64,000 nt of DNA, from positions 47,050 through 111,049 of the forward strand of contig DUCF01000036.1 in the NCBI GenBank assembly GCA_012959965.1, written 5' to 3'. This stretch comes from Candidatus Thioglobus sp. Its GTDB lineage: Bacteria > Pseudomonadota > Gammaproteobacteria > PS1 > Pseudothioglobaceae. Position numbers and translations under genes: made by a program. Within the stretch, counting starts at the first letter, position 1, and the number at the start of each line of letters is the position of its first letter. This document shows, piece after piece, positions 1 through 64,000 of this stretch. The notes below the pieces were generated by a model. It searched no databases and was not told the DNA's origin. It worked only from the letters and a program-made list of their open reading frames with translations.

Positions 1-254
1 GCCTCTTTTCTAAGCGGGATTAGGGCTCGGTATTCGGGCGAAGAGTGCCAGCCATTTACCGACTCTTTATCAGGAAATTTTATTACCACTGTGTCATTGT
101 GCTTGTGACTTCCTGAAAGCACTGAGATCATCCTCCCTCTAAACACCAACACGCCATTCCACGGCTCTATAGTTGCAGGAACACTCCGACGATATTCAGA
201 CCATTTTTCTGCATTTTTTACAGTTATGTGCCCAATTACGTATGCCTCTGCCAT
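1..254 (-). CDS. DUF1330 family protein (N-terminal part, truncated by window edge)
   Basis: Reverse strand translates from ATG at 254 as MAEAYVIGHITVKNAEKWSEYRRSVPATIEPWNGVLVFRGR...VVIKFPDKESVNGWHSSPEYRALIPLRKE, open to the window edge; resembles DUF1330. Confidence 0.75.
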   Translation of the reverse strand, partial: MAEAYVIGHITVKNAEKWSEYRRSVPATIEPWNGVLVFRGRMISVLSGSHKHNDTVVIKFPDKESVNGWHSSPEYRALIPLRKE

Positions 255-358
255 AAAATAAGTTTACCTAATTTATAATTGCTTTTGTATTTGTCATACC
301 AGCTTATTCTATGAATTGCTAAATATTTCACTCTAAGAGAAACACGCACAAATAAACG
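253..358 (+). repeat. Copy A of a dispersed ~100-bp repeat: decayed promoter plus first ~14 codons of a ygjP-like gene
   Basis: AGTTTACCTAATTTATAATTG...ATGAATTGCTAAATATTTCACTCTAAGAGAAACACG aligns without gaps to 7322 onward; TATAAT-to-ATG distance is 37 nt in all three copies. Reads MNC*IFHSKRNTHK*. Confidence 0.8.
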
Positions 359-392
359 AGTAACATCCATTTTTTTAGGGGGTACCGCAATT

Positions 393-1493
393 ATGGAAGA
401 GCATGGCACTGTTAAAGGGGGTATTTACGAAACTCTTCCCACTACACACTATTTCGACTCTGCCATTTTTGAACGTGAAAAAACGCGTATCTTTCACCGT
501 TGCTGGCAGCTCGCAGGCCACGTTAGTGATATACCAAATCAAGGTGATTTTTTTGTTGCCGACATTTCTGGCAAATCGATTGTAGTACTGCGTGGAAAGG
601 ATGACATTGTTCGCGGTTTTTATAATGTCTGTATTCACCGTGGCCATGAATTGCTTACGGGAAAAGGCTGTGTAAATCACATTATCTGCCCCTATCATGC
701 TTGGATGTATGACACCACCGGCCAGCTGCAAAATGTACCCAATGGCGATGCCTTCCCAGGGTTAGATGTTACAGGCCACAGCCTAAACCAAGTGAATCTG
801 AATACCTTCATGGGTCTGATTTTGATTAACCTCGATAAAAATACAATTCCTTTTGAAGAGTTTGCAGGTGATGCGGCTAATGAAATTCGGGAGCGCGTAC
901 CCAACCTAGAGTCCTATGTGCATGTGGAACGCACTGAGCGTAATTCGCCAGCGAACTGGAAAATCGAAGCGGAAAATTTCAACGATTGTTATCACTGCCC
1001 AGTGATACATAGAACACTCACCTCTGGCGTGGTTGATCCCACAAAATACCGCACACGCAAGCGTCCATATGGCATTCTCCATGAAAGTCCAGTGCGCCCT
1101 GACGAGCAGAAGTCATTTGACTATATGGCTGATGCTAACCGTAAAACCGATAAGTTTATTACTTGGTGGTTCTGGCCGTTCTTTGTTGTGCAAGTTTATC
1201 CGGGTGGTTATGTAAATACTTGCAGGTGGAAGCCCATTTCGCTGAACGAAACCAAGGTTGAAGTGGATTGGTGGATGCCATCCAAGACCCTTAGCCCGGT
1301 GGAGGCTGAACTTATCAAACAGCAACGCGAAACTACCTTTCATGAAGATGGGGAGGTGGTGAAATCTGTCCAAAGAGGGCTAGAATCTGGTGGACTCAAA
1401 AAAGGAATGGTGATGGTCGATGAAGCCTGCAGCTCCCTCTCAGAGCATCCTATAGTTGCCTTTCACGAGCATTACTTTGCAGCCATGGAGTAG
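393..1493 (+). CDS. Rieske-type aromatic ring-hydroxylating oxygenase alpha subunit
   Basis: Rieske C80-x-H82...C99-x2-H102 (CIHRGH/CPYH); mononuclear iron site NFNDCYHCPVIH; downstream ED...SVQRGL. Confidence 0.92.
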   Translation: MEEHGTVKGGIYETLPTTHYFDSAIFEREKTRIFHRCWQLAGHVSDIPNQGDFFVADISGKSIVVLRGKDDIVRGFYNVCIHRGHELLTGKGCVNHIICPYHAWMYDTTGQLQNVPNGDAFPGLDVTGHSLNQVNLNTFMGLILINLDKNTIPFEEFAGDAANEIRERVPNLESYVHVERTERNSPANWKIEAENFNDCYHCPVIHRTLTSGVVDPTKYRTRKRPYGILHESPVRPDEQKSFDYMADANRKTDKFITWWFWPFFVVQVYPGGYVNTCRWKPISLNETKVEVDWWMPSKTLSPVEAELIKQQRETTFHEDGEVVKSVQRGLESGGLKKGMVMVDEACSSLSEHPIVAFHEHYFAAME

Positions 1494-1540
1494 CACTAAT
1501 TGCGCGTAATCACAGTAGTTAGGGCTTGAAAAGCCGCCTT

Positions 1541-3073
1541 TTATTTTAAAGCTGCTAGTTTGCCTTTTTCTGGCTTTCCGCTAGATGTTCGTGGCATTTC
1601 CTCAAGAAAAACTATATGCTTAGGCACCATGAAGCGCGCCATACACCCTTTACAATGCTGAATTAAATCCTCTTCAGTGACTTCAGTGCCATGTTTTCTA
1701 ACCACGAATAACTTAATATCTTCTTCGCCCATTTCACCGGGAATCCCGATAGCGGCGCAATCTTGTATGTCGTGGTGTGTCAACGCGCCCTCTTCGACCT
1801 CAAAAGCTGAAACCATCTCTCCTTTCACTCGGATGCGCTCACTGATTCGATGCATGAAATAAAAGTAACCTTGTTCATCCATGCGCCCAATATCACCGGT
1901 GTGAAACCAAAGATTACGCCAACTTTCTAGAGTACGTTCTGGCATATCAAAATAACCACTGGACATAACACCGGGTTCCAAAGGACGCACAACCATTTCA
2001 CCCGCTTGTCCCGGGGGCAACGGGTCATCATTTTCATCATGGATTTCAACTTCAAAATGCGGCAATACAATCCCGCCAGGTTCATCCCACTGAGGGGTTA
2101 CAACCCAGCCAGCATCTGTCGATCCATATCCACCACCGGGAATCAAGTGTAGATTAAAACGAGCATCGAAGTCTTTTTTTGGAACGGGCGCAGGTGTGCC
2201 CCAACATCGAGTAACTTTGTGATCTTTTTCCTCCGGACAAGGTGGGTGCGCCCATAACAGTTGTTGTACCGACCCAAGCATCATAAACCAAGTAACGCCG
2301 TATTTTTTGACTTCAGGCCAAAAATTGGAAACACTAAAACGTTGTCGCATAACAACACGTCCGCCCGTCATCATAGTTGGCAACACATCATAATAAGCAG
2401 GGCCGATATGGGAGAGAGGATAAATACAATACACGCAATCCTCTGCAGTCACCCTATACGGTTCAATCATATTTTCGGCGGTTCTCACAGCGTAACGATG
2501 AGACAATAGGCAGCCTTTAGATACGCCGGTGGTGCCAGATGTAAATAGAATTGTTGCAATATCCGTATCTTTGGCGGGTGAGGCGATATGATCTTCACAG
2601 CTTGACAGAATCTCTTCAAAGCGAACAACCTCAAGCTCGGGGAACAGGCTACGCGCCTCATCCACCCCATCAAGCATAATCAATGTCTGTACGCTCGGAA
2701 TCAAATCACGAATCTGATCTAAGGCGCCAAGTTGTTGGCTAGACGTAAATAATAACTTCGTTCCTGTTTGGTCGATCATTCGCGCCAGTGGCATATCCCG
2801 CATGGCAGGATTGATGGAAACCTCTATCGCATTCACTTTTTTCAAAGCGTAAGAAATAGCAAGATACTCTGCACTGTTTTCCAGAAAAATATCAACGTAG
2901 GACAGCGCATCACTGTAATTTTCCAGCAACCCATGAGCCACACGATTCGTTAAGACCTCGAACTCACGATAAGTCAGTGTTTCGCCCGTCTCGGCGATAA
3001 TTAGGAAGGGTCGATCACCAAATTTTTCTGCACATTCGTGCAGGAGATCTCCCAATGTGATTCGCAACGCCAT
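1541..3073 (-). CDS. AMP-dependent acyl-CoA synthetase/ligase, CaiC (crotonobetaine/carnitine-CoA ligase)-like
   Basis: AMP-binding P-loop ILFTSGTTGVSKGC, GYGSTDAG, LWFHTGDIGRMDEQGYFYFMHR and C-terminal PRTSSGKPEKGK. Confidence 0.88.
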   Translation of the reverse strand: MALRITLGDLLHECAEKFGDRPFLIIAETGETLTYREFEVLTNRVAHGLLENYSDALSYVDIFLENSAEYLAISYALKKVNAIEVSINPAMRDMPLARMIDQTGTKLLFTSSQQLGALDQIRDLIPSVQTLIMLDGVDEARSLFPELEVVRFEEILSSCEDHIASPAKDTDIATILFTSGTTGVSKGCLLSHRYAVRTAENMIEPYRVTAEDCVYCIYPLSHIGPAYYDVLPTMMTGGRVVMRQRFSVSNFWPEVKKYGVTWFMMLGSVQQLLWAHPPCPEEKDHKVTRCWGTPAPVPKKDFDARFNLHLIPGGGYGSTDAGWVVTPQWDEPGGIVLPHFEVEIHDENDDPLPPGQAGEMVVRPLEPGVMSSGYFDMPERTLESWRNLWFHTGDIGRMDEQGYFYFMHRISERIRVKGEMVSAFEVEEGALTHHDIQDCAAIGIPGEMGEEDIKLFVVRKHGTEVTEEDLIQHCKGCMARFMVPKHIVFLEEMPRTSSGKPEKGKLAALK

Positions 3074-3240
3074 GATATCCCCCTTGATAATTCAGCTGCT
3101 ATGAATTTTTAGCCGAATTCTACAGAAGTTTTTCAGAATATTTTCACTTTTTTAAACGTAAGCTACAATAGCATTGCACTTAACTTTTGAATTCGAAGCG
3201 AACTCTCTATTCTTCTTATTAGATCTTATTACAACTCTCT

Positions 3241-3858
3241 TTACTCCAAGTCTAGCTCCGGATATAGACGGTAAGTATCGGGATCAGTATTGCCGGACCA
3301 TCGCCAAAGAGCCACCAGTGGGTGTTCGAGGGTTTTGAAAGCATGGAGCATTTCTGATGGATGGTGAATAACACCACCGACGCCATGACGGGTCGTCTTA
3401 TCCCCTTGGGTCCAGTAACCAACGCCTTCTATCATGACGTATGTCTCCACGGCTTCATGATTATGCAATGGGTAATAAGTATTTGGTCGCTGCACAAACA
3501 AACCTGCACGTAAGGTCGAATGCTCGACCAAGCAACCAGGCCCCATCAGAGAGTTTGAAGTAAATGCATCGGATACGTCGGTCGGCACTTGCTCATCCAA
3601 GAAGCCACCAGTAGCATCCCATTGTAGGAACTTCTGGCACCCTCTAGCCGCAGCTGCGCAAGGATGATTGGCATTTTTAAGCGCACTAACCACAAAATGA
3701 TCGTATTTATAAGGCGTTGCCGGAACGGCTATCACTTTACCAGCGGCACGGCGCAAAACATCCGCTGTTTCACCCCCTGCTTCGCAGCCGTCGCCCTCAA
3801 AAAGGCTAGCCATTTCTAACAGGAGTGCTTCAAAACATTTTTCAGGTGATGCTGTCAT
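3241..3858 (-). CDS. Cupin protein resembling dimethylsulfoniopropionate (DMSP) lyases of the DddL/DddQ/DddK type
   Basis: PLHNHEAVETYVMIEG gives H132-x-H134-x3-E138-x-Y140, with H172 in HHPSEMLHAF 34 residues after E138; YPLHNH...VALWRWSG context fits the family. Confidence 0.72.
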   Translation of the reverse strand: MTASPEKCFEALLLEMASLFEGDGCEAGGETADVLRRAAGKVIAVPATPYKYDHFVVSALKNANHPCAAAARGCQKFLQWDATGGFLDEQVPTDVSDAFTSNSLMGPGCLVEHSTLRAGLFVQRPNTYYPLHNHEAVETYVMIEGVGYWTQGDKTTRHGVGGVIHHPSEMLHAFKTLEHPLVALWRWSGNTDPDTYRLYPELDLE

Positions 3859-3986
3859 ACAATATACCTCGATACTTCCAGTGCAGCCAAGAAAAGCAAA
3901 TACCTCTCATCGTCAATATTTGCTTGTCAATGAAAGATTACACTGGGAATTAAAATAAATTACTCACTCTCTGACTCCATCATGTT

Positions 3987-5240
3987 TCATCTGGAGTACT
4001 TCATATACCAATTACAAAACTGAGTGCAATGGCGCTCATCATCAGAAAAAGGGCCGGGACGATAGTGTGCAGAATAAGCCCCTTGTGTCATGGATCGACA
4101 AAGCGCAACATCTTCAGAATTGGTCACTTTCCATACACTGGTTAAATGCTCTTTCTCATAATCCACCCCCTCCACAGCATCTTTATGCACTATCCAACTA
4201 GTATAGAGAATGCATTTATGCTCATCTATAGGGAGTACCCAGTTTGTTGCAATATGATCACTGGTGAAATGCACCCAAGCATTTGGATTAAGCCAAAATG
4301 AGAGCGTTCCTTCGTCATATTCTTTATGCGGACCAATCAGCATTGCACTGCAAGGCTTACCGTCAAAGCTGGTCGACTTAAAGCCTTCCTTCATCGGGTA
4401 TCTAGCTATGCGACAACAATCATGCTCGTCAAAAGCCTTCTCCTTCCACAACAGCCCTTTGTCATCCCATCTTTCACTTGCTTTGCTAAACGCTGCCATA
4501 TAGGAAGGCTCTCGGCCACCGTTAAAGCTGCTGTCGCTGAACAATTTAAGCAAGCCCTTGTGATTCATTTGACAATGGCAACACTCACGATTATTAATCA
4601 TAACCGTTAACCAGTTGGCATCCAAAACTTCGCGTTCGTGATACGCCAGTTTATAGCCCTCTTTATCTAGATGAAAAGGACCAACGTAAGGGTCTAGCAA
4701 CTCTCTCATGCCTTGAATATCTTCATCAGGCGCACCTTCTCCTAAAGACATAAACAACATGCCCGCAACTTCTTCAAGTTTAATATTATCAAGGCTGGAT
4801 GCTTTACCTGCATCGGAGCATACAAACTCATCGGACATTCTTGGTGCATGATAAAGACTGCCGTCGTCAAGGTTGTAAGTCCACTGGTGATTTGGACACA
4901 TTATTTTGGCGGGGCATTTGCCCACATTTTCAGTTACCAAATGTGCGCTTTGATGAGCGCAACGATTAACCATGCAACGGATTACGCCATCCGTCCCGTG
5001 TATCAAAAAATAAGAGTTTTCAAATAAACGGAAAGATAAATAACTTCCCGTATCTGGAACATCTCCTCGTGTGCCAACAAAACACCATTTATTGTGAAAT
5101 AAGCGCTTCATTCTGGCTTTATCAAACAACACCTCGCGCGGAAAGGAGTAACCCTCCTGATATGAATCTTGGTGCAAAGCCCCTTGTACACTGCAGTGCT
5201 CGCCTACAACTTGATCTGACATAATAACCTTTTTTGACAT
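3987..5240 (-). CDS. Rieske-type oxygenase alpha subunit (second paralogue)
   Basis: CAHQSAH...CPNHQW Rieske motif; NNRECCHCQMNH mononuclear iron motif; SEDVALCRSMTQG near the C-terminus. Confidence 0.88.
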   Translation of the reverse strand: MSKKVIMSDQVVGEHCSVQGALHQDSYQEGYSFPREVLFDKARMKRLFHNKWCFVGTRGDVPDTGSYLSFRLFENSYFLIHGTDGVIRCMVNRCAHQSAHLVTENVGKCPAKIMCPNHQWTYNLDDGSLYHAPRMSDEFVCSDAGKASSLDNIKLEEVAGMLFMSLGEGAPDEDIQGMRELLDPYVGPFHLDKEGYKLAYHEREVLDANWLTVMINNRECCHCQMNHKGLLKLFSDSSFNGGREPSYMAAFSKASERWDDKGLLWKEKAFDEHDCCRIARYPMKEGFKSTSFDGKPCSAMLIGPHKEYDEGTLSFWLNPNAWVHFTSDHIATNWVLPIDEHKCILYTSWIVHKDAVEGVDYEKEHLTSVWKVTNSEDVALCRSMTQGAYSAHYRPGPFSDDERHCTQFCNWYMKYSR

Positions 5241-5309
5241 TGTCTATCTATGAATGAATTCGCCGACATTGTAATTGAATATAAACCGTAGGTGTTATAT
5301 GATTAATAC

Positions 5310-5403
5310 CCCTAAATCTATAATTCACTTCGTAGTTGTTATATAGCCTTATTCTATGAACTATCCAATCATTCACTCTAAGATAATTACGCTTAAATAA
5401 ACG
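5310..5403 (+). repeat. Copy B of the dispersed repeat: decayed ygjP-like 5' segment
   Basis: CCTAAATCTATAATT...TTATTCTATGAACTATCCAATCATTCACTCTAAG...ACGCTTAAATAAACG; from ATG at 5356 reads MNYPIIHSKIITLK*; shares the AAATAAACG end with copy A. Confidence 0.78.
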
Positions 5404-5449
5404 GTTTGTGCCTCCTTTTGGCAAGAAAATCTTTAAATTATTGATTTAT

Positions 5450-6577
5450 TTAGATGTCTTTCAATGAGTCAATAATCAATGATTGAAAATGATGAACCCC
5501 GTGTTCGCTAAGATGTGTTCTGTCCTTGTCAACGACAAACCTTCCTTGATTATATGCCAAAGAATTAAGGCCTTTTTGCACACTTTCACATAGGCCAATA
5601 TCTTCCGGCTGTAGCACCTCATCTAAATACTTAATAGCCTCAGCAGAGGATTGATTTGGCTCTTCGCCCAAACCATGCCAATCTAATGTTTCTATGCAGT
5701 TATCAATACCGTCAGGATGCATTTGGAGCATACTAATATTGGACTCGCCTGGCATCACCCAAATTGTTAGATTAGGCCAAACAAACCATGCAGCATAGCC
5801 AAAAGTTTGCCCACCCTCAAAGTGATAAGCGGCACTGCTCTGATTGCTCGGTTTGTGTGAAATATGACTGGAGTAAAGCTTATAAGTTTTCGTTTCATAA
5901 CTTGGCATATCAACTAAATCAACAAAATCGTGGTGTGCTGGGTGACAATGATAGCACTCTAGAAAGTTATCTATTAACACCTTCCAATTGGCTTTGACAC
6001 TGTAATTGGTCTGGAACTGACATTGCACTTTATCCACATCGGGTGTGTACGATAGAATTTCCTCAGATAGGCCGTCATACAATTCTGTCATAGGCTTTGC
6101 GTCTAAATCAAGATTTACAAACAAAAAGCCTAAAAAGCTCTCCACCAAGACAGGTTTCAGATTGAAATAGGATGAATCAAAATCCTCCATGTCTTGAGTG
6201 TTTCTTGCACCTAAGAATTCTCCCTTATTACTATAACACCAAGCGTGGTACGGACAAACAATTGCTGGCGTATTGCCACTACCAGTCAACAACTGGTGTC
6301 CTCGATGAGCGCATACGTTATAAAAACCTCGAATCTCTGAATCGGATTCTTTAATAAGTACAATTTCTTGGCCATGAATAGAGCAGCAATAATAATCACC
6401 AGATTTGGATAAGTGTGATTGATGCGCAACATAAATCCAGTTACTCCAAAAAATATCCTTCTTTTCTTTGTCGGCAATTAGTGGGTCAATGTAGTATCGT
6501 GCAGCCATTGTGTAAGATTGAATCGGGTCGTTAGAAAATGGCATTTCCATAGGTTTTAACTCAATTGTGCTAGACAT
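5450..6577 (-). CDS. Rieske-type oxygenase alpha subunit (third paralogue; carnitine/betaine monooxygenase-like)
   Basis: CAHRGHQLLTGSGNTPAIVCPYHAW Rieske motif; DNFLECYHCHPAH iron site with Glu at the bridging position; PEDIGLCESVQKGL. Confidence 0.92.
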   Translation of the reverse strand: MSSTIELKPMEMPFSNDPIQSYTMAARYYIDPLIADKEKKDIFWSNWIYVAHQSHLSKSGDYYCCSIHGQEIVLIKESDSEIRGFYNVCAHRGHQLLTGSGNTPAIVCPYHAWCYSNKGEFLGARNTQDMEDFDSSYFNLKPVLVESFLGFLFVNLDLDAKPMTELYDGLSEEILSYTPDVDKVQCQFQTNYSVKANWKVLIDNFLECYHCHPAHHDFVDLVDMPSYETKTYKLYSSHISHKPSNQSSAAYHFEGGQTFGYAAWFVWPNLTIWVMPGESNISMLQMHPDGIDNCIETLDWHGLGEEPNQSSAEAIKYLDEVLQPEDIGLCESVQKGLNSLAYNQGRFVVDKDRTHLSEHGVHHFQSLIIDSLKDI

Positions 6578-6610
6578 ATTTACTCCTATTAGTTAATTTT
6601 CATAGTTGAA

Positions 6611-6639
6611 AGTTTACTGTTGAAGTATAATGTTGTCAA
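6611..6639 (-). promoter_or_regulatory. Sigma70-like promoter for the 5450..6577 Rieske gene
   Basis: On the minus strand TTGACA (6639-6634), 17-nt spacer, TAAACT (6616-6611); three TTCAAC repeats bracket it (6605-6610, 6619-6624, 6641-6646). Confidence 0.55.
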
Positions 6640-6662
6640 GGTTGAAAATCAATTATTAATTT

Positions 6663-7250
6663 ATGGCAAGACCATCAGTAAAAAAAGAGCGTCACAAAGT
6701 TATCATGCTTGCATTTGCACAATGCATCGCTGAAAAGGGTTTGGATGCTACAAGTTTGGACGATATAGCTCGAAAAGTTCAAATGCATAGAAGTCTTGTG
6801 CGTCACTTCTCTGGTAACCGTGCCGATCTAATATGCCAAGTTACTGACTTTATCTCTAGCGAATTCGAGAGCATGTGGGTGGCACAAAAAGACCAAAACA
6901 AAGACGATAAAAGCGATGAGTGGCTACTGAAAACTCTCTTCAAAAACACTCCGGATAAAGAATACCAAGAACTTCTACCTGCTTTCTACTCACTTCTAGC
7001 TGTCGCTCATCGATATCCAGTGGTTAGTGAAAGATTAAAGCAGTGTTTTAATTTTTACGTTGATGGAATAACCAATGAGCTTGTATTACGGCACCCACTT
7101 TCAACTGAAGAAGAGTGTAGAGAAATATCCACAGGTGTGGTCGGAATATATTTTAACTGGGACAGCTTAAGAGGCTTGAATCTGGGTCAAGGAGTATCAA
7201 GTATCAACAGGAGAATTGTCAGAAAATTAATATCGATTCTTGATACCTAG
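6663..7250 (+). CDS. TetR/AcrR family transcriptional regulator
   Basis: N-terminal HTH: AFAQCIAEKGLDATSLDDIARKVQMHRSLVRHFSGNRADL; divergent from the Rieske gene. Confidence 0.85.
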   Translation: MARPSVKKERHKVIMLAFAQCIAEKGLDATSLDDIARKVQMHRSLVRHFSGNRADLICQVTDFISSEFESMWVAQKDQNKDDKSDEWLLKTLFKNTPDKEYQELLPAFYSLLAVAHRYPVVSERLKQCFNFYVDGITNELVLRHPLSTEEECREISTGVVGIYFNWDSLRGLNLGQGVSSINRRIVRKLISILDT

Positions 7251-7314
7251 AGAACCCATGTGACACACATTTACTTATCTAACAAGATTACATTTTCACC
7301 TGCCTTTCTATTTA

Positions 7315-7410
7315 ATAAAATAGTTTACTTAATTTATAATTGATTGCGTCCCTGTCACACAATCCTGATTTATGAATTATCAAATCGTTCGCTCTAAACG
7401 CAAAACATTG
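7315..7410 (+). repeat. Copy C of the dispersed repeat: promoter and 5' end of the intact ygjP-like gene
   Basis: AGTTTACTTAATTTATAATTG at 7322 and ATGAATTATCAAATCGTTCGCTCTAAACGC at 7372; about 57/80 identical to copy A without gaps. Confidence 0.8.
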
Positions 7411-8028
7411 AGCTTACAAATCAATCAAGAGGCGAAACTGGTCATTCGTGCACCACAACGCCTCTCGGAAAAGGACATTCAAGAATTTGTTATTGAAAAA
7501 TCAAGCTGGATTGAGAGAAAACAACAGCAAGTCAAATCTCAACTTTGCGAAAAGTACCAGTTTGAAGAGGAGGAGATGTTTCTCTATTTAGGCAATAATT
7601 ACCCTTTAACCATTGCTAGAGATAAATACGCTCTTTCATTTAATGGTGAAGCCTTTGAATTAGGCACTGATCACGGCGAAGCGTCGGCTATTTTTAAGGG
7701 GTGGTACAAGCAAAAATTTAGAGAGATTGCACTACCTCGAATTGACTACTTTGCCAATCGACACAATCTTAAATTTAATGATGTTCGACTTAAGGCGCAA
7801 AAAACCCTATGGGGCTCTTGCTCAAACAATAACAATTTAAATTTTAATTACTTACTGATAATGGCACCAATGAACGTCATTGATTACGTCATTGTTCATG
7901 AGTTGTCACATACGATTCACAAGAATCATTCGAGTGATTTTTGGAGACTGGTTGAAGCCATTCTGCCAGAATATAAATCGGCAAAGAAGTGGCTAAAAGA
8001 TAATGGCCACAAACTGAAACGTCTGTAG
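7372..8028 (+). CDS. YgjP-like (DUF45) metallopeptidase domain protein
   Basis: HELSHTIHKNHSSDFW zinc motif; KTLWGSCSNNNNLNFNYLLIMAP typical of the family. Confidence 0.88.
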   Translation: MNYQIVRSKRKTLSLQINQEAKLVIRAPQRLSEKDIQEFVIEKSSWIERKQQQVKSQLCEKYQFEEEEMFLYLGNNYPLTIARDKYALSFNGEAFELGTDHGEASAIFKGWYKQKFREIALPRIDYFANRHNLKFNDVRLKAQKTLWGSCSNNNNLNFNYLLIMAPMNVIDYVIVHELSHTIHKNHSSDFWRLVEAILPEYKSAKKWLKDNGHKLKRL

Positions 8029-8071
8029 CCCTTATCTAGGGCTCATTGTTAAGGACAATAAGCGAAAGTAT

Positions 8072-8398
8072 TTATGCGTTAAACTTCTCGACAGCCTCTG
8101 CCATTGCTGCTTTCAATGTGCCCATCTCGGCCATTTCGATAATAATATCACCACCACCAACAAGCTCTGAATTGAAGTAAATTTGCGGGAAAGTTGGCCA
8201 ATCGGCAAACTCTGGGAGATGCTGGAAAACTTCTTGATCTTCAAAGATGTTCACAAAGGCGAATTCAACTTCAGTTTCAGCTAACGTTTGTGATGCTCGC
8301 GCTGAGAAACCACACTGTGGAAACTGTGGTGTTCCTTTCATATAGATCACGATAGGTGAACTGTCCACTTGTTTTTGAATTTTTTCTAATACGTTCAT
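8072..8398 (-). CDS. grxD: Monothiol glutaredoxin, Grx4 family
   Basis: IVIYMKGTPQFPQCGFSARA with CGFS active site; FATWPTFPQIYF-like segment DWPTFPQIYFNSELVGG. Confidence 0.95.
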   Translation of the reverse strand: MNVLEKIQKQVDSSPIVIYMKGTPQFPQCGFSARASQTLAETEVEFAFVNIFEDQEVFQHLPEFADWPTFPQIYFNSELVGGGDIIIEMAEMGTLKAAMAEAVEKFNA

Positions 8399-8455
8399 TT
8401 TTTACTCCAAATATTTATTGCCGACTATTTCAGTCTAGTATTTAACCAATAGCCA

Positions 8456-9049
8456 CTATTGTTGTTTAATGGCTTGTGAAATTGTGTATTTCTGTCCTTG
8501 TTTTAACTTTTTATAATTACCAAAAACAGATTTAAAATTGTTTTTAATAAAGTCTCTAAGGCCGTTGATGGTGACAAAGGTTATTGTACCGCCAGGCTTG
8601 AGTGCGTCGAGTGCATCATAGAGCATGATAGACAACTGCTCCCGACCCACTTTAGCAGGCACATTAGAGATGATTTGATCAAATTTAACATCGCTTGGAA
8701 CTTGTGCAAACGCGTCAGAAAGGTAAGCCCTTGCGTTTGGTAATTTGTTTAGCTTTGCGTTAATGTTCGAGAGCTCGACCGCAACAAAATCTTTATCAAT
8801 CATGTGCACTTCGCCATCGACACAATACTTTGCAAGAGCAAGACCAATAGGACCATAACCGCAACCCAAATCTAGGCAAACATCACTCGGTTCAGCGCTT
8901 ATGTACTTCATCAACAACAAAGTGCCGTCATCGATTGCTCTGGGGCTAAAAACTCCCCAACGGGTATTAAAACGAATTTCATTATCCAGAAGATTGGCGC
9001 TAAATTTTAAGTCTTTTTTAAGGTTGGGTATATCGCCTCTCTGAAACAT
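8456..9049 (-). CDS. Class I SAM-dependent methyltransferase, RsmC-like small domain
   Basis: DLGCGYGPIGLALAKY, ISNVPAKVG, TRWGVFSPRAIDDGTLLL. Confidence 0.8.
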   Translation of the reverse strand: MFQRGDIPNLKKDLKFSANLLDNEIRFNTRWGVFSPRAIDDGTLLLMKYISAEPSDVCLDLGCGYGPIGLALAKYCVDGEVHMIDKDFVAVELSNINAKLNKLPNARAYLSDAFAQVPSDVKFDQIISNVPAKVGREQLSIMLYDALDALKPGGTITFVTINGLRDFIKNNFKSVFGNYKKLKQGQKYTISQAIKQQ

Positions 9050-9999
9050 TAGGCTTTATTCTTATTCTTAGATTTTTTATTCAACACCTGAGTGGCGTCA
9101 TCACCAATATGCGCTTCACCACGTGCACTGGCGAGCTGCATTTGCTTTTCTCTCTCACGGTAACGACTCACTTGATCGTCATCCTTGGTACCAAAACATC
9201 GTGGACAAGAAACGCCTTTTTCGTAGTGCTCATGGCCTTTATCTGCATCAGTAATTGGGTATCTGCAAGCGTGGCATTGATCATACTGTCCTCGCTCTAA
9301 ATTGTGTTTAACGGCTACTCTATCATCAAAAACAAAACATTCGCCATTCCACAGACTGTCTTGCTCGTCAACTTCTTCGAGATATTTTAAAATACCACCA
9401 TGCAAATGGTAAACGTCTTCAAAGCCTTGAGATTTTAAATAGGCAGTGGATTTTTCGCAACGAATGCCACCGGTACAAAACATCGCCACTTTTTTGTCGC
9501 GATATTGTTCTAAATTCTCTTTCGTGTAATTTGGAAATTCACGGAACGACTCAGTGTTCGGATTAATCGCCCCTTTAAAACTGCCGATTTCATATTCGTA
9601 ATTATTGCGAGTATCTATCAAAACAACATCTGGATCGCTAATGAGAGCATTCCACTCACTCGGCGCAACATAAGTACCAACCGAAAAAGTTGGATCAATA
9701 TCCACAACACCCAAAGTAACAATTTCCTTTTTAAGCTTTACTTTAAGCCTTTTGAACGGCATCTCCTCACTGTAAGAGAGTTTATGATCAATCGCACCCA
9801 GTCTTTCGTCTGCTGCGAGAAAAGCCAAAATCTTCTCAATAGCCGGCTGGGAACCGCAAATCGTACCATTAATACCCTCTCTCGCAAGCAAGATAGTGCC
9901 TCTCGCATCAACAGAAGCCATGCAGTCTTTTAAAGGCTGTTGCATTTTCTCGAAATCATCGAGTCGGGTAAACTTATAAAGGGCGCAAATTGTAATCAT
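9049..9999 (-). CDS. trhO: tRNA uridine(34) hydroxylase / rhodanese-related sulfurtransferase TrhO
   Basis: Rhodanese active site [16 protein letters not shown]-terminal acylphosphatase-like domain; family length. Confidence 0.93.
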
Positions 10000-10164
10000 A
10001 ATAAAGAGAGAATTATTTCAGCGCTCATTTTACTAGCGAAGGATAATTATATCAACTATTACATTTTTCTCTAAATATTCAATTCCTAGATGATTGTCAC
10101 TAAATGCGACAAGTGTATAATAGTTTCTTTTGCTTGCAAAGCGCCACCTACCCAGCAATTTTAG

Positions 10165-11970
10165 ATGCTATCAGACATTCAAACCCCCAGTGATATTAAG
10201 CAACTTGATTTTGATCAATTGCAACAACTTGCGGATGAAATTCGAGAATTTCTCATTGAAAGCATCAACAAGACGGGTGGTCATCTCGGCTCCAATTTAG
10301 GCACGATTGAATTAACTTTAGCACTGCATTATGTTTTCAATACGCCTGAGGATAGTTTTGTTTGGGATGTAGGCCACCAAGCTTACGCCCATAAGGTTCT
10401 CACCGGCAGAAAAGAGATGATGTCGACTCTCAGACAAAAAGACGGCCTATCTGGCTTTACCAAAAGAAGTGAAAGTGAGCACGATGCATTTGGCGCGGGT
10501 CATTCGTCAACCTCTATTAGTGCGGCACTTGGTTTTGCCCTCGCTAACAAGATTAATATAAAAAACAACACTGCAATTGCCATTATTGGAGACGGCGCCC
10601 TGACCGGTGGCATGGCTTTTGAAGCAATGAATCATGCGGGTGATGCGGACGCCAACTTACTCATTGTTCTAAATGATAACGACATGTCCATTTCCAAAAA
10701 TGTCGGCGCTTTAAACAAATACCTAACGCGTCTCATTTCTGGAAAAGTGTATTCGACAATGAAGTCAACCTCTCTCAATCTTCTTAAGGGCTTACCGCGT
10801 TTGCAAGAGTTTGCCAAGCGCTCTGAGGAGCACCTCAAGGGAATGATTTTGCCAGGGACACTTTTTGAAGAACTGGGGATTGATTATTTTGGCCCTATTG
10901 ATGGCCATGACTTACCAACGTTAATTAAAACTCTGCAAAATTTAAAGAATCAACCCAAGCCGAGACTTCTGCACATCATCACCACCAAGGGGCGAGGATT
11001 GGAGATGGCAGAAAAAGACCCAATCAAGTTTCACGGCATTGCACCACCTTCGAGTTCGAGCAATTCTTTTCCAAGCTACTCTCAAGTATTTGGGCGCTGG
11101 TTGTGTGACAAAGCGGCAAGCAGTGATCGATTAGTCGCAATAACGCCAGCAATGTGTGAAGGCTCTGGCATGGTTGAATTTTCAACAAGTTATCCGGAGC
11201 GTTATTTTGACGTTGCTATTGCCGAACAACACGCGGTGACTTTGGCAGGTGGAATGGCAATTCAAGGCCTCAAGCCAGTGGTAGCAATATATTCCACATT
11301 TCTACAACGTGGCTACGATCAATTTATTCACGACATTGCGTTGCAAAACTTAAACGTTATTTTTGCCATTGATCGTGCAGGCTTAGTCGGCGCTGACGGC
11401 TCAACACACGCCGGTGTATTTGATTTAAGCTTCTTGCGATGCATCCCAAATGTTGTCATTATGGCACCCAGCTCATCACTGGAAATGTACGAGCAATTGA
11501 ATACCGCCTACTCACTTGACGGCCCAGTTTGTATTCGATTCCCTCGCGGAAAATCCGAAATTGAAAGCTATGTTACTGATACAATACAAGAAATAGGCAA
11601 AGCAAATGTTGTTAGAGAAGGTTTTGATGTGGCTATTTTGTCATTTGGCACAACGCTTTCTCAAGCACTCAAGGCCGGAGAAATTTTAGACGCTACGGTT
11701 GTTGATATGCGGTTTGTCAAACCACTGGATAAGGAGCTTATCAGTGAGTTGGCAAAATCTCACAAAAAGCTTATCTCTATCGAGGATAACGTCGTATCAG
11801 GTGGCGCTGGAAGTGCGGTTGCTGAGTTTATCCATAGCACTCAGCTAAATATCGCTCTCAATATTATTGGCCTACCAGATGAGTTTGGCGAGCACGGCTC
11901 TCAAGAAGAGTTATACGAACTGTACGGCTTAACTACTGACAATATTGTCAAATGTGCAAGAGGTGAATGA
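10165..11970 (+). CDS. dxs: 1-deoxy-D-xylulose-5-phosphate synthase
   Basis: GHLGSNLGTIELTLALHYVF, GDGALTGGMAFEAMN, GADGSTHAGVFDLSFLRCIPN. Confidence 0.97.
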   Translation: MLSDIQTPSDIKQLDFDQLQQLADEIREFLIESINKTGGHLGSNLGTIELTLALHYVFNTPEDSFVWDVGHQAYAHKVLTGRKEMMSTLRQKDGLSGFTKRSESEHDAFGAGHSSTSISAALGFALANKINIKNNTAIAIIGDGALTGGMAFEAMNHAGDADANLLIVLNDNDMSISKNVGALNKYLTRLISGKVYSTMKSTSLNLLKGLPRLQEFAKRSEEHLKGMILPGTLFEELGIDYFGPIDGHDLPTLIKTLQNLKNQPKPRLLHIITTKGRGLEMAEKDPIKFHGIAPPSSSSNSFPSYSQVFGRWLCDKAASSDRLVAITPAMCEGSGMVEFSTSYPERYFDVAIAEQHAVTLAGGMAIQGLKPVVAIYSTFLQRGYDQFIHDIALQNLNVIFAIDRAGLVGADGSTHAGVFDLSFLRCIPNVVIMAPSSSLEMYEQLNTAYSLDGPVCIRFPRGKSEIESYVTDTIQEIGKANVVREGFDVAILSFGTTLSQALKAGEILDATVVDMRFVKPLDKELISELAKSHKKLISIEDNVVSGGAGSAVAEFIHSTQLNIALNIIGLPDEFGEHGSQEELYELYGLTTDNIVKCARGE

Positions 11971-12479
11971 AACAGTTTTTAAATAAATTAAAACAACACG
12001 CGCCACACCGGTCAAAAGTTAACTTTGGTTGGCTGGATAAACACCTGCACGACCCCTGCCTGTGGAACTGGAACAGGAAATCAATCTCGAAAGCCTTTGC
12101 TGTTGGTCTTTTCTGCGCCTTTCTACCGATTCCTTTCCAAATGGTGGTGGCAGCCGGCCTAGCGGTTGCTTTTTCCGCCAACATCTTACTTTCAATCAGC
12201 CTTGTATGGGTCACCAACCCTATCACCATGGGGCCGATCTTCTACTTTACTTACAAGTTAGGTTGTATTATTCTGGATACTCGAATTGATCCATACTTTT
12301 CATTTTCTTGGGCTTATCTACGTGAAGTATTAAGCTCTGGATTGCCGGCGCTATTAGTGGGCTCTTTGATAGCGGCCTCCCTAAGTGCTATCATTGGCTA
12401 TTCAGCCATCCAATGGCTGTATCGTCACAGGGTGGGCAAGCGTATTAAGCGCTGGAAGCGTCAGCGATTTGACGCCTAA
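11967..12479 (+). CDS. DUF2062 domain-containing membrane protein
   Basis: [29 protein letters not shown]...[19 protein letters not shown]. Confidence 0.85.
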
Positions 12480-13530
12480 TATTAGCCTCTAACGTATCAA
12501 CCAATGACTGATTGTCCACCTTACTGTGAGTTTGACCATTCACATAAAGCAGGTTTGGCGCACCACCAGTAACACCTACGGTTACCTCTTTAGCCTCACC
12601 TGGGCCGTTAACAACACAACCAATCACAGCCACATCAATCGGATGAGTAACATCCTCTAAGCGCGCCTCCAATTCATTAACAACCGAAATCACATCAAAT
12701 TTTTGCCTTGAACACGAAGGACAAGCGATCAAATTTACGCCTTTTTGTCTAAGGTGGAGCGATTTGAGAATATCAAAACCCACCTTAACCTCATCAACCG
12801 GGTCGGAAGCAAGGGAGACTCTAATCGTGTCACCAATGCCTTCACTAAGCAACAAACCAAGCCCGATAGAAGATTTAACCGCACCGGAGCGAAACGAGCC
12901 CGCTTCGGTAATACCGAGATGCAGTGGATTATCAATTTGCGAGGCTAGTTGCTTATAAGCAAAAACCGTCATAAACACTTCAGAGGCTTTTAGGGAGATT
13001 TTGTAATTATCAAAATTCAGTCGATCAAGAATATCGATGTGCCTAAAGGCAGACTCCACCATTGCCTCAGGAGTGGGCTCTGTGTATTTTTTTTGTAAAT
13101 CTTTCTCCAAAGAACCGGCGTTAACACCCACTCTGATAGGAATATTATGATCTTTTGCTGAGGCCACCACTTCTCTAACACGATCTTCTCTGCCAATATT
13201 GCCCGGATTAATGCGCAAACAATCGGCACCATATTCGGCTACCTTAAGTGCGATTTTGTAATCAAAGTGAATGTCGGTAATGAGTGGAATGCTGGCTTGT
13301 TTTTTAATTTCCTTAAAGGCTTCAGCGGCCTCCATGGTTGGCACAGAAACCCTAACAAGATCAGCGCCAGCTTTAGCGATAGCCTCAATTTGGGCGACAG
13401 TCGCCTTGACATCACAAGTGTCTGTATTGGTCATGCTTTGCACACTGATTGGCGCGTCGCCACCAATGGCAACATCGCCAACAAATATTTGTCGCGAGAC
13501 TCTTCGTTTAATTGTATGAACTGGCTTCAT
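12445..13530 (-). CDS. ispG: 4-hydroxy-3-methylbut-2-enyl-diphosphate synthase
   Basis: [57 protein letters not shown]. Confidence 0.97.
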
Positions 13531-13801
13531 AATTCTCTATTACTTCATCTAAGTTTTCACTGTTGGCTGGTTCGAATTCCACTGCAACTTCCGGAACACT
13601 TTCAATAACGATTATGACTGTCTCCTCTTCACTTTCAGGCGCACTAATAACAATCGAAGTGGACTGCATAGGTGAGCTACTATCCATATTATCAAGATAA
13701 AACCAGCCACCATAAGACGCTGTCAATATCAATAGCAGCAAAAAAAGCTTAAGCTTTATACGTTTTTTTCTCTTAGGGTAATAATCAATCCCGTCTAACA
13801 T
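13508..13801 (-). CDS. Small single-TM protein with acidic C-terminal tail, in the genomic slot usually held by pilF/rodZ
   Basis: [38 protein letters not shown] plus a Glu-rich tail; internal Met at 13801 preferred over the ORF-track start; no HTH seen. Confidence 0.6.
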
Positions 13802-14855
13802 TCCTTCTACTCTTGTCCTGTACTTTTCCGGCCAGTTGACCGCAAGCGGCATCAACATCTTCGCCTCGAGTTCGACGCGTGGTTGTGCGAATACCAGATT
13901 TAAACAAAATATCTTGAAACTGATTTATTGTAACTTCTTTGGAGGTCTTATACTGAGTTTCTGGAAATGGATTAAACGGGATTAAGTTCACTTTTGCTGA
14001 CACGCCTTGCAGTAATTTGGCCAATTTTTTGGCGTGCGCTTCGCTGTCATTGACGCCATCCAGCATCACGTATTCAAACAAAATATGGCGTTCTTGGGTG
14101 CCTGCGTTTAGGTAATACTGGCAAGCCTCCATTAACTGCTTAATCGGATATTTTTTGTTGATTGGCACCAACACGTCACGAAGTTCGTCGTCTGGAGCAT
14201 GCAATGAAATTGCAAGACTAACCGATGTTGTGTCAGCCATACGATACAACGCCGGCACCACGCCAGATGAGGAGATTGTCACTCGCCTGCGAGACAGGCC
14301 AAAAGCCCAATCATCAAGCAACAAATCGCAAGTATCGTACACCGCACTTTCATTAAGCATCGGCTCGCCCATGCCCATAAAGACAACGTTGGAAATGCGC
14401 TTGCCTTTAGCAACAAGATAATTATGCGCAATCAATACTTGGGCAATAATCTCGTGACTTTTTAAATTACGATTAAAACCCTGAAAGCCCGTTGAACAAA
14501 AAGTACAGGCCAAGGCGCAGCCAACTTGTGAAGAGATACACAAAGTACCTCGATCTTTTTCAGGAATGTAGACTGTTTCGATGTGGTTATTTTCACCAAG
14601 ATCGATAACCCACTTAATGACGCCATCGCTGGCATGATTTTGTGTGACAACGTTAGGCAATTCAAGAGTTGCTATGGTGAGCAATTTTTGCCTTAGGTCT
14701 TTGGACAAATTATGCATTTCATCAAAGTCACTCGCACCTTGATGGTAAATCCACTTCATGATTTGCTTTGTTCGGTACGGCTTTTCACCCAAGTCTGCGA
14801 AAAACTTATTCAGTTTGGATTGAGGAAGACCTAACAGGTTTTGCTTTTCTAGCAT
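13785..14855 (-). CDS. rlmN: 23S rRNA/tRNA adenine-C2 methyltransferase RlmN (radical SAM)
   Basis: SSQVGCALACTFCSTGFQGFNRNL radical SAM motif; VVFMGMGEPMLN; start at MLEKQNL (14855). Confidence 0.96.
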   Translation of the reverse strand: MLEKQNLLGLPQSKLNKFFADLGEKPYRTKQIMKWIYHQGASDFDEMHNLSKDLRQKLLTIATLELPNVVTQNHASDGVIKWVIDLGENNHIETVYIPEKDRGTLCISSQVGCALACTFCSTGFQGFNRNLKSHEIIAQVLIAHNYLVAKGKRISNVVFMGMGEPMLNESAVYDTCDLLLDDWAFGLSRRRVTISSSGVVPALYRMADTTSVSLAISLHAPDDELRDVLVPINKKYPIKQLMEACQYYLNAGTQERHILFEYVMLDGVNDSEAHAKKLAKLLQGVSAKVNLIPFNPFPETQYKTSKEVTINQFQDILFKSGIRTTTRRTRGEDVDAACGQLAGKVQDKSRRNVRRD

Positions 14856-14859
14856 AAGC

Positions 14860-14887
14860 AAAAACAGCCGAGGGATCGGCTGTTTTT
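14860..14887 (-). terminator. Rho-independent terminator downstream of ndk
   Basis: AAAAACAGCCGA-GGGA-TCGGCTGTTTTT: perfect 12-bp stem with U-tract on the minus strand. Confidence 0.85.
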
Positions 14888-14900
14888 AATAGATTGGATA

Positions 14901-15326
14901 TTAACGAGTTCTTGAACAAACACCATCGTCACCAAAGAAATATGCGATTTCAATCGCAGCGTTCTCAGCTGAGTCCGAACCATGACATGCGTTTTCATCA
15001 AGTGATTCTGCAAAATCAGCACGAATTGTACCTGCTGCTGCGTCTTTTGGATTTGTAGCACCCATAATTTCACGATGCTTAGCAACGGCATTCTCACCCT
15101 CTAAAACTTGAACCATTACTGGGCCTGAAGTCATGAATGAAACTAAGTCGTTATAGAAGGGGCGATCCTTGTGTACAGCGTAAAAACCACCCGCAAGATC
15201 AGCATCAAGATGAAGCATTTTAGCGCCCACAATTTTGAAGCCAGCAGCCTCAAAACGAGAGTAGATTTCACCGATTACATTCTTTGCAACAGCGTCAGGT
15301 TTGATGATTGATAAAGTGCGCTCCAT
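14901..15326 (-). CDS. ndk: Nucleoside diphosphate kinase
   Basis: [16 protein letters not shown] start at 15326; [15 protein letters not shown]...[20 protein letters not shown]. Confidence 0.97.
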
Positions 15327-15403
15327 GGCGTAACTCCAGTAGTTATAAAAAAGGCGGTATTTTACCATAAATGGCAACACTTTCTAAAACGCATAAAACA
15401 AAA

Positions 15404-15421
15404 AGGCGCCCTGAGGCACCT
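15404..15421 (-). terminator. Rho-independent terminator downstream of the HU gene
   Basis: Minus strand AGGTGCC-TCAG-GGCGCCT followed by TTTTTG. Confidence 0.65.
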
Positions 15422-15444
15422 CCTTGTAAAAATTCAATATTGAC

Positions 15445-15717
15445 CTACTGAACGGACTCTTTTAAAGTTTTACCCGCCTTAAAAGCAGCAACTTTAGTTG
15501 CAGGAATTGCAATAGAAGTGCCGGTTTGAGGGTTACGACCTGTGCGTGCTGCACGATCTCTCACCATAAAACTACCAAAACCCGTTAATTGTACACCGTC
15601 ACCACCTGAAAGAGCTGATGTGATTGCGTTTGTTGTTGCGTTAAGTGCGCGAGCTGCGTCGGCTTTTGAAAGGTTTGCGCCTGAGGCAATGGCCTCGACC
15701 AGTTGTGCTTTGTTCAT
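15445..15717 (-). CDS. hup: HU family DNA-binding protein
   Basis: MNKAQLVEAIASGANLSKADAARAL...GFGSFMVRDRAARTGRNPQTG. Confidence 0.95.
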   Translation of the reverse strand: MNKAQLVEAIASGANLSKADAARALNATTNAITSALSGGDGVQLTGFGSFMVRDRAARTGRNPQTGTSIAIPATKVAAFKAGKTLKESVQ

Positions 15718-15772
15718 GTGCTTATCTCCAGAAGTTATTTAAAGAAGATTCAGCGCTAGAGGTGACATCTAT

Positions 15773-15834
15773 TAAGGAGGTAAGATATCATGAAAAAAAC
15801 ATTTGTTTCGTCAACCCCACACGCCAAATCTTAA
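15773..15834 (+). CDS. Candidate 14-aa small ORF with perfect Shine-Dalgarno (MKKTFVSSTPHAKS)
   Basis: TAAGGAGGT at 15773-15781, ATG at 15790, TAA at 15832-15834. Confidence 0.35.
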
Positions 15835-15939
15835 GATTATTATAAGTCAAAATAGTACGTAAATACATACTATTTATAAAGAAAATAATGCCGAATTTAT
15901 AGGTGATATTGATACTTTTGAAGAAGAAAGTAGAAAAAA

Positions 15940-16419
15940 CTAATGATTATTCTCTTTTAGGGCCCTTGCCTTATCTCTCTTCCAGTCCTTGTCTTTGATG
16001 TCTTGGCGCTTGTCGTGAGCCTTTTTTCCTTTAGCAACTCCGATTTCAAGCTTTACTTTTCCGCGCACCCAGTACAGTTTCAAAGGTACAACGGTTGCGC
16101 CTTTTTGGTTAATTTTGTCTCTCAATCTGTTGATTTCTAGCCTGTGTAAAAGCAATTTTCTTGTCCTGATTGGGTCAGGATTCACATGAGTGGACGCCGA
16201 TATCAATGGAGAAATATGTGCACCAAACAAAAACAGCTCGTTGTTTTTCAAAATAACGTAGCTTTCTTTAATTTGCACCCTGTTATCTCTTAAGCTTTTT
16301 ACCTCCCAACCCTCTAAACTGATTCCAGCCTCAAGACTTTGTTCGATAAAATAGTCGTGCCTTGCTTTTTTATTAAGAGCAATTGTATTGGAGTTATCTG
16401 TTTTTTTCTTTTTACTCAT
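15940..16419 (-). CDS. smpB: SsrA (tmRNA)-binding protein SmpB
   Basis: [31 protein letters not shown]...[30 protein letters not shown]. Confidence 0.96.
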
Positions 16420-16861
16420 GGAGAGATCTTTGCATCATATTTCTAAAAGCGCTATTGTGCCCTACTCACCGCAGCAGATGTTCGCGCTTGTTAATGCTAT
16501 TAACGACTATCCGCAATTTCTAAACTGGTGCTCAGGCGCCTCTATTTTAAATCAATCTGAGCGTCAGATTACTGCCTCGGTTGAGATTAATAAAGGTGGC
16601 TTTAAACAAAAATTTATCACCAAAAACACGCTGCGTGCTTTTGACTTGATTGAAATGGAATTACTCGACGGCCCTTTTAAAACACTCTCTGGACAATGGC
16701 GCTTTGAAGCCCTGGGTGATAATGCGGCAAAAGTAGCTTTAGAATTGCAATTTTCTTTTAAATCAAGGCTGATGGATATTGCACTATCATCAATCTTCAC
16801 TCAAATCGCCAACTCTCAATTGGACGCTTTTATTATGCGCGCCAAACAGGTGTATGACTAA
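16418..16861 (+). CDS. ratA: RatA-like / coenzyme Q-binding Coq10-type START-domain protein
   Basis: [48 protein letters not shown]; divergent from smpB as in many gammaproteobacteria. Confidence 0.88.
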
Positions 16862-17384
16862 AATTATTGCCTTTAACAAGCCTTTTGGCACTTTATGTCA
16901 ATTTAGCGGCGAGGGTAACACCCTAGCAAAATACATCGACATACCTAATATCTACCCCGCTGGCAGACTGGATAAAGACTCCGAAGGTTTGGTTATCCTT
17001 ACCGATGACGGGAAACTGCAAAACCAAATCTCCAGCCCCAAATTTAACAAGCTGAAAATTTATGCAGTGCAAGTTGAGGGACTGATAAGTGATGATGCTA
17101 TTCAACAACTGTCTTCTGGAGTCAGACTTAACGATGGCCCTACCAAGCCAGCCAAAGTGCGAATTATTACCGAACCAGAATGGTTATGGAGCAGGGTGCC
17201 AGCCATTAGACAACGTATTAATATTCCAACCTCGTGGATTGAGCTCTCAATCAGCGAAGGCCGAAATCGCCAAGTAAGAAGAATGACCGCGCATGTGGGC
17301 TTTCCAACACTTCGACTGATTCGCACACAAGTGGGTGAATGGCAACTAAACAACTTAGCACAAGGCTCTTATGTCGTTCTTTAA
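16854..17384 (+). CDS. rluE: 23S rRNA pseudouridine synthase, RluE-like
   Basis: NKPFGTLCQFS, PAGRLDKDSEGLVILTDDG, EGRNRQVRRMTAHVGFPTLRLIR; start at 16854. Confidence 0.9.
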   Translation: MTKIIAFNKPFGTLCQFSGEGNTLAKYIDIPNIYPAGRLDKDSEGLVILTDDGKLQNQISSPKFNKLKIYAVQVEGLISDDAIQQLSSGVRLNDGPTKPAKVRIITEPEWLWSRVPAIRQRINIPTSWIELSISEGRNRQVRRMTAHVGFPTLRLIRTQVGEWQLNNLAQGSYVVL

Positions 17385-18177
17385 ATTAGCTTACCAGGCA
17401 TTAATGTGTAATGTTGTGGATGAAAAAGTTCAGCTCACGCACCAACTTTTCAATGAAATACTGAATCAAGATTTAATCACTGATAGTGCAACACCTGTTG
17501 AAACAATAACCACACCAGGTCGCCCCGAAAGACCCGAATTGGTTAGTTACCAAAACACGCCAAAACGAGATCGATCCGACCTTGGTATGATTAAAACCAT
17601 CCACTCTATTTGCCATATTGAGTTTAACGCCATTAATTTAGCACTTGATGCGCTTTATCGCTTTCGAAAAATGCCCGATCAATACTACCGAGATTGGGCC
17701 AAGGTTTCACACGAAGAGGCACTACATTTCACCATGCTTAATGACTACCTTAAGGAGCTAAACTATCAATACGGCGACTTTGAGGCGCACAACGGCCTCT
17801 GGGAAATGACGGTTGAAACGGACTACGACGTGCTGGTGAGAATGGCTCTAGTGCCGAGAGTACTTGAAGCACGAGGCTTAGATGTCACCCCAAGTATTCA
17901 AACCAAATTCAAAAAATCAAAATTTTCTAAAATGGCAGAGATATTAGAAGTCATTTTCCAAGATGAAATTGGCCACGTAAAAATTGGTAATTATTGGTAC
18001 AAGCATCTGTGCAAAGAGCGTGACCTTGAACCGATGGAGATATTTGATCGTCTCATTAAAAAACACGTGGGTAAAAGCTTGCGTGGGCCTTTTAATTGGG
18101 AGGCAAGGTTGCTTTCAGACTTTACTGAAGCCGAACTCAATTACCTAGAGCACGCTAATAGGGAACGTACTAACTAG
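17371..18177 (+). CDS. DUF455 family ferritin-like protein
   Basis: [58 protein letters not shown]. Confidence 0.88.
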
Positions 18178-18607
18178 CCTCATCCATAGCCTCGTTGGCA
18201 AGCAAATCAGCCATGTCATTGCCAGGATCATCACTGTGGCCTTTAACCCAATACCAAGTCACCTCAAAAGCTTGATTAAGCTCATCTAATTGCTTCCACA
18301 ATTCAACGTTTTTTACCGGCTTTTTATTGGCGGTTTTCCAGCCCTTTAGCTTCCAACCACCAATCCAATCATTAATACCTTGAATAACGTATTTGGAATC
18401 GGTGTATAAGTCCACCGCAATATCTTTTGATTTGAGAGATTCGAGCGCTTTAATGGCTGCAGTCAACTCCATCTTATTATTAGTGGTGTCTTGCTCGGCG
18501 CCTTTGAGTTTTTTCTCTTTGCCTTTGTAGCGCAACCAAACACCCCAGCCACCTAAGCCTGGATTGCCGCGACAACCGCCATCGGTGTAAATTACTATCC
18601 TATCCAT
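18170..18607 (-). CDS. rnhA: Ribonuclease HI
   Basis: [22 protein letters not shown] start at 18607; [26 protein letters not shown]. Confidence 0.96.
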
Positions 18608-18612
18608 AAAAT

Positions 18613-20385
18613 TTAATTGTCCAAATTCGTTTGAAACCAAAACTCTAATAAGGCCATATGCCAGAGCCGTGAGCCATTCAGTGCTGTCATATAATCCCTA
18701 GGGGAGTGGATCACTTTTTGAACATAACTTTGATTAAAAATACCACGATTAACGCAAGCGTTGGAGGTGAGTATATCAGACATAAACTCTAGAAATTCAC
18801 CCTGAACATACTTCAATGCAGGCATAGGAAAATAGCCTTTTTTACGATCAATCACACTGTCCGGCAATAGCCCCCTTGAGATTTGTTTTAAGGGGTATTT
18901 ACCCTCTTCTCTCATCTTCAACTGTGGCGGCAATTGTAACGCCCACTCCACCAACTTGGTGTCCATAAATGGCACGCGTGCCTCTAAACCCCAAGCCATT
19001 GTCATGTTGTCCACTCGCTTCACTGGGTCGTCAACAATTAAACGAGTGATGTCGGTACGAAACACTTTGTCCATAAAGGTCTCTGCACCCGATTTTAAGA
19101 ACTCTTTATTGAGCCAGTCGTGAGTATGGTTTTCACCGTGATATTGTTTATTCACCGTATTCAGAAAATCTTCATGCGGTCTATCTACATAATGTTTGGA
19201 AAAACGACTAATGTCATCGCCCTGCTCGGCCGCCATTCTTGAATACCAAAAATAACCGGCAAATGCCTCGTCAGCACCTTGACCCGATAACACCACTTTA
19301 ATATGTTTTGACACTTGCTCTGAGAGTAAGTAAAAAGCCACTGCATCTTGTCCCACCATGGGTTCGGCCATATTAGCCACAGCCTCTGATAGTCTTGGTA
19401 ACACCTCTGCGTTACTGATGACGTATTTTTCATGTCGCGTATTGAATTTTTTTACAATTTGATCGGAGTACTCAAACTCACTGCCGGCTTCGTCATCGAT
19501 GTCTTCAAAACCAATCGAAAATGTACGAATATCTTGATGTCCTGCCTCATGCAACAAACCAACCAATAGAGAGGAATCAAGACCACCAGAAAGCAACACA
19601 CCAATAGGAACATCGGCGGCTTGCATTCTTTTCATTACAGCCTCGGTTAATAATTCGTGCGTTTTTTCAATGTATTCGCCATCGCTCAATTTTTCTATTG
19701 GACGCTGAGCTATTGGATTCCAGTAGGTTTTTTCGACAAATTTTCCATTTTTATTAATGGTAATTGTCGTTGCAGGTTTCACCTTGCGGATACCGCTGAT
19801 AATCGTATTCGGTGCTGGCACAACGCCGTGAAGCGATAATTGCTGCTGCAGGGCAATCGGGTTAATGCTTTTGTCGATATTTTGAGTTAGCAACGCTTGC
19901 GTGTTGGAGGCAAAAGTAATTGCTTTATCGCTGAGACTGTAATAAAACGGCTTAATACCCATACGATCACGAGCAATAAATAATTGCTGCTTCGCTTGAT
20001 CCCAAATCGCAAAGGCAAACATGCCGTCCAAATGCACGACACACTCCTCACCCCAGTGATGATAAGCCTTCAAAATAACCTCAGTATCCGAATGTGAGAA
20101 GAACTGATAACCCTTGTCAATCAGTTGTTGACGTAGAGCCTGGTAGTTATAAATCGTACCATTAAAAACCAATGTTAAGCCAAGTGCATCATCCACCATG
20201 GGCTGAGCGCCATGAGAAGAGAGGTCAATAACACTTAACCGTTGATGTCCAAAGCCGATACTACCCTTAATCCATTGGCCTTTTGAATCGGGTCCACGTC
20301 GGGCAATTTTAGCCATCATTGTACTTAAAGCGTCTGTTTTAACCCCTACACCATCAAAGCGTAACTGACCACAAATTCCGCACAT
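18613..20385 (-). CDS. asnB: Asparagine synthase (glutamine-hydrolysing)
   Basis: [10 protein letters not shown] class II amidotransferase N-terminus; [20 protein letters not shown]-PPase motif. Confidence 0.95.
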
Positions 20386-20436
20386 ATTTCATTCTTGATA
20401 TAAAATGGTTTATTTTACAATTAATACTGATTTACC

Positions 20437-21837
20437 ATGGCACAAACGCTCTACGACAAGCTAATGAGTGCGCATATCGTGCGCGAGCAAGACGGCGCTA
20501 CTTTGATTTATATTGATCGCCAACTTATTCACGAAGTCACTTCGCCTCAAGCCTTCGAAGGTCTTGCGCTCGCCAATAGAAAACCTTGGCGAATAGAGGC
20601 TAATTTAGCCGTACCTGATCATAACGTACCAACCACTGAGCGCTCTAGCGGCGTGAGCGGTATTGAAGATCCAATCTCTAGACTGCAAGTTGAAACATTG
20701 GATAAAAATTGCGCAGAATTTGAAATCAATGAAATTCCAATGAATGACATTCGTCAAGGCATTGTTCATGTCATTGGGCCCGAGCAAGGGGCAACATTAC
20801 CGGGTATGAGTATTGTTTGTGGCGACTCACACACCTCGACTCATGGCGCATTGGGAGCGATGGCTTTTGGTATTGGCACCTCGGAAGTCGAACATGTTTT
20901 GGCCACGGGCTGCCTATGGCAATCCAAAGCAAAAAATCTAAAAATTGAAGTCAATGGCGCGCTCAATCCGCACGTCAGCGCCAAGGATATTGCGCTCTAT
21001 ATTATTGGTCAAATTGGTACAGCAGGTGGTACAGGTTACGCCATTGAATTCTGTGGCTCCAGCATTGAGGATCTTTCTGTCGAAGGCAGAATGACACTGT
21101 GCAATATGGCGATTGAAGCCGGTGCACGAGTGGGCATGGTTGCCGTTGATCAAAAAACCGTTGATTACGTACAGGGCAAGCCATTTTCACCATCAGGCGA
21201 CAACTGGACAAAAGCCGTTGATTACTGGCAAACTCTACACAGTGACGAAGGTGCATTTTTTGACAAAAGCATTATTATTAACGCAAGCGATATCGAGCTA
21301 CAAGTAACTTGGGGAACTTCCCCAGAAATGGTGATTGACATTAATGGCTCAGTACCCGATCCAAGCAAGGAGTCCGACCCTGTGAAAGCAGAAAGTATTC
21401 GCAACGCACTAAGCTATATTCACTTAGAACCAAACACGCCCATCAAATCGGTCGAAATTGATAAAGTCTTTATCGGCTCTTGCACCAATTCTCGTATCGA
21501 AGATTTACGCGCAGCGGCTGCTGTTGCTAAGGGCAAAAAAATAGCCAACAACGTTAAATTAGCGTTGGTTGTGCCGGGCTCTGGTCTGATCAAAAAACAA
21601 GCGGAGGAAGAAGGGCTTGATACCATTTTTACCGATGCAGGTTTTGAGTGGCGTGAGCCAGGATGTTCGATGTGTCTAGCAATGAACGCCGACAAACTTG
21701 AAGTGGGTGAGCGCTGTGCAAGCACTTCCAATAGAAACTTTGAGGGTCGTCAAGGTCAGGGCTCTTTCACTCACTTGGTAAGCCCTGCATTAGCTGCAGC
21801 AAGTGCTATCGCCGGCCATTTTTCTGGAGTCAACTGA
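20437..21837 (+). CDS. leuC: 3-isopropylmalate dehydratase large subunit
   Basis: [64 protein letters not shown]. Confidence 0.98.
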
Positions 21838-22451
21838 TGCAAGCATTTACTACAATAAACTCCATTGCAGCGCCCCTTGATCGTGCCAATATTGACACCG
21901 ATGCCATCATTCCAAAGCAGTTTTTAAAATCGATTAAACGTTCGGGCTTTGGCCCCAATCTTTTTGACGAATGGCGCTATCTCGATCACGGCGAAGTTGG
22001 TATGGACAATTCAAAACGCCCATTAAATCCTGACTTCGTACTGAACAACCCTAAATACGCAGGTGCGCAAATTTTACTTGCTCGAGAAAACTTTGGCTGT
22101 GGCTCATCACGTGAACATGCCCCTTGGGCGCTTGAAGACTTTGGCTTTAAAGCAATTATCGCACCAAGTTTTGCTGATATTTTTTATAACAATTGTTTTA
22201 AAAATGGCATTCTACCGATTGTATTAAGTCATGGTGTTGTTGATGCTTTGTTCGCTTATAAAGGTGAGATTGGTGTCGATTTAGAGAGTCAATGCGTTAC
22301 CACTAGCGCGAACACCTACTCTTTCGAAGTCGACGCAGAGCGTAAAAGAAGACTGCTTAACGGTCTCGATGATATCGCCCTAACGCTTCAATATGAAGAC
22401 GACATTCGTCACTTTGAAGTCAAGCATTTCAAGCGGCATCCCTGGTTATGA
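21837..22451 (+). CDS. leuD: 3-isopropylmalate dehydratase small subunit
   Basis: [43 protein letters not shown]. Confidence 0.98.
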
Positions 22452-23044
22452 TTGCACAGCTTAGCGGTCAAATTTTAAGCAAGAACCCACCGGAAGTTGT
22501 GGTGGAAGTGGCCGGTATCGGCTACGAAATACTCTGCCCAATGTCGACTTTTTACCAACTCGGTGATACCGGTGGCAATGTGTTGCTCTACACTCATTTA
22601 AGCATTAAAGAGGATTCTCACACACTGTTTGGTTTTATCACTAAAGACGAGAAAATTCTTTTTAGGGAGCTTATCCGAGTCAATGGCGTTGGCCCTAAGG
22701 TTGCACTTGCTATTCTCTCGCATTTAACTGTAGGCTCTCTCGTTGAATGCATTAGCAATGAAGACGCTGATCTCTTAGCAAAAACCCCAGGAATCGGCAA
22801 AAAGACCGCTTTAAAACTGATTGTTGAGCTTCAAGATAGGCTGAATAAGGTTGAATTTTCAAGCGGCGTTATGACGACTGCAGGCGTTGTTCAAAACAAC
22901 AATAATCCTAATACCAAAAAAGCGTTAGAAGCTTTGCAGTCATTAGGCTTTAAAGCAAAAGAAGCGAATAATATGATTACCGCTATTGAAGATCAAACCC
23001 TCTCTACCGAAGAGCTAATCCGCCAAGCACTGAAAAATAAATAA
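22448..23044 (+). CDS. ruvA: Holliday junction branch migration protein RuvA
   Basis: [60 protein letters not shown]. Confidence 0.97.
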
Positions 23045-23047
23045 AGC

Positions 23048-26000
23048 CTAACCTGCTTTACTAAGTCGCTTCTCTTTAATTTTGCCCATCCAATTAATGA
23101 AGTCGTAATTCATCGAATACAAACACGGCAAAAGGATTAACGTCATCACCGTACCAAATAACAGGCCATAACCTAGCGCCAAAACCATAGGCTGCAATAA
23201 GTAGTCCACACCACCAATGCCGTACGCTAAAGGCAGTACGCCGGCCAATGTTGTTAAGCTTGTCAGCACAACAGCGCGCAAACGATCTTTAGATCCTTTG
23301 GCAATCCAGGAAAAGGCATTTTCAGTCAGCGATTTCTTAGCCTTAATATAATTCAGATGACTAACCATCACCAGAGAATCATTGACAATCACACCGATTA
23401 ACGCCAAACAACCCATAACTGCGAAAAAGCTGAGTGTTTCGCCGTGTAAATAGAACGCCCAAATCACACCAATCAATGAGAATGGAATGCTGGAAATAAC
23501 CAACATTGGCTGCGACCAAGAATTAAATAACAACATCAACAGCAGAAACACACCAAAGATTGACATAATGAAAGCATTGACGAAGCTGTTCATTGATTCA
23601 TCCATTTCCTTTGCGCCACCCTCGCTAATTAAGCGCACTTCAGGGTAATTATTAGCCATATCTAGCTGCTCTATTACCACCTCCATTATTCCTTGCGGTG
23701 TGGCCACACCATCCTCTACGCTAGCAGTAATTGACACCGAACGCTCGCCATCGAAATGATTAAGGTCGGGCTCGCCAGCAATCTCTCGAATCGTTGAAAA
23801 CTGACTCATCGGAATCAACTTGCCTTGGTTGTTCATCACCTTAGTTTCGGTAATAAACACTTCAGAGTAATCTTTTTCACCCAAATAAATTCGGACACTG
23901 GTTTCTTTTTCATCGAAGCGAACATTGGTTACATCAAGGCCGGAATAAATAAGTCTCAAATGCCTGTACACCTGCATATAGTCAACACCAAGTTCTGACA
24001 TAACATCAAAATCCAATACCGTTTCGATGCGCGCTTTGCCGGCTTTATCGTTACGTTCGATACTGTCTACACCGTCAAAAGAGTCTAATATATCCGCAAC
24101 AGCATTGGCAGCAGCTAACCGTTGCGCATTATTGCTACTGACAAGGTTAATTTCTAAATCTTCACCGGTTGGCGGACCCGGCCTTTCAACGTTAAAATGA
24201 ACTTCAATGCCTTCTATTTTTTCCACTTGGGCATATATCAATTCAACAATCTCTTGGGCGCCCCGCTCTCGATCGCTAGATGGAGTCAGAGAAATAGTAA
24301 TTTCAGCCTGATTGGTAAACCAGCTACCGATATCGCTAGTTAGGTAATTCAAATCATCGCCAGCTTGCTCAATAATAACACCCTCAACCTGTGCAACCAG
24401 CCCCTCTGTATAGCTCGATGAACTGCCTGTCGGCGCCTCCATAAATCCGTGTATTGCATCAGAACCTTGCGAAGGAAATAAGGTAAATGGCATATACACA
24501 ATAGCGAACCAAAGCGAAAACCCAAATAAAGCACTAAAAAATGCCACAACCCAATAGCGCCAAGCAAGTATTTTGACTAACATATTCTCAAACCAACTCT
24601 CAAATGGCTGAAACCAAGTTTTTTGTTTTTCTGATTTAATGCTAGCTAAGTGCGCAGGAAGTGCCAAACTAACCTCTAGAAACGAAAAAGTCAACGCAAA
24701 AATCACCACGATTGGAATTAAGTAAATAAACTTACCCATCGTTCCCGTCATCAAGAACATGGATGACATTGCCAATATCGATGTTAGAATGGTGGTGATA
24801 ACCGGCATAATCACGCGCTTAAAACCAGTAACAACGTTCTCATAAAGGTTATTACCTTTCACCTTGTAATGGTGAATGCTCTCAGCAATGATAATACTGT
24901 CATCAACCACAATACCCAATACCAAAATCATTGCCGCTAGAGAGACCAAATTAATAGTCTCTCCTGCCAAGCCAAGAAGTGCCACTGTACCCAGTAGACT
25001 CACAGGCAAGCTCACAGCTACCCAAATAGCGGTCTTGAATGAAAGAAAAACACCAAGAACTATCAACACCAGAACCAAACCAACAATGCCGTTTTTAGTA
25101 ACAATATCAAGACGATTTCTAACAACTTCGGACTGGTCGTGAGTGAAGAAAATGCGCAACTCTTGCGGGTAAGTTTTTTGCAACTCCTCAACTTTTGCTC
25201 TTAGCAAATCCACCGTTCGAATGACGTCAGCGTGTTTTTGTTTTTTGATACTTAGGACAAAGCCTTTGGTGCCGTTAACCCTAATGATATCGGTCTCTCT
25301 AGCATTACCTCTAACAACATTGGCAATGTCTTTAACCCTGACAACAGGGCCACCAAATACCGACTTGATAACAACATTTTCTATTTCGGAGATGTCTTGA
25401 TATTCGGTCAAAATAACAATGTTTTTACGCTGATCTCCGGCATTATTATCGCCCACAGTAAAGCGCGCGTTACGACTCGAAATTGCATTTCTGACTTGGT
25501 CAGCAGATATTTGGTATTGATTTAATTTGTCGGCATTAAGGCGGATTTGCAACTCTTTATCCAAATAGCCCTTCTTATCCACTTTGGCCACACCCTTAAT
25601 AACGGAGAGGTGTTTTTCTAGTTCATCAGTAATACCTTTGGCTTGCTCATAATCAATCTGTGAGCCATCGATATTAATTTGAAGGATAGGAAATTGTGCT
25701 GTATTCCAGTCAATCACCCTTGGATCATCAACTTCATCCGGCAACGATAAACCACTCATTGCGCTTCGGATATCAGCCTTTAATGTTTGAACGTCGTCGA
25801 TTTCTTGTGACAATTGCACAATAACACTGGACACTCCCTCTCTAGAAGAGGAGGTAAAACTGTCTATGCCGTCAAGGTTTTGGAGTGCACTCTCAACAAC
25901 ATCGGTCACCCCTTTTTCCACATCCTCAGGAGATGCGCTCGGGTAACCGGTGGTGATGCTCATGATTTCGAAATCCACAGCCGGAAACATATCACGACGA

Positions 26001-26098
26001 ATTTCTTGCAAAGTTAGCAAGCCCACAGCAATTACCGAAAAGGTAAAGACTAGAGCAAACTTTTTTTGACGAGCAAAAAAATTAAGAAAAGACTCCAT
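23048..26098 (-). CDS. RND-family efflux permease (AcrB/MMPL-like)
   Basis: 1016 aa with twelve-TM RND layout; GIVVDDSIIIAE and GVIVNDSLVMVSHLNY; two large periplasmic loops. Confidence 0.93.
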   Translation of the reverse strand: MESFLNFFARQKKFALVFTFSVIAVGLLTLQEIRRDMFPAVDFEIMSITTGYPSASPEDVEKGVTDVVESALQNLDGIDSFTSSSREGVSSVIVQLSQEIDDVQTLKADIRSAMSGLSLPDEVDDPRVIDWNTAQFPILQINIDGSQIDYEQAKGITDELEKHLSVIKGVAKVDKKGYLDKELQIRLNADKLNQYQISADQVRNAISSRNARFTVGDNNAGDQRKNIVILTEYQDISEIENVVIKSVFGGPVVRVKDIANVVRGNARETDIIRVNGTKGFVLSIKKQKHADVIRTVDLLRAKVEELQKTYPQELRIFFTHDQSEVVRNRLDIVTKNGIVGLVLVLIVLGVFLSFKTAIWVAVSLPVSLLGTVALLGLAGETINLVSLAAMILVLGIVVDDSIIIAESIHHYKVKGNNLYENVVTGFKRVIMPVITTILTSILAMSSMFLMTGTMGKFIYLIPIVVIFALTFSFLEVSLALPAHLASIKSEKQKTWFQPFESWFENMLVKILAWRYWVVAFFSALFGFSLWFAIVYMPFTLFPSQGSDAIHGFMEAPTGSSSSYTEGLVAQVEGVIIEQAGDDLNYLTSDIGSWFTNQAEITISLTPSSDRERGAQEIVELIYAQVEKIEGIEVHFNVERPGPPTGEDLEINLVSSNNAQRLAAANAVADILDSFDGVDSIERNDKAGKARIETVLDFDVMSELGVDYMQVYRHLRLIYSGLDVTNVRFDEKETSVRIYLGEKDYSEVFITETKVMNNQGKLIPMSQFSTIREIAGEPDLNHFDGERSVSITASVEDGVATPQGIMEVVIEQLDMANNYPEVRLISEGGAKEMDESMNSFVNAFIMSIFGVFLLLMLLFNSWSQPMLVISSIPFSLIGVIWAFYLHGETLSFFAVMGCLALIGVIVNDSLVMVSHLNYIKAKKSLTENAFSWIAKGSKDRLRAVVLTSLTTLAGVLPLAYGIGGVDYLLQPMVLALGYGLLFGTVMTLILLPCLYSMNYDFINWMGKIKEKRLSKAG

Positions 26099-26157
26099 AA
26101 AGACTCCGAATTGACGTTACTCTAATGTTACATAAAAAACGTCAAAAAGCATCTTAT

Positions 26158-27969
26158 TTAAGCACTTTTAGCGCGTTTTCTTTGGTTTTCTGTTAGCAAT
26201 CTTTTACGAATACGAATGCTGTTCGGTGTTACCTCGACCAACTCATCGTCATCAATAAATTCTAACGCTTGCTCAAGGTCTAATTTAATTGCAGGCGTTA
26301 AGGCAACAGCTTCATCCGTTCCCGAGGCGCGAACATTGGTTAACTGTTTACCCTTCATCACGTTAATAACTAAATCTTTATCACGTGTATGAATACCAAC
26401 CACCATGCCTTCATAAATATCAACACTAGGTCCAATGAAAAACTTGCCACTTTTTTGCAGATTAAAAATCGCGTAAGCAACTGATTTTCCCTGATTCATA
26501 GAGATGAGTGAACCATTGCTTCTTTGGCCGATCTTTCCTTCTTTTTCAGGGCGGTATGAATCAAAAGTTGAGTACATTAAACCAGTGCCCGTTGTTGCTG
26601 TTAAGAATTCAGTTCTAAAACCAATCAGACCACGAGCAGGGATAAGAAAGTCAAGCTTCACACGACCCTTGCCATCCGGCACCATGTTCGATAACTCCGC
26701 CTTACGCTCGCCTAATCTTTCCATAACGGTGCCTTGGTGTTGAGATTCAACATCCACTGTAAGGTCTTCAAAAGGCTCACAAATGACGCCATCAATTTCT
26801 TTTAAGATAACTTGAGGTCTGCCGACGCCAAGCTCAAAACCTTCACGGCGCATGGTTTCAATTAAAATGGATAAATGCAATTCGCCACGACCAGAAACAA
26901 TAAATTCTGAAGGATCACCGGTATTTTCAACTCTTAAAGCAACGTTATAGATAAGCTCTTTATCTAGGCGATCGCGTACGTTCCTTGAAGTAATGTATTT
27001 ACCATCAAGACCAGCAAAAGGTGAGTCGTTAACTTTAAATGCCATACTTACTGTAGGCTCATCAACGCTCAATGCAGGCAATGGATCAATCACATTTGAA
27101 TCGCAAATAGTATCTGAAATCGAAATATTCTCAACACCCACAACACCAACAATATCGCCAGCATTTGCACTATTTACATCAATACGCTCCAATCCGTTAA
27201 AGCCCAACAGTTGTGCAATTTTAACGTTACGTTTTGAACCATCAGGTTTAACTAATGTTGCTTGCATGCCTTTTTTAGCAACACCACGCGTGATACGGCC
27301 AATACCAATCGCACCCACAAAAGAAGAATAATCAAGAGCGGTTATTTGCATTTGCAGCGCGCCTTTAACATCCACATCAGGTGAAGGTACATTTTTAACA
27401 ATTGTCTCAAACATTGGCGTCATATTGCCTTCACGAGCGCTGTCGTCTTCAGAGGCATAGCCACCCAAAGCAGAGGCGTAAATGACTGGGAAATCCAATT
27501 GCTCTTCAGTTGCATCCAGTTGATCAAAAAGATCAAATACTTGATCGATAACCCAGTCCGGTCTGGCGGCCGGTCTATCAATCTTATTAATAACAACAAT
27601 AGGGTTTAGGCCTTGCTCAAAAGCTTTTTTCGTTACAAAACGTGTTTGTGGCATTGGACCATCAACCGCATCAACTAATAGCAAAACACTGTCTACCATA
27701 GATAGTACGCGCTCAACCTCACCACCAAAGTCGGCGTGTCCCGGTGTATCGACAATATTAATACGGTACTCACCCCACTTAATCGCTGTATTTTTTGAGC
27801 TAATAGTAATACCACGTTCTTTTTCAAGATCGTTGGAGTCCATCATTCTATCTGTTGCTTGAAAACGATCATCAAACGTATCCGATTGCGAGAGTAATTT
27901 ATCAACTAGAGTGGTCTTACCGTGGTCAACGTGGGCAATAATAGCAACATTTCTTAATTTATCAGTCAT
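26158..27969 (-). CDS. typA: Translational GTPase TypA/BipA
   Basis: [31 protein letters not shown]-terminal VELTP-like segment. Confidence 0.98.
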
Positions 27970-28109
27970 TTGTGGGATCTATGTAAAATTTGAGCACTAT
28001 TATCCCGTATATCCAGAACATTGCTTGAACTAAATTAAAGATCTCTAAAAATAAATTGATCAACGTCTAGCCCTATAAAATACAAGGATTCAATAGTAAA
28101 ACTCTGCGC

Positions 28110-28727
28110 ATGGCAAAAAAAGGCAGCTCTGGTCGCTGGATGGAAGAGCATAAGAATGACGAATATGTAAAAAAGGCACAAAAAGAAGGCTATCGGTGTC
28201 GTGCCGTCTATAAGCTAATCGAGGTGATTGAGAAGGATAAGATTATCCGCAACGGTGATAAAGTACTGGATTTAGGCGCTGCGCCTGGCGGCTGGTCACA
28301 AGTTGCGATTAAATCTGTTGGCGCCAAAGGTCAAGTTATTGCGAGCGATATATTAGATATTGAAGAGATTCCCGGGGTTGATTTTCTCCAGGGTGATTTC
28401 ACTGAAAACGATGTTTATGACGCCCTTTTGGAATTAACCAAAGGCGAAAAAATGAATGTTGTGCTTTCTGATATGGCACCAAATATGAGCGGACACTTAT
28501 CTGTAGACCAACCTAAGTCGATGTACTTGGCTGAATTAGCCATGGATATGGCCATCAAAATACTGACAAAAAACGGCCACTTCTTTGTCAAAGTTTTCCA
28601 AGGAGATGGTTTTGACGCCTACGTTAAAAGCGCTAGAGCTGCATTTAAGAAAGTCACTATTCGCAAACCAAAATCCTCGCGCCCAAGATCTAAAGAAGTA
28701 TATCTGTTAGCAAGTCAGCTAAAATAG
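28110..28727 (+). CDS. rlmE: 23S rRNA 2'-O-ribose U2552 methyltransferase RlmE (FtsJ/RrmJ)
   Basis: SRAVYKLIE-like [58 protein letters not shown]. Confidence 0.97.
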
Positions 28728-28733
28728 CGCCCT

Positions 28734-29705
28734 ATGCAAAATTTCAACCAGATTCAATCTCTAATGCAGGCCGATTTAGCGAAAACGGATGAGATTTTAA
28801 TCGACCGACTAAACTCAGACGTCGCTCTCATTAATCAAATGAGTCACTACATTATTTCGTCTGGTGGAAAACGCTTACGCCCTTTATTGCTATTGCTTTG
28901 CGCCCGCGCAACAAGCTATCAAGGCGAGCATCATCACGCCATGGCCGTGGTTATTGAATTGATTCATACTGCAACGCTTTTGCACGATGATGTAGTTGAT
29001 GAGTCAACAACACGACGTGGTCAAGAAACTGCTAACGAATTATGGGGCAATGCACCCAGCGTGTTGGTCGGTGATTTTCTCTATTCTCGTGCTTTTGAAA
29101 TTATGGTCGAGCCCGATTCAATGGCCATTATGCGACTGCTTTCGCAGGCAACAAACAACATCGCCCAAGGTGAAGTGTTGCAACTGCTTAATATTAAAAA
29201 TGCGAACGTAACTCAAGAACAATATTTCGCTGTTATTAAGCGCAAAACGGCTTGTTTGTTTGAAGCAGCCTGCAAAATTGGTGGTATGCTTTCAAACACC
29301 TCAAGTGAAACCATTGAGGCACTTGGCAAGTTTGGCCTTCACTTAGGTAATGCGTTTCAAATTATTGACGACGTGTTGGATTACGAATCCGACTCGGCAA
29401 CCATGGGTAAAGAAGTCGGGGACGACCTTGCAGAGGGAAAAACCACTTTACCAATGATCTACGCCCTGGAGCAAACGTCTGGCGCAGAACACGACTTACT
29501 TAAAAGTGCTATTGAAAATGCCGACACCTCTCACATTGATGACATTATTGTCATCCTTGTTCGCGTCAAAGCATTTGACTTTACTCGCAGCGTGGCAGAA
29601 AATGAGTCACGGGAAGCATTGAATGCTTTAAACACCTTGCCAGAATCCGATTATCGCTCTGCACTAAGTCTCCTTTGCGAGCTGTCGTTAAAACGCACCT
29701 CGTAA
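28734..29705 (+). CDS. ispB: Octaprenyl diphosphate synthase-type polyprenyl synthase
   Basis: GGKRLRPLLLLL; LLHDDVVDESTTRRG; QIIDDVLDYESD. Confidence 0.95.
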   Translation: MQNFNQIQSLMQADLAKTDEILIDRLNSDVALINQMSHYIISSGGKRLRPLLLLLCARATSYQGEHHHAMAVVIELIHTATLLHDDVVDESTTRRGQETANELWGNAPSVLVGDFLYSRAFEIMVEPDSMAIMRLLSQATNNIAQGEVLQLLNIKNANVTQEQYFAVIKRKTACLFEAACKIGGMLSNTSSETIEALGKFGLHLGNAFQIIDDVLDYESDSATMGKEVGDDLAEGKTTLPMIYALEQTSGAEHDLLKSAIENADTSHIDDIIVILVRVKAFDFTRSVAENESREALNALNTLPESDYRSALSLLCELSLKRTS

Positions 29706-29712
29706 ATTCAGC

Positions 29713-31773
29713 ATGCTAACTGAGGCGCTTAAAGCTGAAATTCGCGCTTCATTTGAGGCAGCTAAAACACAACTTCCAGGCTATAACAATCGCTCTTCGC
29801 AAAATCGAATGATGGCGGAAATAGCCAAAACCTTGACTGGCGAATACCCCAATTCAAACCCGATTCTTTGCGTCGAAGCGCCGACGGGTACTGGCAAAAC
29901 GATGGCATACTTGATTGCCACCTTACCCATTGCAAAAGCAAATGATAAAAAATTAGTGATTGCCAGTGCAAACGTTGCCCTGCAAGAACAATTGCTTTTT
30001 AAAGATATTGTTGAGGCGCAAAAATATTCAACGGTAAGTTTTGATTACGCGCTTGCTAAAGGTCGCTCTCGTTACGTTTGTGTTCGCAATTTAATCAATC
30101 TCACGGAAGACACCACGGACACTCAATCGTTGTTTGAAGACAGTTTGCTTTGGGATGCGCCTCCGAGCAAAAACCAAATGGATCAACTCAACGAGATGAC
30201 CGAAGATTACACTTCCAACCGCTGGAATGGCGAAATAGACGATTTAGAAACACCGCCCGAGTCTTCGTTATGGCAAAAAGCCGCTTGTAACCGTTTTACT
30301 TGTACGGCCAAAAACTGTGAGTTTTATAACGACTGCGCGTTCTTTAAAGCACGAAAAAAAGTTGCACAAGCGGATGTCATTATTGCTAATCATGATCTTG
30401 TTTTGGCGGATATTTTTAGCGGGAATTCGATTCTTCCAGATGTTGAGGATTGTATTTTTGTCTTCGATGAAGCGCATCACTTCGCCCCAAAAGCATTGTC
30501 TCATTTTTCGCAAAGCACCAGTCTTGACTTTATCAAAACATCGACTCGTCAAGCTCAAAGTGCGATGGATCAAATATGTAAAATCACCCAACAAGACAGT
30601 ATTGATAGCAGGATTGAGACAATTGACACCCTACTATCAGAGTTGAATGCACCCTTATCTGAACTTGATTACTCTGATGATATTCATCTATTTGGCTTGG
30701 CAGGTGTTGATGGCGAAATCATCAATAGCACCAAAAACTTAGCCTCAAGCTTGAGTGCCGCCTATGCTGACTTTTCTGAGAAAAAAGACGACTGGCAGGC
30801 TTTTTGCAAAATCAACCATCAAGATCAGGCAACGGTTGATAATTTAAACAATATTATTGGCCAAAACGAGCAAAACCTATCTTCTATCGTCTCGCTACTA
30901 GGTGCATTCACACAAAGCAGCAACCAGGATAAACCACCACCAAGTCATTGGATTGAAAAATCCCTCATGGCCAATAAAAAAACTAATTATCACCTAAATT
31001 CTGCAAAAATTGACGTCTCCAATCATCTGGATGCTCTTATTTGGTCTAAAGCGGCTGGCGTTGTTCTCACATCAGCAACACTCACCGCGCTCGGTAGTTT
31101 TGGTCGCCTAAACCAACAATTGGGCTTGCAAGAAAAAGACAATCAATATTTACGTCTAGCCTCGCCTTTTGATCATAAATCGGTTGATTTTATTGTTGCT
31201 AAAATGAAATCGAATCCAACCCAAGCCTTTGAGCACACGCAAGAGTTGGGCAAAGAGCTTAAAAAGCGCATCGATCACACGCAAGGTACACTGGTAATTT
31301 TTGCTTCAAATAAACAAATGCAGCTGGTGGCTGACCTTGTTGAGCAGTCCTTAGACTGCTCGCTCCTAATTCAAGGCGAGTACAGTAAAAAACGCATTCT
31401 TGAAAAGCACATTGAGCTGCGCAAAAAAGGCAAAGGCAGTGTTATTTTTGGGCTTGATAGCTTCGCCGAAGGTGTGGATTTAAAAGGTGACAATCTCAAC
31501 CACGTGATGATTGCCAAACTGCGCTTTAGCGTACCCACCTCACCGATTGAAAAAACCACTCAATCGTATCTCGAGTCTCTGAATCGCAATCCATTTATGG
31601 AAATCGCCCTACCGGATGCATCCCTGCGCCTCATTCAAGCTTGCGGCCGACTCATCAGGACTGAGGCCGATACTGGTACAATTACGATTTTTGACAATCG
31701 CCTAACCACTAAATTCTACGGCAAACAATTACTCAGTGCCTTACCTGGATACAATATCGTCATTGAGAAATAA
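29713..31773 (+). CDS. dinG: DinG-family ATP-dependent DNA helicase
   Basis: VEAPTGTGKTMAYLIATLP (Walker A); CVRN...CNRFTCTAKNCEFYNDCAFF FeS cysteines; VFDEAHH; QACGRLIRTEADTG. Confidence 0.9.
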   Translation: MLTEALKAEIRASFEAAKTQLPGYNNRSSQNRMMAEIAKTLTGEYPNSNPILCVEAPTGTGKTMAYLIATLPIAKANDKKLVIASANVALQEQLLFKDIVEAQKYSTVSFDYALAKGRSRYVCVRNLINLTEDTTDTQSLFEDSLLWDAPPSKNQMDQLNEMTEDYTSNRWNGEIDDLETPPESSLWQKAACNRFTCTAKNCEFYNDCAFFKARKKVAQADVIIANHDLVLADIFSGNSILPDVEDCIFVFDEAHHFAPKALSHFSQSTSLDFIKTSTRQAQSAMDQICKITQQDSIDSRIETIDTLLSELNAPLSELDYSDDIHLFGLAGVDGEIINSTKNLASSLSAAYADFSEKKDDWQAFCKINHQDQATVDNLNNIIGQNEQNLSSIVSLLGAFTQSSNQDKPPPSHWIEKSLMANKKTNYHLNSAKIDVSNHLDALIWSKAAGVVLTSATLTALGSFGRLNQQLGLQEKDNQYLRLASPFDHKSVDFIVAKMKSNPTQAFEHTQELGKELKKRIDHTQGTLVIFASNKQMQLVADLVEQSLDCSLLIQGEYSKKRILEKHIELRKKGKGSVIFGLDSFAEGVDLKGDNLNHVMIAKLRFSVPTSPIEKTTQSYLESLNRNPFMEIALPDASLRLIQACGRLIRTEADTGTITIFDNRLTTKFYGKQLLSALPGYNIVIEK

Positions 31774-32348
31774 AAGTATTTTGAGAAAATGGGGAAAGCC
31801 GGACTTTCCTCAATTAAGTTTTAAAGTCTATTTTAATAATTTGCGAAATTTTTATAAAAGCAAATAAAACCCTCTTCAAAAATTTAAGAAATTTTTTCTT
31901 TAGGTCTTGTCACCTTTTTACTTGCCATAAAAGGTAACCGAAAAAAGACACCCTGCAAATCAATAGCTAAATATTACAATTGTTTATTGCACTATATTTT
32001 GGGAACTCACTACGTTCAAACAACCAAATATGGCCACTTCATTGCACAAAGTATTATTTGTATTGTCTTGCAAAGGGGTAAGTCAAAGACCTCAGTGGAT
32101 TGACCACTGTGTTTTTGATAAAAGTGATAAACGGGTTGCACCTTCTTTCTTAATTACTTATTTCCTTTTGCACGATTGTGTGTTTTACACAGCATCTGAC
32201 ATAAATAATCTCCACTTTTATTGGGTTCTCTTTGATATTTTCAAAGTGATATTGACGACTATACCCCTGTGATGATAAATAGTATCAATTTGAGCCTAAA
32301 AAAGGAACAAATAATAATTTTGGATTATTTTATATTGAATTTAGTGCA

Positions 32349-33767
32349 CTACTCCAATCCAAGTTTTTCCCTTATAAAGGCATTGCGGAAAACGCCTTTC
32401 GGATCAAATTGATGGCAAACATTTCGGAATTCAGAAATCTCTGGATACAGCTGATTGACTTGCTCGCCAGTCTGAGGAAACCACTTTCCCCAATGTATTC
32501 GCGCACCAAAGAGCTCAAACATGCTGTTTGCAAGAAATGTTGCTAATGCATAAAAGTCATCTCGCGGTTCAACGTAAGTGATAAAACTGATTGCGTACCA
32601 ATCTTCGGAACCTCCAGATGCCATTGATATAAGGGTGTCGTCTGGCAGTATCCTACGAAAACAAACCGGATAGTGATGAGTGAATTTACCCCTAATACTT
32701 TCCAGTGAATCAAGCAACTCGGTTTTCTGCAATTTCTCATGCGTCGAAATAGATAGCTTATGGTTAGCATCATCTGCGAACTTCAAGATATCAGCAACAA
32801 AACTTGCCGCCTCTGAAACCTTTGGTCTTGTCACAAACAACTCAATTTCCAAATGCCTAAACAACTCGTGCTCCATAACAAGGGCGTGATCGCTTCGATC
32901 GATCACCACCCAGCGCGGGGAAATTAAAGAAGGCGCAACTCTACGAAAAAAGAAATGTATTAATTTTTTGCTTTTCAGTATTGAAGCAAACAACTTCAAT
33001 GTCAGATGCATCCCTAAATCGATTACAAGAAACCAGTACACCCGATACACACCAGCTAGACCATGACGACGACACTCGTTGGAAACAACTCGCTCCTGGG
33101 CAAGAAATAACCAAGAATGTGGCATGAGGAAAAATTGCTGCAGGGGTGCTTGTTTTTCAAGAACAAGGACCTCTTCTATGGTCTGACAAAATGTGGCCTT
33201 TTCCTGAACAAAATATTGCGGTATACAAGGCAGTGTTATTTCAGCTATGACACCCAAACAACCCAAAGAGCAACGAGCTGCTTGCAACTCGACACCATCA
33301 TTAACGTCTGCAACTTGTGCGACATTTTCATCACCTTTAAAGCAAGCCACTCTGAGCGACTCAATATAATGGGAAAGGCTGTGCTTTCCAGAGCCGTGCG
33401 TACCTGTCGCAGTTGCGCCCGCAATAGTTTGCTCAGTAATAAGGCCCAAGGACGGAATAGTCAACCCCTGCTTGTTTAGCGCTTTTAATAGATGTTTAAT
33501 TTGGCAGCCAGCCCCAACCTTTACGCGTGTCTCACCATTCCTCTTAAAAACTTCAACGTGATTAAAATGACACATATCAATCAGGACCTCGTCAGTTTTG
33601 ACTAGGTTGCTCCATGAGTGTAATGAGCCAACAACTCGAATCTTGCCATCTTTGTGCCGTTGGAGAATATCAAGCAATTCGAATTCATTGTTCGGCGAAT
33701 AAAAATACTTGGGTTTAAAGTTTAAATTTCGTCCGAAATTCTGTATTAATTCAGCTGATTTCTTCAA
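32349..33767 (-). CDS. FAD-linked oxidase, D-arabinono-1,4-lactone/L-gulonolactone oxidase-like
   Basis: GSLHSWSNLVKTDEVLIDM; IAGATATGTHGSGKHSLSHYIESL; C-terminal ARIHWGKWFP. Confidence 0.87.
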   Translation of the reverse strand: MKKSAELIQNFGRNLNFKPKYFYSPNNEFELLDILQRHKDGKIRVVGSLHSWSNLVKTDEVLIDMCHFNHVEVFKRNGETRVKVGAGCQIKHLLKALNKQGLTIPSLGLITEQTIAGATATGTHGSGKHSLSHYIESLRVACFKGDENVAQVADVNDGVELQAARCSLGCLGVIAEITLPCIPQYFVQEKATFCQTIEEVLVLEKQAPLQQFFLMPHSWLFLAQERVVSNECRRHGLAGVYRVYWFLVIDLGMHLTLKLFASILKSKKLIHFFFRRVAPSLISPRWVVIDRSDHALVMEHELFRHLEIELFVTRPKVSEAASFVADILKFADDANHKLSISTHEKLQKTELLDSLESIRGKFTHHYPVCFRRILPDDTLISMASGGSEDWYAISFITYVEPRDDFYALATFLANSMFELFGARIHWGKWFPQTGEQVNQLYPEISEFRNVCHQFDPKGVFRNAFIREKLGLE

Positions 33768-33966
33768 GGAAGGAGAATGGCGTATTGTTCGTTAATTCCA
33801 AGAATCATACCAGCATTACAAAATATACAACTCTGCATTGTGTGCTTAAACCTTTTGGGTAATAATTTAATCGCGTGCGCCATAACCTAATAGAAAAACT
33901 GAAAAATTTCGTCAATATCAAAAATTTATCAGATGAATTAATTTCAACCTAGTTTCCATAATAATT

Positions 33967-33990
33967 AACCTATCACCAAGTTGATGGGTT
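33967..33990 (+). other. Stem-loop in hppA upstream region
   Basis: AACCTATCA-CCAAGT-TGATGGGTT, 9-bp stem with one G-U pair, 40 nt before the hppA start. Confidence 0.4.
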
Positions 33991-34030
33991 AAGATAGCGC
34001 CTGAATTTTCAAAAGAATAAAGGAGAAAAA

Positions 34031-36037
34031 ATGGATTTAGATGCAAATTTGATAGCGCCAGCACTGGGTGTTTTAGGGCTGCTTATCGTAATAGTTATCT
34101 ATCAATGGATTAGAAAACAACCTGGCGGTAGTGGAAAAGTACAAAAAATTGGCAAACAAATCCACATTGGTGCAAATGCATTCATGGCTCGTGAATATAA
34201 AATGCTTGGCATTTTTTCTGCCGTTTTATTGATATTAATATATATCTTCTTGGGTTGGATGAGTGCACTTTGTTTCGTTGTTGGTGCTGTATCTTCTGCA
34301 ACAGCAGGCTACATCGGCATGAACACAGCAACCATTGCCAACGTTAGAACAACCCAAGCTGCACACGATCACGGTAGTGCTGCTGCACTTAAAGTAGCCT
34401 TCTTTGGTGGCTCTGTGATGGGCTTGTCTGTTGCTGCACTCGGCCTATTGGGCTTAGGTGGCTTGTATTACTTCTTCGGTGAAACCCACTCAGAGGCGCT
34501 GCACGGTTTTGCAATGGGTGCCTCTGTTGTTGCGCTATTCTCTCGTATTGGCGGCGGCATCTTTACCAAAAGTGCTGATATTGGTGCTGACTTGGTCGGT
34601 AAATTAGAAGCTGGTATCCCAGAAGATGATCCGCGAAATCCCGGCGTTATTGCGGACAACGTAGGTGACAACGTAGGTGATATTGCTGGCATGGGTTCAG
34701 ATATTTTTGAATCCTACTGCGGCTCGATGATTGCAACGATTGCCATTGCTGCAACTATCGCAGGTGACAAGTTACTTGATCTTGGTGGCAATCAATCGGA
34801 GCTAATGTTCTTGCCATTAGCGCTTGCATCGTTAGGGCTAATTTGCTCAATTGTTGGCATTCTTGTAGTGAAAATGTCTTCCAACAAATCACCAGAATCC
34901 GCCCTTAGAACAGGCACGATCGGTTCAGCTGTTTTATTTATTATTACTTCGTACTTTTTAATCGACAAACTGGATGTTGTTAACGACATTTGGGCTGCGG
35001 TACTGATGGGTAGCGTTGGTGGTATTATCATCGGTCTTGTGACTGAATACTACACCGCTGGCAAGCCCATTAGAGATATTGCGGCAGCTGGTGAAACAGG
35101 CGCAGCAACGGTAATGATTAAAGGTTTGGCAATCGGCATGCAATCGGTTGTTCTGCCGATATTTATGATTTGTCTAATTATCTATGTCGCTAACGCTTAT
35201 GTTGGGCTTTACGGTGTTGGTATCGCCGCTATTGGTATGCTGGCAACAGTTGGCATGACAATGGCAATTGATGCTTACGGTCCGATTGCTGACAATGCTG
35301 GTGGTATCGCTGAAATGGCAGGACTTGGTGAAGAGACTCGTAAAATTACTGACTCACTAGATGAGCTTGGCAACACAACTGCAGCTATCGGTAAAGGCTT
35401 TGCGATTGGTGCTGCGGCACTTGCAGCCCTTGCGATTATCACGGCTTACGTTGAGACTGTCAGTGCCAATATCGAAGGCTTTGCTCTCAACCTAAACAGC
35501 GCTGAAGTGTTAATTGGTTTATTTATTGGTGGCACGATTCCTTTCTTAATTTCTGCCATTACAATGACAGCGGTAGGTGATTCTGCATTTGAAATGATTA
35601 GGGAAATCAGAAGGCAATTTCGCGAAATTCCTGGCCTATTAGAAGGCACTGCAGAACCCGATACAGCAAAATGTGTGGATATTGCAACAACAGCCGCTTT
35701 GAAGAAAATGATTCTTCCAGGTATTATTGCCGTTGCAGCGCCTGTTGTGGTTGGTTTTGTTATCGGCCCAATAGCACTCGGTGGCATGCTTGCTGGCGCT
35801 TTGCTTGGTTGTGTACTAATGGCGCTGATGATGGCTAATGCAGGTGGTGCTTGGGACAATGCTAAGAAGCATGTTGAGAAGGGAAACTTTGGCGGCAAAG
35901 GATCGGACACTCACACTGCTACTGTTGTTGGTGATACAGTGGGTGACCCATTCAAGGACACTTCTGGCCCAGCGATGAACATTCTTATTAATGTGATGGC
36001 GATTGTAAGTTTGGTGATTGCGCCTTTACTAACATAA
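34031..36037 (+). CDS. hppA: Membrane-bound ion-translocating pyrophosphatase, K+-dependent type by motif
   Basis: DVGADLVGK-like [57 protein letters not shown]. Confidence 0.97.
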
Positions 36038-36044
36038 CCACATC

Positions 36045-36069
36045 CCAGCTCCGTCAATGGCGGGGCTGG
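36045..36069 (+). terminator. Stem-loop downstream of hppA
   Basis: CCAGCTCCG-TCAATGG-CGGGGCTGG, 9-bp stem (one G-U); no strong U-tract. Confidence 0.45.
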
Positions 36070-36141
36070 AATAACCCAGTTTGATAATTCAATCAGACGC
36101 CCACAAACAAAGAACCAATTATCCTTTCAAATAAGGTGTGT

Positions 36142-37596
36142 TTAGTAGCGCCAGAACGCCTTGTGAAAGAGTGCAATTAGAGTCAACACTTCTAAGCGAC
36201 CAAATAGCATTGAAGCACTGAGAATCCACTTGGAGCTATCGTTAAGAGAGCCATAATTTTGCGCAACTTCGCCCAATCCCGGGCCCAAGTTATTCATTGT
36301 TGCCGCAGTCGCGGAAAAAGAGCTGACTTGATCCATTCCGGTAAACATTAGTAAAATCAAAATCAATACAAAAGAGATTGTGTAGAGGGAGAAAAAACCC
36401 AATACAGATACAAGCGTTTTCTCACCAATTGTTGAGCGATTAAGTTTGACGTTAATCTGTGCATTGGGGTGAATAAACTGCTTAATCTCCTTCATGCCCA
36501 ATCTAAACATCAATAACACCCTAACCACTTTAATGCCACCACCGGTTGAACCCACACAAGCACCAACAAAGCTCACCATTATCAAAAAGACTGGCGCAGC
36601 ATTAGGCCATTGGCTAAAGTTTTGTGAGGCGAAACCTGTTGTGGTAGCCATTGAAACAGTCTGAAACAAGCTGTGTCTCAAGGTCGTCCAAAAACTTTGG
36701 TATTCATTGTTGAAATTTAACACGCTCAAAATAATAAGCACGGAAACAAGCAACACAACAACGTAGGCTTTAAGTTCAGAGTCTTTCCAATAATCAACGA
36801 GAGAGCGGTTATTCCAGGCAACAAAATGCAGTGAGAAATTAATACCTGCTAAAAACATAAATACGATTGCCACCGATTCTATAAAGGCAGAATCAAAATA
36901 ACCGATCGAGGCATCGTGGGTAGAAAATCCACCAATTGCCACTGTTGAAAAACTGTGACCAACAGCGTCAAATAAGCTCATACCCGAGAGAAAGTACGCC
37001 AAGGCACACAAGACTGTTAAAGAGACATAAATCTTCCATAAGGCGATCGCTGTTTGCCTTAATTTAGGTGTTAACCGGTCTTTTGATATGCCACTGGATT
37101 CTGCATGATACAGCTCCATTCCTCCAACGCCAAGTAGTGGGAGGATGGCCACTGCAAGAACAATAATTCCCATACCACCCAGCCATTGCAGCTGCTGTCG
37201 ATAATACAATATAGCCCTGGGTAGCTCGTCAAGACCACTAAGTACAGTCGCACCCGTGGTTGTCAAACCGGACATGGATTCAAAAAATGCCGCCGAAAAA
37301 CTTAAACCGGGAATGGCGTCAGTCAAAAGAAACGGCAGGGTAGCAAAAAGAGACAGAACCACCCAAAAGCAGACCACAATCAGCACGCCTTCTCTTAAAC
37401 GGAAATCCTGTTTGATGGACATAAATGGGTACCACATAAAAAAACCACCCATTAGAGTTATGCCAAAAGACAAAGAGAATGTCGCAAATTCCTTACCATC
37501 GCCGCTGATAAAGTCGATCAAAATTGGGGGAATCTGGGTGAAGCTGAATACCATCAGTAATATTCCAATGGTTTTTGAAACGACGCTTAATTGCAT
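36142..37596 (-). CDS. trkH: Trk-type K+ transporter, membrane subunit TrkH
   Basis: SGLTTTGATVLSGLDELP; MATTTGFASQNFSQWP; GACVGSTGGGIKVVRVLL. Confidence 0.95.
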   Translation of the reverse strand: MQLSVVSKTIGILLMVFSFTQIPPILIDFISGDGKEFATFSLSFGITLMGGFFMWYPFMSIKQDFRLREGVLIVVCFWVVLSLFATLPFLLTDAIPGLSFSAAFFESMSGLTTTGATVLSGLDELPRAILYYRQQLQWLGGMGIIVLAVAILPLLGVGGMELYHAESSGISKDRLTPKLRQTAIALWKIYVSLTVLCALAYFLSGMSLFDAVGHSFSTVAIGGFSTHDASIGYFDSAFIESVAIVFMFLAGINFSLHFVAWNNRSLVDYWKDSELKAYVVVLLVSVLIILSVLNFNNEYQSFWTTLRHSLFQTVSMATTTGFASQNFSQWPNAAPVFLIMVSFVGACVGSTGGGIKVVRVLLMFRLGMKEIKQFIHPNAQINVKLNRSTIGEKTLVSVLGFFSLYTISFVLILILLMFTGMDQVSSFSATAATMNNLGPGLGEVAQNYGSLNDSSKWILSASMLFGRLEVLTLIALFHKAFWRY

Positions 37597-37628
37597 TTTA
37601 AATCACCAATAAAGAAATTCATATTTTG

Positions 37629-38999
37629 CTAATCATTCTCTGAGAATAACGACTCAACTTGGTGAATTTTTCTAACATCCGTCAACATGATCAGCACATG
37701 ATCGCCTTGTGCGATTACCAGTTTTTTAGATGCCATTAACAAATCACTGTCTCGAACAACTGCACCAATAACAACACCTTCTGGTAATTCCAAGTCTTTA
37801 ATTCTTCTGCCAACCACTTTTGAGCTCTTTTCATCGCCATGAACAGCAATTTCAATTGCCTCGGCTTTGCCGTGCTGCAATGAATGAACCTTCATTGTGT
37901 CACCCTTTCTAAGGTGTGAGAGAATGTCACTTACAGTAATTTGATCAGGCGAGACAATCATGTCCACCTCCTCACTCTGCTCCGCCAATGAAGCGTAAAC
38001 ATCGCGTTTAATTAAGGCAATTGTTTTGTGCGCACCCAGTCGTTTTGCCAAAATTGAGACAATAACATTCACTTCATCAGAGTCCGTTAACGCGAGAAAT
38101 AGATCGGTATTTTCAATGCCTTCTTCTAATAACAACTCTTCATCAGAGGCGCTGCCTTGTAAGACTAAGGTGTGATTTAGATGATCGGCAAGCTCTTTTG
38201 CTCTTTCTTCATCAAGCTCAATAAGACGAACGTTGTGCTTTTTCTCAAGGAGTTTGGCCACACTAAAACCAATGTTACCGCCACCCGCAATAAAGATTTT
38301 TTGATAGCCTCTATCAACACGACGAAACTCTTTTAAAACCTTGGCGATGTATTTCTTTTTAGCAATAAAGTAAACGTGATCACCTTCGCGAATAACAGTA
38401 TCACTATTGACTAATAAGACCTTGCCATTTCGATAAAGACTGAAAATTCTCACCTTTGCATCAGGCAAGTGATGTTCTAACTCTCTGATTGGCCTGTTAA
38501 CAATTGGTGTGCCAATGTAAGCGCGGGTTTCAATCAGCTGCACCAATCCATTTTCAAAATCAAACACCTCAGAGGCGCCCGGTTGATCCACAATGCCTTT
38601 AATGTAGTCGGTAATCAGGTTTTCTGGCGTAATAAGGAAGTCAATCGGCACGGCCGATTGAGAAAATAACTCAGGCCTATGCAAGTATTCTGTCGTGCGT
38701 ATTCTGGCAATCTTTGTTTTAACGTTGTACAGCGTGAACGCCATACGACAAGCAACCATGTTGGATTCATCAGATTTCATCACCGAAATCACCATGTCCA
38801 TGGTTTTAATACCCGCTTTTTCAAGTATGCTTGGGTAAGCCCCATGACCGACAACAGTTTTAACGTCCAGGTGTCTTTGAAGCAGGGTCAACTTATCTTC
38901 TTTTTGATCAATAATGGAAACGTCATTAGCACTATCGGCACTCAGATATTTTGCAAGTGTTGAGCCTACTTGACCCGCACCAAGGATTAGAATTTTCAT
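37629..38999 (-). CDS. trkA: Trk K+ transporter NAD-binding subunit TrkA
   Basis: MKILILGAGQVGSTLAKYLS; second RCK half FIAGGGNIGFSVAKLLEKK; two TrkA-C domains. Confidence 0.96.
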   Translation of the reverse strand: MKILILGAGQVGSTLAKYLSADSANDVSIIDQKEDKLTLLQRHLDVKTVVGHGAYPSILEKAGIKTMDMVISVMKSDESNMVACRMAFTLYNVKTKIARIRTTEYLHRPELFSQSAVPIDFLITPENLITDYIKGIVDQPGASEVFDFENGLVQLIETRAYIGTPIVNRPIRELEHHLPDAKVRIFSLYRNGKVLLVNSDTVIREGDHVYFIAKKKYIAKVLKEFRRVDRGYQKIFIAGGGNIGFSVAKLLEKKHNVRLIELDEERAKELADHLNHTLVLQGSASDEELLLEEGIENTDLFLALTDSDEVNVIVSILAKRLGAHKTIALIKRDVYASLAEQSEEVDMIVSPDQITVSDILSHLRKGDTMKVHSLQHGKAEAIEIAVHGDEKSSKVVGRRIKDLELPEGVVIGAVVRDSDLLMASKKLVIAQGDHVLIMLTDVRKIHQVESLFSEND

Positions 39000-39571
39000 C
39001 TTTTATCAATCCCTAAGTCTTTGAGCTTTCGATACAAAGTTGTCCTCTCTAAGCCAGCCTTTTCTGCGACAACAGCAATATTATTATCATGCAATGCTAG
39101 ATGGTGCAATAAATATTGTTTTTCAAATAGATTGCGAGCTTCTTTTAATTTTAGAGAGAAGTCAATTCCACTCACCTCTTGATTCGACTCAGCAGGCGCT
39201 TGTCGCGTTAATATGTTGCGAACAATCGGCAGTAAATCATGTAAAGGTTTCTTTAAAAAATCAATAGCACCCAGTTTGAGCGCTCTTACAATATCACTAG
39301 GTTCCGCATGCCCAGACATCATCACAATCGGGGTATCAAAACCGGCATTAATCCACTCATCTAAAAGCGACATGCCATCTTGACCGGGCATCCAAACATC
39401 CATCAAAACCAAATCAAACTCATGACCAACAATCATTGCCTTGGCCTCAGACGCACCACTGGCGATTACTGCGTGGTAATTCACATCCCCAAGAATATCT
39501 TTAATGATCTCAGTATTCTCTTTCTCATCATCAATAATTAAAATTCTACCGAGATAGTTATCTTCACCCAT
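38996..39571 (-). CDS. NtrX-like response regulator with receiver and Fis-type HTH but no AAA+ sigma54-interaction domain
   Basis: RILIIDDEKENTEIIKDIL...DLVLMDVWMPGQDG...GAIDFLKKPL, then LKEARNLFEKQYLLHHLALHDNNIAVVAEKAGLERTTLYRKLKDLGI. Confidence 0.87.
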   Translation of the reverse strand: MGEDNYLGRILIIDDEKENTEIIKDILGDVNYHAVIASGASEAKAMIVGHEFDLVLMDVWMPGQDGMSLLDEWINAGFDTPIVMMSGHAEPSDIVRALKLGAIDFLKKPLHDLLPIVRNILTRQAPAESNQEVSGIDFSLKLKEARNLFEKQYLLHHLALHDNNIAVVAEKAGLERTTLYRKLKDLGIDKR

Positions 39572-41642
39572 TTCGACTCCTTGTGCCGTCAATTATACTA
39601 AATTCAATTGTTATCCTTGCACCATGAGGCTCAATATTGCTCGCATGTATTTGCCCATCATGTTGCTCAATAATATTCTGAGAAATGGCAAGACCCAGTC
39701 CGCTGCCTTTTGTTTTAGTCGTTATATAAGGCTCGAAAACCCGGTCAACAATTTCACCGGGAAAGCCATCGCCATCGTCAGTCACTGTAAGCCTAATAAT
39801 GTTTTCATTGGCTCGGTAGCGAGTGCGAATTACAATATTTAATCGTTTTTTCTCTCGACTCGCCTCAGTGGCGTTTTTAATCAAATTAATCAAAACACGA
39901 GAGATACCATCGCCGTCAAGTTGTAATTCTGGCAGGTCACCACTCAAGTCTAAATCAATTCTGACGCCTTCTTGAGCATCATAAAGAGACACAGCTTTGT
40001 TCACTAACGTATTAAGCGAGAAAGGAATTCTTTGAATTTCAGGCGTATTGGCATAATTAGCAAACGCGCTAACCATGGCATCCATAGAGGCCACTTGATC
40101 AATAATTGTACTGGTGGTCTTGTCAATAATTCCCGAATCTTTCTCGCCAAGCTTACCCAAGAATAGATTTCTTAGTCGCTGAGCAGAAAGCAGAATAGGT
40201 GTTAACGGGTTTTTGATTTCATGGGCCATTCTGACGGCGACCTCACCCCAGGCTGCCTTTTTCTGAGCTCGATTTAGCTTAGAGATGTCATTAACCATGA
40301 TGACATAACCCAAAGCGTTGTCTTCAACATCAAGGGAGGCACCTTGGCAATAAATCAATCGATACCTATCTGGCAATGTTAATTCAATTTCCCCAGCCCA
40401 TTCGGTCATGCCTTTATCAATATTAGCCGCAACGTAAGAGAACAATGGCTTCAGATAATCATAAATCTCAGTAATGCTATCGTAGGATTGGCCAACAAAA
40501 ATCTTTTCATTATCAATTTGCAGCATCTTGCCAATCACAGGGTTAATCAACTGAATGGTCTTATCTGGGTTCAGAGCAATAACGCCAAAAGAGTATTTTA
40601 AAATAGTCTCTAAATACAAATTATGGGTGTCGAGCCCTTCTCTAGAAAGCTTTATTCGTCGACTCATTTCGTTGAAATGAAGAATCAATTCATGCAAATC
40701 TGTGTTCTTGGGGTCGTGCTGAATTTCAACGTCGTAGTTACCCGCAGCAATCTCCCGAGTAGCCAAAGATAAATTATGCATCGGTCGCATAAGTTGATCA
40801 ATCATCCTCAAAACAACAAGTAATGCGGTTAAAACCGCCAAAAGCACGGTTGAGGAAAAGTCAGCCATAAAGCGGTTTTGGATTATCGACGAGGTCAGTG
40901 TAAATTTAGCTTTTTTAGCGGCATCCCTAAACACTGCCATTCTTTGAGTTAGGCTGGTAATACTTGCATCCGCTGAATAATGCACTATCAAGGTGTGGCT
41001 GCCAATAGAGGCTGTAGAGCCTTCCTCGTTACATCCCAGCTCAGAAATAGCTGATGCAAGCATAATCATTTGCTCATCATAAAGCTTTAAATTGCACGCC
41101 CAACCGTCCTTAACGAGCAATTCAAGCACAAATTTTATTTGCATCATTGACGTCCTTGGCACATCGAAATATTTAACAACATGAGCAATGTTAAGCGTTC
41201 GATCAAAGTAATATTTATTGACAATGCCGTTGGTACCTCTATATAGCTCATCAACTTCACCTGCAACTAACAAATTAAATTTGTCAAAACCATCTTCAGC
41301 TTTGTTTAAATTATCACGAATAGACTCAAATGAGAAAAAGTAAAAAGAGAGCACAGGAAGCAAAACCAAGACAGGAATGACCTTAACCAAAGACCAAGTA
41401 AACTTAGAGCCGATAACGTCCTGGTCAGTGTTTTGCTTTAATCGGCGCATATTGAGCACAAGAAAATACAACGCCGCAAAGCTCATGACAACATTAAAAC
41501 CAACCAATACCAAGTACCATTCGTCGATTAATTCTGGCGAAAGACCCAAGTAAAACATTCCTGCAAAAGAGGTAAGAAAAACAGCAACCCAGAACACAGC
41601 TGGCGGTGATCTCTCTAGGGACGGCGCTTGATCTAACAGCAT
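39564..41642 (-). CDS. ntrY: NtrY-like membrane sensor histidine kinase
   Basis: N-terminal TM segments, HAMP region, PAS, H-box VRMAHEIKNPLTPILLSAQRL, N/G boxes NLIKNATEAS and GSGLGLAISQNIIEQH. Confidence 0.9.
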   Translation of the reverse strand: MLLDQAPSLERSPPAVFWVAVFLTSFAGMFYLGLSPELIDEWYLVLVGFNVVMSFAALYFLVLNMRRLKQNTDQDVIGSKFTWSLVKVIPVLVLLPVLSFYFFSFESIRDNLNKAEDGFDKFNLLVAGEVDELYRGTNGIVNKYYFDRTLNIAHVVKYFDVPRTSMMQIKFVLELLVKDGWACNLKLYDEQMIMLASAISELGCNEEGSTASIGSHTLIVHYSADASITSLTQRMAVFRDAAKKAKFTLTSSIIQNRFMADFSSTVLLAVLTALLVVLRMIDQLMRPMHNLSLATREIAAGNYDVEIQHDPKNTDLHELILHFNEMSRRIKLSREGLDTHNLYLETILKYSFGVIALNPDKTIQLINPVIGKMLQIDNEKIFVGQSYDSITEIYDYLKPLFSYVAANIDKGMTEWAGEIELTLPDRYRLIYCQGASLDVEDNALGYVIMVNDISKLNRAQKKAAWGEVAVRMAHEIKNPLTPILLSAQRLRNLFLGKLGEKDSGIIDKTTSTIIDQVASMDAMVSAFANYANTPEIQRIPFSLNTLVNKAVSLYDAQEGVRIDLDLSGDLPELQLDGDGISRVLINLIKNATEASREKKRLNIVIRTRYRANENIIRLTVTDDGDGFPGEIVDRVFEPYITTKTKGSGLGLAISQNIIEQHDGQIHASNIEPHGARITIEFSIIDGTRSRNG

Positions 41643-41735
41643 AAATTAATTCAATACTTTGAAAATGCCCCGATTATCTCATAAATGAATTCTTGCTAAC
41701 GCAAGTTGTTGCTAAAATACAACAAATGAATTAAA

Positions 41736-42770
41736 TTGACTATTTTGATACAAACCCAAGAACAACTTCAGAGCTATCTTAGCTCTATTGAGAATGAAAA
41801 TTCTCTCGGCATCGATACAGAATTTCGTCGAATCGACACCTACTACCCAAAACTTTGTTTGGTTCAAATCTCAACGGCCAATAGTGCCGAATGTATTGAT
41901 GTTTTGTCTATCCCGGACTTGAGTCCGCTTTTTGACAAACTTTACAGAGATGAAACCGTATGGATTGTCCATTCTGCCCGTCAAGATATTGAGGCTTTTT
42001 ATCTCTTATCCGGACAACTTCCAAACAACCTGTTTGATACACAAATTGCTGCGGCTTTGGTTAATTTACCTTTGCAAGTGTCGTACCAAGCACTGACAGA
42101 GAAATTTGAAGGTGTTTACCTTGAAAAAGCGCATGCGCGTTTTGATTGGACAAGACGGCCTTTGCCAGACGACGTAATAGAGTACGCCCTTAATGATGTG
42201 CGCTACTTACTACCCCTATTTGAAAAGCTGCAAGCTCAACTTAACAGTAGTGGAAAACTTGATTGGCTGAGCGAAGAAACTAACGCTCTATTAAATACAG
42301 AATTATACGACATCCCAATTAAAAAAATATTTCAGAAAATAAAAGGAATATCACGATTAAACAGCAAATACCATAAGCTCGCCTTTCAACTCTGTGCGTG
42401 GCGGGAAGATACCGCCAAAAGAAAAGATAAGCCAAGAAAATGGATTATGTCAGATGAAAAACTGCTTGATTACGCTTGCAATAAACTAACTCTTTCATCA
42501 AAAAGTGAAAAAACATTCAACGCATTTGTTGACTCAATCGACATTTTTTTCAAATCAAATACAATAAGTGGCAATCAAAAACCCCTTAATAAAACTGAAA
42601 AAAATAGCAAAAATACACTCCAAGAGCGTATCAATAATATCGCAACAGCGTATAATTTGCCGCCGGAACTCATGATCACAAGCAAGTCACTGACAAGGTA
42701 TATTCGCGGTGATTTAAATGTGTCGTTATGTCGAGGCTGGAGAGCCAAATTATTCAACAAGGAAAACTAA
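41736..42770 (+). CDS. rnd: Ribonuclease D (TTG start)
   Basis: GIDTEFRRIDTYYPKLCLVQI; VHSARQDIEAF; YALNDVRYLLPLFEKL; HRDC domain. Confidence 0.93.
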   Translation: MTILIQTQEQLQSYLSSIENENSLGIDTEFRRIDTYYPKLCLVQISTANSAECIDVLSIPDLSPLFDKLYRDETVWIVHSARQDIEAFYLLSGQLPNNLFDTQIAAALVNLPLQVSYQALTEKFEGVYLEKAHARFDWTRRPLPDDVIEYALNDVRYLLPLFEKLQAQLNSSGKLDWLSEETNALLNTELYDIPIKKIFQKIKGISRLNSKYHKLAFQLCAWREDTAKRKDKPRKWIMSDEKLLDYACNKLTLSSKSEKTFNAFVDSIDIFFKSNTISGNQKPLNKTEKNSKNTLQERINNIATAYNLPPELMITSKSLTRYIRGDLNVSLCRGWRAKLFNKEN

Positions 42771-43304
42771 ATGCAAAATAGCTTAAAGCCTGTAACTGCA
42801 GGGAACTTACCAGATGAAATCAATGTTATTATTGAAATCCCCGCCAATTCATCACCTGTTAAATACGAAATCGATAAGGACACAGGCGCTATGTTTGTCG
42901 ATCGCTTTATTTCAACGCCAATGTTCTACCCATGTAATTATGGCTTCGTCCCTGAAACGCTCTCAGACGACGGCGACCCGGCTGATGTTTTGGTTATTAC
43001 CCCTTACCCATTAATTCACGATTCTGTTATTGTTGCGCGCCCAATCGGTGTTCTTAAAATGACCGACGAAGCAGGCGAAGATGCAAAAATTCTTGCAGTG
43101 CCAATCGACAAATTATGTCGCTCATACCACGGCATCCGCTGTATTGACGATGTTGATGTTGCGCTAAAAGATCAAATTGAGCATTTCTTTAAATATTACA
43201 AAGACCTCGACGAAGGAAAATGGGTAACGATTGAAGGTTGGGGTGATGCAGCATCCGCCAAGAAAGAGCTTGTGGCTGCATTTGACAATTATCGAAACAA
43301 ATAG
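42771..43304 (+). CDS. ppa: Soluble inorganic pyrophosphatase (family I)
   Basis: INVIIEIPANSSPVKYEIDKDTG; YPCNYGFVPETLSDDGDPADVLV. Confidence 0.98.
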   Translation: MQNSLKPVTAGNLPDEINVIIEIPANSSPVKYEIDKDTGAMFVDRFISTPMFYPCNYGFVPETLSDDGDPADVLVITPYPLIHDSVIVARPIGVLKMTDEAGEDAKILAVPIDKLCRSYHGIRCIDDVDVALKDQIEHFFKYYKDLDEGKWVTIEGWGDAASAKKELVAAFDNYRNK

Positions 43305-43863
43305 CTTTAGAATTATTGCGGGTGAATTTCGCGGCAGGAAGTTTCATTTTCCTGACGCGGAGGGCCTGCGCCCTACCAGCGGAAGAATTCGCGAAACCCT
43401 ATTTAATTGGTTGCAATTCGACATTTTCGACAAGAGTGTTCTTGACCCATTCACCGGCAGTGGCGCACTTAGTCTTGAAGCACTTTCAAGAGGTGCAAAA
43501 ACGGTTTATTCGATAGAAAAAAACGACACTGTTTTTAAACAGCTTCAAATTAATTTTGGGCTGCACCCTATCGAAAAATTCACCCTCGTTAAAGACGATG
43601 CGCTTTCACATTTAAAGAAAGTAAGTACAAAGCCTTTTGACTTGATTTTTCTAGACCCGCCCTTTGCCAAAGAAATTCTTCCACAAACACTCAAGCTAAT
43701 TTCTAATAATGGCTACATCAACTCTAATAGTAAAATCTATATAGAGTCAGAGTTTCAAATAACCCATGACAATCTAAGTGCACTGGGTGGTTATCGCTAT
43801 AATATAGCCAAACAAAAAAAATCTGGCAATGTTCATTATTGTTTGATTAGTCTTGGAGAGTGA
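43282..43863 (+). CDS. rsmD: 16S rRNA (guanine(966)-N2)-methyltransferase RsmD (probable TTG start)
   Basis: FRIIAGEFRGRKFHFP; RPTSGRIRETLFNWL; DPFTGSGALSLEALSRGA; IFLDPPF. Confidence 0.9.
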   Translation: MTIIETNSFRIIAGEFRGRKFHFPDAEGLRPTSGRIRETLFNWLQFDIFDKSVLDPFTGSGALSLEALSRGAKTVYSIEKNDTVFKQLQINFGLHPIEKFTLVKDDALSHLKKVSTKPFDLIFLDPPFAKEILPQTLKLISNNGYINSNSKIYIESEFQITHDNLSALGGYRYNIAKQKKSGNVHYCLISLGE

Positions 43864-44345
43864 TGAAAAAAATTGCAATTTACCCCGGATCTTTTGATCC
43901 CATCACCAGCGGCCACGTTGATTTGATTCATCGTGCCAGCCGATTATTCGATGAGGTTATTGTTGCCATCACCCAAAATGTTAATAAAAATAGTTTCTTA
44001 AGTATTGATGAGCGTATCGAAGCGGTCAACACTTCGATTGCAGCACTTAATAATGTACGAGTGTTGAGATTTGACTCTTTGTTGGTCGATTTTGCTAGAG
44101 ATCATAATGCACAAGTTATCATCCGCGGCCTTCGCGCTGTTTCTGACTTTGAGTATGAGTTTCAATTAAGCGGCATGAACAAGCGCCTCAACCCCAACAT
44201 TGAAACCTTGTTTATGACCCCTTCTGAAGAGTTTGCCAATATCTCCTCATCACTGGTTCGAGAAATCCTATCTCTTGGTGGTGATATCAGTCTTTTCGTG
44301 CCAGAGTGCGTGGAATCCATCTTAGGGCGACATAAGTCAAAATAA
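43860..44345 (+). CDS. coaD: Pantetheine-phosphate adenylyltransferase
   Basis: AIYPGSFDPITSGHVDLIHRA; FANISSSLVREI. Confidence 0.97.
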   Translation: MMKKIAIYPGSFDPITSGHVDLIHRASRLFDEVIVAITQNVNKNSFLSIDERIEAVNTSIAALNNVRVLRFDSLLVDFARDHNAQVIIRGLRAVSDFEYEFQLSGMNKRLNPNIETLFMTPSEEFANISSSLVREILSLGGDISLFVPECVESILGRHKSK

Positions 44346-44356
44346 TTAGTTCCAGC

Positions 44357-44384
44357 CTTGAAATAAGATATAACGCCCCTACAT
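44357..44384 (+). promoter_or_regulatory. Sigma32 (heat-shock)-type promoter for dnaK
   Basis: CTTGAAA (44357-44363), 12-nt spacer, CCCCTACAT (44376-44384). Confidence 0.7.
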
Positions 44385-44417
44385 AGGCTTTATATCAAAC
44401 ACAAGGAGTAACTAAAA

Positions 44418-46322
44418 ATGTCGAAAATTATTGGTATTGATCTAGGTACAACAAATTCATGCGTTGCCGTTATGGACGGTGGTACAGTCAAAATTATTGA
44501 AAACTCTGAAGGCGATCGCACAACCCCTTCAATTATTGCCTACCCTAAAAATTCAGAAGAAATCTTAGTAGGGCAGCCAGCCAAAAGACAGGCTGTAACA
44601 AATCCTGAAAACACACTTTACGCCATCAAGCGCCTTATTGGTCGTCGCTTTGAAGAAGATGCCGTACAAAAAGACATTGACTTAGTGCCTTACAAAATTG
44701 TCAAAGCAGACAACGGTGACGCCTGGGTAGAGGTTAAAGGCAAAAAAATGGCCGCACCTGAAATTTCAGCCCGTGTCATTCAAAAAATGAAGCAAACTGC
44801 TGAAGACTACTTAGGTCACGAAGTGACTGAAGCAGTTATTACAGTGCCCGCTTACTTTAACGACTCTCAACGTCAAGCAACGAAAGATGCCGGAAAAATT
44901 GCAGGTCTAGAAGTAAAAAGAATTATCAACGAACCAACAGCGGCGGCTCTTGCCTACGGTGTTGACAAAGGTGCTGGCGACAAGAAAGTAGCTGTTTACG
45001 ACTTAGGTGGTGGCACATTTGATGTTTCTATTATTGAAATGGAAGATATCGACGGTGAAAAGCATTTTGAAGTATTGTCAACCAATGGCGATACATTCTT
45101 AGGCGGTGAAGATTTCGACCAACGCATTATCAACTTCCTAGTTGAGGAGTTCAAAAAAGAGCAAGGTGTTAACTTGGCAAATGACCCAATGGCACTACAA
45201 CGTTTAAAAGAAGCTGCAGAAAAAGCTAAGATCGAACTTTCTTCTTCTGAGCAAACAGACGTTAACTTGCCTTACGTTACAGCTGATGCCTCAGGTCCTA
45301 AGCACTTAAACATTAAAATCACTCGTGCAAAGCTAGAATCTCTAGTTGAAGATTTACTTAAGCGCTCTATCGAGCCGTGTAAGGTTGCCTTAAAAGATGC
45401 CGGTCTTACAAGTGCTGATATTGATGAAGTTATTATGGTTGGTGGTCAAACCCGTATGCCTAAAGTGCAGCAAATGGTGCAAGACTTCTTCGGTAAAGAG
45501 CCCAAGAGAGATATCAATCCAGATGAAGCAGTGGCCATGGGTGCTGCAATTCAGGGTGGTGTACTGTCTGGTGATGTCACCGACGTCCTTCTTCTTGATG
45601 TAACTCCACTTTCTCTAGGTATTGAGACAATGGGCGGGATCATGACAAAACTGATTGAGAAAAATACAACCATTCCAACTAACGCTTCACAAGTATTCTC
45701 AACTGCAGCGGATAACCAGTCTGCAGTAACGGTTCATGTATTACAAGGCGAGCGTGAAGTAGCAAACGCTAACAAATCTCTTGGTCAATTCAACCTTGAA
45801 GGTATTGCAGCTGCACCGAAAGGACAGCCACAAATTGAAGTTACATTAGATATTGACTCTGACGGTATTTTGAATGTTTCTGCCAAAGACAAAAACACCG
45901 GCAAAGAGCAGTCAATCACGATCAAAGCATCAAGCGGCCTTTCAGATGAAGAAGTCGACAAGATGATTAAAGACGCTGAAGCACACGCTGAAGAAGACAA
46001 GAAATTTCAAGAGCTGGTAACAACTCGTAACATGGCAGATTCATTGGTTCACTCGACTAAGCAAACACTTGAAGAACTTAAAGACGATGTTTCAGACGAT
46101 GAAAAATCTGCGATTGAAGCGGCAGTTAGTGAGCTTGAAGAAACCATCAAAGGCGATGACAAAGAGGCGATTGACGCTCAAGTTCAAAATCTGAGTGAAA
46201 AAGCCCAAGTGTTAGCCCAAAAAGCACAGGAAAAAGCCGGTGCAGAAACGGCTGAAGCAGGTCAAGCAACAGCAGATGATGTAGTCGATGCAGACTTTGA
46301 AGAAGTAAAAGAAGACAAGTAA
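44418..46322 (+). CDS. dnaK: Molecular chaperone DnaK
   Basis: [37 protein letters not shown]. Confidence 0.99.
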
Positions 46323-46344
46323 CAAACAAGCATCTACAAACACA

Positions 46345-46376
46345 AAACCTCCCTTGAATTTATTCACGGGAGGTTT
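46345..46376 (+). terminator. Intergenic stem-loop between dnaK and dnaJ (terminator/attenuator or processing site)
   Basis: AAACCTCCC-14 nt-GGGAGGTTT perfect 9-bp stem. Confidence 0.5.
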
Positions 46377-46393
46377 CTTAATAAAAGGGACTC

Positions 46394-47503
46394 ATGTCAC
46401 AACGAGATTATTACGAAGTTCTAGGCGTCGATAAAAGCGCAGATGAGGCAAAGGTAAAAAAAGCTTATAAGCGCTTAGCAATGAAATTTCATCCAGATCG
46501 AAATGCCGATGATAAAGCCAGTGCTGAGACAAAATTCAAAGAAGTTCGTAAAGCTTACGATATTATCTCAGATCCTCAAAAGCGGCAAGCTTATGATCAA
46601 TTTGGGCACGCAGGCGTAGAACAAGGCGCTGGTGGCAATCCATTTGGTGGTGGTGGCAATCCATTTGGTGGTGGTGGATTTGGTGACATTTTTGGTGATA
46701 TTTTTGGCGGCGGCCGCTCAACACCAGACAATAGAGGTTCAGACCTACGCTACGATTTAGAAATCGACCTCACTCAAGCCGTCAAAGGTGATACTGTTAA
46801 AATCAGAGTCACTAAAAACGATGGCTGTGACACTTGTGATGGCTCGGGCGCAAAACCCGGCACTTCTGTTAAGACGTGCGGTACTTGCCATGGTTCTGGT
46901 CAAGTGCAAGTTCAACAAGGATTTTTTGCGGTGCAAAGACCTTGCCATCAATGCAATGGTGCCGGTGAACAAATTGAATCTCCCTGCGGCACTTGCCGTG
47001 GCCAGGGCGTGGTTAGAAAGCAAAAAACACTTTCTGTTAAAATTCCTGCCGGTGTTGATACTGGCAATAGGATTCGTCTTAGTGGTGAAGGTGAAGCTGG
47101 CTTACGCGGTGGCCAAACAGGAGATCTTTATGTACAGATTCATGTCGTAGAGCATGATATCTTTCAACGAGAAGGTAACGACCTTTATTGCGAAGTACCC
47201 ATTGATTTCGCAACGTCAGCGCTTGGTGGTTCTATCGAAGTACCAACCCTTGATGGCAAACTAAAAATCAACATCCCTGCTGGCACCCAATCAGCCAAGT
47301 TATTTCGCCTGAGAGGAAAAGGTGTACCAGCCATTAGGCATGGAGGCACGGGAGACTTACTCTGCCAGGTAAAAATTGAAACTCCAGTCAATCTAACAAG
47401 TAAGCAAAAAGAGCTATTAAAGGAGTTCTCAGTTTCATGTGGTGAAAAACAACACCCAGAATCTAACTCCTTCTTTGGTAAAATGAGATCTTTCTTTGAG
47501 TAA
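46394..47503 (+). CDS. dnaJ: Chaperone DnaJ
   Basis: J-domain with HPD; Gly/Phe linker; four CxxCxGxG zinc motifs. Confidence 0.98.
46631..46672 (+). repeat. Perfect 2 x 21-bp tandem repeat in the dnaJ Gly/Phe linker
   Basis: GGTGGCAATCCATTTGGTGGT twice, encoding (GGNPFGG)2. Confidence 0.9.
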
Positions 47504-48793
<1,290 letters not shown>

Positions 48794-48803
48794 AAAAAAG
48801 CTT

Positions 48804-48839
48804 AACAATATTTTATACCTTAGGGTATAAAATATTGTT
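48804..48839 (+). terminator. Long AT-rich palindrome downstream of eno
   Basis: AACAATATTTTATACC-TTAG-GGTATAAAATATTGTT: perfect 16-bp stem. Confidence 0.75.
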
Positions 48840-48862
48840 TATTAAACCTTAAGGTCAACTGA

Positions 48863-50113
48863 TTGGAATCACTTTCAACGTTTTGGCTGAGTGTTTTACT
48901 TTTTACTTTAATACTCGCCTCAGCCTTTTTCTCTAGTACCGAAACCTCAATGATGGCGATTAATCGCTATCGTCTCAAGGCGCTTAGCGCCAAAAACAAC
49001 CCGCGAGCAAAAAGAGTTGAAAGACTTTTAAATGATGTTGATCATTTAATTGGCGCCATTCTATTAGGTAATAACTTTGTCAATATCTTGGCTGCCAGTG
49101 TCACCACTATTCTTGCAATCAAGCTGTGGGGTAACGGCTCAGTCATTATTGCCTCTCTAGCACTCACTTTTGTGATTTTAATATTTGCGGAAACCACGCC
49201 GAAAACCTTCGCCGCCAAAAACCCTGAAAAAATAGCCTTACCAGCAGCCATTGTTATTGAGGCACTGATCAAGGTTTTTAATCCAGTTATTTGGCTAATA
49301 TCCAAGATCTCGCAATTTATCCTTAAGCCTTTTGGTCTTCAAAAGAGCAATGCTGAGAATATCAGCGCTGAAGAGCTAAGAATGGCGGTGCTTGACGCCA
49401 AGCCAATGGTTGCAAGCCATTATCAAAAAATGCTACTTAATATTATTGACCTTGAAAAGGTCAAAGCTGAAGATATTATGGTTCCGCATCATGAGTTTAT
49501 CAGCGTCGACATCAATAATGAGGATGAGCTTTTCGAGCAATTCAAACGCATTCAGCACACCCGTCTGCTTATTTTTGACGGCACGGAAGATAACATTATT
49601 GGCACCATTCACATGAGGGATATAACCAACCTTTACGCCAAAGATGAAATCAATCTTGATGCCATCAAAGCACTAATCCGTACGCCTTATTTTATTCCTG
49701 AAGGTACACGACTATCGCTTCAATTAGAGCACTTTAAAACCCAAAAAAGGCGTTTGGGTTTAGTGGTAGATGAATACGGGGAGGTTCTCGGGCTGCTTGC
49801 ACTAGAAGACATTCTGGAAGAAATTGTTGGTCAATTTACATCCAACCAAAGTGAAATTATCGAAGAAATCAGCTTACAAGAAGATGGTAGTTATTTGATT
49901 GACCCTCGAGTCAGTATTCGCGAACTTAACGTAGCTCTGAATATTAACTTACAACACGATGAGGCAAACACCCTTAACGGTCTTATTCTCGAACAACTAC
50001 AATGCCTACCTCAGTCAAGCCTCAGTCTTAAGATTGACAAGTTGATTGTTGAAATATTGCAAGTCTCTAAACAAGGAGTAAAACTAGTACGAATCACCAA
50101 AACAACAAAGTAG
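48863..50113 (+). CDS. CNNM (DUF21)/CBS-domain protein, CorC/HlyC/YfjD-like
   Basis: FFSSTETSMMAINRYRLKAL; FAETTPKTFAAKNPEKIA; VVDEYGEVLGLLALEDILEEIVG. Confidence 0.92.
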   Translation: MESLSTFWLSVLLFTLILASAFFSSTETSMMAINRYRLKALSAKNNPRAKRVERLLNDVDHLIGAILLGNNFVNILAASVTTILAIKLWGNGSVIIASLALTFVILIFAETTPKTFAAKNPEKIALPAAIVIEALIKVFNPVIWLISKISQFILKPFGLQKSNAENISAEELRMAVLDAKPMVASHYQKMLLNIIDLEKVKAEDIMVPHHEFISVDINNEDELFEQFKRIQHTRLLIFDGTEDNIIGTIHMRDITNLYAKDEINLDAIKALIRTPYFIPEGTRLSLQLEHFKTQKRRLGLVVDEYGEVLGLLALEDILEEIVGQFTSNQSEIIEEISLQEDGSYLIDPRVSIRELNVALNINLQHDEANTLNGLILEQLQCLPQSSLSLKIDKLIVEILQVSKQGVKLVRITKTTK

Positions 50114-50926
50114 TTAAAGTACCGATTGTCCCATTTTTAGACTTCGTGACTCTGACAATTCCATTTTCGGCGCACCCTCTGGCAATAGCAATATGACGGT
50201 TGATCCCATATTAAATCGCCCCATCTCCTCACCCTTCTTAAGCTTGATATCCTTGGTACTGTAGTCATACTCTTTGATCGATCTTGTATAAGGCGGTGTA
50301 ATTTTTCCCTGCCATACAACATCCATTGAGCCAACCATAATCGCACCGACCAGAATAAAAACCACTTCACCAAAAGCCGTTTCGAAGTAACACACCAAAC
50401 GCTCATTTCGAGCAAATAGGCCAGCAACATTCTCAGCAGTTTTTTGATTCACTGAGAATAAATCACCGGGGATATATTTCATCGATTTAAGCTTGCCAGC
50501 AAAAGGCATGTGAATACGATGGTAATCTTTTGGTGATAAGTAAATCGTCGCAAACTGGCCATCTTCAAACTGCTTTGAAGATTCATCGGCCAACAGTTGT
50601 TGCACTGAATAATGATGACCTTTAGCTTGCAGTATTTGTGAAGATTTAATATCACCGGCCTGAGAGACAACACCGTCAACGGGTGAAACGATCTCTGCAT
50701 TGGCTATTGTTCTGACAGTGGACTTTAAACTGCGCGTAAAAAAATCGTTTATATGGCAATAATCCTCAATTCTTTCTCTTTCCGCTTCTGCTAGATTGAC
50801 GCCGTATTTTTTAACAAACCAACGCAAAAAATTGTTTTTCAGCCAAACAATTTCGATTCTTGCGAATCGATGCATACACTTTGACAGCATATGCTGCGGA
50901 ATTAAATACTGCAGGAAGACCATCAA
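50114..50926 (-). CDS. psd: Phosphatidylserine decarboxylase
   Basis: [32 protein letters not shown] cleavage-site region. Confidence 0.94.
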
Positions 50927-52626
50927 GCAAGCTTCGAGACAATAAAGTCCGCTGCTTCGCCATAAATCACTTCAATTTTCTCAGGTGCGTTGCGTGCTTT
51001 ATATTCCACATTGCCATTATCGGCATGTGTGTCACTGATAACCATTCGATGGGGGATGCCTAAAAGTTCAGAATCGGCAAACATAATACCCGGTCTTTCT
51101 TTACGGTTATCAAGCAGCACCTCTATGCCTTTATCCAAACATTGCTGATAGAGATCATCCGCCAAGGTTTTTACTCGTGAAGACTTATTGTAATTAATCG
51201 GCACAATCACCAACTGGAAAGGTGCGATAGCCTCTGGGAATATAATACCTCTGTCGTCATGGTTTTGCTCAATACTTGCAGCGACAACACGGGTAACACC
51301 AATACCGTAACAACCCATATTCATATTAACCGACTTACCGTTTTCACCAACAACATTGGCATTCATTGCGTCCGAGTATTTTGTACCCAACTGAAAAATA
51401 TGACCGACTTCAATACCGCGTTTAATTTCTATTTTTCCTTTGCCATCAGGCGAAGGGTCACCGGCAACAATATTACGTAGATCAGCGGCAACAAAATCGG
51501 GTGTGTCTCTATGCCAATTTACACCCGTCAAATGTTTATCATCTTCGTTGGCGCCACAAACAAAATCAGACAAACAAGCAGCAGCATAATCAACAACAAG
51601 CTTAATTGGAGGATTAACCACGCCGATTGAGCCAAAAGCACAGCCAAGTGCCTTTTGCACTTTCTCCTCATCAGCCATAGCCAAGGGCTGGGCAACACCA
51701 TCAATTTTCGCCGCTTTGACCTCATTAAGCTCGTGATCACCACGAAGCACAAGTGCAACTAAATTACCGTCATCGCCATCAACCACTAATGTTTTAATTG
51801 TTGTATTTGATGGAATGCCGAGTAAAGTACAGACATCATCAATCGTTTTGACATTAGGCGTTTCAGCGACACTCAACTCTTGTGTTGGTGCACTCGGATC
51901 GCCTTGAGGTAGTGTCTCAGCACGCTCAATATTGGCCGCATAGTCGGAGCCATCAGAGAAACAAATAGCATCCTCACCCGAATCCGCCAGCACGTGAAAT
52001 TCGTGTGAACTATCACCACCAATCGCGCCAGAATCCGCCAAAACTGGTCGATAATTAAGACCTAAGCGATCAAAAATATTGCAATAAGTTTGGTGCATTA
52101 CTTGGTAGGTCTCTGCAAGTGAAGCCTCGTCAATATGAAAAGAATAAGCATCTTTCATAATAAACTCACGCGAACGCATAACGCCATAGCGAGGACGAAT
52201 TTCATCTCTAAATTTCGTTTGAATTTGGTAAAAATTCATCGGTAGCTGTTTGTAGCTGCGAAGATACTGCTTAGCAATATTAGTAATCACTTCTTCATGA
52301 GTGGGTCCCATGCAAAAATCCCTACCGTGCCTATCTTGAAAACGTAATAATTCAGGGCCGTACTCTTCCCATCTGCCAGATTCTTGCCATAGCTCTGCCG
52401 GCTGAGACACGGGCATTAATACCTCTTGAGCAAGGGACTTGTTCATCTCTTCACGAACAATTTTTTCAACCTTTTGCACCACTCTTAAGCCCATAGGCAA
52501 GTATGAATACAGGCCAGAGGCCAGTTTTGAAATCAAACCGGCACGAATCATCAACTGATGGGAGATAATCTTTGCGTCGTTTGGCGCCTCTTTAACGGTA
52601 GGGATCAATAAATCACTGCTTTTCAT
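50923..52626 (-). CDS. proS: Prolyl-tRNA synthetase
   Basis: [34 protein letters not shown]; editing domain insertion. Confidence 0.98.
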
Positions 52627-52670
52627 ATAAAATGGACTGAGTCTAACAATAAATGCGCTAATTTTACCTT

Positions 52671-53345
52671 ATGCCTGATTTTATGCCTGATTTTCAAACT
52701 TTATTTATTTGGGTTGTGCCCGTTCTATTTGCCATTACTTTGCATGAGGCGGCACACGGTTGGGTGGCCAGTCTTTTGGGTGATCACACGGCGCGGATGA
52801 TGGGTCGAGTAACCCTTAATCCAATCAAACACGTTGACCCTATCGGCACCATTTTAATACCTGCTGCATTGGTCCTTATGTCCAGTGGATTTATTTTCGG
52901 CTGGGCAAAGCCGGTTCCTATTAACTATAATGCCCTTAGGTCGCCCAAAAAAGATATGATTTGGGTGGCGCTTGCTGGTCCTGCAGCCAATATTATGATG
53001 GCCATTGGTTGGTTAATTATTCTGAGTTATTCGGCTAAATTGGACTCCGAAATATTGATTCAAATGGCTGGCGCTGGCATTTTTATCAACATCCTTTTGG
53101 CGGTGTTTAACCTGCTACCCATCCCGCCATTGGATGGCTCTAGAGTTGTCAGTGCACTTCTTCCGGGGCGACTCGCTTACCAATACAACCAAATAGAACA
53201 ATACGGTTTTTTTATACTCATTGGTTTGATGTTGTTTGGTGGCTTCCAATATATTGTTATGCCACCTGTAGTACTCTTACTGGAGTGGTTTTCAGCAGTT
53301 TCTGACCTCAATTTAATTGGCTTGATTAACTTCTTACTTAACTAA
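52671..53345 (+). CDS. Site-2 protease family (M50) membrane metalloprotease
   Basis: ITLHEAAHGWVASLLGDHTARMMGRVTLNPIKHVDPIGT; NLLPIPPLDGSRV. Confidence 0.93.
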   Translation: MPDFMPDFQTLFIWVVPVLFAITLHEAAHGWVASLLGDHTARMMGRVTLNPIKHVDPIGTILIPAALVLMSSGFIFGWAKPVPINYNALRSPKKDMIWVALAGPAANIMMAIGWLIILSYSAKLDSEILIQMAGAGIFINILLAVFNLLPIPPLDGSRVVSALLPGRLAYQYNQIEQYGFFILIGLMLFGGFQYIVMPPVVLLLEWFSAVSDLNLIGLINFLLN

Positions 53346-54730
53346 GAAGAGCAACTGACCGATAGATTTTTTGCCCAATCTGGCGCTTCATTAGTATAAG
53401 ATTCAAAACCAGGATGCTCATCAAATGGATTTTTGAGCAAATTAAATAGCGTATCAATCTCATCGTATTGATATAAGTCTTCCGCTTTGCGAATGGCAAC
53501 TTCCGCAAGATAATTTCTAAAAATAAATTTCGGATTAACACTGTTCATCATTAATGCACGTTCATCGGCACTACTTGTCTCGCTTGCAAGTCTTATTTGA
53601 TAGCGCTCAAACCAAACATCAAAAGCATCGCCCAAATTATTAACACCTTGTAGCGATAGCGAGCGCATTGATCGCGAATAATCCTGGCCACGACTATAAA
53701 GCAACTGCAAGAAATCGTTGATTAAATCGCTGTCACCCTTGGTTACTTCGGCCAAACCAAATTTACGGCACATTAAGCCTGTGTATTCTTTCACCAAGAA
53801 TTCTTGGTATTCTTCCAAGGCTTTGGTTAGCTTTTCTTTATCAATCAAACTTGATAACGCATCGGCCAATCTCTGTAAATTCCATAGCGCCACTGTCGGC
53901 TGCCGCTCGAAAGAATAGCGCGCTTGGTGGTCAGAATGATTACAGACAAAACTCGGGTTGTATTTCTCCATAAAGCCAAATGGGCCGTAGTCAATCGTCA
54001 ATCCTAGGATGGACATATTGTCACTGTTCATCACCCCATGAGAGAAACCTTGCGCTTGCCAGCGAGCAATCATGATTGCCGTTGAGCGAACCACCGTCTT
54101 AAATAACGACAAATAACTGTCTTCGCCTTTTAACTGGGGATAGTAGTTTTCAATAACAAAATCTGCTAATTTTTTGACTTCGGCATGTTGTGAGCGCGAA
54201 GCAAACAATTCAAAATGGCCAAAACGAATATGACTTTGTGCCACCCGAGTAACAACCGCAGCACTTTCGACGTATTCACGTATTACATCGGTATCACTGC
54301 CAACAATGGCAAGTGCCTCTGTTGTTGGGATATCTAAGCCCACCATGGCAATTGAGCAGAGATATTCACGAATCGACGATCTCAGTACAGCAAGGCCATC
54401 AGCACCTCTTGAGTAAGGCGTAGTGCCCGCCCCTTTTAACGATAACTCATAGCCGTTAGCTTCGCCAATAAGGCAAGAGCGGCCATCGCCGAGTTGCGGC
54501 ACAAAATAGCCAAATTGATGGCCCGCGTAAATGGTTGAAAGCGGTTTTGTTGTGCCAAATTTTTCCTCGCCCGAGCAAAGGCTAAGCAACTCTTTGTCGC
54601 TAAGGTTTATTTTAAGGCTGTCTTTAAGGCATTCATTGACGTGAACTAAGTGGCTTTTCTCAAGCTTAATAGGCTGAACTATCGAATAAAACTCTTCGCC
54701 TAACTCAGAAAATTTAAGAGAGTTTTTCAT
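53342..54730 (-). CDS. selO: Protein adenylyltransferase SelO (YdiU)
   Basis: [48 protein letters not shown]-terminal CSS. Confidence 0.95.
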
Positions 54731-56144
54731 TAAGTAATTGGTTAACCTGCTTAGGGTTGGCTTTACCCTGGGTTGCCTTCATCACTTGGCCGACAAAAAA
54801 CCCTAACAACTTAGTGTTGCCATCTTTATACTGCTCAACCTGCGGCGCGTTGTTAGCGATAATTTCATCAATAATACCTTCAATGGCACCACTATCAGTC
54901 ATTTGCTTGAGGCCTTTGCTGTCGATAATTTCGTCTGCACTGCTTTCGCCTTGCCACATTGCTTTAAAGACATCCTTGGCAATTTTTCCAGAAATTGTAT
55001 CGTCCTCAATACGCATCACGAGCTCAGCAAACGCCTGCGCCGAAACCGGACAGTTTTCAATGTCCGTTTGATTTTTATTGAGTACGGCTGAAAGCTCCCC
55101 CATAACCCAATTGGCCGAGAGCTTGGAGTCGGCACCTGCGTCCAACATCGCCTCGAAATAATCAGCAACGGCTTTTTGTGACGTCAACACTTCGGCGTCG
55201 TAATCACTAAGGCCAAATTCACTAACGAAACGTTGTTTTTTCTCAGTGGGTAGCTCGGGCAAATTGGAGCGAATTTGTTCCAAAAGTTCATCGTCAACCT
55301 CAACCGGTAATAAATCAGGGTCGGGGAAATAGCGGTAATCGTTCGCCTCTTCTTTGGAGCGCATTGAGCGTGTTTCGTTCTTCACAGAATCATAAAGACG
55401 CGTTTCTTGCACCACCGATCCGCCTTCTTCCAAAATATCTTGCTGGCGCTCGACTTCCAAGTTAATGGCTTTTTCTAAAAACTTAAAGGAGTTAATGTTT
55501 TTCAACTCAGCGCGAGTGCCAAGTTTTTCAGCGCCTTTTTTGCGAATCGAGACATTGGCATCACAACGGAAAGAACCCTCTTGCATGTTGCCATCACAAA
55601 TACCAATATACTGCACCAGTGCATGGATTTTCTTGGCATAGGCCACCGCCTCTTTAGCGCTACTCATATCAGGATCTGAAACAATTTCCAATAGCGGCGT
55701 GCCCGCACGATTTAAGTCAATCGCAGTATAGTCATCGTAAAGATCATGAATGGATTTTCCAGCATCCTCTTCTAGGTGCGCTCTGGTAATACCGACTATT
55801 TTGGCTTTACCGTCTTCAGTAGTGATTTCAATTTCGCCCTCGCCCACAACGGGCAATTCAAATTGAGATATTTGATAGCCTTTCGGAAGGTCTGGATAAA
55901 AGTAGTTTTTACGGTCAAAAATAGAGCGCTTATTAACTTTGGCACCCACTGCCAAGCCAAACCTAATAGCCATTACCACCGCTTCTTTGTTAAGCACCGG
56001 CAACACACCTGGAAGGCCCAAATCAACCGCACAAGCCTGTGAATTAGGAACTGCGCCAAAAGCTGTTGATGCGCCTGAAAAAATCTTAGATTTTGTTTTA
56101 AGTTGAGAGTGAATCTCTAAACCAATAACTGTTTCCCATTCCAT
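54714..56144 (-). CDS. gatB: Asp/Glu-tRNA amidotransferase subunit B
   Basis: [22 protein letters not shown] start at 56144; [27 protein letters not shown]. Confidence 0.97.
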
Positions 56145-56145
56145 G

Positions 56146-57591
56146 CTACACTCCCTCAGGCATTTGCGCATGCCAATCGGTTTGAGCTTGAAATTGGTGC
56201 GCTGCATTGAGTAACAACTCTTCGGACCAGTAATTACCAATAAGCTGCAAACCAACCGGCATATTGTTTGAAAAACCTGCAGGGATACTCATGCCTGGAA
56301 GGCCTGCTAAATTTAGTGAAAGTGTATAAATATCAGCAAGATACATTGAAACGGAGTCTGTAAACGAACCCAAATCAAAGGCCGTTGTTGGTGATACCGG
56401 ACCCATAATTACATCAACGTCTTGAAAGGCTTTTTTAAAATCCTCACTGATTAAATGACGCACTTTTTGCGCTTTTAAATAATAAGCGTCGTAATAGCCA
56501 GCAGAAAGCGCATACGCGCCAATCATAATACGTCGCTTAACCTCAGCGCCAAAGCCTTCAGAGCGAGACCTTAAATAGAGATCTTCAAGGTCTTTAGGAT
56601 CTTCGCAACGATAACCGTAGCGAACGCCATCGAGCCTTGAAAGATTGGACGAGCACTCACACGGTGCGACAATATAGTAAGTTGGTATCGCATGGGCCGA
56701 ATTTGGCAGAGATATCTCTTGCACACTGGCTCCCATCGCCTCAAATTCTTTAACAGCGGCCATTATTGTCTCAGCAACACCACTATCCAGGCCTTCAGAG
56801 AAAAACTCTTTAGGTAGGCCAATTTTCAAACCTTCAATAGAATTTCCTAAATTTTTAGTGTAATCGGGTACGGCGCGATCCACACTGGTGGAATCTTTAT
56901 CATCAAAACCCGCCATTACATTCATCACCAATGCAGCGTCTTCTGCCGTTTGTGTCAGTGGGCCGGCTTGGTCAAGGCTAGAGGCGTAAGCAATCATGCC
57001 GTAGCGCGAGACTCTACCGTAAGTCGGCTTAATACCTGTAATGCCGCATAAGCTCGCAGGTTGGCGAATACTTCCACCGGTATCCGTGCCCGTTGCAAAA
57101 GGCGACAAGCGCCCCGCCACAGCAGCAGCCGAACCACCCGATGAACCGCCGGGTACTTTGTTCTTGTTCCAAGGGTTTTTCACAGGGCCGTAATACGACT
57201 TCTCATTGGAAGAGCCCATTGCGAGTTCGTCCATATTGGCCTTACCCAACATGACCATATCCGCTGAATTTAGTTTGTGACTCACTGTGGCGTCATACGG
57301 TGAAATAAATGGATCGAGTATTTTAGATCCGGCTGAGGTTTTTACCCCAGTCGTGCAAAAAATATCTTTGTGTGCGTACGGAATGCCCGTTAATATGCCG
57401 GCATTGCCATTCGCTATTTTCTCGTCTGCCGCTCTCGCTTGATCAAGGGCCAAATCATCGGTTACGGTAATAAACGCATTTAAATCAGATTGGTTAATTC
57501 GCGACAAGAAGTGCTCGGTCAATTCAACCGATGAAAATTCTTTGTTTTTTAAGCCTTTCGATAATTCGGCTACGGTTAATTTGTGCATCAT
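56146..57591 (-). CDS. gatA: Asp/Glu-tRNA amidotransferase subunit A
   Basis: Amidase signature [38 protein letters not shown]. Confidence 0.98.
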
Positions 57592-57878
57592 TACTCTATC
57601 ACCGTTGGCACTAAGAAGTGACTTTGGCCAGTTTGCGGTGCTATTTTTTGGAAAGCTTCAGATTGATCGGTCTCACTCACTTCATCCTCTCGCAAGCGCT
57701 GTGACATATTCAGCGGGTGTGCCATAGGGCTTACACCTTGGGTATCAATCTTAGCCAAATCGGCCATTAAACCCAGAATATTGTTAAGCTCAGCTGTTGT
57801 TTGCTCAACTTCGCCATCATCAATACTTAGTCGAGCTAAGTAAGCTATTTCTTTAACTTGTTGTTCACTTAAGGACAT
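57591..57878 (-). CDS. gatC: Asp/Glu-tRNA amidotransferase subunit C
   Basis: IAYLARLSI...[37 protein letters not shown]. Confidence 0.95.
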
Positions 57879-57893
57879 AATTTATATAGAATT

Positions 57894-58985
57894 CTAACTA
57901 ATAAAATCTCTGACAACTTGATTTAAGTTATCTTCAGAGTAATCTTGAGAAAGGTAGGCGTCACCAAGCCCCCTCAAGAGAACCAAACGAATATTGCCAT
58001 CAATGGCCTTTTTATCAAGGCTCATCGCTGCAAATAACTGCGCCTCGGTAATTTCTTTATTGATCTCACACGGAAGGTTTGCTTGATTCAGTAATTGCAC
58101 AACCCTCTCAACACAAGTAGCGGTCAAATCACCTTCAAGTTCTGAGAGTTTAGCTGCCATGAGCATGCCCACTGAAACTGCTTCACCGTGCAGATAAGTA
58201 CCATAACCCAGTGTGTTTTCAATTCCGTGACCGAAGGTATGACCTAAATTTAACAAAGCGCGATTTCCCGCCTCAAATTCATCTTCAGCAACAATTCTTG
58301 CCTTGTCTTCACAGGAACGATAAACCGCATCAATAATAAGCGGCACGTCTCTATTCATTAAGTCGCTCATATTCGCCTCGAGGTCTTGCAAAAAATCCGC
58401 ATTACCTAATAAGCCGTATTTAATCACTTCCGCCATACCCGCTGAAAATTCTCTCTGCTCCAGCGTATCAAGTGTATTAATATCAATCACCACGGCTTTT
58501 GGCTGGTGAAAAGCACCAATCATATTTTTACCCAGATCGTGATTCACGCCAGTTTTACCACCAACGCTCGAATCAACCTGCGAAAGCAGGGTGGTTGGTA
58601 TTTGAATAAAGTTAACGCCACGCTGATAAGAGGCTGCTGCAAAACCCGTCATATCACCCACAACGCCGCCGCCAAGCGCGATCAACGTGGCACTTCGGTC
58701 AAATTTTGCACCCAGTAAAGCATCAAAAATAGTGTTGACCGTCTCTAGAGTTTTGTATTGCTCGCCATCCGGCAGAATGGTGATTTCAACTTGATAGTCG
58801 TCCAACAGCTCACAAACCGATTGCAAATACAAGGGAGCAACCGTTGTGTTGGTGACAATCATCACCTGCTTGCCGTGGATATGTTTATCCAAATAGCTTT
58901 TATCCGACAACAGCCCAGCTCCGATATAGATCGGATAAGACTTATCGCCCAAATCTACATGCAGTGTTTTTAGCTTAGGAGACAT
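57894..58985 (-). CDS. aroB: 3-dehydroquinate synthase
   Basis: LGGGVVGDMTGFAAASYQRGVNFIQIPTTLLSQVDSSVGGKTGVNH. Confidence 0.98.
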   Translation of the reverse strand: MSPKLKTLHVDLGDKSYPIYIGAGLLSDKSYLDKHIHGKQVMIVTNTTVAPLYLQSVCELLDDYQVEITILPDGEQYKTLETVNTIFDALLGAKFDRSATLIALGGGVVGDMTGFAAASYQRGVNFIQIPTTLLSQVDSSVGGKTGVNHDLGKNMIGAFHQPKAVVIDINTLDTLEQREFSAGMAEVIKYGLLGNADFLQDLEANMSDLMNRDVPLIIDAVYRSCEDKARIVAEDEFEAGNRALLNLGHTFGHGIENTLGYGTYLHGEAVSVGMLMAAKLSELEGDLTATCVERVVQLLNQANLPCEINKEITEAQLFAAMSLDKKAIDGNIRLVLLRGLGDAYLSQDYSEDNLNQVVRDFIS

Positions 58986-61756
58986 TATGCAAACACTCGT
59001 TTCTCGCCCTCACCAGCAACGTTTTCAACGCAACGACCACACAACTCGGGGTGTTGATCATTTTTGGCAACGTCCTCACGGTGATGCCAACATCTAACAC
59101 ATTTCTGATGCGCACTTTTATTCACAAGTATAGCCAGAGATTCGCCAATTTCAAGCGCATTGCTTGGCTTGTCAGAAATTTTATGCACACGTGCGGCTGA
59201 AGTAATAAAGACAAAGCGCAACTCATCTCCCAATTCACTTAAAGCTTGAAACGCTGTATCATCACAATAAATATCGATTTCCGCATCAAGAGATGAGCCG
59301 ATAGTTTTATCACGACGCATTTCTTCTAATTGTTTGCGAATGTGAGCATTAATATCCCTTGCCACCTCAATAGATTGATTGCTATATTCCCCCGCAAGAT
59401 TTTCATACCAAGTCTTCAGGAAAATACTGTTATCGCCTGCACCAGGTAGATGCTGCCAGATTTCCTCAGCGGTGAATGAAAGGACCGGCGCCAACCAACG
59501 CACCATAGCATGAGAGATGTGATATAAAGCACTTTGTGCAGAGCGTCGCGCTAAGGAATCCGCCTGCGTTGTATATTGGCGATCTTTGATAATATCAAGA
59601 TAAAAACCGCCCAAATCGTTAGTGCAAAAATTAAGAATTTGCTTCATCACATGGTGGAAATTGTAATCGTTATATTCGGCCAATACTTGCGCTTGCAATT
59701 CAGCTGTTTTGGAGACAATCCAGCGATCCAATTCCAACATTTCATCAGTGCCCACCAAATCACTGCTCGGATCAAAGCCATCCATGTTGGCCAGCATAAA
59801 GCGCATCGTATTGCGAATACGGCGATAAGCGTCAGCGCTGCGTTTTAAAATTTCATCAGAAACAGTCATTTCACCAGTGTAGTCAGTACTGCCAATCCAC
59901 AGTCTCAGAATATCGGCACCTAGCGAATTCACCACCTTTTGTGGAGGAACAACATTACCCACAGATTTACTCATCTTATGACCATGTTGGTCTACCGTAA
60001 AGCCGTGTGTTAACACTTGCTTATACGGTGCCCTGCCATGAATCGCGCATGAAGTAATAAGAGATGACTGGAACCAGCCACGGTGCTGATCCGAGCCTTC
60101 TAGATATAGGTCTGCAACATCCGTCAAATAATCTCGAGTTCTTAAAACTGCATAATGGCTAACGCCAGAATCAAACCAAACATCAAGCGTGTCGGTGGTT
60201 TTTTCATACTCAGAGGCTTCTGCGCCGAGCACGTCGGCAATATCCAATGTAAACCAAGCATCGATGCCGTCCTTTTCAATTCTTTTGGCGACCACTTCAA
60301 ACAGTGATTCAGTATCTGGATGCAGTTCGCCTGTTTGTTTGTGAACAAACAAAGTAATTGGCGCACCCCAAAATCTTTGGCGAGAAATACACCAATCTGG
60401 GCGGTTGCCCACCATTAGCTCAATGCGCTTTTGACCCCAGTCTGGAATCCATTTAACATTTGGAATTTCAGTGTTTACAGTCTCTCTTAGACCGTTTTTA
60501 GTCATTGAAATAAACCACTGTGGTGTCGCTCTAAAAATTACCGGCGTTTTATGGCGCCAGCAATGTGGGTACGAATGCGATAAAGGGTTGTGACAAACAA
60601 GCGCATTATTGGTCTTTAACAACTCAATAATTGTCGCATTCGCCTTAAAAATAAACTCACCGCCAACGTGCTCAACACCCTCAAAAAAAACACCTCTGCC
60701 ATCGACTGGACAATCAACCGGCAAGTTGTATTGGAGACCAACTGCAAAGTCTTCTTGACCATGAGCAGGCGCGGTATGAACAGCGCCAGTACCTGTTTCC
60801 GTGGTGACGTGATCGCCCAAAATAACAGGAACTTGCCTGTCTAAAAACGGGTGTTGCAATTGCGTACCCTCAAGCTCGCTGCCCTTAAATTTTTTCGATT
60901 GCACAGTAGCATTGTCAAGACCAACACGCTCAATCACCGCCTCTTGCAAATCAGCGGCTAATAAGTATGTATGCTCAGGCGTATCTACGACTACATAATC
61001 TAGATCAGGGTGTAGCGCAACAGCTTGGTTAGCTGGAAGCGTCCACGGCGTTGTCGTCCAGATAACAACCGAAGTAGACTTAGTAAGATCAAGGACATCA
61101 CTAGCAATAACCCTAAAAGCAACATCAATGGCCTCTGAGGTTTTGTCTTTGTATTCAACTTCCGCCTCAGCTAATGCGGACGAACATTCCGTACACCAAT
61201 GAACCGGTTTGTGACCTTTGGACAAATGGCCGTTTTCGACGATTTTCCCGAGTGCACGAACAATGTCGGCTTCGTAGTTAAAGTTTTTCGTTAAGTAAGG
61301 ATTGTCCCACTCGCCCAAAACACCTAAGCGCTTAAAGTCCGCCTTTTGCTTGTCAATTTGTTTATCGGCATAGTCACGGCACGCCGTTCTAAAATCATCG
61401 GCATTGATTTTATGACCAACCTTGCCCTTCTTTTTCTCTACATTGTGCTCAATCGGCAAGCCGTGGCAGTCCCAGCCCGGAACGTACGGCGCATCGAAAC
61501 CTGAGAGTGTTTTACTTTTTACAATAATGTCTTTTAAGACCTTGTTAACCGCATGGCCGATATGAATATCGCCGTTGGCATAAGGAGGTCCATCGTGGAG
61601 GATAAAAGTGGGCTTGCCTTTAAATTTATCGCGAATTTGTTGGTACAAATCCTCTTGCTCCCAAGTGGATAAAAAACCGCCCTCACGATTGGCCAAATTT
61701 GCTTTCATTGGAAAGCCAGTCGCGGGTAAATTTAAGGTGGATTTGTAGTCTGACAT
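58985..61756 (-). CDS. ileS: Isoleucyl-tRNA synthetase
   Basis: [33 protein letters not shown]-terminal zinc cysteines [10 protein letters not shown]...CGRCVENV. Confidence 0.99.
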
Positions 61757-61870
61757 GAAGCGTGTAAATAATAAGGCACAAAGGCGTTATTATACTTCAG
61801 GTATAAGGATTATTGCTATCGAAAATGTTGCTGAAAATACGCTATTTTTGCAAAAACTTAGTGAGGTTTG

Positions 61871-62605
61871 TCAGCTTGATAATTTAACCAATTTAAGTAA
61901 TGCTTCCACTTGTTTTGGCTTGAGATGTTCCACTCTATTTGCGCGTAAATCATCAGGCAGGCGGATGTCGCCAAAACGCACGCGAATTAATCGCGACACT
62001 TTGAAATCTAGCGCTTCCCACAAGCGTCTGACTTCACGTTTTCTGCCCTCGCGTAAAACCACCTTATACCAACGATTAGCGCCCTCGCCACCGCCTTGAG
62101 TAACTCGGTGAAATTTAGCAAAGCCGTCTTCTAATTCAATGCCTTCGGTTAGTTGTTCAATATGCTCGCTCTCAACCTTGCCCAGGACGCGAACCGCATA
62201 CTCTCTATCAATCTCAGAACTCGGGTGCATTAATTTATTAGCAAGATCGCCATTATTGGTAAACAACAACAAGCCTGCAGAATTAATATCTAATCTTCCA
62301 ACCATTACCCAACGGGTGTTTTCTGGCAATAGGTCAAACACAGATTTACGCCCTTCTTCGTCTTTTGCACTACAAACATAACCCGCTTGCTTGTTTAGAA
62401 TAATGACTTTGGTTTCGTCCTCATGATAACGCTTGAGGTCGATTAAGCGCCCATCAATACCCACTTGATCCGTAATTGTGCCTTTATCGCCTAGCCTTGC
62501 TTCCTTGTTGTTAATAGTCACCCTGCCCTGATCAATAAGGCGCTCAGCCCAACGTCTTGAGCCGTAGCCCGCATTAGCAATTAATTTTTGTATTCTTTCA
62601 GACAT
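61871..62605 (-). CDS. rluB: 23S rRNA pseudouridine 2605 synthase RluB
   Basis: S4-domain N-terminus; GRLDINSAGLLLFTNNGDLANKLMHP; EGRKREVRRLWEALDFKVSRLIRVRFG. Confidence 0.94.
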   Translation of the reverse strand: MSERIQKLIANAGYGSRRWAERLIDQGRVTINNKEARLGDKGTITDQVGIDGRLIDLKRYHEDETKVIILNKQAGYVCSAKDEEGRKSVFDLLPENTRWVMVGRLDINSAGLLLFTNNGDLANKLMHPSSEIDREYAVRVLGKVESEHIEQLTEGIELEDGFAKFHRVTQGGGEGANRWYKVVLREGRKREVRRLWEALDFKVSRLIRVRFGDIRLPDDLRANRVEHLKPKQVEALLKLVKLSS

Positions 62606-62622
62606 TATTCAAATAATATTAG

Positions 62623-63822
62623 TTAATAAGTGAGGCCCATGGCATCACGCACATCTTCCATGGTTTCTTTGGCGACAACTCGAGCGCGCTCAGAGCCCTC
62701 AAAGATTATCTCTTGAATCAAGTTGGAATCCGATTGGTATTTTGCAATACGTTCTTGCATTGGACCCAACTCATCAACAACAGATTTTATCAATGGCGTT
62801 TTGCATTCAATACAACCCATCTTTGCCTTAGTGCAACCTTCAACTACCCAGTCAAGTGTCTCTTGCAAAGAATAAACCTCGTGCAACTGCCAAACAGGAC
62901 ACTTGGAAGGATCGCCAGGATCGGTTAGCTTAACCCTTGCAGGGTCGGTTGGCATTCTTTTAATTTTTTGCTCAACTTCGGCTGGCTCGTCTCTTAATGA
63001 AATTGTGTTATTATAGGATTTTGACATCTTTTGACCATCTAATCCAGGCATTTTCGATGCCTTTGTCAACAATGATTCTGGCTCTGGCAAAATGATTTTA
63101 CCCACGCCTTCAATATAACCCAGCAATCTTTCGCGATCTCCTAGAGTGATATTTTTCTGCTCGCCCAGTAATGCTTTTGCTTTTATTAGGGCCTCATCAT
63201 CACCTGTTTCTTGGTAACTTTTTCGAAGACTTCGGTACAACTTCGCTTGCTTTTTGCCCATTTTACTGGCGGCAGTTTCAGCTTTTTCTTCAAAGTCGGA
63301 TTCGCGACCATAAACATAATTAAAGCGGCGCGCCACTTCTCGAGTCAATTCTACATGCGCCACTTGATCTTCACCGACAGGCACCAAACCCGCCTTATAT
63401 ATGAGAATATCAGCACTTTGCAGCAGTGGATAACCAAGAAAGCCATAAGTTGCCAAATCCTTAGTTTTGAGTTGCAGTTGTTGGTCCTTATAAGACGGCA
63501 CCCTCTCCAGCCAACTCAACGGTGTTGACATGGATAGCAATAGATGCAATTCTGCGTGTTCAGGCACTTTGGATTGAACAAAAATCGTTGATGTGTTAGG
63601 GTTAATGCCAGAAGCCAACCAATCCACCACCATCTCACAAACATTCTTTTCAAGATCAATCTTATCTGAGTAATGGGTGGTAAAGGCATGCCAATCGGCC
63701 ACAAAAAAGTAAGAGTCATACTCGTTCTGCAGTTCGATCCAATTTTTCAGTACGCCGTGGTAATGCCCCAAGTGTAGACGACCAGTTGGTCGCATGCCTG
63801 ATAGTACGCGATGATCTTTCAT
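62623..63822 (-). CDS. trpS: Tryptophanyl-tRNA synthetase
   Basis: RVLSGMRPTGRLHLGHYHGVLKNW; KMSKSYNNTI. Confidence 0.98.
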   Translation of the reverse strand: MKDHRVLSGMRPTGRLHLGHYHGVLKNWIELQNEYDSYFFVADWHAFTTHYSDKIDLEKNVCEMVVDWLASGINPNTSTIFVQSKVPEHAELHLLLSMSTPLSWLERVPSYKDQQLQLKTKDLATYGFLGYPLLQSADILIYKAGLVPVGEDQVAHVELTREVARRFNYVYGRESDFEEKAETAASKMGKKQAKLYRSLRKSYQETGDDEALIKAKALLGEQKNITLGDRERLLGYIEGVGKIILPEPESLLTKASKMPGLDGQKMSKSYNNTISLRDEPAEVEQKIKRMPTDPARVKLTDPGDPSKCPVWQLHEVYSLQETLDWVVEGCTKAKMGCIECKTPLIKSVVDELGPMQERIAKYQSDSNLIQEIIFEGSERARVVAKETMEDVRDAMGLTY

Positions 63823-63916
63823 TTTAAGAAATTTTTAGTGTTCGATTTAATAGTGAGAATTATACCCAAAGGGTGGTTTGTTCGTGGCCTCAGAAGCGCT
63901 GTTCGTAGTGGTTTAA

Positions 63917-64000
63917 CTAAGACGTTTGAGAGTAGTATTCGATGCCATCCAAAACTAAATTATCATAAATCTCAACAGCCACATTTATCGATGAGGCTAC
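63917..64000 (-). CDS. C-terminal end of a CDS cut by the window edge (unknown)
   Basis: Open frame from the window edge ...VASSINVAVEIYDNLVLDGIEYYSQTS*, stop at 63917-63919; too short to identify. Confidence 0.4.
   Translation of the reverse strand, partial: VASSINVAVEIYDNLVLDGIEYYSQTS

Follow-up and report, generated by a model that had tools for sequence, protein, structure and literature searches.

An insertion hot spot between purL and ygjP in one clade of Candidatus Thioglobus, with truncated copies of the ygjP start among its cargo

The window, i.e. the whole stretch of 64,000 nucleotides analysed here (contig C36:47050-111049), comes from a draft genome of Candidatus Thioglobus sp. 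of 1.79 Mb in 95 contigs, denoted G000. Its left end is occupied by a block of accessory genes bordered on the right by C, an intact ygjP with its promoter (7315..8028, + strand; coding sequence 7372-8028) that encodes a YgjP-like metallopeptidase (Pfam PF01863, E 4.4e-58). The complete order is purL, HAD, DUF1330, A, Rieske1, ligase, cupin, Rieske2, B, Rieske3, TetR and ygjP, so that the cargo between purL and ygjP totals eight genes, interspersed with two short sequences, A and B, that resemble the start of ygjP. There are no tRNA genes in the window, and no RNA families were found near the site.

The DUF1330-like gene (95 amino acids, - strand, positions 1..254 with about 33 nt more past the left window edge) was named by sequence resemblance rather than by a profile search; its start codon abuts remnant A, and the cargo between purL and A consists of this gene and the HAD gene to its left. 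Directly downstream of A comes Rieske1 (393..1493, +), the alpha subunit of a Rieske-type ring-hydroxylating oxygenase (Pfam PF00355, PF00848), followed on the opposite strand by an AMP-dependent acyl-CoA ligase (1541..3073, -; PF00501), a cupin of the DMSP-lyase family (3241..3858, -; PF16867, E 2.9e-21; PDB 5cu1, a DMSP lyase, E 5.5e-12) and Rieske2 (3987..5240, -), an oxygenase resembling glycine betaine monooxygenase (NCBIfam GbcA, E 2.6e-83, which is below the cut-off of the model; PDB 3n0q, 3vca, 4qup). Beyond B are Rieske3, another oxygenase alpha subunit (5450..6577, -; PF00355, PF00848), and a TetR/BetI-like regulator (6663..7250, +; PF00440, with weak matches to the NCBIfam BetI models). 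The DMSP-lyase-like cupin, the GbcA-like Rieske protein and the BetI-like regulator together suggest that the predicted role of the cargo is the use of methylated osmolytes or related compounds. The GC content of the genes is 0.44-0.50 to the left of B and 0.40 to the right, a contrast that agrees with different sources of these genes. Rieske3 has no close orthologue in the genus, where its best match shows 46% identity; its relatives on plasmids are only about 40% identical, so no recent donor is to be sought there, and no relatives of either Rieske3 or the ligase were found in viral contigs.

Remnant A (253..372, +) consists of a decayed ygjP promoter and the first 13 codons of the gene, with the TATAAT at 274-279, the ATG at 311 and a stop at codon 4; after the truncation comes AAATAAACGAGTAACATCC. 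Remnant B (5307..5405, +) is a second decayed ygjP start with the TATAAT at 5319-5324 and the ATG at 5356, in which 14 open codons precede a stop and the truncation point is the same as in A. The first-pass annotation had described three ygjP-like copies in the same orientation and had translated them as MNC*IFHSKRNTHK (A), MNYPIIHSKIITLK (B) and MNYQIVRSKRKTLS (C); these translations are correct. The distance of 37 nt between TATAAT and ATG that it gave for all three is right if counting starts at the T of TATAAT (the spacing proper is 31 nt in A, B and C), and the ungapped match of 57/80 positions between A and C was reproduced exactly over -50..+30.

The likeness among the three copies is far above what chance would produce. 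When A is searched against the whole genome, B is retrieved at 74% identity with E 6e-10, C at 75% with E 8e-9, and the next match has E 0.6; the BLAST values of A to B and C thus lie at 1e-9 to 1e-8 on the whole-genome scale, and nothing else in the genome matches. In local alignments set against 1000 dinucleotide shuffles, A/B scored 63 (shuffle maximum 31), A/C 59 (shuffle maximum 32) and B/C 39 (shuffle maximum 30), so that every pair beats 1000 of 1000 shuffles and the concern that the similarity might be no better than that of shuffled AT-rich sequence is removed. In a self-comparison of the 64 kb window with low-complexity sequence masked, A, B and C are the sole DNA repeats at E <= 1e-3; the identity among them is 67-75%, a divergence close to that between species. 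Together with a counterpart of A in a related genome, these results support the view that A and B go back to a common origin as ygjP starts that have since decayed. A tree of five 82-nt copies resolves only the grouping of C with the copy from a second genome of the clade, G019; the support bearing on the order of duplication is 44.

The manner in which the remnants end is as telling as their presence. As the first-pass annotation had noted, A and B terminate at one point while C continues as a gene: the homology of both to ygjP stops after codon 13, and both then read AAATAAACG. A third copy, A', was found in the related genome G043, where it is placed as A is, directly before the DUF1330 start; it is 78% identical to A and has the same junction, reading AAATAAATG. 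In all three, the motif AAATAAAyG stands in register after the junction, and past about 10 nt the right arms bear only a weak likeness to each other, as judged by comparison with shuffles. The right arm of the A-type junction is missing from C. The simplest reading of these sequences would be one ancestral truncation that was later copied to give the junctions of A, B and A'. Derivation of the right arm from an internal deletion of ygjP was considered and rejected, since at 24 loci neither the C-terminal end of ygjP nor the sequence 3' of the gene resembles AAATAAACG. A search of the genus for further A-type junctions, both with a pattern allowing 3 mismatches and by DNA search, yielded none beyond A, B and A', and viral contigs contained nothing that matched it. 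A common truncation point is also the expected outcome of site-specific recombination.

Remnant A might have acquired a use. Its TATAAT ends about 113 nt before the Rieske1 ATG and points in the same direction, and Rieske1 is preceded by AGGGGG, which resembles a ribosome-binding site; judging from this arrangement, A may act as a promoter for Rieske1. B, and likewise A' in G043, can have no such role because convergent genes face them.

Comparison with congeners shows that the junction between purL and ygjP is an insertion hot spot in a single clade. The site is empty in 22 congeners, in which ygjP starts 24-62 nt past the purL stop; four other members of the genus (G018, G020, G021 and G042) gave no ygjP match and were left out of this scoring. 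Cargo at the site is confined to the clade of G000, G019 and G043, all three of them draft assemblies, and each carries a different set. The order in G019 is purL, ligase, ygjP, and that in G043 is purL, HAD, DUF1330, A', EamA and SRPBCC, at which point the contig stops within the hot spot, so that the cargo of G043 is known for the left (purL) side only. When the contigs of GTDB r220 were scanned for close relatives of this ygjP, a single one emerged, CAJVZH010000009.1, with the same coordinates as the G019 contig. The synteny check proposed in the first-pass annotation has therefore turned up both empty sites and alternative cargo, and its suggestion of a hot spot holds. Flanking synteny is kept on both sides of the hot spot, and the ligase (in G019) and the HAD-DUF1330-A arrangement (in G043) are each present in a second assembly, which argues against misassembly; the part from B through Rieske3 and TetR to C is known from one assembly, G000.

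The same comparison lends no support to part of the history originally proposed for the locus. In that account, the genes between A and B and those between B and C were two units that had entered one after the other at the 5' end of ygjP, each leaving its own decayed flank in the manner of duplicated attachment sites. The hot spot and the common origin of the decayed starts stand, but the two-module, att-style sequence of events is not supported as stated: the ligase occurs alone in G019, and A' in G043 precedes unrelated cargo. The anticipated remnant beside other accessory genes was thus encountered once, next to EamA and SRPBCC in G043, but nowhere further in the genus. A segment of about 110 nt located just before the ligase in G019 reappears behind SRPBCC in G043 with 81% identity, which indicates that the locus is a mosaic, with parts mixed between lineages. 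This segment was also examined as a further A-type relic; its score was not above those of shuffles.

The shared junction gives some appeal to an explanation by site-specific integration, in which islands with a now-lost integrase would have inserted at ygjP codon 13, each supplying the gene with a new promoter and 5' end, so that A and B would be tandem attL-type scars and C an attR with the restored gene. The departure of A, B and A' from ygjP at one codon with AAATAAAyG in register, the retention of the promoter and 5' codons in all copies, and the integrity of ygjP itself are all in keeping with such a scheme. The search for the enzymes speaks against it. The first-pass annotation had seen no integrase or transposase in the window, and neither PF00589 nor PF00239 matches anything on the hot-spot contigs; its expectation that an integrase might be found elsewhere was disappointed, given that in each of G000, G019 and G043 PF00589 matches just two proteins, of 295 and 305-312 amino acids with the XerC/XerD pattern and encoded on other contigs, and PF00239 (serine recombinases) matches none. 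The profiles were also run on 14 control genomes, of which all gave a match to PF00589 and 10 a match to PF00239. No mobility gene was detected among the cargo with Pfam and NCBIfam, which assign it to the Rieske, AMP ligase, cupin, TetR, HAD, EamA and SRPBCC families; the inverted repeats around the junction are weak and differ from copy to copy; the ligase of G019 lacks an A-type scar; the genes between A and B do not form a unit; past about 10 nt the right arms show little likeness; and no viral contig matches the junction. Because of the missing dedicated recombinase, mobility genes and recurrent inverted repeat, the non-unit cargo and the scar-free state of G019, site-specific integration of this kind is disfavoured and appears doubtful. 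A variant that seems highly improbable has codon 13 of ygjP as the attachment site either of an unrecognised class of small integrative elements or of a recombinase supplied in trans, which might be XerCD; each insertion would regenerate the promoter and N-terminus, and metabolic cassettes would stack up in tandem with no integrase of their own.

Two further explanations dispense with a dedicated enzyme. One is that the purL-ygjP junction was simply duplicated in tandem, through a single unequal crossover or a pair of them of the kind that produces merodiploids; the additional ygjP copies would have decayed later, and the genes in the spacers would have been gained independently of the repeats. 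It would readily yield copies in the same orientation, one intact and the others decayed, that have diverged to about the level of species; it is nevertheless unlikely, since no second purL end and no ygjP sequence past codon 13 can be traced at A, at B or in G043, and the shared truncation requires that one deletion preceded the duplication. The other is homology-facilitated illegitimate recombination of incoming DNA, with ygjP as the anchor on one side and a homology-free join on the other, the old start being left behind. This process, described in PMC3240628 as a known outcome of transformation and conjugation, would account for an intact new ygjP beside an old truncated start, but independent joins should differ in their ends, and those of A, B and A' are the same. 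The shared end implies that illegitimate recombination can explain the first event only; as an account of the whole locus, it has very little probability.

A sign of how the cargo is turned over comes from the divergence between genomes. Between G000 and G043, the divergence at 4-fold sites is 0.43 across six upstream core genes and 0.37 for purL; HAD has a value of 0.21 and DUF1330 one of 0.10 (P 1e-5 and P 5e-6, respectively), and these low values indicate that the latter two genes were exchanged between the two lineages later. At about position 268 of the window, within A, there is a step in the identity of these genomes, with 98/100 on the near side and 77/104 past it (Fisher P 3e-7; one genome pair). 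The position of this breakpoint means that the exchanged tract ends in A, and remnant A was most likely present in both lineages before the HAD-DUF1330 exchange; the breakpoint looks like that of homologous recombination ending within a repeat. For the flanking purL, divergence equals the baseline or falls just short of it, with no clear excess of recombination among the three genomes. The ligase has a different history. Its G000 and G019 versions are 93.7% identical at the amino acid level, and their 4-fold divergence of 0.335 is close to the baseline for this pair (0.36-0.46), so the gene has most likely been at the site since before the split of G000 and G019. Four other congeners have an orthologue with 79% identity, which in 3/3 congeners examined sits elsewhere, beside genes for a 234-amino-acid methyltransferase-like and a peroxiredoxin-like protein. 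This history shows the A-B block to be a patchwork rather than one captured unit.

Homologous recombination fits these observations better than site-specific integration does. The explanation that seems probable, though with ample room for doubt, is that homologous recombination turns over the cargo of a hot spot that has no integrase, and that a truncated ygjP start was duplicated there later and served as a crossover point. The purL-ygjP junction would have turned into an insertion hot spot in one clade of the genus, where accessory genes would be gained, lost and exchanged via homologous recombination between related genomes, the material being probably imported chromosomal DNA that may have arrived by transformation or transduction. 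Early in the clade, one event, for which homology-facilitated illegitimate recombination is one option, would have left in the gap a truncated second ygjP start, comprising the promoter and 13 codons followed by unrelated sequence. Later duplication of this relic, or a single crossover at it, would have produced the A and B of G000, and the relic would offer the short homology at which incoming cassettes recombine, both its duplication and the turnover of the cargo presumably being the work of RecA-type recombination at the repeats.

The finding is a modest one, although the relic is unusual: it gives an actual example of a recombination breakpoint that lies in a broken copy of the gene at the border, and it points to where and how Rieske oxygenases, a DMSP-lyase-like cupin and an acyl-CoA ligase get swapped in a lineage with small genomes in which no dedicated integrase or serine recombinase was found. 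If the borders in more genomes fall on these repeats, it becomes testable whether insertion hot spots in streamlined bacteria can be seeded by short relics of core genes.

Several known systems share features with this locus. Elements of the SXT/R391 type insert at the 5' end of prfC and restore the gene; here, too, a promoter and N-terminal codons are duplicated and the intact gene lies on one side only, but no integrase, element genes or conserved attachment core were found and the cargo does not travel together. Genomic islands that accumulate in tandem at a single att site likewise give repeats in the same orientation between blocks of cargo; the difference is that the A-B block is no unit, as the ligase is alone in G019 and the A-type copy is accompanied by other cargo in G043. 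In Streptococcus pneumoniae, transformation can make tandem duplications via short repeats (PMC3784515), so that short repeats and imported DNA can yield direct duplications as envisaged here; those duplications are recent and large (about 100-900 kb), whereas the relics span only about 100 nt. A further parallel is with bacterial hot spots at large, about half of which are without mobile elements and 27% without any integrase or transposase, and whose flanking core genes show excess recombination (PMC5635113). Like these, the present site has a fixed place between two core genes, stands empty in most relatives, holds genome-specific cargo free of mobility genes and bears signs of recombination; it differs from them in that the purL flank has a divergence at the baseline or just under it, and in that decayed duplicates of the 5' end of the border gene lie inside it, one of them marking the breakpoint.

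The inserted DNA in the purL-ygjP gap seems to have its left border within the 3' end of purL. The terminal codons of this gene are of the ARKWVD type in G019 and other congeners, whereas those of the window genome read ARAFVG (contig C36, about 46158, just left of the window) and those of its clade member G043 read ARVWMG (locus L044, 11040-11165), and it is this difference that points to a border there.

A second insertion hot spot of the genus is possible at the locus of the orthologue (79%) of the acyl-CoA ligase in three other congeners (L111 in G005, L112 in G003 and L113 in G010), given that the same 234-aa methyltransferase-like gene directly precedes the ligase in all three but the opposite flank differs by genome, with a GMC oxidoreductase, a sarcosine-oxidase-like cluster and others.

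Elsewhere in the window genome, a paralogue (44-46%) of the Rieske3 oxygenase alpha subunit, apparently split or frameshifted, lies at the end of the short contig C37 (L115, 1-4175; gene at 3195-4175), adjoined by two SDR genes.

The cupin at 3241-3858, assigned by the DMSP-lyase Pfam profile (PF16867), adjoins the acyl-CoA ligase and the GbcA-like Rieske oxygenase, and these genes are a candidate cluster for DMSP or betaine catabolism. The structure matches of the cupin are 5cu1 and DddQ structures.
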